From: Muribaculaceae bacterium | GTDB taxonomy: Bacteria; Bacteroidota; Bacteroidia; Bacteroidales; Muribaculaceae | Direction: 5' to 3' | DNA length: 37,265 nucleotides | Assembly: GCA_017935045.1 (NCBI GenBank) | Contig: JAGBIJ010000058.1 | Coordinates: forward strand, 1-37,265 | Shown here: positions 1 to 37,265 of the stretch, one piece after another | Layout of the letters: every line of letters begins with the position of its first letter | Numbering within the stretch: the stretch's first letter is position 1 | The notes under the pieces: generated by a model | Seen by the model: the letters and a program-made list of their open reading frames with translations, nothing else | What the model was told of the DNA's origin: nothing | Database searches by the model: none | Translations under genes and position numbers: made by a program

Positions 1-124
1 CTCCGCAGATGACTGCGCATAGGGAGATGAACAGAATCGAATCAAGACTATGTTTTTGTGTACGAAGAACTCTGGGATCAGTTACTGAAGAGAAGAATTC
101 TATTGGGGTATTGTTGTTCGTCAT
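1..124 (-). CDS. ISAs1-family transposase, N-terminal fragment cut by window edge
   Basis: Reading the minus strand from the ATG at 122-124 gives 41 codons that remain open to the window edge. The peptide begins MTNNNTPIEFFSSVTDPR and continues through KHSLDSILFISLCAVICG. The pattern of a TDPR motif, a KHSL motif and then a hydrophobic stretch ending in AVICG is the N-terminal signature of ISAs1 (H-repeat-associated) transposases. The DDE catalytic part would lie outside the window, so I cannot say whether the element is intact. The terminator of the next gene ends at 202, so this end of the element must lie between about 125 and 201. Confidence 0.75.
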   Translation of the reverse strand, partial: MTNNNTPIEFFSSVTDPRVLRTQKHSLDSILFISLCAVICG

Positions 125-130
125 ATATCA

Positions 131-172
131 TTAACGGCTATAAACCGCTTTTAATTGGTCAATAGCCGTTAA
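131..172. repeat. 11-bp perfect inverted repeat upstream of the transposase
   Basis: TTAACGGCTAT at 131-141 is the exact reverse complement of ATAGCCGTTAA at 162-172, with a 20-nt loop. It sits between the transposase start and the neighbouring gene's terminator. It could be a subterminal feature of the insertion sequence or a structure that limits read-through into the transposase. I cannot identify the exact element end or a target-site duplication. Confidence 0.5.
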
Positions 173-201
173 GTTTATTTAAGATGCGTCAGCCGTGAAA
201 A

Positions 202-232
202 GCGGCGCGCCATGTCTGACACAGCGCGCCGC
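202..232 (-). terminator. Rho-independent terminator of the BspA-like gene
   Basis: A 9-bp perfect GC stem (GCGGCGCGC at 202-210, GCGCGCCGC at 224-232) with a 13-nt loop is followed on the minus strand by TTTT. It lies 24 nt beyond the stop of the minus-strand gene at 256. Confidence 0.7.
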
Positions 233-255
233 CCCTTATAATAATGCGGATAATT

Positions 256-2610
256 TTACTTGACAAACACAGTCTTGGTCACGACCTGCTCAGACGTACG
301 TATGCGTACCACGTAGACGCCGAGCTGTGCGACTGTGCAGCTGTTGCCGCGGAAAGCTCCGGCCTGACGGCCGTCTACAGCGTAGACTGCGGCCTCGATG
401 AAGTCGCCCTGGATGCTGATGGCGCCATCGGCTGCGCTGACACGCAGAGCGCTGTCGGATATCTGATCCACGCTCTCCGTTTTCTCCGTCTTGAATCGGA
501 CGGAAACAAACGGCATGCACAGCGTGCCCTTGCTGTTTACAGCAAATCCGTAGGCTACATATTCGGTGTCTTCTTTAAGATCAGTGAAATTAAGTGTCTT
601 CTCTCCGGTATTGGCTTTGTCGCAATACGTCTTGTACCAGTCTTCGCCGGCTGCCTGCCATTCTTTCAGCAGCTCAACCCATATATTCTCTCCGTAATAA
701 TCGGCTTTTGCCACGACATCAGCGTACCAGTAAATAGTGTCATCCGAAGGCTTGCCGGTAATTTTCACTCCATCGACAGTAATGTCAGAAGCGGTAAGAG
801 CGAGTGTGCCGGTTACAGCGTCGGTAGTGAAATCCACAGCAACCAACGGCATGCACAGCGCGCCATTGCTGTCTACGGCAAATCCGTAGGCTACATATTC
901 GGTGTCTTCTTTCAGATCAGTGAAATTCAAGGTCTTCTCTCCGGTATTGGCTTTGTCGCAATACGTCTTGTACCAGTCTTCGCCGACTGCTTTCCATTCC
1001 TCCACCAGCGCTGACCATACATTCTCGCCAGGATAATCGGCTTTGGCCACGACATCGGCATACCAGTAGACGGAATTGTCGGTAGGCTGACCGAGGACGT
1101 TTACAGCAGAAGCGGTAATATCGTTGACACTCAGACTCAGAGACCTGTCAACAAATGCCTCTATGGTCTGGAATTTGCTCCAGGGCGAAGTAGTCTTATA
1201 TGTATTCAATGCCTTTTCCGGCACGTAGAGCGTCACGCTGGCAAACTGCACATCGGTAAAATCGTCATGCGAGGGAGGCACACTGCCTTTGCATATAAGT
1301 GATGTCAACGCGGGACAATTACGAAAAGCGTATTCTCCTATATATCTCACATTTTTGCCAAGAGTGATACTCTCTATTACCTGACAACCGAAGAAGCAGT
1401 AGTTCCCGACATCTGTGACTTTGCCCGGCACGACTATTTCCTTGAGCGAACGACAGTCATTGAAGGCCCGTATTCCCAATATCTCCAATGACTCAGGCAG
1501 AGCCAGAGAAGTAATGGACGTTGACGAAAAAGCTTCTTCCTGAAGAGCTATGAGCTTGTTGCCCAATGTGATATTTTTCAGCGTGCGGCAACCGGAAAAT
1601 GCGAATTCCCCTATTTCTGTCAGATTGCGGCCACCGGTTACCGTCTCTACAACGCAACCTGCGAAAGCCCATGTGCCTATCTTTTCAGTCTGGTCAGGAA
1701 TGGCGACCGTCACTTTCGCCGACGGAGCCATCAACAGTGTCTGCAGGCCGGCGGAATAGAGTACCCCGTCATAAGAGGCAAAATTCGCGCTTCCCTCCGC
1801 CACATTGATGGCATCCAGCGCCTTGCAGCCTTTAAAGCAATTAGTTCCAATGGAGGTAAGCGTAGCGGGGAGTATCACAGCCTCGAGAGACTCACACTCC
1901 TCAAAGACACTGTTTCCCAGCGTCTTCAGACTTTTGCCCAATCCGATGTTTTTCAGCTTTCCGCATCCTGTAAAGGCAAGATCGCCAATCTCTGTCACGC
2001 CGTCAGGCAGCGTGAGTGTCCCCAGACTCTCACAATAGTTAAACGCCAAAGGCTGAATAGTCTTGAGCGATGCAGGCAGCGAGACATCGGTCAAGGCATA
2101 GCATGATACCATACATTCCTGCGGGATTGCAGTAAGCGCATCGCCGAATTTGAGTGACTTGAGCGACGAGCAGCCCTGAAGCGCGCCCGCGCCGAGTGAG
2201 ACAAGAGCATCCGGCATCTCAAGCGATGTAAGACCCGAACAATAGCAGAAAGCCTCCTGACCTATGGACGTCACTCCAGCCGGGATAGTGATTGATTTGA
2301 CACTCCAGCAATCGTAAAAAGCGCTTTTGCCTATTGAGGTAAGAGTTTCCGGAAGAATGACCGAAGTAATCTTCGAACTCTCGAAAGCCTTATCGCCAAC
2401 AGCTACCACGGTGTATTCAGTGCCATCTGAAGTGACTGTCGATGGAATCACAATGTCCCCGGCGTATGATCCCTGAACAATGGATACGGTTTTCTCATTT
2501 TCGGATAAGACGGTGTAATTCAATCCGCCCTCTGAGAACCCTGCCGCGCTGGCAGACAGAAAGCCCAAAGGTACAAACGCCATGAAGACCGAAGTAATAG
2601 TCCGATTCAT
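256..2610 (-). CDS. BspA-like leucine-rich repeat surface protein with T9SS sorting domain
   Basis: A 784-residue secreted protein. Residues 1-23 form a signal peptide. About residues 60-460 are consecutive LRR_5 (BspA/TpLRR) repeats, seen as recurring patterns such as IGxxAFxxCxxLxxxxLPxxL. Two near-identical Fn3/Ig-like modules follow at about 491-600 and 604-710. Residues 715-784 match a type IX secretion C-terminal sorting domain (VYAVDGRQAG, then a short L..GVYVVRI and a terminal VFVK). It is therefore probably exported by the T9SS and displayed on the surface or released. BspA-like proteins are known for binding host proteins or other bacteria, but the ligand here cannot be read from sequence. 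A strong terminator follows at 202-232, and a long AT-rich leader region precedes it. Confidence 0.85.
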   Translation of the reverse strand: MNRTITSVFMAFVPLGFLSASAAGFSEGGLNYTVLSENEKTVSIVQGSYAGDIVIPSTVTSDGTEYTVVAVGDKAFESSKITSVILPETLTSIGKSAFYDCWSVKSITIPAGVTSIGQEAFCYCSGLTSLEMPDALVSLGAGALQGCSSLKSLKFGDALTAIPQECMVSCYALTDVSLPASLKTIQPLAFNYCESLGTLTLPDGVTEIGDLAFTGCGKLKNIGLGKSLKTLGNSVFEECESLEAVILPATLTSIGTNCFKGCKALDAINVAEGSANFASYDGVLYSAGLQTLLMAPSAKVTVAIPDQTEKIGTWAFAGCVVETVTGGRNLTEIGEFAFSGCRTLKNITLGNKLIALQEEAFSSTSITSLALPESLEILGIRAFNDCRSLKEIVVPGKVTDVGNYCFFGCQVIESITLGKNVRYIGEYAFRNCPALTSLICKGSVPPSHDDFTDVQFASVTLYVPEKALNTYKTTSPWSKFQTIEAFVDRSLSLSVNDITASAVNVLGQPTDNSVYWYADVVAKADYPGENVWSALVEEWKAVGEDWYKTYCDKANTGEKTLNFTDLKEDTEYVAYGFAVDSNGALCMPLVAVDFTTDAVTGTLALTASDITVDGVKITGKPSDDTIYWYADVVAKADYYGENIWVELLKEWQAAGEDWYKTYCDKANTGEKTLNFTDLKEDTEYVAYGFAVNSKGTLCMPFVSVRFKTEKTESVDQISDSALRVSAADGAISIQGDFIEAAVYAVDGRQAGAFRGNSCTVAQLGVYVVRIRTSEQVVTKTVFVK
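511..1142 (-). repeat. 336-bp tandem duplication inside the BspA-like gene
   Basis: Two direct copies, about 511-806 and 847-1142, are offset by 336 bp (112 codons). They encode the two Fn3/Ig-like modules that share the segments YWYADVVAKADY and EDWYKTYCDKANTGEKTLNF. Long stretches are identical at the DNA level, including most third positions, which suggests a recent duplication or ongoing gene conversion. Confidence 0.85.
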
Positions 2611-3204
2611 AACTAATAACGTTTAAACAATAGAGGTTGACATCTGCATCACACTATAATCCAACCTCATTTAAGATTATAATGCGCTTATTCTGAAGAA
2701 AGAAATATCGGAGATTTCATGCGCACAAATATATAAAACAATATCTTTATATAAAAGTTAATTAATGTTAATAGCCATAGACAGCAAATATATACAACCA
2801 ATATTTTTTGCAAATATACACACAAATGAGCATATATATAAAAATATGACATTCAAAGATACAGAAAATAAAAATTGATAATGTTGCGAGCCGAAGATAT
2901 ATGACAAAGTTTTACAAAAAGGCATCCGAATGACTCAAAGCGATTTAATCTGTTAGCACATCGTGATTTAGAATGTATCCGGCTGACGATTCTCACATTA
3001 AATGCCAGACAATGCTGCTAATAAAAACTAACCTCGCTTAAGTAATTATTATTTGGCCACGGCTTTATAAATGTATAATCATACATAAGCTTTATTCTGA
3101 TACTTTATTTAAGCAAATTCAAAACAATAAGTTATAAACGGCTGAAAAATATCCTTTCATTGATTCACAAGCCACGAGCCACTTCCCTTGCAAATGTCTC
3201 TTTA
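2611..3204. other. AT-rich intergenic region
   Basis: About 0.6 kb with far lower GC than its neighbours. It must hold the promoter of the minus-strand BspA-like gene. The best candidate on the minus strand is TATATTTG (2785-2792) with TTTG at 2811-2814, an 18-nt spacer that is slightly short. Other -7-like boxes, TATATTTG at 2726-2733 and TATCTTTG at 2854-2861, lack a matching upstream TTTG. I see no convincing gene or structured RNA here. Confidence 0.45.
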
Positions 3205-3241
3205 CAAAAAAGGTTCCGGCAATATCAATATTGCCGGAACC
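3205..3241 (-). terminator. Rho-independent terminator of the carboxyltransferase gene
   Basis: A perfect 14-bp inverted repeat (GGTTCCGGCAATAT at 3212-3225, its complement at 3228-3241) is followed on the minus strand by six or more T residues. It lies about 35 nt past the stop codon at 3277. Confidence 0.9.
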
Positions 3242-3276
3242 ACATTCACTATATAGATAATATCGCTGTTTCGGGA

Positions 3277-5145
3277 TTACTCCATTTCTACCAGAGGCTG
3301 GTCGGTGGCGATGGTGTCGCCTTCCTCCACGAGTACGCGCTTGACGGTACCCTCGAGGTCGGCAGCCAGGTCATTCTCCATCTTCATGGCCTCATAGACA
3401 ATGTAGGTGTCGCCCATCTTCACTTTGTCGCCGGGCTTTACCTTTACCTCCAGCACCTTGCCTCCCATGGGAGCGCGCATTACCGGACCAGTGATCTTCA
3501 CTGTCTCCTTTACCTCCTCGACGGCAGGCTTATCCTCCTGTTTGGGAGCGGCAGCGGCATGCTCGGCCTTGCGCACGCTCTTGAGGTAATTGGTGGCCAC
3601 GGCCGGCAGAAGCTGCAGCAGCAGATATTCCTCATCATTCTTGGCCAGAGGCTCGCCTTCGAAATCGGGATTCTCAGGCTTGCGGTATGAGCTTACATCA
3701 TACGGACGCTCCTGGGCATTGCCGGTAATCTGCTCGCGGAAAGCGGGATCCACGGGAACCGGAGTCTTGCCGTACTCGCCCTTGACCAGACCGATGAACT
3801 GGTTGTTCTTATTGGTATAATCAGCCACTCCTTTGCGGCGGTCGAGCGCCAGAGCGACAGCCTGCGAACCTACGATCTGGCTGGTCGGCGTTACCAGAGG
3901 CACAAGACCGGCGTCGCGGCGTACCTTGGGAATAAGGGCCATAGCCTCCTCAAGCACATCTTCGGCCTTGAGGGCGCGCAGGTTGGCCACCATATTGGAG
4001 TACATGCCGCCAGGCACCTCGGCATTCTTGACGATTTCGTTGGGCTTGGGGAAGCCGAAATAAGCCTCGATCTTGTGGCAGGCATCGAGCAGCGCGGCTT
4101 CGTCGTTGGCTGTGGCGGCGGCGATAGCGCGGTCAAACTCTGCGTCGATATCTTTCGGCATATTCTTGTAAGCCTCGTCGAAGTCTTTCGGCCAGTTGTT
4201 CTTATTGAGGTCAAACTCAGCCAGACTCTTGCGGGCGTCTACCAGAGCGGCGCGAATCTTGGCTACAGCATCCATATTGACATCAAGCTCCACACCCAGT
4301 TTCTGGCAGAATATCCATATCAGCTCTATGCTGGGAGCAGCCGAACCTCCGCCGAACCACCATATATTCGTATCTACGATGTCCACACCTTTTATGATGG
4401 CCGTCAGCACAGAAGCCAGACCATAGCCGGGAGTACAGTGAGTATGGAAATCGACGTCCACTTTCAGAGCCTGCTTCAGCTTCGGCATCAGCGAGAAGAT
4501 ACGGCTGGGATTTACCAGACCGGCCATGTCCTTGAGAGTAATCATCTTGGCTCCGAGGCGCTCCATCTCCTTGGCCTTCTCCACGAAATACTCGTCAGTA
4601 AAGATTTTCTCCACTACGGGAGCCTCCTCTTTGCCGCCGAAGAGCTTTGCGAAGAATCCTTTCTTCTTGGCGGGAGCCGGAGCCTCCTCCTTGGGATCCA
4701 CGGTGTAGCATACGGCTGCGTCGGCTATGCCGCCCAGCTCGTTGATAAGACGGATGGATTCCTTGATATTGTCGATGTCGTTGAGAGCATCGAAGATACG
4801 CATAACGTTCAGGCCATTGTCAATGGCAGCCTTGTAGAAGCCTTCAAGCACATAGTCAGGATAGGGAACGTATCCGAACAGGTTGCGTCCGCGTGAGAGA
4901 GCGGAGAGCAGCGATATACCCTTCATCTCTTTGGAGCATGCCCGCAGACGATCCCAGGGACTCTCGTTGAGGTAACGCATTACCGAATCAGGTACTGCGC
5001 CGCCCCATACTTCCATGATATAGAACTTAGCTTCACGATACAGGGGCAGCAGACGGTCTACCTGCTCCTGGCTCAGACGGGTGGCAAAGAGTGACTGCTG
5101 GCCGTCGCGCAGCGTCAGGTCTCTAACTTTCAGAACTTTAGCCAT
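3277..5145 (-). CDS. oadA: Oxaloacetate decarboxylase alpha / pyruvate carboxylase subunit B (biotin carboxyltransferase)
   Basis: A 622-residue enzyme that moves CO2 between biotin and pyruvate/oxaloacetate. The N-terminal TIM-barrel carboxyltransferase has RDG at 13-15, the active-site lysine in LKDMAG (about K205) and the metal histidines in DFHTHCTPG (H234, H236). A PYC_OADA conserved domain follows at about 300-480. The C-terminus is a biotinyl domain with EAMKMEN, biotin on about K588. A lysine- and alanine-rich insert (about residues 151-181, containing KKKGFFAKLFGGKEE) interrupts the barrel between CYTVDP and FTDEYFVE and is not part of the usual core. No beta/gamma membrane subunits or biotin carboxylase lie nearby, so I cannot tell whether it serves a sodium-pumping decarboxylase or a two-subunit pyruvate carboxylase (pycB). 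The gene stands alone with its own terminator. Confidence 0.9.
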   Translation of the reverse strand: MAKVLKVRDLTLRDGQQSLFATRLSQEQVDRLLPLYREAKFYIMEVWGGAVPDSVMRYLNESPWDRLRACSKEMKGISLLSALSRGRNLFGYVPYPDYVLEGFYKAAIDNGLNVMRIFDALNDIDNIKESIRLINELGGIADAAVCYTVDPKEEAPAPAKKKGFFAKLFGGKEEAPVVEKIFTDEYFVEKAKEMERLGAKMITLKDMAGLVNPSRIFSLMPKLKQALKVDVDFHTHCTPGYGLASVLTAIIKGVDIVDTNIWWFGGGSAAPSIELIWIFCQKLGVELDVNMDAVAKIRAALVDARKSLAEFDLNKNNWPKDFDEAYKNMPKDIDAEFDRAIAAATANDEAALLDACHKIEAYFGFPKPNEIVKNAEVPGGMYSNMVANLRALKAEDVLEEAMALIPKVRRDAGLVPLVTPTSQIVGSQAVALALDRRKGVADYTNKNNQFIGLVKGEYGKTPVPVDPAFREQITGNAQERPYDVSSYRKPENPDFEGEPLAKNDEEYLLLQLLPAVATNYLKSVRKAEHAAAAPKQEDKPAVEEVKETVKITGPVMRAPMGGKVLEVKVKPGDKVKMGDTYIVYEAMKMENDLAADLEGTVKRVLVEEGDTIATDQPLVEME

Positions 5146-5525
5146 AAGTATTTTTCGTATTAGAATTATATCGTTTCTTTGGTTGCGACGGACGCACCGC
5201 GCCCGCGCGCTTTCAGAGTGTAAAAATAGCCATTATTTTTCAGATGAGGAAAAATTTCAGGAAATACTTTTTAATTTAACAATCATTAACTTTATTTCAC
5301 AATACACCGTCTCGCGCCGCATGCCGCCCATAAAGCCTTTATAGCAGAGAGGGCCATTCGCCTTGTTATGGAATTTTAACCTGAAAAGAGGGGCGGAGTC
5401 CGGTTGTTAATATCCGTAATATTCTTTTATGTATTATTAAGAAAGCCGCTGCCGAATTTTCCGGTAAAGGGGCTGCCTGAAATCTGTTTTTTCTATAATT
5501 TTGCAGCGATAACCCACACTCTGCT
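5146..5525. other. Divergent intergenic region with a possible promoter for the + gene
   Basis: This 380-bp gap separates two divergent genes. On the + strand TAATTTTG at 5496-5503 matches the Bacteroidetes -7 consensus and would start RNA about 15-20 nt before the ATG at 5526, but no TTTG is seen at the expected -33 position. I found no clear promoter for the minus-strand gene and no other feature. Confidence 0.4.
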
Positions 5526-6578
5526 ATGAATGTTTACGCAACAGCGGCCTTGATTGCCGCATACCTGTTCCCACCGCTGCCGGCGCATGGCGATGAACCC
5601 GCCTCCACCACTTTGGCAGAGGTCACGGTGCGTCCGCTGGACAGACCGATTCTCTACATATCCGGCTACATGCGCGAATACTCCACTCTGCGCACCCTTT
5701 CCGATACAATTTTTCTATTCAGGGAGAAAGCGGTGGACTTCATGCTCCCCGTCGGCAGCAAAGCCAGACATTTCCGGGGCTGGCACATTCCGCGGCTGCT
5801 GTCGTCTAAATCCTATTACCGCTTTACCGGACCCGAGGGCCTGGACAGCGTGAGCGACCACTGCAATGTACACTTCTCATGGTCCGACTGGATGGAGCTG
5901 CCGGCAGGCATGCGGTTGAGCGGCGCGGTAGCCGGTTCCGGCAATGTTTGCGATACGGTGCGCGGACCGCGCGGCCGGATATCTCAGATATGGAAACGTG
6001 ACGACGAGCTTGTAGGCGTGCATGTCAACGTCATGGCCGACACCCTCAACACCCGCTGGATGAAGAACATCGCCCGACGGCAGTCGGCAGGCGTGGATTT
6101 CGAGCAGATGTCACTCGGATGCATGTACGAGGATGTAGACCGCGACAGCATCTCTCCCGACCAGATTACCGATTGCATCATGCATGTAAGAAGCATGGGC
6201 CGCGGCTACGACCTGCGGCTGCGGGGCTGCCGGGTGCAGCCCGAGATAGAGACATACGCCGAGCTGTATGTGACAGATAAAAAATATATATCTGTCAAGG
6301 AAGCCAAACGACTGGAAAAGAATCTCCACGAGGGTGTCCCGGCCGACATCGCGGCGCCACAGCGGGCGCCGGAACTGCCGCCTGAAATCTGCAGCCTGGT
6401 AGACAAGGTAGACAAAATAGACCGGACGCGAATCAGGCTGAATATAGTGCCTGACAAGCGCCTGGCCGGCATCAAGGACTTGTTCAGCACGCGTCCGAGC
6501 GCCTGGCAGCGGATTATGTCGGTCATCAGTCCGCCGCGCTATATACTCAATTCGTCGGCAATGCCGTCGAGACACTAA
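5526..6578 (+). CDS. Secreted protein of unknown function
   Basis: 350 residues. I do not recognise the family with confidence. A signal peptide (about residues 1-22, cleaved near PAHG) is followed by LAEVTVRPLDRPILYISGY and REYSTL. That stretch resembles the start of carboxypeptidase-regulatory/plug-like segments found in secreted Bacteroidales proteins. The middle part contains FLFREKAVDFMLP and a SWSDWMELP segment, and there are few cysteines. The C-terminus is basic and lacks a T9SS sorting domain or a membrane anchor, so a periplasmic location is likely. It stands alone between a divergent metabolic gene and a convergent porin. The ATG at 5526 is supported by the signal peptide and the -7-like box just upstream. 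Confidence 0.6.
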   Translation: MNVYATAALIAAYLFPPLPAHGDEPASTTLAEVTVRPLDRPILYISGYMREYSTLRTLSDTIFLFREKAVDFMLPVGSKARHFRGWHIPRLLSSKSYYRFTGPEGLDSVSDHCNVHFSWSDWMELPAGMRLSGAVAGSGNVCDTVRGPRGRISQIWKRDDELVGVHVNVMADTLNTRWMKNIARRQSAGVDFEQMSLGCMYEDVDRDSISPDQITDCIMHVRSMGRGYDLRLRGCRVQPEIETYAELYVTDKKYISVKEAKRLEKNLHEGVPADIAAPQRAPELPPEICSLVDKVDKIDRTRIRLNIVPDKRLAGIKDLFSTRPSAWQRIMSVISPPRYILNSSAMPSRH

Positions 6579-6597
6579 TAACGAAACGGCAAAACAA

Positions 6598-6629
6598 GCG
6601 GTCCGGCTCTCGCAAGAGAACCGGACCGC
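6598..6629 (-). terminator. Terminator between convergent genes (ompA-like side)
   Basis: GCGGTCCGG at 6598-6606 pairs with CCGGACCGC at 6621-6629. The inner part pairs TCTC with GAGA around a GCAA (GNRA) tetraloop, with one mismatch. On the minus strand it is followed by TTGTTTTG, which suits the porin gene ending at 6657. It may also stop the + gene ending at 6578. Confidence 0.75.
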
Positions 6630-6656
6630 GGTTGTGATTATAAGAGTCGTATCTTA

Positions 6657-7913
6657 TTACTTCTGAGTGAAGATTACGATACGGTTCCAGTCGTTGGTGC
6701 TGTAAGGCTGAACGTCGGAGCCGTCGTAGCGGATGTTCAGACGGTCGCGGGAGATACCGTAAGTGTTGACAAGAGCGTCAGCTACGGCGTTGGCACGCTT
6801 CTCGGAGAGCTTCAGGTTGTACTCGGCAGTACCGGTATCCTTGTCGGCGTAACCTACGATGTTGACCTTCTCGTTGGGGTTAGCCTTGAGCCACTCGGCC
6901 ATATTGTAGACATTTACCTCCTCGGTAGGCATAATCTTGGCAGAGTTGATAGTGAAGCGTACGGTAGTCATCAGAGGAGCGTTGGCGCAATCCTTCTGTA
7001 CAGTAGGCTCGGGGCAGGGGAGCTGAGCCTCGCAGGCAGCGAGAGCCTGGTTTGCGGTAAGGAGCTCGCCGCGCAGACCGTTGACCTGATTGTTGAGGTC
7101 GGCGATTTTGCTGACATAGTCACATTCGTTGAATGTGCCCCAGCCGCGGCCGCCGAAGTTGATGTTGAAACCACCCAGAGCGGCTACGTTCACATCGATG
7201 GGGTCGCCATAAGAGCAGAGGTTCCAGTTGTCGCCGTAGAAAGTAGCGCGTGCCTCAGCGAAGAAGTCAACATATTTGCAGAGACGGAAACGGAACTGGA
7301 TACCGGCGGTAACGGGCAGAGTCCAGCTTTCGTCCTTGATGCCCTTGTCGCCAGTGCCGTTGATATTGGAAGCGGCAGCGAAGCGGCCGTTGCTGTCATT
7401 GATGCGCCAAGTGTAGTCGCCACCGAAACCGGCGAAAGGTATGATGGAGAATACGCGGTTGGGGTTCACGCCGCCCAGGCTGTTGAACATATCCCACATC
7501 AGCTCGAAGTTGACGTTGACGTGCTTTGCGCGGGTCCAGCCGTTGAAAGGCTCGGCCTTAGTCGGGTTGTCCCAGTGCAGGGCGCCGCCGATAGCGTTGA
7601 TACGGAAACCCAGATAAGGGCTCATCCAGCGGCCGAAGCCGAAGTTGTAAGCGACAGTCATACGCTTACGGTCAATATCCTTGATGTCGCGGTCGATACC
7701 TACACCTTTTTCCACGAAAGGCTGATTGATACCTGCGCCGAGCTGGATAAACCAGTTGTTACGCCAGTTGGCAAAGTAGTGGCTCGTAGCATCACAGTTG
7801 TACTCTGTAACGGCTACAGTCTCCTCCACATACTCCTGAGCCCCTGCAGAAGCCGTAAGGGCAAAAGCAGCAGCGCAGAAAGCAGCTCCGAAGTAAAGAT
7901 TTCTAACTTTCAT
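6657..7913 (-). CDS. OmpA-family major outer-membrane protein
   Basis: 418 residues. A signal peptide (1-25, AGA before QEYVEE) is followed by an eight-strand-type beta-barrel region at about 45-257, rich in alternating aromatic strands such as WFIQLGAG and SPYLGFRINAIGG. A short coiled linker (about 262-295, SKIADLNNQVNGLRGEL) precedes a C-terminal OmpA peptidoglycan-binding domain (about 310-418). That domain keeps the core GYADKDTG, YNLKLSEKRA and DRLNIRYDG, including the Asp and Arg used to bind diaminopimelate. It would tie the outer membrane to the cell wall, like the abundant OmpA homologues of Bacteroides and Porphyromonas. Its promoter is one of the best consensus matches in the window, as expected for an abundant protein. 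Confidence 0.92.
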   Translation of the reverse strand: MKVRNLYFGAAFCAAAFALTASAGAQEYVEETVAVTEYNCDATSHYFANWRNNWFIQLGAGINQPFVEKGVGIDRDIKDIDRKRMTVAYNFGFGRWMSPYLGFRINAIGGALHWDNPTKAEPFNGWTRAKHVNVNFELMWDMFNSLGGVNPNRVFSIIPFAGFGGDYTWRINDSNGRFAAASNINGTGDKGIKDESWTLPVTAGIQFRFRLCKYVDFFAEARATFYGDNWNLCSYGDPIDVNVAALGGFNINFGGRGWGTFNECDYVSKIADLNNQVNGLRGELLTANQALAACEAQLPCPEPTVQKDCANAPLMTTVRFTINSAKIMPTEEVNVYNMAEWLKANPNEKVNIVGYADKDTGTAEYNLKLSEKRANAVADALVNTYGISRDRLNIRYDGSDVQPYSTNDWNRIVIFTQK

Positions 7914-7998
7914 AATTAAACTTTATTTAGTACTACAATAATAATTTCACTTTAATTAAGAAACACGCGAGTCCAAAAAATGGTTCGCAAATTTGCCG

Positions 7999-8030
7999 CA
8001 AAGATATAATACTTTTTTGGATTTAGCAAA
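7999..8030 (-). promoter_or_regulatory. Bacteroidetes-type promoter of the OmpA-like gene
   Basis: On the minus strand TTTG (8027-8030), a 20-nt spacer and TATCTTTG (7999-8006) match the TTTG-N19-21-TAnnTTTG consensus exactly. Transcription would start near 7995, leaving a leader of about 80 nt. Confidence 0.75.
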
Positions 8031-8120
8031 TAAAACGCCAATAAATGTTAAAAATCAGGCCATTTACCGCCTAACCTGGGCCTATTTAGTCCAGTCATAG
8101 CCACAAATAGGGCCCGGAGG

Positions 8121-8152
8121 TTTGGCCGATTGACCGATATTTGTTAATTTCG
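8121..8152 (+). promoter_or_regulatory. Promoter of the LytM-dxr-rseP unit
   Basis: TTTG at 8121-8124, a 20-nt spacer and TAATTTCG at 8145-8152 fit the Bacteroidetes consensus with one change (C in place of T) in the -7 box. It is the only clear promoter before the six-gene run 8208-15575. Confidence 0.6.
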
Positions 8153-8164
8153 CAGTGCGAAACA

Positions 8165-8191
8165 CGACACCTTATTATATGTCAGGTGTCG
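8165..8191 (+). promoter_or_regulatory. Leader hairpin upstream of the LytM gene
   Basis: CGACACCT (8165-8172) and AGGTGTCG (8184-8191) form a perfect 8-bp stem with an 11-nt loop inside the predicted leader. It ends 16 nt before the ATG at 8208. It may affect translation start or mRNA stability; its function is inferred only from position. Confidence 0.4.
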
Positions 8192-8207
8192 GGCAAGCAC
8201 CCCGTAT

Positions 8208-9080
8208 ATGGCAAAATTCAGATTCAGACGATACCGTATCGCACTTGAAAACCGGTCCACCCTGCAGAAGACGTGGAGCATACAGATAAGCAGCTGGCGT
8301 CTGTGGCTCACACTTGCAGTGTGTGCCCTGATGTTCGCAGGTATCGGCGCACTGGTCGTGGCTCTCACTCCGGTCAAGCGCTCGGTACCGGGATTCATGA
8401 CCGGTTCGGACCGCACCGCCACTCTGTCGGCCATTACACGCATAGATTCCATCGCCGCACTGCTGAAGGCCAACCAGGCCTATATCGACAATCTGACTGC
8501 CCTGCTTGACGAAAACCGTCTTCCGGCCGACTCTTCCTCAGCCGCCACACGTCTGGCGCCGCTGCCGCTGGAATCGCTGCGCACAGCTTCGGAGCGCGAA
8601 CGCAAATTCGTAGCCTCTATCGACGACCGCGAACGATATAACCTCAACGTCCTCTCTCCTCTGGCGGCCGAAAGTATGATTTTCTCGCCCCCGGCAGACG
8701 GGGGGATAGTCGACGCCGGCTCGGCACGCAGCCGGCTGCTGAAACTGATCGTACCTGCCGGACAAGGCGTCAACGCCATCATGGACGGGCGTGTCATAGA
8801 GCGCACTTTCGACAGCGCCGATGCCTCGTACACTCTGCTCATACAGGGCAACCGCGGCTTTCTGGTGCGTTACACACATCTGGCAGTCCCCCTGGCCGAA
8901 GCCGGAGAGTCTGTCACGGCAGGACAGCGGCTCTCCGTACACGAAGGGCGAAAAAAGACGCGTACGCTGTACGTAGGCATCGAAATGTGGCGCGAGGGCA
9001 CGCCGCTGGTGCCCGGCGACTATCTGTACCGTACCGAGCGTCAGCAGCCGGAACCCATAGAAGCCCCCAGAGGCAAATGA
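8208..9080 (+). CDS. Membrane-anchored LytM/M23-like protein, catalytically degenerate
   Basis: 290 residues. A basic N-terminus is followed by one transmembrane helix (about 31-53), then a periplasmic segment. A LytM/peptidase M23-like fold lies at about 165-275, recognisable from the order GQGVNAIMDGRVI, YTLLIQGNRGFLVRYTHL, GESVTAGQRLS and a final GTPLVPGDYLY. The zinc ligands of active M23 enzymes are missing: the usual HxxxD before the dGxV strand is replaced by RLLKLIVP, and the HxH strand reads LYVGIEM. It therefore probably acts as a regulatory or scaffolding LytM protein of the EnvC/NlpD kind rather than an endopeptidase. It is first in the unit, 13 nt ahead of dxr. Confidence 0.75.
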   Translation: MAKFRFRRYRIALENRSTLQKTWSIQISSWRLWLTLAVCALMFAGIGALVVALTPVKRSVPGFMTGSDRTATLSAITRIDSIAALLKANQAYIDNLTALLDENRLPADSSSAATRLAPLPLESLRTASERERKFVASIDDRERYNLNVLSPLAAESMIFSPPADGGIVDAGSARSRLLKLIVPAGQGVNAIMDGRVIERTFDSADASYTLLIQGNRGFLVRYTHLAVPLAEAGESVTAGQRLSVHEGRKKTRTLYVGIEMWREGTPLVPGDYLYRTERQQPEPIEAPRGK

Positions 9081-9093
9081 CATACTGACAACA

Positions 9094-10269
9094 ATGACAG
9101 AACACAATACTAAAAGCATAGCAATACTGGGCAGCACAGGCTCCATCGGAACACAGACGCTCGACATAGTGGAGGAATACCCGTCGCGTTTTCGTGTAGC
9201 CGTGCTTACGGCACGCAGCAACGTAGACCTGCTGGCAGCCCAGGCCCGGAAATTTCTGCCCCGCAAGGTGGTAATCGCTCGTGAAGAACTGCTGCCGCGC
9301 CTCCGCAGTCTGCTGGACGGACTCCCCATAGAGACAGCAGCCGGTTCCGCTGCGATAGAGGAGTGTGTGGCCCACGAAGACATAGATGTCGTAGTGACAG
9401 CCATGGTCGGATATTCCGGTCTGGCTCCTACCATCAATGCCATACGCCACGACAAGTGCATAGCCCTGGCCAACAAGGAGACACTGGTGGTGGCCGGAGA
9501 ACTGATAACGTCGCTGCTCCGCGGCAGCAAATCGCGCATCATACCGGTAGACAGCGAACATTCAGCCATCTTCCAGTGTCTGGAGGGAGAGGGCACCGAG
9601 CATGCCGCCAAGATTATCCTGACGGCCAGCGGAGGGCCGTTCCGCACTCTCAGCGCCGAGCAACTGCGCCACGTCAGCGTGGCCGACACCCTGCGGCACC
9701 CCAACTGGAATATGGGAGCCAAGGTCACGGTCGACTCTGCGTCGATGATGAACAAAGGGTTTGAAATGATCGAGGCTCACTGGCTGTTCGGGTGTCCGGC
9801 CCGCCAGATTGAAGTCGTGGTGCATCCGCAAAGTATAGTACACAGCATGGTGCAGTTTGAAGACGGCTCAATCAAGGCCCAGCTTGGAGTGCCGGACATG
9901 CATCTGCCCATCCGCTACGCCCTCGGCTATCCCGAGCGACTGCAGACCGGCCAGCCTCCGCTCAACCTGAGTCAGTACAGCAATCTTACTTTCGAGGCTC
10001 CGGACATGGAGAAATTTCCGCTGCTCGGCTATGCTTTCGATTGTATCGAGGCCGGCGGCAACGCTCCATGCGTGCTCAACGCCGCCAACGAAATAGCCGT
10101 AGCCGCGTTCCTGGCGGGCCGCATGCCTTTCTGGAAGATGCCACATCTGGTCCAGCGTACGCTGGAGGCCATACCTTACAGTCCGCATACCGACTACGGG
10201 ACCCTGGTGGAGACCAATGCCCGCGCCCGCGAGGCAGCGACAGAGCTGCTGCCGCTTTTTTCTGAGTGA
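9094..10269 (+). CDS. dxr: 1-deoxy-D-xylulose 5-phosphate reductoisomerase
   Basis: 391 residues, normal length. It catalyses the NADPH-dependent conversion of DXP to 2-C-methylerythritol 4-phosphate, the committed step of the MEP isoprenoid pathway, in the cytoplasm. The NADPH-binding loop GSTGSIG is at 13-19. Metal and substrate residues are in PVDSEHSAIFQ (D153, E155) and MNKGFEMIEAHWLF (about 219-232). The flexible-loop region LRHPNWNMG and the substrate motif SASMMNKG are intact. It lies 13 nt after the LytM gene and 89 nt before rseP. The dxr-rseP order recurs in many bacteria and links isoprenoid carrier supply with envelope maintenance. Confidence 0.97.
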   Translation: MTEHNTKSIAILGSTGSIGTQTLDIVEEYPSRFRVAVLTARSNVDLLAAQARKFLPRKVVIAREELLPRLRSLLDGLPIETAAGSAAIEECVAHEDIDVVVTAMVGYSGLAPTINAIRHDKCIALANKETLVVAGELITSLLRGSKSRIIPVDSEHSAIFQCLEGEGTEHAAKIILTASGGPFRTLSAEQLRHVSVADTLRHPNWNMGAKVTVDSASMMNKGFEMIEAHWLFGCPARQIEVVVHPQSIVHSMVQFEDGSIKAQLGVPDMHLPIRYALGYPERLQTGQPPLNLSQYSNLTFEAPDMEKFPLLGYAFDCIEAGGNAPCVLNAANEIAVAAFLAGRMPFWKMPHLVQRTLEAIPYSPHTDYGTLVETNARAREAATELLPLFSE

Positions 10270-10358
10270 CTAATCATATCATTATCCTGCAGTGACAAAC
10301 AGATGTTCCCGCGCATAGCGGCGTTTGCCTGCCGACAGTTTCATAAACAACAGAAATT

Positions 10359-11834
10359 TTGGAAACATTCTTGATCAAAGCGGCCCAGCTGATACTGGCG
10401 TTCGCAATACTGGTAATAATCCACGAGTTCGGTCACTTTGTATTTGCCCGCATATTTGGCGTGCGGGTCGAGAAATTCTATATCTTCTTCGACCCCTGGT
10501 TCGAGCTGATGAAGTGGAAGCCGAAAAAGTATTTCAGCATTTTCGGCAAATCTAAAAAACGCCCTGCCGCAGAGTCGGACAAGGGACGGCAGGCTGACGC
10601 CGACTGCGATGACGCAGCCAAAGACGGAAACAAAAGCCGGCGCGGCTCGTTCTGGGGCGACACGGAGTATGGAATCGGATGGCTGCCGCTGGGCGGCTAT
10701 TGCAAGATTTCCGGCATGATCGACGAGTCGATGGACACAGAGCAGATGAAGCTGCCGCCAAAGCCCTATGAGTTCCGCACCAAGCCTACATGGCAGCGGT
10801 TGCTCATCATGGTGGCCGGCGTGCTGTTCAACTTTCTGCTCGCCATCCTGATATACGCCGGCATAACCTGGTGGTGGGGCGACGACTACGTCCCATTCAG
10901 CGAAAGCAAAGGGCTGATCCGATATTCGGACACGGCACAGAAATACGGCTTCCGCGACGGAGACATACCCCTTACGGCCGATGGAAAGCCGCTGGACAAT
11001 CCCGGCGAGGACATGTTTGACCTGGGTTCGGCCCGGACAGTAGCTGTATTGCGCGGCGCCGACACCGTGACTCTCTCGTTGCCCGCTGACTTCATGATGA
11101 AGCTGGAGAAAGGAGCCGAGACCGACAGCCGAAAGATAGCTCTGCTGGATATGGACATTCCGGTAGTAATCCACAGTATCGTCAGCGAGTCAAGCCGAAA
11201 GGCAGGCCTCAAAGAGGGAGACCACATCATAGCTCTCGACGGAACCCCGACTGAGGGCGCCACAGTCTTCCTCGAAACGCTGGCCGGAAAACCCGCCAAC
11301 AAGACTGTAGACATCACGGTAACGCGCGGCGCCGGTCAGGCCACCGACACGCTCGTAATCCCCGTCAAACTGGACGAAAACTCCAAGATAGGCTTCCAGT
11401 TTGAGAACGACATGCGCAAGCTATTCAATGTCAAGACAGTACGCTACGGATTTTTTGAGTCCTTCCCTGTCGGAGTAAGCAAAGGAGCGTCAAAGATGGC
11501 AACCTACGTCAGCAGCCTCAAATACATCTTTACCAAAGAGGGCGCGCAGAGTATCGGCGGCTTCGGCGCCATAGGAAGCATGTTCCCCGAAAAATGGAAC
11601 TGGATAGCCTTCTGGAACATCGCGGCCTTCCTCTCCGTAGCGCTTGCATTTATGAATATCCTGCCTATTCCGGGTCTGGACGGCGGCCACGTGATGTTTC
11701 TGCTCTATGAGGTGATCTTCCGCCGCAAACCGGGCGAGAAATTTATGGAATACGCCCAGATGGCAGGCATGATTTTCCTCATACTGCTGCTGCTGTACGC
11801 CAACGGCATGGATATAATACGATTTTTCAAGTAA
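10359..11834 (+). CDS. rseP: RIP zinc metalloprotease RseP (site-2 protease)
   Basis: 491 residues, an integral membrane protease that cuts transmembrane substrates such as anti-sigma factors and leftover signal peptides. The zinc motif HEFGH is at 22-26 in the first helix. The third ligand is in PGLDGGH (about 438-444), and a PDZ region lies between them (around IVSESSRKAGLKEGDHIIALDG). The start is a TTG at 10359: METFLIKAAQ fits the N-terminus of Bacteroidales homologues and no ATG is available upstream. The cytoplasmic loop after KYFSIFGKSKK carries a charged, low-complexity insert of about 40 residues before WGDTEYGIGWLPLGGY. The protein ends with a final helix and RFFK, 6 nt before the next gene. 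Confidence 0.93.
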   Translation: METFLIKAAQLILAFAILVIIHEFGHFVFARIFGVRVEKFYIFFDPWFELMKWKPKKYFSIFGKSKKRPAAESDKGRQADADCDDAAKDGNKSRRGSFWGDTEYGIGWLPLGGYCKISGMIDESMDTEQMKLPPKPYEFRTKPTWQRLLIMVAGVLFNFLLAILIYAGITWWWGDDYVPFSESKGLIRYSDTAQKYGFRDGDIPLTADGKPLDNPGEDMFDLGSARTVAVLRGADTVTLSLPADFMMKLEKGAETDSRKIALLDMDIPVVIHSIVSESSRKAGLKEGDHIIALDGTPTEGATVFLETLAGKPANKTVDITVTRGAGQATDTLVIPVKLDENSKIGFQFENDMRKLFNVKTVRYGFFESFPVGVSKGASKMATYVSSLKYIFTKEGAQSIGGFGAIGSMFPEKWNWIAFWNIAAFLSVALAFMNILPIPGLDGGHVMFLLYEVIFRRKPGEKFMEYAQMAGMIFLILLLLYANGMDIIRFFK

Positions 11835-11840
11835 CATATA

Positions 11841-13022
11841 ATGAAGGAATTACCCATCATACAGCTGAAGCGGGGCAAAGAGGAGAGTCTTCTCCGCTTC
11901 CATCCCTGGGTCTTCTCGGGAGCTATAGCCCGCGTCCCCGACAATGTGGAGGAGGGCGATCTGGTCAAGGTCGTCAGCTCCACGGGCGAGACAATAGGCG
12001 TGGGGCACTATCAGATAGGCTCTATAGCCGTACGCGTGCTGGTCTTCGGCGCCGACCGGCTGCCTGAAGATTATTTCTCACGGCGACTGGCCGAGGCCTG
12101 GCGGATGCGTCAGACCCTGGGGCTGATGCGCGAAGACAACAACTGCATGCGCCTGGTCCACGGCGAAGGGGACTTCATGCCCGGTCTGGTTGTAGACATC
12201 TATGGTTCCACAGCTGTCATGCAGGCCCACTCTCCCGGCATGCACTTCTGCCGCAACGAGATAGCCAGCGCGCTGAGCGAGCTGCCCGGTATACGCAGCG
12301 TCTACTACAAGAGCGACACCACGCTGCCCTACAAAGCCAATCTCGATCCGGTAAACGCCTACCTGCTGGGCAGTTATGACGGCAGCGTAGCCATGGAGAA
12401 CGGACTGCTCTTCAACATCGACTGGCTGCGCGGCCAGAAGACCGGATTCTTCATAGACCAGCGCGACAACCGCGCGTTGCTGGAGCGCTACGCCAAGGGC
12501 CGCGAAGTGCTGAATATGTTCTGCTACACCGGCGGATTCTCTGTCTACGCCATGCGCGGACAGGCAAAGAGGGTGGATTCGGTCGACTCATCAGCCAAGG
12601 CAATCGCCCTTACCGACGCAAATATAGCGCTGAATTTCGCCGATGACCCGCGCCACCGCTCGTTCGCAACAGATGCCTTCAAGTTCTTAGGCGAGATGGA
12701 AAAAGGCGCCTATGATCTGATAATCCTTGACCCGCCTGCTTTCGCCAAGCACCGCGGCGCGCTAAAAAACGGTCTGCTCGGCTACCGTAAGCTTAACGCG
12801 AAGGCGTTTGAGAAAATCAGGCCCGGAGGCATACTGTTCACATTCTCCTGCTCGCAGGTGGTAAGCCGCGACATGTTCCGCATGGCCGTCTTCACAGCCG
12901 CAGCGCAGTCCGGACGCAAGGTGCGCATACTCCACCAGCTGACGCAGCCTGCCGACCATCCCGTCAACATCTATCATCCCGAAGGGGAATATCTCAAGGG
13001 ACTCGTACTCTACGTAGAATAA
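11841..13022 (+). CDS. rlmI: RlmI-like class I SAM-dependent 23S rRNA cytosine methyltransferase
   Basis: 393 residues. An N-terminal PUA-like RNA-binding domain (about 1-80, LKRGKEESLLRFHPWVFSGAI) is followed by a linker domain and a Rossmann SAM-methyltransferase domain from about 190. The SAM-binding strand reads EVLNMFCYTGGFSVYAM. The catalytic motifs are DPPAF (297-301) and TFSCSQ, with the likely nucleophilic cysteine at about 337. This architecture matches the RlmI/YccW family that makes m5C1962 in 23S rRNA, although other COG1092 members differ in target. Only 6 nt separate it from rseP, so it is co-transcribed and probably translationally coupled. Confidence 0.88.
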   Translation: MKELPIIQLKRGKEESLLRFHPWVFSGAIARVPDNVEEGDLVKVVSSTGETIGVGHYQIGSIAVRVLVFGADRLPEDYFSRRLAEAWRMRQTLGLMREDNNCMRLVHGEGDFMPGLVVDIYGSTAVMQAHSPGMHFCRNEIASALSELPGIRSVYYKSDTTLPYKANLDPVNAYLLGSYDGSVAMENGLLFNIDWLRGQKTGFFIDQRDNRALLERYAKGREVLNMFCYTGGFSVYAMRGQAKRVDSVDSSAKAIALTDANIALNFADDPRHRSFATDAFKFLGEMEKGAYDLIILDPPAFAKHRGALKNGLLGYRKLNAKAFEKIRPGGILFTFSCSQVVSRDMFRMAVFTAAAQSGRKVRILHQLTQPADHPVNIYHPEGEYLKGLVLYVE

Positions 13023-13039
13023 CCAATACTTATCCCATT

Positions 13040-13501
13040 ATGAAGCAATCTTTCAAAATCCTGTTCTGCAGTCTCTGCCTGCTGGGCGGCGCCATAGGCG
13101 CGACACCGGCCGCCGATGCCGCCTCGCCTAAAGCCAAACGGACTTCTACCGCCAGGAAGAACACTACGGCCCAATCGCTAAAATCCATTTTCCAGAGCAA
13201 CATAGGTCAATATCCCTTTGAGATAAACCTGCTCAAGAAGCCAGCGCTTAAAAACCGTCTGGTAAAACTTATGGGAGCATCCAGATATAATTATATGTGC
13301 AACAACTTCGACACGCAGACCCCTATAGAATTTGAAAACTGGAATTACCATACCTTCGCCTGCCAGCAGCACAACTGCGGCGGCACTGAATTTGAGATCA
13401 GCTACAACCCCCAGACAGACAATCTCTGCGTACGTTACCGCGTGAACGGCAATGAGAAAATCTTCAAGGAGAAATCGGGCAACGCATCCTGGGATTACTG
13501 A
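13040..13501 (+). CDS. Small secreted protein with an Ivy-like lysozyme-inhibitor loop
   Basis: 153 residues. A signal peptide (about 1-28) and a basic Ala/Thr/Lys linker precede a compact domain from about 45. The striking feature is HTFACQQHNCGG: C108-x-x-H111-N-C113. This has the spacing of the CKPHDC loop that Ivy (inhibitor of vertebrate lysozyme) inserts into the lysozyme active site, closed by a disulfide. After it comes a beta-hairpin-like stretch (EFEISYNPQTDNLCVRYRV), again as in Ivy-type folds. Overall similarity outside the loop is not obvious by eye, so the assignment is a hypothesis. It lies 17 nt after rlmI and 49 nt before the M49 peptidase in the envelope-rich unit. A periplasmic guard against host or phage lysozyme would fit this setting. 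Confidence 0.55.
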   Translation: MKQSFKILFCSLCLLGGAIGATPAADAASPKAKRTSTARKNTTAQSLKSIFQSNIGQYPFEINLLKKPALKNRLVKLMGASRYNYMCNNFDTQTPIEFENWNYHTFACQQHNCGGTEFEISYNPQTDNLCVRYRVNGNEKIFKEKSGNASWDY

Positions 13502-13550
13502 TCCGCCACTACCACCCATCCATAGCAACCGCAAAAAATTATTACCATAA

Positions 13551-15575
13551 ATGAAAAAGACTATCCCGACATTAGCTCTGGGCACCATGCTCACATTCGG
13601 TGCCTCGGCCGTGGAAAACAAAGACTTCAACTACATCGTAGACCGCTTCGCCGACATCGAGGTACTCCGCTACGAGGTGCCCGGTTTCAAAAACCTGACC
13701 ACCTCGCAGAAAGCAATGATCTATTACCTGAACCAAGCCGCACAGACTGGCCGCGACATCATCTGGGACCAGAACTGCCGTTACAACCTGCCAGTGCGCA
13801 CTCTGCTGGAAAACGTATATACCAATTATAAAGGCGACCGAAGCTCTAAAGACTTCAAAGCCTTTGAGCAGTATCTGAAGCAGGTATGGTTCGGCAACGG
13901 CATACACCACCACTACTCTACCGACAAATTCGTACCCGGCTTCTCGCAGGCGTTCTTCACGGAGCAGGTCAACGCTCTGCCTGCCGACAAGCTGCCCGGG
14001 GGCTACGCTTCCCGCGAGGCCATGATGGAGGAGCTGACACCGGTAATCTTCGATCCCGCCTTTATGGCCAAGCGTGTGAACCAGGACGGCACACAGGACG
14101 TAATAGCCACCTCAGCCACCAATCTTTACGGCCCCGGCGTGACGCAGGCCGAGGTAGAGGAATACTATTCGCGTCTGAAGGATCCCAACGACCCGACCCC
14201 CGTCTCCTACGGACTGAACGCCCGCGTGGTCAAAGAAGACGGTAAAATCAAAGAGCAGCACTATCAGCTCAACGGACTCTACGGCCCCGCTATCGCCAAA
14301 ATCATATACTACCTCTCCAAAGCACGCGAGTATGCCGAAAACGATGCTCAGAAAAACTATATCGCATCGCTGATAGACTACTACATTACCGGCGACCTCA
14401 AGAAGTTCGACGAGTATTCCATCCTCTGGGCTGAGGACACCAAGAGTGAAGTCGACTTCGTCAACGGCTTCATAGAGAGCTACGGCGACCCTCTGGGCAT
14501 GACCGGCTCCTGGGAGTCATACGTCAACTTCAAGAACATACCCTCGTCCCGCCGTACGGAAATCATCAGCGGCAACGCCCAGTGGTTTGAAGACCACAGC
14601 CCGGTCGATCCGAATTTCCGCAAACCGCACGTCAAGGGTGTGAGCGCAAAGGTCATAACTGCCGCCATGCTCGGCGGAGACGCTTTCCCGGCGACAGCCA
14701 TAGGCATCAATCTGCCTAACGCCAACTGGATACGCGCCGCCCACGGCTCCAAGTCAGTGACCCTGGAAAATATTACGGAGGCTTACGCCATGGCTTCGCG
14801 CGGCAACGGCTTCAATGATGAATTCGTCATTGACCCGGCCACTTCCAAGCTGATGGACGACTGGCTGTACATTACAGACATGCTGCATACGGACCTGCAC
14901 GAGTGCCTGGGCCACGGCTCCGGCCGTCTGATGCCTGGCGTAGACCCTGACGCGCTCAAGGAACACGGCTCCACGCTGGAGGAGACCCGCGCCGACCTCT
15001 TCGCACTCTATTATCTGGCCGACCCAAAGCTTCAGGAACTGGGCATACTCGACAATCCCGAAGCATATAAATCGGAATACTACAAGTATCTGCTCAACGG
15101 CCTTATGACCCAGCTCAATCGCATAGAACTCGGCAAAGATGTGGAAGAAGCCCACATGCGCAACAGGCAGCTCATATCCAAATGGGTGCTTGAGAAAGGC
15201 AAGAAAGACAAAGTGGTAGAGCTGGTAAAGAAAAACGGCAAGACATACGTGAAAATCAACGATTACCGCAAGCTGCGCGACCTGTTCGGCCAGCTGCTCA
15301 AGGAGGTGCAGCGCATCAAGAGCGAAGGCGACTATGCCGCCGGCAACAAGCTGGTAAACGACTACGGCGTCAAGATTGACAAGAAGCTCCACAAAGAAGT
15401 GCTTGACCGCTATTCCAAACTCGACATACCGCCCTACCGCGGCTTCGTAAACCCCGTATATACGGCTGTCTACGACGACAACGGCAACATTACCGACGTG
15501 ACCATATCTTACGACGAAGGCTACGTCGACCAGATGCTCCGCCTGAGCCGCGACTACTCCACACTGACAAAATAA
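13551..15575 (+). CDS. Secreted dipeptidyl-peptidase III family (M49) metallopeptidase
   Basis: 674 residues with a cleavable signal peptide (about 1-20, ending GASA). The zinc motif HECLGH is at 450-455 (HEXXGH type, unique to M49) and the second motif EETRAD at 477-482 supplies the third ligand. The conserved NGIHHHYS lies at about 117-123. Family members remove dipeptides from peptide N-termini; Bacteroidales versions are exported, so a role in periplasmic peptide breakdown is likely. There is no lipobox. Automated annotation sometimes mislabels such proteins as dihydrofolate reductase, which nothing in this sequence supports. It is the last gene of the unit and is followed by a strong terminator. 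Confidence 0.9.
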   Translation: MKKTIPTLALGTMLTFGASAVENKDFNYIVDRFADIEVLRYEVPGFKNLTTSQKAMIYYLNQAAQTGRDIIWDQNCRYNLPVRTLLENVYTNYKGDRSSKDFKAFEQYLKQVWFGNGIHHHYSTDKFVPGFSQAFFTEQVNALPADKLPGGYASREAMMEELTPVIFDPAFMAKRVNQDGTQDVIATSATNLYGPGVTQAEVEEYYSRLKDPNDPTPVSYGLNARVVKEDGKIKEQHYQLNGLYGPAIAKIIYYLSKAREYAENDAQKNYIASLIDYYITGDLKKFDEYSILWAEDTKSEVDFVNGFIESYGDPLGMTGSWESYVNFKNIPSSRRTEIISGNAQWFEDHSPVDPNFRKPHVKGVSAKVITAAMLGGDAFPATAIGINLPNANWIRAAHGSKSVTLENITEAYAMASRGNGFNDEFVIDPATSKLMDDWLYITDMLHTDLHECLGHGSGRLMPGVDPDALKEHGSTLEETRADLFALYYLADPKLQELGILDNPEAYKSEYYKYLLNGLMTQLNRIELGKDVEEAHMRNRQLISKWVLEKGKKDKVVELVKKNGKTYVKINDYRKLRDLFGQLLKEVQRIKSEGDYAAGNKLVNDYGVKIDKKLHKEVLDRYSKLDIPPYRGFVNPVYTAVYDDNGNITDVTISYDEGYVDQMLRLSRDYSTLTK

Positions 15576-15598
15576 CCCCTATCCCCACCCACATACAA

Positions 15599-15632
15599 GG
15601 ATGCGGACGCCCCGGCGCCCGCATCCTTTTTT
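15599..15632 (+). terminator. Rho-independent terminator ending the LytM-to-M49 unit
   Basis: GGATGCGG (15599-15606) pairs with CCGCATCC (15619-15626). An inner CGCC/GGCG stem is separated by one mismatch, and six T residues follow at 15627-15632. Confidence 0.92.
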
Positions 15633-15707
15633 ACCTCCCACACCATCGGCTGCGACGATGACAGTCCCCTCGGCAAACATTATTTTATGTGCATCTTTTC
15701 GCAAAAA

Positions 15708-15739
15708 TTTGTAAAATTGGTTTATTTTGCTTAACTTCG
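15708..15739 (+). promoter_or_regulatory. Promoter of the three-paralogue unit
   Basis: TTTG (15708-15711), a 20-nt spacer and TAACTTCG (15732-15739) fit the Bacteroidetes consensus with the same T-to-C change seen at 8151. The predicted start is about 25-30 nt before the ATG at 15770. Confidence 0.6.
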
Positions 15740-15769
15740 CGCATCACAAACCCGTAAAAACGTCCTATT

Positions 15770-16531
15770 ATGCGACTTCACACACGATTACTCTCATTAC
15801 TTCTGCTATCGGCAGCTCCCGTCTTCGCTTCCGCGGGCTCGCCGCAGGCAAAACCCGATCATATCTATCTCAAGTCTGGAGAGATGGTAATCGGCGTCAT
15901 TACCGACCAGATTCCGGGAGAATCAGTGACCGTGACGCTACCAGACGGATCCCTGCGTGTAATAAATATCGCCGAAATCAAGCGTACTGACCGCGAGCGC
16001 GACACCGGAGCCGCCAGCCATCGCCTCAACAAAGGCTACAAAGGCATCTACAGCTTCTCTTTCACAAAGGGCGGAGCCAAAGACCTGGCCAGCAATATCC
16101 GCAAACCCTCGTCCGACAACATAGAGCTGGCCGTTGTCCAGGGCTATCAGGTCAACCATTGGCTCTATGCCGGAGCCGGCGTGGCATGGCAGTTCTACTA
16201 CGGCGGTTACAGAGGCAATGAACGCTCTTTCTCCAATTTCCCGATTTTCGCCAATGTCAGAATCAGCCCCTTGCGCAATTATATCACACCGTTTCTTGAC
16301 CTCAGGGGCGGCGGATATGTCGGCAAGCTCCACGGCGCCTACTTCCGTCCATCCCTTGGCGTACGCTTCGGCATTACCCGCAAATGCGGATTCAGTTTCG
16401 CCATAGGATACACTGTGCAGACCATAAGCGGCGACCTCTGGCTCGACCGCGACTTCAAGAGCTTCGACCGCTATTTCAATCTCAAGACCAATCTGAGTGG
16501 TCTGACAATAGCAGCGACCGTTGACCTCTGA
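15770..16531 (+). CDS. Outer-membrane beta-barrel protein, paralogue 1 of 3
   Basis: 253 residues: a signal peptide (about 1-24), then a small N-terminal domain (about 28-75). That domain has the pattern IYLKSGEMVIGVITDQIPGE, a short beta strand, and INIAEIKRTDRER. The SH3/LSm-like YLKsGe..G.i..qiPge...DG..I.dIk.I pattern is widespread in exported Bacteroidetes proteins and its function is unknown to me. From about 90 to the C-terminus come amphipathic strands ending on aromatic residues, consistent with an eight-stranded outer-membrane barrel that ends IAATVDL. It is the most divergent of the three tandem paralogues. The first gene of its unit, it has a clear promoter. Confidence 0.65.
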   Translation: MRLHTRLLSLLLLSAAPVFASAGSPQAKPDHIYLKSGEMVIGVITDQIPGESVTVTLPDGSLRVINIAEIKRTDRERDTGAASHRLNKGYKGIYSFSFTKGGAKDLASNIRKPSSDNIELAVVQGYQVNHWLYAGAGVAWQFYYGGYRGNERSFSNFPIFANVRISPLRNYITPFLDLRGGGYVGKLHGAYFRPSLGVRFGITRKCGFSFAIGYTVQTISGDLWLDRDFKSFDRYFNLKTNLSGLTIAATVDL

Positions 16532-16568
16532 TATACTGAAAGATTTCTAACCAATCCATCAACTGATT

Positions 16569-17315
16569 ATGACAAAGTTATTCATTTCAATTATGCTCGC
16601 CGCCGGGGCGCTCGCTTGCCCCCTCGCCTGCGCCGCCGACAGCGACGGCAAGCCCGACAAGGTCTACCTCAAGTCGGGCGAAACAGTCACGGGCTATCTC
16701 CAGAGCCAGGTGCCCGGAGAGTCAATCACATACCTTACATCCGACGGCCAGACGCTGGTAATACCCGTAAGCAACATCAAGCGCATTGACCGCGAACGCC
16801 ACGCCGAATACAGTTCCCAGGGTCTGAAAAGCGGTTACAAAGGGATGTACAGTTTCTCGTTTACCGCTGGCACCAGCAAGGCAATCAAGAATTACAAGCC
16901 CAACAACCGTATAGAGCTGTCCACCACCCAGGGCTATCAGTTCAATCCCTATCTCTATGCCGGCATCGGCTTCGCCTGGCAATACTTCTATGCCGGTTAT
17001 CACTACAGCAATGACTCGTTCTCCCTGATTCCGGTATTCGCCGATGTGCGCTGGACTCCTGTAAATCATCGTTTCAGCCCCATCGTCGACTTCAAGGCTG
17101 GCGGCTTCTTCGGCAAAATGACCGGATGGTATCTGCAACCCTCGGCAGGTGTAAGAGTAGCCGTCAACAATAAATATGGTTTCGATCTGACCATAGGTTA
17201 CACCATACAGCGCATTACCGGAGATCCACTCTCGCCTCCGACCGCAAATTCATTCTATAAGAAAAACAAACCCAAACTCGACGGTGTAAATATCTGCATC
17301 GCCGTAGACATCTGA
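16569..17315 (+). CDS. Outer-membrane beta-barrel protein, paralogue 2 of 3
   Basis: 248 residues, closely similar to the next gene along its whole length. The signal peptide ends near CAADS. The small domain reads KVYLKSGETVTGYLQSQVPGE and then IPVSNIKRIDRERH, after which the protein continues into a barrel-like region (FNPYLYAGIGFAWQYFY, FADVRWTPVNHRFSPI, GKMTGWYLQPSAGVR) ending in ICIAVDI. The 37-nt gap to the previous gene and 49-nt gap to the next indicate one transcript. The barrel prediction rests on strand periodicity and the terminal hydrophobic strand. The substrate or role is unknown. Confidence 0.65.
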   Translation: MTKLFISIMLAAGALACPLACAADSDGKPDKVYLKSGETVTGYLQSQVPGESITYLTSDGQTLVIPVSNIKRIDRERHAEYSSQGLKSGYKGMYSFSFTAGTSKAIKNYKPNNRIELSTTQGYQFNPYLYAGIGFAWQYFYAGYHYSNDSFSLIPVFADVRWTPVNHRFSPIVDFKAGGFFGKMTGWYLQPSAGVRVAVNNKYGFDLTIGYTIQRITGDPLSPPTANSFYKKNKPKLDGVNICIAVDI

Positions 17316-17364
17316 TGTCATACGGAGACACACGAGCATCTAAGTCATATATTCCTTCTGCATC

Positions 17365-18120
17365 ATGTCAAAATTCATTATCACACCTCTGATTTTTTCC
17401 GCTGCGCTGATATCCTCGGTAGCGTCATTTGCCTCTGAGCCGCAGCCGGACACCTGCGGAAAACCAGAAAAAATCTATCTGAAGTCCGGCGAGACAGTCT
17501 CGGGATACCTCCAGAGCCAGATTCCAGGAGAATCAGTGACATACATTACCACCGACGGCCAGACGCTGGTAATACCCGTAAGCGACATCAAGCGCATAGA
17601 CCGCGACAGGCACAAGGAATATCGGCAGCAGGGACTGAAACAGGGCTATAAAGGTCTGTATGGCTTCTCTTTCACTGTCGCTACGGACAAAAACTGGATG
17701 GACTTCAATCCCAACAACAGAATTGAGCTTTCCACCACTCAGGGTTATCAGTTCAATCACTGCATCTATGCCGGCGCCGGAGTAGCCTGGCAATATTTCT
17801 ATGAGGGCTATGCTCTGACGGACTCGGCATTCTCGCTGATACCGGTCTTCGCACACGTACGCTGGACTCCCGTCGACCATCGCTTCAGCCCTATAGCGGA
17901 GCTAAAGGCTGGCGGATTCTTCGGCAAAATGTCGGGCTGGTACCTTCAGCCATCAATAGGAATAAGGGCAGCCATCAACGATAAATACGGTTTCGACCTG
18001 ACCATAGGCTACACCATACAGCGCATCACAGGCGACGTTTTCGTGCCTTACGACCCCGAATACCAAATTCATAAACCGAAACTGGACGGTGTGAATGTCT
18101 CCATCGCCATAGACATCTGA
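17365..18120 (+). CDS. Outer-membrane beta-barrel protein, paralogue 3 of 3
   Basis: 251 residues. The signal peptide is at about 1-24. It shares the small domain (KIYLKSGETVSGYLQSQIPGE, then IPVSDIKRIDRDRH) and the barrel region (ELSTTQGYQFN, GGFFGKMSGWYLQPSIGIR, YGFDLTIGYTIQRITGD) with paralogue 2. Long identical stretches extend into the DNA, for example the region encoding DGQTLVIPVS, which points to recent duplication. Variation concentrates in segments that would be loops (around KNWMDFNPN and EGYALTDSAF), as expected for surface-exposed loops. Only 6 nt separate its stop from the next gene. Confidence 0.65.
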   Translation: MSKFIITPLIFSAALISSVASFASEPQPDTCGKPEKIYLKSGETVSGYLQSQIPGESVTYITTDGQTLVIPVSDIKRIDRDRHKEYRQQGLKQGYKGLYGFSFTVATDKNWMDFNPNNRIELSTTQGYQFNHCIYAGAGVAWQYFYEGYALTDSAFSLIPVFAHVRWTPVDHRFSPIAELKAGGFFGKMSGWYLQPSIGIRAAINDKYGFDLTIGYTIQRITGDVFVPYDPEYQIHKPKLDGVNVSIAIDI

Positions 18121-18126
18121 AAATAT

Positions 18127-18564
18127 ATGGGAAACAGCGATATCAAAGAGACAATCAAAGGCATCAAGCAGCAGTTTATGGCTTATCGCAACGGCATCGT
18201 GGCCGACACTCTGCGCCGCGCCGGCATGGATTGCTACTCCGTAATCTTCGGGCTGAATCTGCCGCAGCTCTCAGCCATTGCCGCCTCTGTGACAGCATCG
18301 GCCGGGCTGGCTTCGGCCCTGTGGGCAGACCGCAAGGTGCGCGAGAGCCGTCTGCTCGCCGCCTACCTCTTTCCTCCCAGAAGTGTGGACAGAGAGCTTG
18401 CTCGCTCGCTGATGGAAGATGTGCAGACGCGCGAGGAAGCCGACATACTCTGCTTCCGTCTGCTCCGCCATCTTGACTTCGCGCCGGAGCTGCAAGCCCT
18501 TCCTCCCCTTTCCTCCCCCCACGACGCCTATCTGCGTCAGGCCCTGCGCCGCTTCCTAAGCTGA
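18127..18564 (+). CDS. AlkD-like HEAT-repeat protein (DNA alkylation repair related)
   Basis: 145 residues, all helical in appearance and without a signal peptide or membrane segment, so cytoplasmic. The pattern of IKQQFMAYRNGIVADTLRRAG, a GLNLPQLSAIA segment, ASALWADRKVRESRLLAAYLFPP and EEADILCFRLLRHL resembles the short AlkD-like HEAT proteins common in Bacteroidales. AlkD itself is a glycosylase for alkylated bases and is longer; this version is shortened, and I cannot confirm the catalytic residues. It sits 6 nt after the third barrel gene, so it shares their transcript, but no functional link is evident. Confidence 0.5.
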   Translation: MGNSDIKETIKGIKQQFMAYRNGIVADTLRRAGMDCYSVIFGLNLPQLSAIAASVTASAGLASALWADRKVRESRLLAAYLFPPRSVDRELARSLMEDVQTREEADILCFRLLRHLDFAPELQALPPLSSPHDAYLRQALRRFLS

Positions 18565-18568
18565 ATTC

Positions 18569-18633
18569 CCCGGCAGGCACAAAGAGAGGGCCGCGCCTTG
18601 TATTGGTGCGGCCCTCTCTTTGTGCCTGCCGGG
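18569..18633. terminator. Very long convergent hairpin between + unit and PBP gene
   Basis: A perfect 26-bp inverted repeat (18569-18594 with 18608-18633) extends by three more pairs (one G-U) to leave a 7-nt loop. It begins 5 nt after the + stop at 18564 and ends 10 nt before the minus-strand stop at 18643, so it very probably terminates transcription from both sides. Neither side has a U tract. Confidence 0.75.
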
Positions 18634-18642
18634 AGCGCTCCG

Positions 18643-21135
18643 TCATTCCAGCGCGCTCTCGACTACTTCCTGTATCTCCTCCGTGTGGCCGCCTCCACCG
18701 CCGCGACCGCCTCCGCTGTAGGCGCTGCCGCCGTCACACGGCGAATAGTCTGCCGGGAACTCAAATTTCAAATCCTGAGTATACGGCAGTTTCGGATCGG
18801 CATACAGCTTTTTCATAAACAGTCCGTAGACGGGCAGCGAAGCCTTGGCTCCCTGACCGTAAGCCATATTGTTGAAGTGTATGTATCGCTCCTCGCCGCC
18901 TATCCATACACCGGTTACCAGATTCGGAGTGAAGCCCATGAACCATGTATCGGAGTTGGAGTTGGTGGTACCGGTCTTACCGCCCATATCGGCAGAGATA
19001 TTATAACTGCCGCGCAGGGCTTTGGCCGTACCGTTGTTGATAACGTTCTGGAGCATATACACCATATTATAATATGCCGTCTCGCCTATTACCTCCGTAC
19101 GATGGGGTACAGCCGAGTATATCACGTTGCCCTTGTCGTCCTCGATGCGCGACACGATTACCGGAGTCGTGCGGATACCCTTGTTGGCAAATGCCGAGTA
19201 GGCGCCCACCAGCTCCCTGACGCTGACATCGTTGGGACCCAGACAGAGCGGCATAGTCGGCTCTATCCAGCCCGTCAGACCGAACAGACGCATTTTGTTG
19301 GCAAGGTTGGCCGGCAGCAGGTCTGCGGTAAGACGCGCTGAAATCCAGTTGTTGGACGTAGTAAGCGCCCACTTGAGGTCCACCATCTGTCCGGCGCGGC
19401 CACCCGTAGAGCTGCGCGGACTCCAGCCGCCATAAGTCGGACGGGCATTGAGTACACGCGAGCATGGATCGTAATCCTGCTCCATAGCCAGTGAGTATAG
19501 GAAAGGCTTGGCCGTCGAACCTATCTGTCGGCGTCCCTGGCTTGCCATGTCATACTGGAAATATGTGTAGTCGGGTCCTCCGATGTAAGCCTTGATGTAG
19601 CCGGTCTGCGGATCCATGGAGACCATACCTATGCGCAGTATGCTCTTCATATATATCAGGGAGTCCATGGGCGACATGCGTACCTGCTTGGAGCCGGGGC
19701 GTATCTTGCCGTTTTCCTTGACGTATGCGAATACCGTCATGTCGCGCGGAGTGTTGAACTCACGCAATATCTCGGCTTCGGATTTGCCTTCGGCTTTCAT
19801 GACGCGATAACGCTCACTCTGCTTGCGGGCCTGCTCCAGCAGACGCTTCTGACCGGCGGCATCAAGCTCCGAAGCATTATACGGGTTCTTGCCCTTCTCG
19901 GCATTGAAGGCAGGCTGGAGTACACCGCCCAGATGCTCGTAGACGGCTTCCTCGGCATACTGCTGCATGCGCGTGTCGATGGTCGTATAGATGCGCAGTC
20001 CGTCGTTGTTCAGGTCATACAGATCGCCATTAGGCTTAGGATTCTTCTGAATCCATCCGTAGAGGGGGTCTTCGGCCCAGTAGACAGAATCGGTATTATA
20101 GCGTCCCAGCGCCATCTTGTAGGAAGATTCGCTCTTATAGTCCTCGCGCTTGGGGCGCACGGGCTTCTCGGCCGTCATCATGCGTCTTACCTCCTCGCGC
20201 AGATAGGTGGCCATGCTCTCGGTGCGCACTACCTTGTGGTAATCCAGTCCCAAAGGCCGGGCCTTGGTAACCTCGGCCTCGGCTGCAGTCAGCATCCCGG
20301 CCTTGACCATCTGGTCAAGCACGGTATTGCGGCGGCCTATGGCGCGTTCAGGATAGCGCAGCGGGTTATAGTAGCTCGGATTTTTAAGCATGCCGACAAG
20401 CAACGCCGCCTCAGGCAATGTGAGCTGCGAGGGCTGCTTGTTGAAATATACCTGTGCGGCAGTCTTGATACCCACTGCGTTGTTGAGGAAATCAAAACGG
20501 TTGAGATACATCTTTATCAGCTCCTCCTTGGTATACACACGCTCAAGCTTGATGGCTATCATCCACTCCACAGGTTTCTGCAGCACTCGCTTCAGTCCTC
20601 TGTCGCCCCGACGCGAATAAAGTATCTTGGCCAGCTGCTGGGTTATGGTCGATGCGCCGCCGCTGCTCTTGTCGCCCATAAGCACCGTCTTGATACCCGT
20701 ACGGCCCAGCGCGCGGAAATCTATGCCGGAGTGGTCCATGAAGCGGACATCCTCGGTCGCTATCAGGGCGTCGATAACGTATGGAGAAATCTCCTTGTAG
20801 TCTACATTTTCGCGGTTGGCGCTCACTTCATAGTAACGGCCAAGCTCCGTCTTGCCGTCGGACGCATACAGTATGGACGCGAAATTGTCATGAGGGTCTT
20901 CCAGCTCGTCGATGGGAGGCATATAGCCTATGACGCCGTTATATATCAGCAGCAACAGCAGAAACATGATGAAGCCGGCCGAAAGAAAACTTATCCACAG
21001 CCACTTGACTATGCGGCGCGAACGCGAGGCCCGGCGCTCCTCGCCTGCAGGCTTTTCACGGCGGCGCTCCTCGGTACGGCGGTCATGCCATATATTGTCG
21101 CCGCCGCTGCGGCGTCTGTCATTATATGGTTTCAT
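18643..21135 (-). CDS. mrcA: Class A penicillin-binding protein (PBP1A-type)
   Basis: 830 residues, a bifunctional peptidoglycan synthase. A basic cytoplasmic tail (1-42) is followed by one transmembrane helix (about 43-68). The GT51 transglycosylase has its catalytic glutamate in EDVRF (E128) and the GGASTITQQLAK motif at about 159-170. The transpeptidase has the SxxK serine in STAK (S540), SNN at 594-596 and KTGT at 720-723. All catalytic motifs are intact. The C-terminus ends in a Gly-rich, acidic tail (SGGGRGGGGG then HTEEIQEVVESALE), a non-catalytic extension probably involved in contacts or localisation. It is monocistronic, with its own promoter at 21167-21197. Confidence 0.95.
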   Translation of the reverse strand: MKPYNDRRRSGGDNIWHDRRTEERRREKPAGEERRASRSRRIVKWLWISFLSAGFIMFLLLLLIYNGVIGYMPPIDELEDPHDNFASILYASDGKTELGRYYEVSANRENVDYKEISPYVIDALIATEDVRFMDHSGIDFRALGRTGIKTVLMGDKSSGGASTITQQLAKILYSRRGDRGLKRVLQKPVEWMIAIKLERVYTKEELIKMYLNRFDFLNNAVGIKTAAQVYFNKQPSQLTLPEAALLVGMLKNPSYYNPLRYPERAIGRRNTVLDQMVKAGMLTAAEAEVTKARPLGLDYHKVVRTESMATYLREEVRRMMTAEKPVRPKREDYKSESSYKMALGRYNTDSVYWAEDPLYGWIQKNPKPNGDLYDLNNDGLRIYTTIDTRMQQYAEEAVYEHLGGVLQPAFNAEKGKNPYNASELDAAGQKRLLEQARKQSERYRVMKAEGKSEAEILREFNTPRDMTVFAYVKENGKIRPGSKQVRMSPMDSLIYMKSILRIGMVSMDPQTGYIKAYIGGPDYTYFQYDMASQGRRQIGSTAKPFLYSLAMEQDYDPCSRVLNARPTYGGWSPRSSTGGRAGQMVDLKWALTTSNNWISARLTADLLPANLANKMRLFGLTGWIEPTMPLCLGPNDVSVRELVGAYSAFANKGIRTTPVIVSRIEDDKGNVIYSAVPHRTEVIGETAYYNMVYMLQNVINNGTAKALRGSYNISADMGGKTGTTNSNSDTWFMGFTPNLVTGVWIGGEERYIHFNNMAYGQGAKASLPVYGLFMKKLYADPKLPYTQDLKFEFPADYSPCDGGSAYSGGGRGGGGGHTEEIQEVVESALE

Positions 21136-21166
21136 ACAGATAGATTATGCGGTATTTTTAATCTTG

Positions 21167-21197
21167 CAAAGTTAACAAAATTTCCCGATTATGCAAA
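21167..21197 (-). promoter_or_regulatory. Promoter of the PBP1A gene
   Basis: On the minus strand TTTG (21194-21197), a 19-nt spacer and TAACTTTG (21167-21174) match the consensus exactly. Transcription would start near 21163, giving a leader of about 28 nt. Confidence 0.72.
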
Positions 21198-21234
21198 ACG
21201 CTTTTCCGACCTGAGCGTCAGGGCAGAATATACA

Positions 21235-21265
21235 GAGCGCCGACGCAATCGCTGCGCCGGCGCTC
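21235..21265 (-). terminator. Hairpin terminator of the DUF5074 gene
   Basis: GAGCGCCG (21235-21242) pairs with CGGCGCTC (21258-21265). An inner CGCA/TGCG stem lies across one mismatch, with a 5-nt loop. It sits 43 nt past the stop at 21308 and before the PBP promoter. The following minus-strand sequence is only moderately T-rich. Confidence 0.6.
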
Positions 21266-21307
21266 CATTGTCAAAAGTCATGTAGCCGGAATCTCCGGCA
21301 CATCTGA

Positions 21308-24300
21308 TTATTTCACGATTATCTTCTTGCCTTTGTATATGTATAGGCCGGGAGCCAGGCCACGTACCTGCCCGGCAGTGGCATCGCGGAGTACAATGAT
21401 ACCGGCGGCGTTGTAGACATCTCCTGTCGTGCCGGCGGTCTCGACCGCTGTCACGCCCGATCCCTCTTTCTGTACCTTTATGGTCTTGGTGTCTGTCATA
21501 CCGTAGTAGCCGGCTGTCAGCGTCAGCTCTACAGGCTGCTCGGAGCGGAGTGTGAGCTTATAGACATCATATTCCAGCGGCTCGACTATCAGGGCGTTGA
21601 AGTCAGAGCTGGCCACCGTATAGTCCACAAGGGCCTTGTTACCGTACGGGAGCGCAGTGATTGAACCCAGGTCAAGGGTATAGGTGCCGTCCTCGCCCAC
21701 AGTGATATCGGCGGCATCGATTACGGGAGCCTTATATCCGCACCATGCCGACATGGCCGGGAACCAATAATAGTCAGCAAGCACAACGGTCTTGTCATTC
21801 AGTATTTCACCGGTGGCGGGGTCTGCCCTGAGGATGCGGTTCGCACGATAATCGCCGGTCTCAGTGACAGTCAGCACTATCTCGCCGGTAACGGGGTCCA
21901 CATTCACTCCGGCGCCATAAATAGCAAGCGGGTGGCCGTCATTCTCGGGCAGGTTGATGAAATCCGCTTTAAACTCACCGTTGTCCAGGTCAAGCCGGGC
22001 TATCTGGCGCGCGCCTTCGCGGGTGGTATAGTATATCACATTATCTTTCAGGTCAGCGGCCAGGGTGGCGCCACGCCATGTGGTCCAGGGAGACGCCATA
22101 CGCGTGGCGACGCCTTCTGGCGCCTCTACTGCGAGCGGAGTGACGACGAGAGTCTCTGGGTCATATTTCACAAAGGGCTGAGAAGCGTCTGTAGTAGCGA
22201 ACCACAGAGAGCCGTCGGCGCTCACGAACGGAGCTGCGAGCGGGGCTTCCAGATCAAGTTGCCTTATCTGGTCGTCGGCAGGGTCGATTTCGATAAGATT
22301 CCAGTTCTTGGCTACGGCATACACCTTGGAGCGATACAGTATCATCTCGCCGGCGTTCAGCTTGACTGATTCGGTAATGTGCAGCTTCTCTCCAGCCGTC
22401 ATCAGATCCAGATCAACAGGGAAAATACCGTTGGTCGTCGAGAGATAGCCTTTGTTGGCGCCTGCTCCCACAAATGCGTGGGCCTGAAGGCCGGGAGCAA
22501 GGTCGGGAAGCGCGCCCGAATACATAAGCGTGGACTTGTCCAATGCTGTCAGCACGCTGCCGTGTATGCCGGCTATGTTGTCGCCGCTCTGCTTGCATAC
22601 GGCATACCATTTGTCGCCGTACTGGGTCAGATACTGCCCTGTTACGCCAAGCGCTTTGGCGGGATTGGCTGTAGCGAACAACCGCGTATTGACTGTGCCG
22701 TCAGCCCCGATATGATTTAACGAAGCGTTGTCATGGCCATACCATCCCTCGTTCAGAACCATATATCCGGTGTCGTAGTTGCCGCCCTGCGCGGGCACGA
22801 GCTTGAACGTAGCCTTGATTTCGGGCGCCTCGGCCTCCAGTCCGTCGCTATCGGTAGTCACTATGTATCCGGCGGGGATGCTGACACTGTATGTACCCTC
22901 TTCGGTAAGAGCCGTGTTGTCCGGAGCGAAAATCACGGCAGGATTGGCTATGGCGTGCTTGAGAGTGTAAGTATTGCCCTTGGTGTCTGTAATCACAGGT
23001 GTGCCGGCTTCCTCTCTGACAGCGGTTTTCTTGGGTTTCGGATTGAACGTCACTGTAAAATTGGCAAGTATCGCCACCGTCTCATCCTGCGCGGGAGCGG
23101 TCGTGAAGGCGTACTGCTGCGCTGCTTTGACGGTATAGACGGCAGTGATATCATCGGTGTTTGTCACAGTGGTTCCCGCCGTATTCACTCCGTCGAGCGA
23201 ACGGGCCGGTATGCGCAGTGTCCATTCTCCCTTGCCGGCCTGTGAGTCCGCGGGTATGGAGTAGACTATCTGTTTGTCGGAAACGGCCTTGGCCTGAAGA
23301 GTGATGGTCTGCTCGCCGCAAGTGAACGTAGCGTCGCCGGCCTCCTCGGAAAGCGATACAGACTCGATGGCGCCTGCGGCCGTGAGAGTGATGTCCGGCA
23401 GCGAGGTACCCACCGTACCGGCGGCCGGAGACAGAGTATAGTTGAAATTCAGAGCCTCATCAATAGTGAAACTGACACTGATGGCGCCATTCTTCACATT
23501 CTTGTCTTCAAGCAGAACGAACGCGCCAGCCGGAATGAAGACGGTGTAGCGGCCTGCGGCGCGGAATGTGTCAAAACCACCGCCCCCTTCTTCCATGCTG
23601 AAATATATTATGGCAGTCCTCTGTCTGGACAGCATCACGTTAGAAGCGTGATATACCGTCTCATCTTCCTCCCGGACCAGAGTCACGCCGGAGACATCTA
23701 TAGGCCAGTCCAGGCCCTCGCCGCTTTCAGGGAAAGTAATGGAGAATTGCTTCAGTTCGCCTATGGCCTGACCGGCAGCCGGATCGGTGGTATAGGTCTC
23801 TAATGCGGCGCTCAGATCTCTCTTTATGGTATATGTGGCTGTTATTTCCGGCGAAAGATTGTTTTCATTTCCGTTGTCCGAAAACGCGCCCTCTTTCATC
23901 GTGACGGTATATGTACCAGGGGCTGTAAACTCCAGTGCGCCGGTATCGCTGGTGCCGAAGCGTATCTGCGCTGTGCGGTACGGAGAGGGCATTGTGAGCG
24001 AATATACCGGATATACGGTCTCACTGTTATCCGGGGCTGTGTACGTGAGCGAGATAAGCTCATTTCTGGCTGGATAGTTCAGACCGCTTGCAGCGTTTTC
24101 AAATGTCACATTGACTGCGGAGAGACTCTCCACTTCTCCGTCAGCCGGGCTGAGCGCATAGCTCTCAAGCGGATTGCCCTGCGGGGCGGCTATCACATAT
24201 TGCGCCTTAATCAGAGCGTTCTCCTGATTGGCGGCGAAAGTCTCTTTGAAAGAGCCGGCCGGGATGGTCAGCGTATATGTGCCGACAGCGGTAACGGTCA

Positions 24301-24952
24301 CGGGGGCCTCGCCGGCGGCGGTGCCGAAGTGCAGCGTGGCGTCGCTGCCTGCCGCATAGTCTGTCTTGACCACCACATACGAGAGGCCATTGTCGCCGAT
24401 CAGCGTTATGCCGCCGGTCTCCGGCATGTCTATGCCCATTATGCCGGTATCGGGAAAATCAATCTTGACCGAAGCTATCTCGCTGACCTCGCCGGCAGCA
24501 GGGGTAAGCGTATAGTTGGTCAGATGGTTGGGTGCCGCGCCTTTTATCGTATAGGTGGCCTTGATTTCGTCATTGGTCTTTGCCGGAGTCGAGAAATACT
24601 GCTTGAAGGCTCCGGCAGGAATAGTCAGAGTATATGACCCCGGGTCCGTAATGGTCACAGGTTCCTGGCCGGCGGCCGGGGCAAAGTGCAGCGTGGCGTC
24701 GCTGCCTGCCGCATAGTCTGTCTTGACTACCACATACGAGAGGCCGTTGTCTCCGGTCAGCGTTATGCCGTCGGTCTCAGGCTTGTCTATGCCCCAGAAT
24801 CCGGTACCCGGAAACTCGATTTTTATCGAGGCAATCTCACTGACGTCGCCCTGAGCCGGAGTAAGCGTGTACTCGCCTATGGAGCCGCTCTCCAGCGCCC
24901 GCAGCAGCGGACACGCCAGCATAAGAATCAATAAGGATAAAAAGTGTCTCAT
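21308..24952 (-). CDS. Riboswitch-controlled Ig-repeat / DUF5074 beta-propeller surface protein with T9SS sorting domain
   Basis: 1214 residues. A signal peptide (1 to about 20) is followed by about six Ig-like modules of 105-120 residues (about 26-138, 145-256, 264-378, 384-499, 503-609, 613-720). They repeat the pattern Y.L.PA.G.V, G.YT.TIPAGAF and I.A.YTIK. Residues about 728-1080 form a DUF5074/YncE-like beta-propeller (VLNEGWYGHDNASLNHI, TGQYLTQYGDKWYAV, GYLSTTNGIFPVDL). Another all-beta module and a T9SS type-A sorting domain (about 1170-1214, VYNAAGIIVLRD, LAPGLYIYKGKKIIVK) follow. The LMLAC stretch in the signal region could be a poor lipobox, but the T9SS end argues for T9SS attachment. 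The cobalamin riboswitch upstream, and the B12-binding propellers (BtuG type) known in Bacteroidetes, suggest surface capture of cobalamin; this is inference. No TonB receptor adjoins it. Confidence 0.8.
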   Translation of the reverse strand: MRHFLSLLILMLACPLLRALESGSIGEYTLTPAQGDVSEIASIKIEFPGTGFWGIDKPETDGITLTGDNGLSYVVVKTDYAAGSDATLHFAPAAGQEPVTITDPGSYTLTIPAGAFKQYFSTPAKTNDEIKATYTIKGAAPNHLTNYTLTPAAGEVSEIASVKIDFPDTGIMGIDMPETGGITLIGDNGLSYVVVKTDYAAGSDATLHFGTAAGEAPVTVTAVGTYTLTIPAGSFKETFAANQENALIKAQYVIAAPQGNPLESYALSPADGEVESLSAVNVTFENAASGLNYPARNELISLTYTAPDNSETVYPVYSLTMPSPYRTAQIRFGTSDTGALEFTAPGTYTVTMKEGAFSDNGNENNLSPEITATYTIKRDLSAALETYTTDPAAGQAIGELKQFSITFPESGEGLDWPIDVSGVTLVREEDETVYHASNVMLSRQRTAIIYFSMEEGGGGFDTFRAAGRYTVFIPAGAFVLLEDKNVKNGAISVSFTIDEALNFNYTLSPAAGTVGTSLPDITLTAAGAIESVSLSEEAGDATFTCGEQTITLQAKAVSDKQIVYSIPADSQAGKGEWTLRIPARSLDGVNTAGTTVTNTDDITAVYTVKAAQQYAFTTAPAQDETVAILANFTVTFNPKPKKTAVREEAGTPVITDTKGNTYTLKHAIANPAVIFAPDNTALTEEGTYSVSIPAGYIVTTDSDGLEAEAPEIKATFKLVPAQGGNYDTGYMVLNEGWYGHDNASLNHIGADGTVNTRLFATANPAKALGVTGQYLTQYGDKWYAVCKQSGDNIAGIHGSVLTALDKSTLMYSGALPDLAPGLQAHAFVGAGANKGYLSTTNGIFPVDLDLMTAGEKLHITESVKLNAGEMILYRSKVYAVAKNWNLIEIDPADDQIRQLDLEAPLAAPFVSADGSLWFATTDASQPFVKYDPETLVVTPLAVEAPEGVATRMASPWTTWRGATLAADLKDNVIYYTTREGARQIARLDLDNGEFKADFINLPENDGHPLAIYGAGVNVDPVTGEIVLTVTETGDYRANRILRADPATGEILNDKTVVLADYYWFPAMSAWCGYKAPVIDAADITVGEDGTYTLDLGSITALPYGNKALVDYTVASSDFNALIVEPLEYDVYKLTLRSEQPVELTLTAGYYGMTDTKTIKVQKEGSGVTAVETAGTTGDVYNAAGIIVLRDATAGQVRGLAPGLYIYKGKKIIVK
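24300..24790 (-). repeat. Near-identical segments of Ig modules 1 and 2 (357-bp offset)
   Basis: The region around 24327-24430 and the region around 24684-24787 encode the shared segment LSYVVVKTDYAAGSDATLHF. They are almost identical in DNA, offset by 357 bp (119 codons). The other four modules have diverged much further. Confidence 0.8.
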
Positions 24953-25084
24953 CTATAATAATTTAAATTAACCTTTTCATTGAATCAGGCCTGATGACAA
25001 GACACTTATGGTGCGTACGCAGACATACACATACGGACGATGCCGGCAGTTATGACGACAGCCGGATGCCTGCGGGCGAGCCAC

Positions 25085-25340
25085 GACTGTCTTCCCAGTG
25101 AGCCGTGAGTCTGCGCTGCAGGCAGGTCTTCTGACTTATCTCCATCGGGTGCCGACCCTCCTTCCCGCAAGATTCAGAGCCCTTGCAGTGGATATGGGCA
25201 GGTCCTTAAATGGCGGAGAAACACAGCAGCGGGTCTGTCCGGGATTCGCACCCGGTTCCCTGGAACGCTCCCGTGGGAACGCTCCGGCGCGATGCCTCTC
25301 CTGCAACGCATCTGTCGGGAAGCAGTGTCGCCGACAGCGC
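25085..25340 (-). ncRNA. Cobalamin (vitamin B12) riboswitch
   Basis: On the minus strand the conserved core appears in the correct order. GGGAACCGGGTGCGAATCCC with the following GACAGACCCGCTGCTGT spans 25222-25260. Next come CCACTG, then GGGAAGG, and finally the B12 box AAGTCAGAAGACCTGCC at 25121-25137. These are the hallmark elements of the cobalamin riboswitch. The 5' edge follows a -7-like box at 25343-25350. The remaining leader down to the ATG at 24952 (about 130 nt) would hold the kissing-loop partner and expression platform. I see no clear terminator with a U tract there, so translational control is more likely. Adenosylcobalamin binding should switch off the DUF5074 gene. Confidence 0.93.
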
Positions 25341-25342
25341 CG

Positions 25343-25350
25343 CAAAATTA
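25343..25350 (-). promoter_or_regulatory. -7 element before the cobalamin riboswitch
   Basis: TAATTTTG on the minus strand matches the consensus -7 box and lies directly before the aptamer. No good TTTG was found at the matching -33 position. Confidence 0.45.
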
Positions 25351-25383
25351 CAAAAAATTTTTTACCGGCACACTCCGGCTGCT

Positions 25384-25426
25384 CAAAAAAATCACGATGG
25401 GCCGGACCCGTCGGTCCGACCCATCG
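25384..25426 (-). terminator. Rho-independent terminator of rpmE2
   Basis: CGATGGG (25395-25401) pairs with CCCATCG (25420-25426) around an inner CGGACC/GGTCCG stem, with one mismatch. On the minus strand a run of seven T residues (25384-25390) follows shortly after. Confidence 0.9.
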
Positions 25427-25448
25427 CATTGAGCCTGAAGGCAGGCTG

Positions 25449-25703
25449 TTACTTCTTGATGCGGTTGCCATAGCGGCTGCGGAACTTGTCCACACGGCCT
25501 GCTGTGTCCACGAGTTTCTGCTTGCCCGTGAAGAAGGGGTGGGATGAGCTGGTAATCTCCAGCTTTACCAGAGGATACTCCTTGCCGTCGATTTCGATTG
25601 TCTCTTTGGCAGCCACTGTCGAGCGAGTGATGAAAGTCTCATCATTACTCATATCCTTGAAAACCACTTCGCGGTAGTTTGAGGGATGGATGTCTTTCTT
25701 CAT
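25449..25703 (-). CDS. rpmE2: 50S ribosomal protein L31, type B
   Basis: 84 residues. It begins [19 protein letters not shown] and contains the conserved [23 protein letters not shown] region of L31. The cysteines of zinc-binding (type A) L31 are absent, so this is the zinc-independent type B form. It is a component of the large subunit near the central protuberance, bridging to the small subunit. The gene is monocistronic, with its own promoter (25769-25800), a structured leader and a strong terminator. In organisms with two L31 forms, the zinc-free one is used when zinc is scarce; here no second copy is visible in the window. Confidence 0.97.
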
Positions 25704-25730
25704 TTCTGTTTATCTCTTTAACGTTAAATG

Positions 25731-25761
25731 ATTACTGATGGAGGTAGCGACCCTCCGTAAT
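25731..25761 (-). promoter_or_regulatory. Bulged leader hairpin of rpmE2
   Basis: ATTAC (25731-25735) pairs with GTAAT (25757-25761), and GGAGG (25740-25744) with CCTCC (25752-25756). This gives a 10-bp stem with a 4-nt bulge on one side and a 7-nt loop. It occupies the start of the predicted transcript, about 28 nt before the ATG at 25703. It could be a ribosomal-protein autoregulatory leader; that role is inferred. Confidence 0.45.
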
Positions 25762-25768
25762 GGCGGTG

Positions 25769-25800
25769 CAAAATTACAACTTTTTTTCGACACAACCAAA
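25769..25800 (-). promoter_or_regulatory. Promoter of rpmE2
   Basis: On the minus strand TTTG (25797-25800), a 20-nt spacer and TAATTTTG (25769-25776) match the consensus exactly. The start of RNA would be near 25765. Confidence 0.73.
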
Positions 25801-25839
25801 AAAACAGTCTCCGGCAACGTGGCGACACGACTTTTTTCT

Positions 25840-25847
25840 TAACTTTG
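25840..25847 (+). promoter_or_regulatory. -7 element just upstream of tilS
   Basis: TAACTTTG matches the -7 consensus. Its end is only 10 nt before the ATG at 25858, so the message would be almost leaderless. No TTTG is seen at the usual -33 distance. Confidence 0.4.
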
Positions 25848-25857
25848 CAGCCTGATA

Positions 25858-27120
25858 ATGTCAACTCAATCCCGAAATATCATCAGCTTTGAGTCGGCCG
25901 TGCGTGGCCAGCTGCCCCCCGGACGGCTGCTGGTCTGCGTCAGCGGGGGCGCCGACTCCACCGCATTGCTGCACTGCTGCGTCAGACTCGGCCGCGATTG
26001 TCACGCCGTACACTGCGACTTCCATCTGCGCGGCGCCGAGAGCGAGCGTGACCGCCGCTTTGTCAGCTGGATTTGCCGACGCCTCGGTGTGCCTCTGCAT
26101 GTGGAGCATTTCGATGTGCCGGCTTATATAAGAAGCCACGGCGTAAGCCTGGAGATGGCCTGCCGCGACCTGCGCTACGACCTTTTCGCCCGTCTGCGGC
26201 GCGAACTGGATTGTACGCGTATCGTCGTGGCGCACAATGCCGATGACAATGCGGAGACCATGTTTCTCAACTTGTTTCGCGGCACCGGACTAAAGGGGCT
26301 GTGCGGCATGGAGCCGGATACGGGCGACATCTTGCGGCCGCTTCTGGCTGTCAGCCGGCGGGAGATAGAATCTTATCTGGACGCCCTGGGCGTACGCCAT
26401 ATCACGGACTCCAGCAACAACACCTCCGACGTACGCCGCAATTATATCCGCAACGAACTTATGCCGGCCATCGAAGATCGCTGGCCCGGTCTGCGCAAAG
26501 CCCTGGACCGCACCTCCCGCAACCTCTCCGACGCGCTGCGCATTTGCAACAGCGCCCTGACCATCGGCGACCCATTGTTCCTGCCCGCCGCACAGCTCGA
26601 CGGCTGCGCCGCCCCATCCATGCTGGTACACCGCTTTCTTGAAGGCCGCGGAGCCTCGGACACCCAGATACGCGACATAGCCTCCAGCCGGCGTCCCGGC
26701 GCACGGTGGCAGCTCCCCGCCTGCACTGTGGAGCGCGACGCCGCCGGACTGCATATAGTGCGGCCGTCAGCAGGAGAACCGGAACTGGTATCCGACACCA
26801 CCCGGCCCTATTCCCCCTCTCTGCTCCAGGAATTGCGTCACTCCGACCCATACGTATTGTATATCGACGCCGACGTGGCGGGACTCCACTGGCGCGCTCC
26901 GCGTCGCGGCGAGAGGATGAAGCCTTTCGGCATGAAAGGCTCCCGTAAGGTCAGCGACATCATCCACGACGCGCGTCTCGACCCGCAGCGGCGCTCTGCC
27001 GTGCGGCTGCTGGCCGACGCTGACGACAACGCAGTCTGGATACCCGGCGTCAGGCGTTCCTCGCTCTATCCCGTAAACGAAGCTACGCGGCTGATACGCA
27101 TAATCAGGGTACGACCGTAA
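25858..27120 (+). CDS. tilS: tRNA(Ile)-lysidine synthetase
   Basis: 420 residues. It ligates lysine to C34 of tRNA-Ile(CAU), which lets that tRNA read AUA codons. The N-terminal PP-loop ATPase has SGGADSTAL at 29-37. The family signature continues with HCDFHLRGAESERDRRF, AHNADDNAETMFLNLFRGTGLKGL and ITDSSNNTSDVRRNYIRNELMP. A C-terminal TilS domain (about 330-415) contains GERMKPFGMKGSRKVSDI. Length and motifs are complete. It reads divergently from rpmE2, and the two share a roughly 150-bp promoter region. It is an essential translation gene in most bacteria. Confidence 0.96.
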   Translation: MSTQSRNIISFESAVRGQLPPGRLLVCVSGGADSTALLHCCVRLGRDCHAVHCDFHLRGAESERDRRFVSWICRRLGVPLHVEHFDVPAYIRSHGVSLEMACRDLRYDLFARLRRELDCTRIVVAHNADDNAETMFLNLFRGTGLKGLCGMEPDTGDILRPLLAVSRREIESYLDALGVRHITDSSNNTSDVRRNYIRNELMPAIEDRWPGLRKALDRTSRNLSDALRICNSALTIGDPLFLPAAQLDGCAAPSMLVHRFLEGRGASDTQIRDIASSRRPGARWQLPACTVERDAAGLHIVRPSAGEPELVSDTTRPYSPSLLQELRHSDPYVLYIDADVAGLHWRAPRRGERMKPFGMKGSRKVSDIIHDARLDPQRRSAVRLLADADDNAVWIPGVRRSSLYPVNEATRLIRIIRVRP

Positions 27121-27223
27121 AAAAACAGGACAGCTCACAAAACATTTTTGCCTTCGTTACCGTTATAACTTTAAATATACTGAAACCTGAAATAACCTAA
27201 AACAAAAAATCACATAAATCATT

Positions 27224-27790
27224 ATGGCAAAAGAATGGATTTGCACCGTCTGCGGCTACGTGGCAGAAGGTGATCAGGCTCCCGCCAAGTGCCCCCAGTG
27301 CGGCGCACCTGCTTCTAAGTTCAAAGAATATACAAAAACTGACGAAAACGCTATGCTCCAGTTCGTGACCGAACACACTTTGGGCGTAGCCAAAGATGAA
27401 GGCGTGGACGACGAGATGCGCAAGGATCTCAACAACCACTTCGTAGGCGAATGTACCGAAGTAGGCATGTATCTAGCCATGAGCCGTCAGGCAGACCGCG
27501 AGGGCTATCCCGAGGTAGCCGAGGCCTTCAAGCGTTACGCCTTTGAGGAAGCCGAGCATGCAGCCAAGTTCGCCGAGCTGCTGGGCGATATGGTATGGGA
27601 CACCAAGACCAATCTTGAGAAGCGCATGGCCGCCGAAGCAGGCGCCAACGCCGACAAGATGCGTATCGCAGCCAACGCCAAGAAGGCTAACCTCGACGCC
27701 ATCCACGACACTGTACACGAGATGGCCAAAGACGAAGCCCGTCATGGCCAGGGCTTCCAGGGTCTCTGGCAACGCTTCTTCGGCAAGTGA
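27224..27790 (+). CDS. Reverse rubrerythrin (NADH peroxidase type)
   Basis: 188 residues. Unlike classical rubrerythrin, the rubredoxin-type Fe(Cys)4 domain is at the N-terminus (C7, C10 in CTVCGY; C23, C26 in CPQCG). The ferritin-like diiron domain follows (about 45-185) with E76 (ECTEVG), EEAEH at 108-112 and DEARH at 170-174. Such reverse rubrerythrins reduce hydrogen peroxide and oxygen with electrons from NADH-dependent reductases in anaerobes, so it is a cytoplasmic oxidative-stress defence. The upstream region is AT-rich; TAACTTTA at 27166-27173 is a near-match -7 box, but its distance to TTTG (27147-27150) is too short, so the promoter remains unclear. Confidence 0.92.
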
Positions 27791-27820
27791 TTCTCCCCCC
27801 TTTTTACGACAACACACAGC

Positions 27821-27847
27821 AGGGCGCGCCTATCTCCGGCACGCCCT
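27821..27847 (+). terminator. Possible terminator after the rubrerythrin gene
   Basis: AGGGCG/CGCCCT plus GCC/GGC stems flank one mismatch with a 7-nt loop (27821-27847), located 31 nt after the stop and 36 nt before the next ATG. There is no U tract, so it may only attenuate transcription. Confidence 0.4.
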
Positions 27848-27882
27848 CTGATGCGTTTCTGCCTGACAAAACAAACACGACT

Positions 27883-28542
27883 ATGAAACGAATAATGCTG
27901 CTTCTGCTCGCCGCCCTGCTCCTGCTCCCCGCCGCGGCGGCTTCCATTAAGCCGGTAACCAGGGTACTGTTTATCGGCGACTCGATGACCGGATGGCTCA
28001 GCGAACGCCTCGAAGCTTACGGCGCCGAAAACGGTTTTGAGGTAACTACTGTGACCTGGGACGGCTCCACCCCGGCCAAGTGGGCCAAGACGGGTAAACT
28101 GACCCAGTACATCAACCAGTACAAACCCGATGTCATTTTCATCAACTTAGGCATGAACCAGCTCCTTGACCGCAATCCGTCCAAAAGCCTGGCTGCCCCG
28201 ATGGCTACGCTCCTGAAGTCCGTGGGCTCAATCCCTCTGGTATGGATAGGCCCCCTCGAATGGCCCGGAAAAGGCAAAGGCGAGGCGCTGGTCAACTATC
28301 TTAAAAAGACTGTTGAGGCCGCTCCCAACGGACACTTCTACAATGCCTCCGATCTCCAGATTCCACGCCAGAGCAAGACCAATCCCCACCCCACCCGCGA
28401 CGGCTCCCGAATCATGGTGGATCACATCGTAAAATGGCTTCCGACCACCGGCATCCCTTTCAAAAGCCTCAATGCGCCAAAGGGAGAGCAGATGAAGCGC
28501 GGTAAAGTGTTCATATACAAGCGCATGAACCAACCACTCTGA
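27883..28542 (+). CDS. Secreted SGNH/GDSL-fold hydrolase
   Basis: 219 residues from the ATG at 27883. This start is chosen because it gives a clean signal peptide (MKRIMLLLLAALLLLP, cleaved near AAA), whereas the in-frame ATG at 27787 would overlap the rubrerythrin stop and add a non-signal leader. Block I is RVLFIGDSMTGW (GDS 32-34) and the block III Gly-Asn is in INLGMNQ. The block V histidine is in TNPHPTRDG, but the Asp normally three residues before this His is not present. SGNH hydrolases remove acetyl or other acyl groups from glycans and peptidoglycan, or cleave lipids. The next gene, a glycosyltransferase, begins 4 nt after its stop, so a role in surface-glycan modification is plausible. 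Confidence 0.75.
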   Translation: MKRIMLLLLAALLLLPAAAASIKPVTRVLFIGDSMTGWLSERLEAYGAENGFEVTTVTWDGSTPAKWAKTGKLTQYINQYKPDVIFINLGMNQLLDRNPSKSLAAPMATLLKSVGSIPLVWIGPLEWPGKGKGEALVNYLKKTVEAAPNGHFYNASDLQIPRQSKTNPHPTRDGSRIMVDHIVKWLPTTGIPFKSLNAPKGEQMKRGKVFIYKRMNQPL

Positions 28543-28546
28543 CAAT

Positions 28547-29521
28547 ATGGACAGAAAGACCTCTTACTCTGTGATCATCCGGACTCTGACAGGCGGCCCC
28601 GAGTACGGCCGTCTGCTCAAGTCTCTGGATGCGCAGACCGTCCGCCCCGAACATATATATATAGTCCAGCCCCATGGCTTTGCGCCTCCAAAAGAGCAGT
28701 TGGGATACGAGGAGTATATCCACACTGACAAAGGGATGTGGTCGCAGCGCATCTTCGGCATGGAGTACTGCTTCGCCCAACCAGGCCACTCTGAATACCT
28801 CCTTGCCAGTGACGATGACATAGAGTTCGGCTCTACGTTCGCCGAAGACCTGCTGAAAACTGCCGAAGAATATTCATGCGACACGCTGGTGCCTATCCAG
28901 AACTACAAGGCCGGATTTCTCAGGAACCTGTACAGCGGTATTCTCGGCGAAAGAACGGAAAACCGGACTTCCCGATACAAGGTGTCTATGAAAAGGAACG
29001 GCCGTTTTTCCGTCAACAACCATCTTACCGCCAATGTCAATCCTATCCAGACAGCTCCGTTCGCATGTTTCCTTATGAGGACAGACATTACTCCGCAACT
29101 GAATCTAAGGGACGAGCTGTGGCTTGACGAGACAAGATACGCCGTGCCTGACGATCAGGTATTCTTTTATAAATCCCATCTTTCTGGATTGAGGAACTAT
29201 TGCTGCAAAACCCCAGTCTTCACGCACCTGGACGGCAAAGCGGGTGTAACTGAAATGCAGAGAGTCCTGGACGCTAAATACAGCAGCACCCGCAATCTTA
29301 TAATCTTCTGGCGAAAATTCATCATCCCGCAGCAAACTACTTTCCTGTCAAAAATTTACACCACAGCCTGTTTCAGATATTTCCTCTTGGTCAATACCAT
29401 CCCTCTCATTCTCAAAGGTATCAAAAAATTTGATTTCAATCTTTACAAAATCTACCGCAAAGGTATAAAAGATGGTTTCTCATATCCTGTCAAGCCATTC
29501 GTCAAAAAATCTGAACGTTAA
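28547..29521 (+). CDS. Family 2 glycosyltransferase
   Basis: 324 residues, cytoplasmic. The GT-A fold start YSVIIRTLTG is followed by the nucleotide-sugar metal motif ASDDDIEFG (DDD 89-91) and a candidate acceptor/catalytic segment VPDDQVFFYKS. No clear multi-pass membrane region is present, though the C-terminal half is rich in Phe, Lys and Ile and could bind the membrane. Codon use shifts toward A/T in the last quarter (from about 29300), unlike its neighbours, which may reflect transfer or a different history of that part. The donor and acceptor cannot be predicted. Its 4-nt gap to the SGNH hydrolase implies translational coupling. Confidence 0.82.
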   Translation: MDRKTSYSVIIRTLTGGPEYGRLLKSLDAQTVRPEHIYIVQPHGFAPPKEQLGYEEYIHTDKGMWSQRIFGMEYCFAQPGHSEYLLASDDDIEFGSTFAEDLLKTAEEYSCDTLVPIQNYKAGFLRNLYSGILGERTENRTSRYKVSMKRNGRFSVNNHLTANVNPIQTAPFACFLMRTDITPQLNLRDELWLDETRYAVPDDQVFFYKSHLSGLRNYCCKTPVFTHLDGKAGVTEMQRVLDAKYSSTRNLIIFWRKFIIPQQTTFLSKIYTTACFRYFLLVNTIPLILKGIKKFDFNLYKIYRKGIKDGFSYPVKPFVKKSER

Positions 29522-29554
29522 AAGCTGTTTATCGAGACTGCTTAAAGACAGTTT

Positions 29555-29601
29555 AAAAAAGATGCGCGCTCCGGATACCTCTCAAGGCTTCCGGAGCGCG
29601 C
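29555..29601 (-). terminator. Bidirectional terminator between convergent genes
   Basis: A perfect 11-bp GC-rich stem (GCGCGCTCCGG 29564-29574, CCGGAGCGCGC 29591-29601) has a 16-nt loop. On the minus strand ATC and six T residues (29555-29560) follow, so it is a strong terminator for the gene ending at 29626. It probably also stops the + gene ending at 29521. Confidence 0.88.
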
Positions 29602-29625
29602 CGTGTCTACATATACTTGTTGCGG

Positions 29626-30270
29626 TCATCTGTTGTCGGACGGCATATAAAATCCGAGATCTGCCGCCGGGTCGTTATACAAATCATCATAATCGTAGCT
29701 GATCAGATAATACTTGTTGTCAAGCCTTACGAGTGAAAACAGTACATGGTACGACTTCCATGTAGGATTGTAATATTGGACATACAGATAGTTGTCATCA
29801 GGAGCCACTATTTTATAATTCTGCACATCAGAGCCTACGTTGGGATGCCAGGTGTCTACAGTCCGTGAGCCCCGTTCTCCTCCGACTGTCAGCGTCATGC
29901 CGTCCAGCTTAGGATTGCGGAAGACGTATGTGCCGCTGTCTATCTTGCCCAGTCTGTCTTGCGAAGCGACACACGAAGCCGGGATGTAGCCGGTAAAATA
30001 ATTGCCTGTCATGCCGGGGAACCTGAACATGACACTGATCCAACAGTCATCTTCCGCCTCTCCCAATACCATCATGCCTTTAGACAGATACAGATAGCAG
30101 CTGCCGGCTATGTCGGTTATAGGTTCGGATTGCTTCGTCGGCGCGGAATACACTGGAGTCGTACTCGATACGAAATGCCACTGGTTGGCCGCCGCGCCGC
30201 ACACCGGAGACAATACAGCCGCGATGAAAAGAGTCAAAGGGATGAGAAGTCCGCGAATAAAAGATTTCAT
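29626..30270 (-). CDS. Secreted protein of unknown function
   Basis: 214 residues. A signal peptide (about 1-27, cleaved near CGAAA) is followed by an all-beta domain. The stretch PVYSAPTKQSEPI, then LSKGMMVLGEAEDDCWISV and GYIPASCV, has the rhythm of a bacterial SH3-like domain (a strand, a value after a loop, then W-x-V and GYI), but I would not assign a family. The second half (TYVFRNPKLDGMTLTVGG to SLVRLDNKYYLISYDYDD) looks like further beta strands. No sorting domain or membrane anchor is seen. It follows the YitT-family gene by 43 nt on the same strand and probably shares its transcript. Confidence 0.6.
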   Translation of the reverse strand: MKSFIRGLLIPLTLFIAAVLSPVCGAAANQWHFVSSTTPVYSAPTKQSEPITDIAGSCYLYLSKGMMVLGEAEDDCWISVMFRFPGMTGNYFTGYIPASCVASQDRLGKIDSGTYVFRNPKLDGMTLTVGGERGSRTVDTWHPNVGSDVQNYKIVAPDDNYLYVQYYNPTWKSYHVLFSLVRLDNKYYLISYDYDDLYNDPAADLGFYMPSDNR

Positions 30271-30313
30271 AATGGATAATGCTGTTTACGTTACATGTCA
30301 GGAGCAGAAGGGG

Positions 30314-31333
30314 TCAGTCGGAAGCGAGATTCGGTCCCTGGTCCGGACGATAAGGATGCGCCGCCTCCGAAGCCTTGTGCGGGGGCAATGCGGAGGTCTG
30401 CCTGCTTTTTTTGAGTTTTACCTTAAAGGTGTCGAAACCTTTGCCATAGACACCGTTGGCCTTGCTCTGGGCTATGAAGGCCTCGGGGTCGATACTCTTT
30501 ATGATGCGGAAAAGGGTCACAGACTCAATCTTGCGGCACCATACGAGCAATATCTTCACCTCGTGCTTGCTGTACCATCCCATGCCGTCCATAACCGTCA
30601 CGCCGCGGTGCGCCTCGCTGTTGATGGCGTCGGCTATCTTCTGCCAGTGGCGCGAGAAGATGATGAACTGTGTCGCCTGACGGTTGGTGTTGATAATCAT
30701 GTCGGTCATGAACGACACAATGTATGTGACCAGAAGTCCGTAGACTATCAGGGGCAGACGAACTTCTATACGCTGCTCCAAGGTGCCGTCGAAAGGCAGG
30801 AATATGGCGCAGCTGACGATGGTCATATCTGTAAAAATCATCGTGCGCCCTATGCTGACATTGCTCAGTTTGCTTACCATCGCGGCCACAATGTCCGTGC
30901 CCCCCGACGAGCCGTTGTGGATGAAGATAGTACCCACACCGACTCCACACAGAAAGCCGCCGAGCACGACACTCATCGTGATGTCACGCATCAACGGATG
31001 GCTCAGCCCCATAAACAGCGGCTGCATCCAGCCTATCATTATAGCCACTACCGTGGCTCCGAATATGGTGCGTTTGACAAAAGTAATACCTACTATCTTG
31101 AAAGCTATGGCAAGCAGCGTAAGATTGCAGGCGTATCCCGTGACAGCCACAGGCACAAGGCCGTCGGTCGCATAATAGACAAGAGTGCCTACGCCGGTCA
31201 GGCCTCCCATCACCACCTCGTGAGGCAGGATGAAAGCGCAGAATCCGAAAGAATATAGGGCAACGCCAATGATAATGAAGATATAATCCTTGGCATTGTG
31301 GAACAGTGAATCGTATTTGGGTTTTACAGTCAT
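30314..31333 (-). CDS. YitT-family membrane protein (DUF161/DUF2179)
   Basis: 339 residues. Five or six transmembrane helices make up about residues 14-205, including the repeated motifs GFCAFILPHEVVMGGLTGV and GVGTIFIHNGSSGGTDIVA typical of the YitT/DUF161 repeat. A cytoplasmic C-terminal DUF2179 domain lies at about 225-300 (RGVTVMDGMGWYSKHEVKILLVW). The tail (KKSRQTSALPPHK onward) is basic and proline-rich, with no match I know. The substrate of YitT proteins is not established. It lies 70 nt downstream of the EamA gene on the same strand and has a -7-like box of its own at 31356-31363. Confidence 0.9.
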   Translation of the reverse strand: MTVKPKYDSLFHNAKDYIFIIIGVALYSFGFCAFILPHEVVMGGLTGVGTLVYYATDGLVPVAVTGYACNLTLLAIAFKIVGITFVKRTIFGATVVAIMIGWMQPLFMGLSHPLMRDITMSVVLGGFLCGVGVGTIFIHNGSSGGTDIVAAMVSKLSNVSIGRTMIFTDMTIVSCAIFLPFDGTLEQRIEVRLPLIVYGLLVTYIVSFMTDMIINTNRQATQFIIFSRHWQKIADAINSEAHRGVTVMDGMGWYSKHEVKILLVWCRKIESVTLFRIIKSIDPEAFIAQSKANGVYGKGFDTFKVKLKKSRQTSALPPHKASEAAHPYRPDQGPNLASD

Positions 31334-31355
31334 TGGAAAATATTATTAGAGGCTG

Positions 31356-31363
31356 CAAAGTTA
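31356..31363 (-). promoter_or_regulatory. -7 element upstream of the YitT-family gene
   Basis: TAACTTTG on the minus strand, 22 nt before the ATG at 31333, matches the -7 consensus. The nearest TTTG (31389-31392) leaves a 25-nt spacer, longer than usual, so this promoter is uncertain. Confidence 0.4.
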
Positions 31364-31403
31364 ACTAAAAAAACGTTATCTGCGTCCGCAAACCGGAAAA
31401 ATA

Positions 31404-32342
31404 TCAGCGCCGCCGCAGACGTATCTCCGGAAGTTTGTCTGAAATAATCAGGCCGCCTATTATAAGGATGCATCCGCAGATACCCAACAGAGTGACAGGT
31501 TCGTTGAAAATCAGTGTGGCAAGCACCATAGTGACTATGGGCTGTCCATACAGATAATTGTTGGCCGTCACAGCTCCGAGAGACTTCATGGTCTCGTTCC
31601 ATATCAGGTAGGCGGCTACCGAACACATCATTACCAGAAACAGGAAATTGACCAGATACTGCGGTTGGGCGACATCTACAAGAAGCAGCAGATGCAGCGG
31701 CTCTTTCTGCATCAGCAGCAGAGGCAGCCCGCTCAATACGCCGTAGAGGAATATCTTGCGTGTGATGAAAAACGAATTGTATAGCGGCATAAGTCTTTTG
31801 ACCACAATACTGTAGACAGCCCAGCTCATGGCCGAACTGAGAGCCAGCAGGTCGCCCAGCGGATGTATCTCGAGTCCGGCGCCGCTGGCCAGCACCACGC
31901 AGGCGACCCCACCGAAGGCTACGATAGATCCGAGTATTTTACCGCCGCCAATTCTGATTTTGTAGACGATACCCATAAGCAGAGTGGTAAACAGGGGCGA
32001 TATGCCGGACAGCAGCGAGACATTGCCAGCCGTAGTGTGCAGCAGCGCTACGTTTTCTGTGATGAAGTATAGCGAGCAGGCGCACACGCCGCAAGCCACA
32101 AAAGAAAGCTCGTCTCGCCAGTTCAGCGCCAGCAGGCGCTTGCGGCACGTAAGCAGCAGCAACAGTACGTAGGCGCACGCAAAGCGGTATATGAACAGCT
32201 CCACCGGTGTGAAGCCGCCGTCTTCCATCAGCACTTTTGAACTGAGAAACGAACTGCCCCACGCCGATACAGTGACTACGGCACCGAGATGGGCGAGAAA
32301 CTTGAATGAGCCCCCTTTCAGGAGTTTCGCTGTCGATTTCAT
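31404..32342 (-). CDS. EamA/DMT-superfamily transporter
   Basis: 312 residues with about ten predicted transmembrane helices arranged as two EamA repeats (about 15-145 and 155-295). Features include the first-helix WGSSFLSSKVLMEDGGFTPVELFIYRFACAYVLLL and the second-repeat GDLLALSSAMSWAVYSIVVKRL. The drug/metabolite exporter family moves amino acids, nucleosides or other small metabolites out of the cell; the substrate cannot be told from sequence. The gene is divergent from the glycosyltransferase at 32498 and has its own promoter (32393-32423). It may read through into the YitT-family gene. Confidence 0.92.
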   Translation of the reverse strand: MKSTAKLLKGGSFKFLAHLGAVVTVSAWGSSFLSSKVLMEDGGFTPVELFIYRFACAYVLLLLLTCRKRLLALNWRDELSFVACGVCACSLYFITENVALLHTTAGNVSLLSGISPLFTTLLMGIVYKIRIGGGKILGSIVAFGGVACVVLASGAGLEIHPLGDLLALSSAMSWAVYSIVVKRLMPLYNSFFITRKIFLYGVLSGLPLLLMQKEPLHLLLLVDVAQPQYLVNFLFLVMMCSVAAYLIWNETMKSLGAVTANNYLYGQPIVTMVLATLIFNEPVTLLGICGCILIIGGLIISDKLPEIRLRRR

Positions 32343-32392
32343 AGGTATCAGTATTTACGGACGCGCCGCCTCGGCTCCGTCCAAAGGCTCTG

Positions 32393-32423
32393 CGAAATTA
32401 GGAAAATTTTCCGTAACCACAAA
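32393..32423 (-). promoter_or_regulatory. Promoter of the EamA transporter gene
   Basis: On the minus strand TTTG (32420-32423), a 19-nt spacer and TAATTTCG (32393-32400) fit the consensus with the T-to-C variant of the -7 box. Confidence 0.58.
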
Positions 32424-32464
32424 AAAAGTAATTCTCTTTTTATGCAGCCTCCGGATTTATTTGC

Positions 32465-32472
32465 TAATTTTG
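32465..32472 (+). promoter_or_regulatory. -7 element of the membrane glycosyltransferase gene
   Basis: TAATTTTG matches the -7 consensus 25 nt before the ATG at 32498. The T-rich stretch at 32433-32441 lies near the expected -33 position but does not contain TTTG. Confidence 0.45.
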
Positions 32473-32497
32473 CATCGCAACAAACTGAACCGACGAT

Positions 32498-33472
32498 ATG
32501 ACTGACCAGATCGACTATCATGTTTCCGACTGCCCTGTGCTGGCCGTAGTGATACCCTGCTACAACGAGGCCGAGGCGCTTCCCCTGACCATGCCCCGTC
32601 TGCTCGACGTGCTGGATTCGATGATTCGGTCCGGCGCAATCAGCGCGGACAGCTACGTGCTTTGTGTGGACGACGGCAGCCGCGACGGCACATGGCAATG
32701 CATCGCCGCCCTCCACGCATCCGACCGCCGCGTCCGGGGTATCGCGCTGGCCCACAACCGCGGCCACCAGTACGCCCTGCTGGCCGGACTGATGACGGTA
32801 AAAGACGAGTGCGACGCCGCCGTGAGCATTGACGCCGACATGCAGGACGATCCCAATGCCATCGCAACCATGACAGAGCGCTACCGCCAGGGTGCCGAGA
32901 TAGTCTACGGAGTGCGCAGCTCGCGCCAGACCGACACATGGTTCAAGCGCAATTCCGCCCGCGCTTTCTACAGGCTTCAGAACGCCATGGGGCTGCAAAG
33001 TGTCTACGACCATGCCGACTACCGCCTCATGTCCTCACGCGCGCTCGACATACTCAGTCAGTATCGTGAGCAGAATCTGTTTCTGCGCGGCATAGTGCCG
33101 CTCATAGGACTCAAGACCGACATCGTGACCTACGAGCGCCACGAGCGTGTGGCCGGCGAGTCCAAATACCCTCTGGCCAAAATGCTCGCGTTCTCAATCG
33201 ACGGCATTACCTCTTTCTCGGCCAAACCGCTGCGCTGGATCTTTATGACCGGCCTGACGCTGCTCCTGCTCGACATAGCTGTAGCCGTCTACGTGCTTTG
33301 CTCCTACTTCAGCGGCGACACCATCAGCGGCTGGAGCTCCATCATGCTCTCCGTCTGGTTCCTCGGCTCGCTGATTCTTATGGCCATCGGTGTCGTAGGC
33401 GAATACATCGGCAAGATATTTACCGAGGTCAAAGCCCGTCCTCGCTTCAATATCCGTGAAGCAATAAAATAA
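32498..33472 (+). CDS. Membrane-anchored family 2 glycosyltransferase (polyprenyl-phosphate type)
   Basis: 324 residues. The GT2 catalytic domain has VVIPCYNEAEALP near the N-terminus, DDGS at 58-61 and the metal-binding DADMQDDP at 112-119. ERVAGESKYPLAKML precedes two C-terminal transmembrane helices (about 247-270 and 283-305). This matches the GtrB/DPM1-like group, which moves a sugar from a nucleotide donor to undecaprenyl phosphate for later use on glycans or lipids at the periplasmic face. No matching flippase or GT-C enzyme lies beside it. The sigma-factor gene downstream has a separate candidate promoter. Confidence 0.92.
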   Translation: MTDQIDYHVSDCPVLAVVIPCYNEAEALPLTMPRLLDVLDSMIRSGAISADSYVLCVDDGSRDGTWQCIAALHASDRRVRGIALAHNRGHQYALLAGLMTVKDECDAAVSIDADMQDDPNAIATMTERYRQGAEIVYGVRSSRQTDTWFKRNSARAFYRLQNAMGLQSVYDHADYRLMSSRALDILSQYREQNLFLRGIVPLIGLKTDIVTYERHERVAGESKYPLAKMLAFSIDGITSFSAKPLRWIFMTGLTLLLLDIAVAVYVLCSYFSGDTISGWSSIMLSVWFLGSLILMAIGVVGEYIGKIFTEVKARPRFNIREAIK

Positions 33473-33481
33473 CACACGCCA

Positions 33482-33508
33482 TGAAACTTTCGGGGGATAC
33501 GCCGCGTC
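33482..33508 (+). promoter_or_regulatory. Candidate ECF-type promoter of the sigma-factor gene
   Basis: TGAAAC (33482-33487), a 17-nt spacer and CGTC (33505-33508, continuing TAA) fit the general ECF sigma promoter pattern (an AAC-containing -35 and CGTC -10). No Bacteroidetes house-keeping promoter was found in this gap. It would start RNA about 20 nt before the GTG at 33538, suggesting self-activation. Confidence 0.5.
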
Positions 33509-33537
33509 TAACGTAGCGTAACAATTCTCATATTACA

Positions 33538-34044
33538 GTGACCGACAAAGATTCCGACATGACCGCCAGGCAGCGCGCCTTCACTCTGACCGTAACCCGA
33601 TACGCGGGTGTCATCACGCGCCTGTGCTGGTACTACAGCTCCAGTCAAAGCCAGTTTGAAGACTTGCGTCAGGACACGCTGCTCAATCTCTGGCAGGGCT
33701 GGGACAGCTTTCGGGGCGCTTCAGCCCCGCAGACCTGGATTTATCGCGTATGCCTCAACACATGCGTATCATCATTCCGCAAATCCCGCCGCTGGCCTCT
33801 CAGTCTCGACTCCTCCGCTCCCCCCGACATACCTGAACCTGCAGACCCCGCTTCCGAAGCCCGCGAAGAAATCCACTCCATGTTACTGCGGCTCCCCCCT
33901 CCCGACCGCGCCATAATGCTCCTTTGGCTTGAACAACACTCCTACGATGAGATAGCCGAAATCATGGGACTCCCCCGCAATACAGTGGCCACACGCTTGC
34001 GCCGCGCAAAAATAAAACTCACTTCAATCGCAAAATCCTTATGA
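33538..34044 (+). CDS. ECF-type RNA polymerase sigma factor
   Basis: 168 residues from a GTG at 33538; an in-frame ATG at 33559 (MTARQRAF) is an alternative and would shorten it by seven residues. Region 2 reads ITRLCWYYSSSQSQFEDLRQDTLLNLWQGWDSF and region 4 SYDEIAEIMGLPRNTVATRLRRAKIKL, with a helix-turn-helix for the -35 element. There is no sigma-70 region 1 or 3. The flanking gene overlaps its stop codon by 4 nt (ATGA). The candidate ECF promoter upstream suggests autoregulation. The signal it answers cannot be inferred from its own sequence. Confidence 0.9.
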   Translation: MTDKDSDMTARQRAFTLTVTRYAGVITRLCWYYSSSQSQFEDLRQDTLLNLWQGWDSFRGASAPQTWIYRVCLNTCVSSFRKSRRWPLSLDSSAPPDIPEPADPASEAREEIHSMLLRLPPPDRAIMLLWLEQHSYDEIAEIMGLPRNTVATRLRRAKIKLTSIAKSL

Positions 34045-34613
34045 ACAGACAAGATATAGACTTAGACGACCTGAGATCCCGCTGGCAGCAGACAGACAGC
34101 CGCCTTTCCGCTCTTGAAGAACAGACCGGACGCCTTTCCGCCGATATCGACTCCCGGCGACGCACCACCGTCCTGCGCTCGCTGTCAGACCGCTATAGGC
34201 GTTTCGCCATAGTAGGTATGGTCATGGCTCCATGCTGGTGGCTTACCGCACTCAATCTGCACCTTTATGAATCGTCGGCAGCCAACTTCGCGCTCGGCCT
34301 GGCCGGAGCTGTGTTTTTCTGCCTGGCCGCCGCGCTCGACTTCGTGCTGCAAAGCCGCATAAACAGTATAGATGTACTCAGCCAAAGCGTAGGCGAAGTC
34401 TACGACAAAATAATGAAGAGCCGTCGGCTGCATCACATCAGCATGCTGACACTTATGCCATTTGCACTCACACTGATAGGCTTCTTCGCCTACGGCGGCC
34501 GCGACAACACCTACCTGCTCGCCGGCATAATCTGCGGCTTTCTGCTCGGACTTGTCATCGGTATCCGCAAATACCTCCAGTTCATGCGCGACTACCGCGC
34601 CGCCACCGCCTGA
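34041..34613 (+). CDS. Four-helix membrane protein coupled to the ECF sigma factor
   Basis: 190 residues. A charged cytoplasmic N-terminus of about 55 residues (DLDDLRSRWQQTDSRLSALEEQ, coiled-coil in character) precedes two transmembrane helices (about 56-77 and 83-103). A cytoplasmic stretch follows, then two more helices (about 132-152 and 155-176). Its start overlaps the sigma stop by 4 nt, so the pair is translationally coupled. Membrane proteins in this position often restrain ECF sigma factors, but I see no zinc-binding anti-sigma motif (HxxxCxxC). A role as an unusual anti-sigma factor is an inference from position only. Confidence 0.65.
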   Translation: MNRQDIDLDDLRSRWQQTDSRLSALEEQTGRLSADIDSRRRTTVLRSLSDRYRRFAIVGMVMAPCWWLTALNLHLYESSAANFALGLAGAVFFCLAAALDFVLQSRINSIDVLSQSVGEVYDKIMKSRRLHHISMLTLMPFALTLIGFFAYGGRDNTYLLAGIICGFLLGLVIGIRKYLQFMRDYRAATA

Positions 34614-34649
34614 CAATCCTGGCAGCCCCGACTCGGGACTACGCGAGAT

Positions 34650-34689
34650 AAAAAAGACGTTTCCAGACTGTCAGAACCTGGAAACGTCT
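34650..34689 (-). terminator. Terminator of tdh (possibly bidirectional)
   Basis: AGACGTTTCCAG (34655-34666) and CTGGAAACGTCT (34678-34689) form a perfect 12-bp stem with an 11-nt loop. On the minus strand six T residues follow (34650-34655). It may also stop the + sigma operon ending at 34613. Confidence 0.9.
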
Positions 34690-34711
34690 GTAATATTTCT
34701 AAAGAAGGGAA

Positions 34712-35698
34712 TCAGACGTGGATGACCTCGGGCTTGCGCTCGGCGATACCGAATTTCTCACGCAGATGGGCCAGCATGTGGCGGGTCATGCCATCGAGGT
34801 CATACTCGGGCTGCCAGTCCCATTCCTCGCGGGCGCAAGTGTCATCGAGGCTGTCGGGCCAGGAGTCGGCTATGGCCTGACGCAGCGGGTCGGGTACATA
34901 TTCCATCTCGAAATCGGGAACGTATTCCTTGATTTTATTGTAGATGATTTCGGGATCGAAGCTCATGGAGGCGATGTTGAAGCTATTGCGGTGTACGAGG
35001 CGCTTGGGATCGGCTTCCATTATCTCTATGGCGGCGCGCAGGGCGTCGGGCATATACATCATGTCCATGAAGGTGCCGGCGTGCAGAGGACATTTGAACT
35101 TCTCGCCTTTCACGGCTGCATAGTAGATGTCCACGGCATAGTCAGTGGTGCCGCCGCCCGGAGGAGCGACATAGCTGATAAGGCCGGGGAAGCGGACGGA
35201 ACGGGTGTCCACCCCAAAGCGCAGGGCGTAATAGTCGCTGAGGAGCTCGCCGCTGACTTTGGTAACGCCATAGATAGTACGCGGGCGCTGCACAGTGTCC
35301 TGAGGAGTCTTCACTGCGGGAGTGCCGGGTCCGAAAGAGCCGATGGAGCTGGGGGTAAACACCGCGCAGCCTTTCTCGCGGGCCACCTCAAGTGTGTTGT
35401 AAAGACCGCCGATGCCTATCTTCCAGGCGAGCTGAGGCTTGGCCTCGGCTACAGCCGAAAGGAGCGCTGCGAGATTGTAGATAGTGTCTACCTTATATTT
35501 GTCTACGGCTTCGGCTATCTGGGCGGGATTAGTGATGTCTACCAAGTGTGAGGGGCCGCTTTCCAGCAATTCGCCTTTGGGTTCCGCGCCGGGGATGTAT
35601 CCGGCCACGACGTCGCCATTGGGATATGTATGGCGCAGTTTCATTGTCAGCTCCGTGCCTATCTGGCCGGTGGCGCCGATTATGAGTACGTTTTTCAT
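34712..35698 (-). CDS. tdh: L-threonine 3-dehydrogenase (NAD-dependent, short-chain/epimerase type)
   Basis: 328 residues from the ATG at 35696-35698. Starting there gives the Rossmann loop GATGQIG right at the N-terminus, while the upstream reading frame would add 56 unrelated residues across the promoter. The catalytic YxxxK is Y143/K147 in TIYGVTK, and the nearby serine is in FTPSSIGSFGP (114-124). It is the extended short-chain dehydrogenase type of TDH, unrelated to the zinc enzyme of E. coli. It oxidises L-threonine to 2-amino-3-ketobutyrate, the substrate of the divergent neighbour kbl. A -7-like box TAATTTTG at 35737-35744 (minus strand) lies upstream without a clear -33. Confidence 0.9.
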   Translation of the reverse strand: MKNVLIIGATGQIGTELTMKLRHTYPNGDVVAGYIPGAEPKGELLESGPSHLVDITNPAQIAEAVDKYKVDTIYNLAALLSAVAEAKPQLAWKIGIGGLYNTLEVAREKGCAVFTPSSIGSFGPGTPAVKTPQDTVQRPRTIYGVTKVSGELLSDYYALRFGVDTRSVRFPGLISYVAPPGGGTTDYAVDIYYAAVKGEKFKCPLHAGTFMDMMYMPDALRAAIEIMEADPKRLVHRNSFNIASMSFDPEIIYNKIKEYVPDFEMEYVPDPLRQAIADSWPDSLDDTCAREEWDWQPEYDLDGMTRHMLAHLREKFGIAERKPEVIHV

Positions 35699-35736
35699 GC
35701 TTTCTTTGGCAATAGATTGTTTGTAGTTTTCGGAGG

Positions 35737-35744
35737 CAAAATTA
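35737..35744 (-). promoter_or_regulatory. -7 element of tdh
   Basis: TAATTTTG on the minus strand, 39 nt before the ATG, matches the -7 consensus. No TTTG is found at the expected -33 distance. Confidence 0.42.
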
Positions 35745-35826
35745 ATGTTTTTTTCCGTAACGCGCACCCTCAGGAGGCAATAAAATGGAGCTGACCCGAT
35801 TTTTTTTAAAATTGGGGACGCCGATT

Positions 35827-35858
35827 TTTGGCCATGCCAATAAATATTCGTAATTTTG
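35827..35858 (+). promoter_or_regulatory. Promoter of kbl
   Basis: TTTG (35827-35830), a 20-nt spacer and TAATTTTG (35851-35858) match the consensus exactly. Because a possible TTG start at 35856 lies inside the -7 box, this promoter supports the ATG at 35889 as the real start. Confidence 0.75.
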
Positions 35859-35888
35859 GGCAACAAAACCTATAAATCTAAAAAGGAC

Positions 35889-37082
35889 ATGTACACAGAT
35901 TTTCAGGCACACCTGCAGAAAGAGCTGCAGGCCATCAAGGATGCCGGACTCTACAAGAACGAACGTATCATCATAACCCCGCAGAAAGCCGGCATAGCCG
36001 TAGAGGGCACACCGGGCGAGGTGCTTAATTTCTGCGCCAACAATTATCTGGGCCTGAGCGACGACCCCGACCTGATCCGCGCGGCCAAGGAAGCCATGGA
36101 CAAACGCGGCTACGGCATGAGTTCCGTACGCTTCATCTGCGGCACGCAGGATCTGCACAAGGAGCTGGAGCATGCCATCTCCGACTATTTCAAGACTGAG
36201 GACACAATCCTGTACGCCGCTTGCTTCGATGCCAACGGCGGTCTGTTTGAGCCGCTGCTCACGGAAGAGGACGCCATAATCTCCGACTCTCTGAACCACG
36301 CCTCCATCATCGACGGCGTACGTCTCTGCAAAGCCAAACGCTACCGCTACGCCAATGCCGACATGGCCGATCTGGAGCGCTGCCTCCAGGAAGCTCAGGC
36401 ACAGCGCTTCCGCATCATAGCCACTGACGGTGTCTTCTCTATGGACGGCAACGTGGCTCCCATGGACAAGATAGTCGAGCTGGCCAAGAAGTACAACGCT
36501 CTGGTTATGGTCGACGAAAGCCATTCGGCCGGTGTTGTAGGCCCGACAGGCCACGGTGTGGCCGAGCAGTTCGGCGTATATGGCGACATCGACATCTTTA
36601 CCGGCACATTAGGCAAGAGCTTCGGCGGCGCAATGGGCGGCTTCACTACAGGCCGCAAGGAGATAATCGACATGCTGCGCCAGCGCTCGCGCCCCTATCT
36701 GTTCTCCAACAGCGTGGCTCCCGCCATCGTAGGCGCCAGCCTGGAGATGTTCCGCAAGCTGAAAGCCTCCGACGAACTGCACACCAAGCTGATGAAGAAC
36801 GTAGAGTACTTCCGTACCCGTATGCTTGACGCCGGCTTCGACATCAAGCCTACACAGAGCGCCATCTGCGCCGTGATGCTCTACGACGCCAAGCTGAGCC
36901 AGGATTTCGCCGCCGAGATGCAGAAAGAGGGCATCTATGTGACCGGCTTCTACTACCCCGTCGTGCCGAAAGGCCAGGCCCGCATCCGCGTGCAGCTCTC
37001 CGCCGGCCACAATCAGGAGCAGCTCGACCGCGCCATCGCCGCCTTCATCAAAGTCGGCAAGAAGCTCGGCGTCCTGAAGTAA
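35889..37082 (+). CDS. kbl: 2-amino-3-ketobutyrate CoA ligase (glycine C-acetyltransferase)
   Basis: 397 residues from the ATG at 35889; the longer frame from a TTG at 35856 would start within the promoter. It is a PLP-dependent alpha-oxoamine synthase that cleaves 2-amino-3-ketobutyrate with CoA to glycine and acetyl-CoA. Motifs are NFCANNYLGLSDDP (47-60), RFICGTQDLHKELE (81-94), NHASIIDGVRLCKA (136-149), DESHSAGVVG (209-218) and the PLP lysine in TGTLGKSFGG (K243). It is divergent from tdh, forming the two-step threonine-to-glycine route. A terminator lies 23 nt after the stop. Confidence 0.96.
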   Translation: MYTDFQAHLQKELQAIKDAGLYKNERIIITPQKAGIAVEGTPGEVLNFCANNYLGLSDDPDLIRAAKEAMDKRGYGMSSVRFICGTQDLHKELEHAISDYFKTEDTILYAACFDANGGLFEPLLTEEDAIISDSLNHASIIDGVRLCKAKRYRYANADMADLERCLQEAQAQRFRIIATDGVFSMDGNVAPMDKIVELAKKYNALVMVDESHSAGVVGPTGHGVAEQFGVYGDIDIFTGTLGKSFGGAMGGFTTGRKEIIDMLRQRSRPYLFSNSVAPAIVGASLEMFRKLKASDELHTKLMKNVEYFRTRMLDAGFDIKPTQSAICAVMLYDAKLSQDFAAEMQKEGIYVTGFYYPVVPKGQARIRVQLSAGHNQEQLDRAIAAFIKVGKKLGVLK

Positions 37083-37104
37083 CACTATACACTACGCTAT
37101 ACAG

Positions 37105-37138
37105 GCCCGGAGGAGAGCGGCGCTCTCTTCCGGGCTTT
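37105..37138 (+). terminator. Terminator of kbl
   Basis: GCCCGG (37105-37110) pairs with CCGGGC (37130-37135). The stem continues through an A-U and a G-U pair into GAGAGC/GCTCTC with a 3-nt loop. It is followed by only three T residues. Confidence 0.75.
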
Positions 37139-37265
37139 CGCTGCCTGCCCAGATTCAACAACGAAGTGCAAAGACCTTCGATCTGAATAGCCTCCACATT
37201 TTTTGACGCTTGAGACTTAATGGCGGATTGGGGATGGGGCTTCACAAGCCCACAGCCCCTCCCCA
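37139..37265. other. Right-edge intergenic segment with nested G/C-tract repeats
   Basis: No gene is convincing here. GGGCTT (37237-37242) pairs with AAGCCC (37246-37251), and TGGGG (37229-37233) could pair with CCCCA (37261-37265), so a nested hairpin is cut by the window edge. It may be the edge of a repeat or small mobile element, but this cannot be settled from one copy. Confidence 0.3.

Follow-up and report, generated by a model that had tools for sequence, protein, structure and literature searches.

A cobalamin riboswitch upstream of a single gene for a stalked BtuK-type propeller protein in a Muribaculaceae bacterium

Gut Bacteroidota compete for vitamin B12 through surface proteins, which the work cited here treats as Bacteroides lipoproteins. 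What, then, does a cobalamin riboswitch control when it stands before one very long gene in a genome from another gut family? We analyzed a stretch of 37,265 nucleotides (the window), which makes up contig C12 of a Muribaculaceae assembly of 2.22 Mb in 62 contigs that is 89.9% complete.

An Rfam scan of the window placed a cobalamin riboswitch aptamer (RF00174) at 25104-25314 on the minus strand, with a score of 73.6 bits (gathering threshold 31.5, E 1.8e-16). The match covers the model in full (1-189) and is the sole Rfam RNA at the gathering threshold in the window. The first-pass annotation had called this riboswitch from its core (25222-25260) and B12 box (25121-25137) and had suggested an Infernal search with the Rfam model; the search bore out the call, and both elements lie within the match. 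Just ahead of the aptamer is a -7 type promoter element, TAATTTTGC (25342-25350, minus strand). It lacks a perfect TTTG partner at the customary spacing. After the aptamer comes a hairpin with an 8-bp stem and a 12-nt loop (25081-25108, minus strand), possibly part of the expression platform. We compared 14 leaders, namely that of the window, 12 others that precede DUF5074 genes and one that precedes a btuB gene (locus L060). Each has a hairpin at the equivalent place, and the stem letters differ among leaders. Using an anchor motif hand-picked once the sequences had been seen, we obtained a mean stem of 6.64 bp for the 14 leaders versus 4.90 bp in shuffles, where the largest of 2000 means was 6.36. 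The whole post-aptamer region showed no clear excess of folding over shuffles (z -1.34). The hairpin comparison speaks for a functional expression platform behind the aptamer but falls short of proof.

Upstream of the riboswitch lies a gene named by eye as that of ribosomal protein L31 (25449-25703, minus strand), whose 16-pair terminator (25393-25428, minus strand) sets it apart from the riboswitch transcript. Downstream of the 1214-residue gene is pbp1A, which codes for a class A penicillin-binding protein (18643-21135). We dismissed pbp1A as a member of the riboswitch unit because it has its own promoter, a perfect TTTG-N-TANNTTTG at 21167-21197 on the minus strand, and so probably lies outside. 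The window has five occurrences of this pattern, which we take to be the promoter form of Bacteroidetes; shuffled sequence would give 0.34. With the L31 terminator upstream, the pbp1A promoter downstream and TAATTTTGC before the aptamer, the long gene is the only one under the riboswitch, as had been claimed. It also stands away from a btuB operon: its neighbors are pbp1A, L31 and tilS, and btuB-btuG are found on contig C2.

The controlled gene (21308-24952, minus strand) encodes a stalked DUF5074 surface protein of 1214 residues, counted from an ATG. It opens with a signal peptide of about residues 1-19 (24896-24952, minus strand), assigned by eye and without the usual lipobox. Cys14 is preceded by M-L-A, and several homologues lack that cysteine. 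We therefore dismissed, by eye, a lipoprotein identity; since the lipoprotein signal is absent, we file the protein as a BtuK-type propeller and not as a BtuK lipoprotein. The stalk, at about residues 27-726 (22775-24874, minus strand), consists of six Ig-like beta-sandwich modules of 109-121 residues each, with borders drawn by eye. The first two modules are a recent duplication and are identical at 80 of 117 aligned positions (score 379); no other pair of modules scores above 90. The propeller follows at residues 728-1075 (21728-22771, minus strand), with a DUF5074 domain match at residues 729-1068 (E 1.5e-62). A seventh Ig-like module (about residues 1076-1168; 21449-21727, minus strand) and a C-terminal sorting-type tail (about residues 1169-1214; 21311-21448, minus strand) complete the protein. 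The about six modules and the DUF5074 propeller of the first-pass annotation were thus both found, with one further module behind the propeller. AlphaFold predicted the mature protein as nearly all beta, with a mean pLDDT of 85.2 and a pTM of 0.53 that makes the inter-domain arrangement unsure; the propeller alone was modeled confidently (pLDDT 90.6, pTM 0.90). A protein search that scored the best 8000 candidates by shared words returned 22 proteins at E<=0.001, one of them the window's own. Four homologues of 1208-1209 residues are 69-71% identical over the searched part and 68-70% over the full length. Stalks are shorter in some relatives, which total 976-997 residues, so the number of modules is not fixed.

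Which known propeller does this one resemble? It had been likened to propellers of the BtuG type, and homology to BtuG is clear (hhalign probability 99.7, E 3.8e-26), but its best match by sequence and by fold is BtuK1; we therefore dismissed a plain BtuG identity. BtuK1 is the closest solved structure. The propeller family profile reached BtuK1 at 5e-40 and BtuG entries as well, with BtuK2 absent at E<=10, and in a VIA-align fold comparison the BtuK1 score was clearly above that of BtuK2. The propeller tree did not settle the position of BtuK1. The top 13 solved structures in the ranking are without exception those of proteins for B12 uptake or from loci for it, and one of them is the non-binder BtuK2 (gene names from the available portions of PMC12751083 and PMC6143338). 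Were the protein a counterpart of BtuK2, it would serve the uptake system in a structural role or as a partner, regulated by B12 but holding none itself. We regard this as unlikely, given that both the profile and the fold score favor BtuK1.

We consider it probable that the whole locus specifies a B12-repressed catcher of the BtuK type on a stalk. Under this model, the riboswitch would permit the 1214-residue protein to be made when cobalamin is scarce, and cobalamin bound to the aptamer would turn expression off. The six Ig-like modules would keep the BtuK1-type propeller at a distance from the cell surface, where it may bind B12 or related corrinoids. The captured corrinoid could then be passed to BtuG-BtuB, either directly or through a BtuH-type protein.

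The C-terminus had been called a T9SS sorting domain. Por_Secre_tail (PF18962) gave no match in the 1214-residue protein even at E 10. TIGR04183 matched six of 19 homologues at E<=1 (best 0.02), the window's protein not among them. We then built a profile from 15 homologue tails and ran it against the genome, where it matched 25 places at E<=1, the query's own included. After the query, the best 13 matches (E<=0.004) all lie no more than 15 residues from a stop codon. By eye, 11 of these 13 tailed frames have a signal-peptide-like start; one of the others begins at a contig end, and for one the stretch read does not reach the start. The call was thus right in kind, as the tail is common to 13 other protein ends, but the curated models do not accept it. 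On contig C43, a further tail match (E 0.30) shares its place with a Por_Secre_tail match too weak to reach that model's cut-off. By eye, a stalk of like kind opens L076, another tailed protein of the genome. The genome encodes the SprA/Sov translocon (2709 bits, cut-off 200). We found no C25-type sortase in the 89.9% complete assembly; this genome is one of two misses in a genus sample in which 19 of 21 genomes, and all seven of the good ones, have it. Although the curated T9SS models reject the tail, we infer that the 1214-residue protein is exported by T9SS.

Tailed T9SS cargo may be either attached to the cell or released. Together with the lack of a visible lipid anchor, this leaves some room for a B12 binder set free into the surroundings or onto vesicles, which would act in the manner of a siderophore, as a carrier that is shared or returns, and not as a cell-bound antenna. 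The text of PMC12751083, as far as it was available, has BtuJ of B. thetaiotaomicron acting on vesicles. A long stalk, however, would make most sense on an attached protein, and, according to the accessible part of PMC6143338, co-culture with cells that make BtuG2 brought no rescue of a btuG2 mutant, but BtuG2 is itself a lipoprotein. On balance we judge a released carrier to be somewhat doubtful and keep to a catcher attached to the cell.

We examined how often a cobalamin riboswitch and a DUF5074 gene occur together in the family. Riboswitches were present in 117 of 119 sampled genomes and DUF5074 matches in 113 of 119, weak BtuG-type ones counted; the window's propeller has relatives in 201 of 397. 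Linkage was scored in 26 genomes that were not picked blind, 25 of them drawn from both scans and the other being this genome. Among the matches listed, 45 of the 48 DUF5074 matches of at least 150 bits have a riboswitch upstream on their own strand, within 11.9 kb (35 at 4.7-11.9 kb and 10 at no more than 2.6 kb). In the trees, the window falls in a group of 17 rows (support 89/98) that consists, besides itself, of the 15 closest loci (L041-L055) and L038. Ten of these 15 have a riboswitch directly upstream, so the pairing, sought in related genomes, was found again, and we dismissed the idea that it is unique to the window. Ahead of L044 and L045 the riboswitches are weak; the genome scan passed over both, and cmscan detected them at 36.7 and 38.5 bits. 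Two loci (L042 and L049) run off their contigs. We found no riboswitch near L046, L047, where the gene is second behind another at a contig end, or L050, for which the genome scan alone was used.

The same loci link the propeller family to btu genes. A BtuH-type neighbor is present in seven of 20 loci in L041-L060 (L043, L048, L054, L055, L058, L059 and L060), and these seven include five with BtuG and four with a BtuB-like receptor. In L060, the operon runs from the riboswitch through btuB, btuG and btuH to genes for a 321-residue tailed protein and for DUF5074 proteins of 914 and 457 residues; this pair belongs to two further tree groups, apart from that of the window. No btu gene was seen near the DUF5074 gene in the remaining 13 loci, eight of which (L041, L044, L045, L051, L052, L053, L056 and L057) have a riboswitch before that gene. 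The lone arrangement of the window thus recurs. Propellers bind many ligands, and both this range and the similar stalk of L076 could be taken to mean that B12 merely times the expression of a protein whose propeller holds something other than a corrinoid, such as a protein partner or a glycan. The recurrent association of the family with riboswitches and btu genes, along with the origin of the best-ranked structures, makes such a ligand improbable, and corrinoid capture by the propeller stays the preferred reading.

The B12 genes of this genome are scattered. It has three cobalamin riboswitches: that of the 1214-residue gene and one each on contigs C4 and C59. The C4 riboswitch precedes a gene for a 392-residue BtuH-type protein that matches BtuH2 with B12 (7biz) at 6.1e-45 and the H part of BtuG1 (8blw_B) at 3.5e-72; its sorting-tail match is weak (E 0.03-0.04, below the cut-offs). 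The C59 riboswitch precedes a gene for a 2301-residue protein with a DUF4465 domain (8.1e-53), a match to 9hmu (1.1e-22) and an accepted Por_Secre_tail. Contig C2 carries BtuB (8blw_A, 9.2e-123) and, as a separate protein, a BtuG1-type BtuG (8blw_B, 3.9e-40). All btuB-like receptors of the genome score under the curated cut-off of TIGR01779, and by eye we recognized no B12-linked neighbors of the second-best one, on C19. No riboswitch turned up in a sensitive scan of the 12-kb region containing btuB-btuG. The accessible text of PMC12751083 describes an operon 4 of B. thetaiotaomicron that is regulated as the other operons are, yet without a recognizable riboswitch; the lack of a match at btuB-btuG therefore does not mean a lack of control.

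With btuB-btuG, btuH-, btuJ- and btuK-type genes dispersed here, and several of them together in some relatives, the riboswitch-gene pair could be a degenerating remnant of a btu operon that has been broken up. We consider this highly improbable: all 1214 codons are open, the four homologues that are 68-70% identical have a similar length, the riboswitch scores well over its cut-off, and the -7 element and hairpin are kept. A tentative and more far-reaching model is that the B12 regulon has been rewired in this Muribaculaceae lineage. Riboswitches would have come off btuB-btuG and onto three scattered single genes for tailed, probably T9SS-exported catchers of the BtuK, BtuH and BtuJ types, two of them very long. 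If so, this lineage would answer B12 shortage with more and longer-reaching catchers and not with more transporter. If the findings are confirmed, the presence of BtuK-, BtuH- and BtuJ-type proteins in one genome would provide a ready set for asking whether capture and transport can be regulated separately.

The first-pass annotation had also proposed a new architecture for B12 scavenging. Its riboswitch, stalk, propeller and lone unit all held up, and its interpretation is supported in part, but the novelty lies in the combination and in the scattering; the system itself belongs to a known kind. Ig-like modules before a B12 domain, in BtuH2 (extract of PMC8941943), and sorting motifs on DUF4465 proteins (available text of PMC12751083) are already in print, and for this reason the kind is not new. 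Our search of open-licence papers found no description of this arrangement. If confirmed, it would reveal another gut family in which the same B12-binding domains have been transferred to long stalks, take a different export route and are regulated one by one.

The closest known system is BtuK1 of Bacteroides thetaiotaomicron (BT_1486, PDB 9s6c). It shares the DUF5074 propeller (326 bits in BtuK1, 212 bits here) and cobalamin-riboswitch control. BtuK1 is a lipoprotein with a solved chain of 339 residues, whereas the window's protein has a six-module stalk and a sorting-type tail; the BtuK1 gene sits in an operon with btuK2, btuH1, btuB1, btuGH and btuJ1, in contrast to the single-gene unit described here. 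Only BtuK1, and not BtuK2, binds B12 with high affinity. BtuG proteins (BtuG1, BtuG2 and BtuG3) have a homologous propeller and belong to a riboswitch regulon, but BtuG, a lipoprotein, forms a lid on BtuB, and its gene lies beside btuB, unlike the 1214-residue gene. BtuH2 (PDB 7biz) likewise places Ig-like (PKD) modules before a B12-binding end domain, as the accessible part of PMC8941943 has it, although it is a lipoprotein with three modules and a different B12 domain. BtuJ and other DUF4465 proteins (9fct, 9i2l, 9hmu) also bind B12 outside the cell, with a jelly-roll domain instead of a propeller; in this genome the DUF4465 domain is found on the 2301-residue protein of C59. The C-terminal motif IPR026444 occurs on 229 of 824 DUF4465 proteins, by the count in the available text of PMC12751083.

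Two relatives from the same genus as the window carry a cobalamin riboswitch immediately 5' of their DUF5074 genes, at positions 6633-6970 of locus L044 (338 nt, 36.7 bits) and 11801-12126 of locus L045 (326 nt, 38.5 bits). Both elements are unusually long and score weakly. Close to the DUF5074 gene of a third relative, at locus L046, we found a match to the Bacteroidetes small RNA FopS (9508-9579, 78.5 bits); a riboswitch was not found for that gene.

Elsewhere in the window, three tandem paralogous genes (15770-18120, plus strand) code for products of ~250 aa each that share 43-67% identity, have signal-peptide-like starts and gave no Pfam match. A 784-aa BspA-type leucine-rich repeat protein is encoded at 256-2610 (minus strand).

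The source genome contains adjoining btuB and btuG genes on contig C2 (L010, 7578-10828), where no cobalamin riboswitch was detectable. On contig C4, a BtuH-type protein with a sorting-like tail is encoded by a lone gene behind its own cobalamin riboswitch (L004, 7058-8236). A 2301-residue protein on contig C59 (L005, 2479-9384), also preceded by its own cobalamin riboswitch, has an accepted T9SS tail and a DUF4465 (BtuJ-type) domain. PMC12751083 describes a certain tyrosine as a hallmark of the DUF4465/BtuJ family. Near this residue, the alignment with the solved BtuJ structure 9hmu, inspected by eye, places a tryptophan in the L005 domain opposite a tyrosine in 9hmu.
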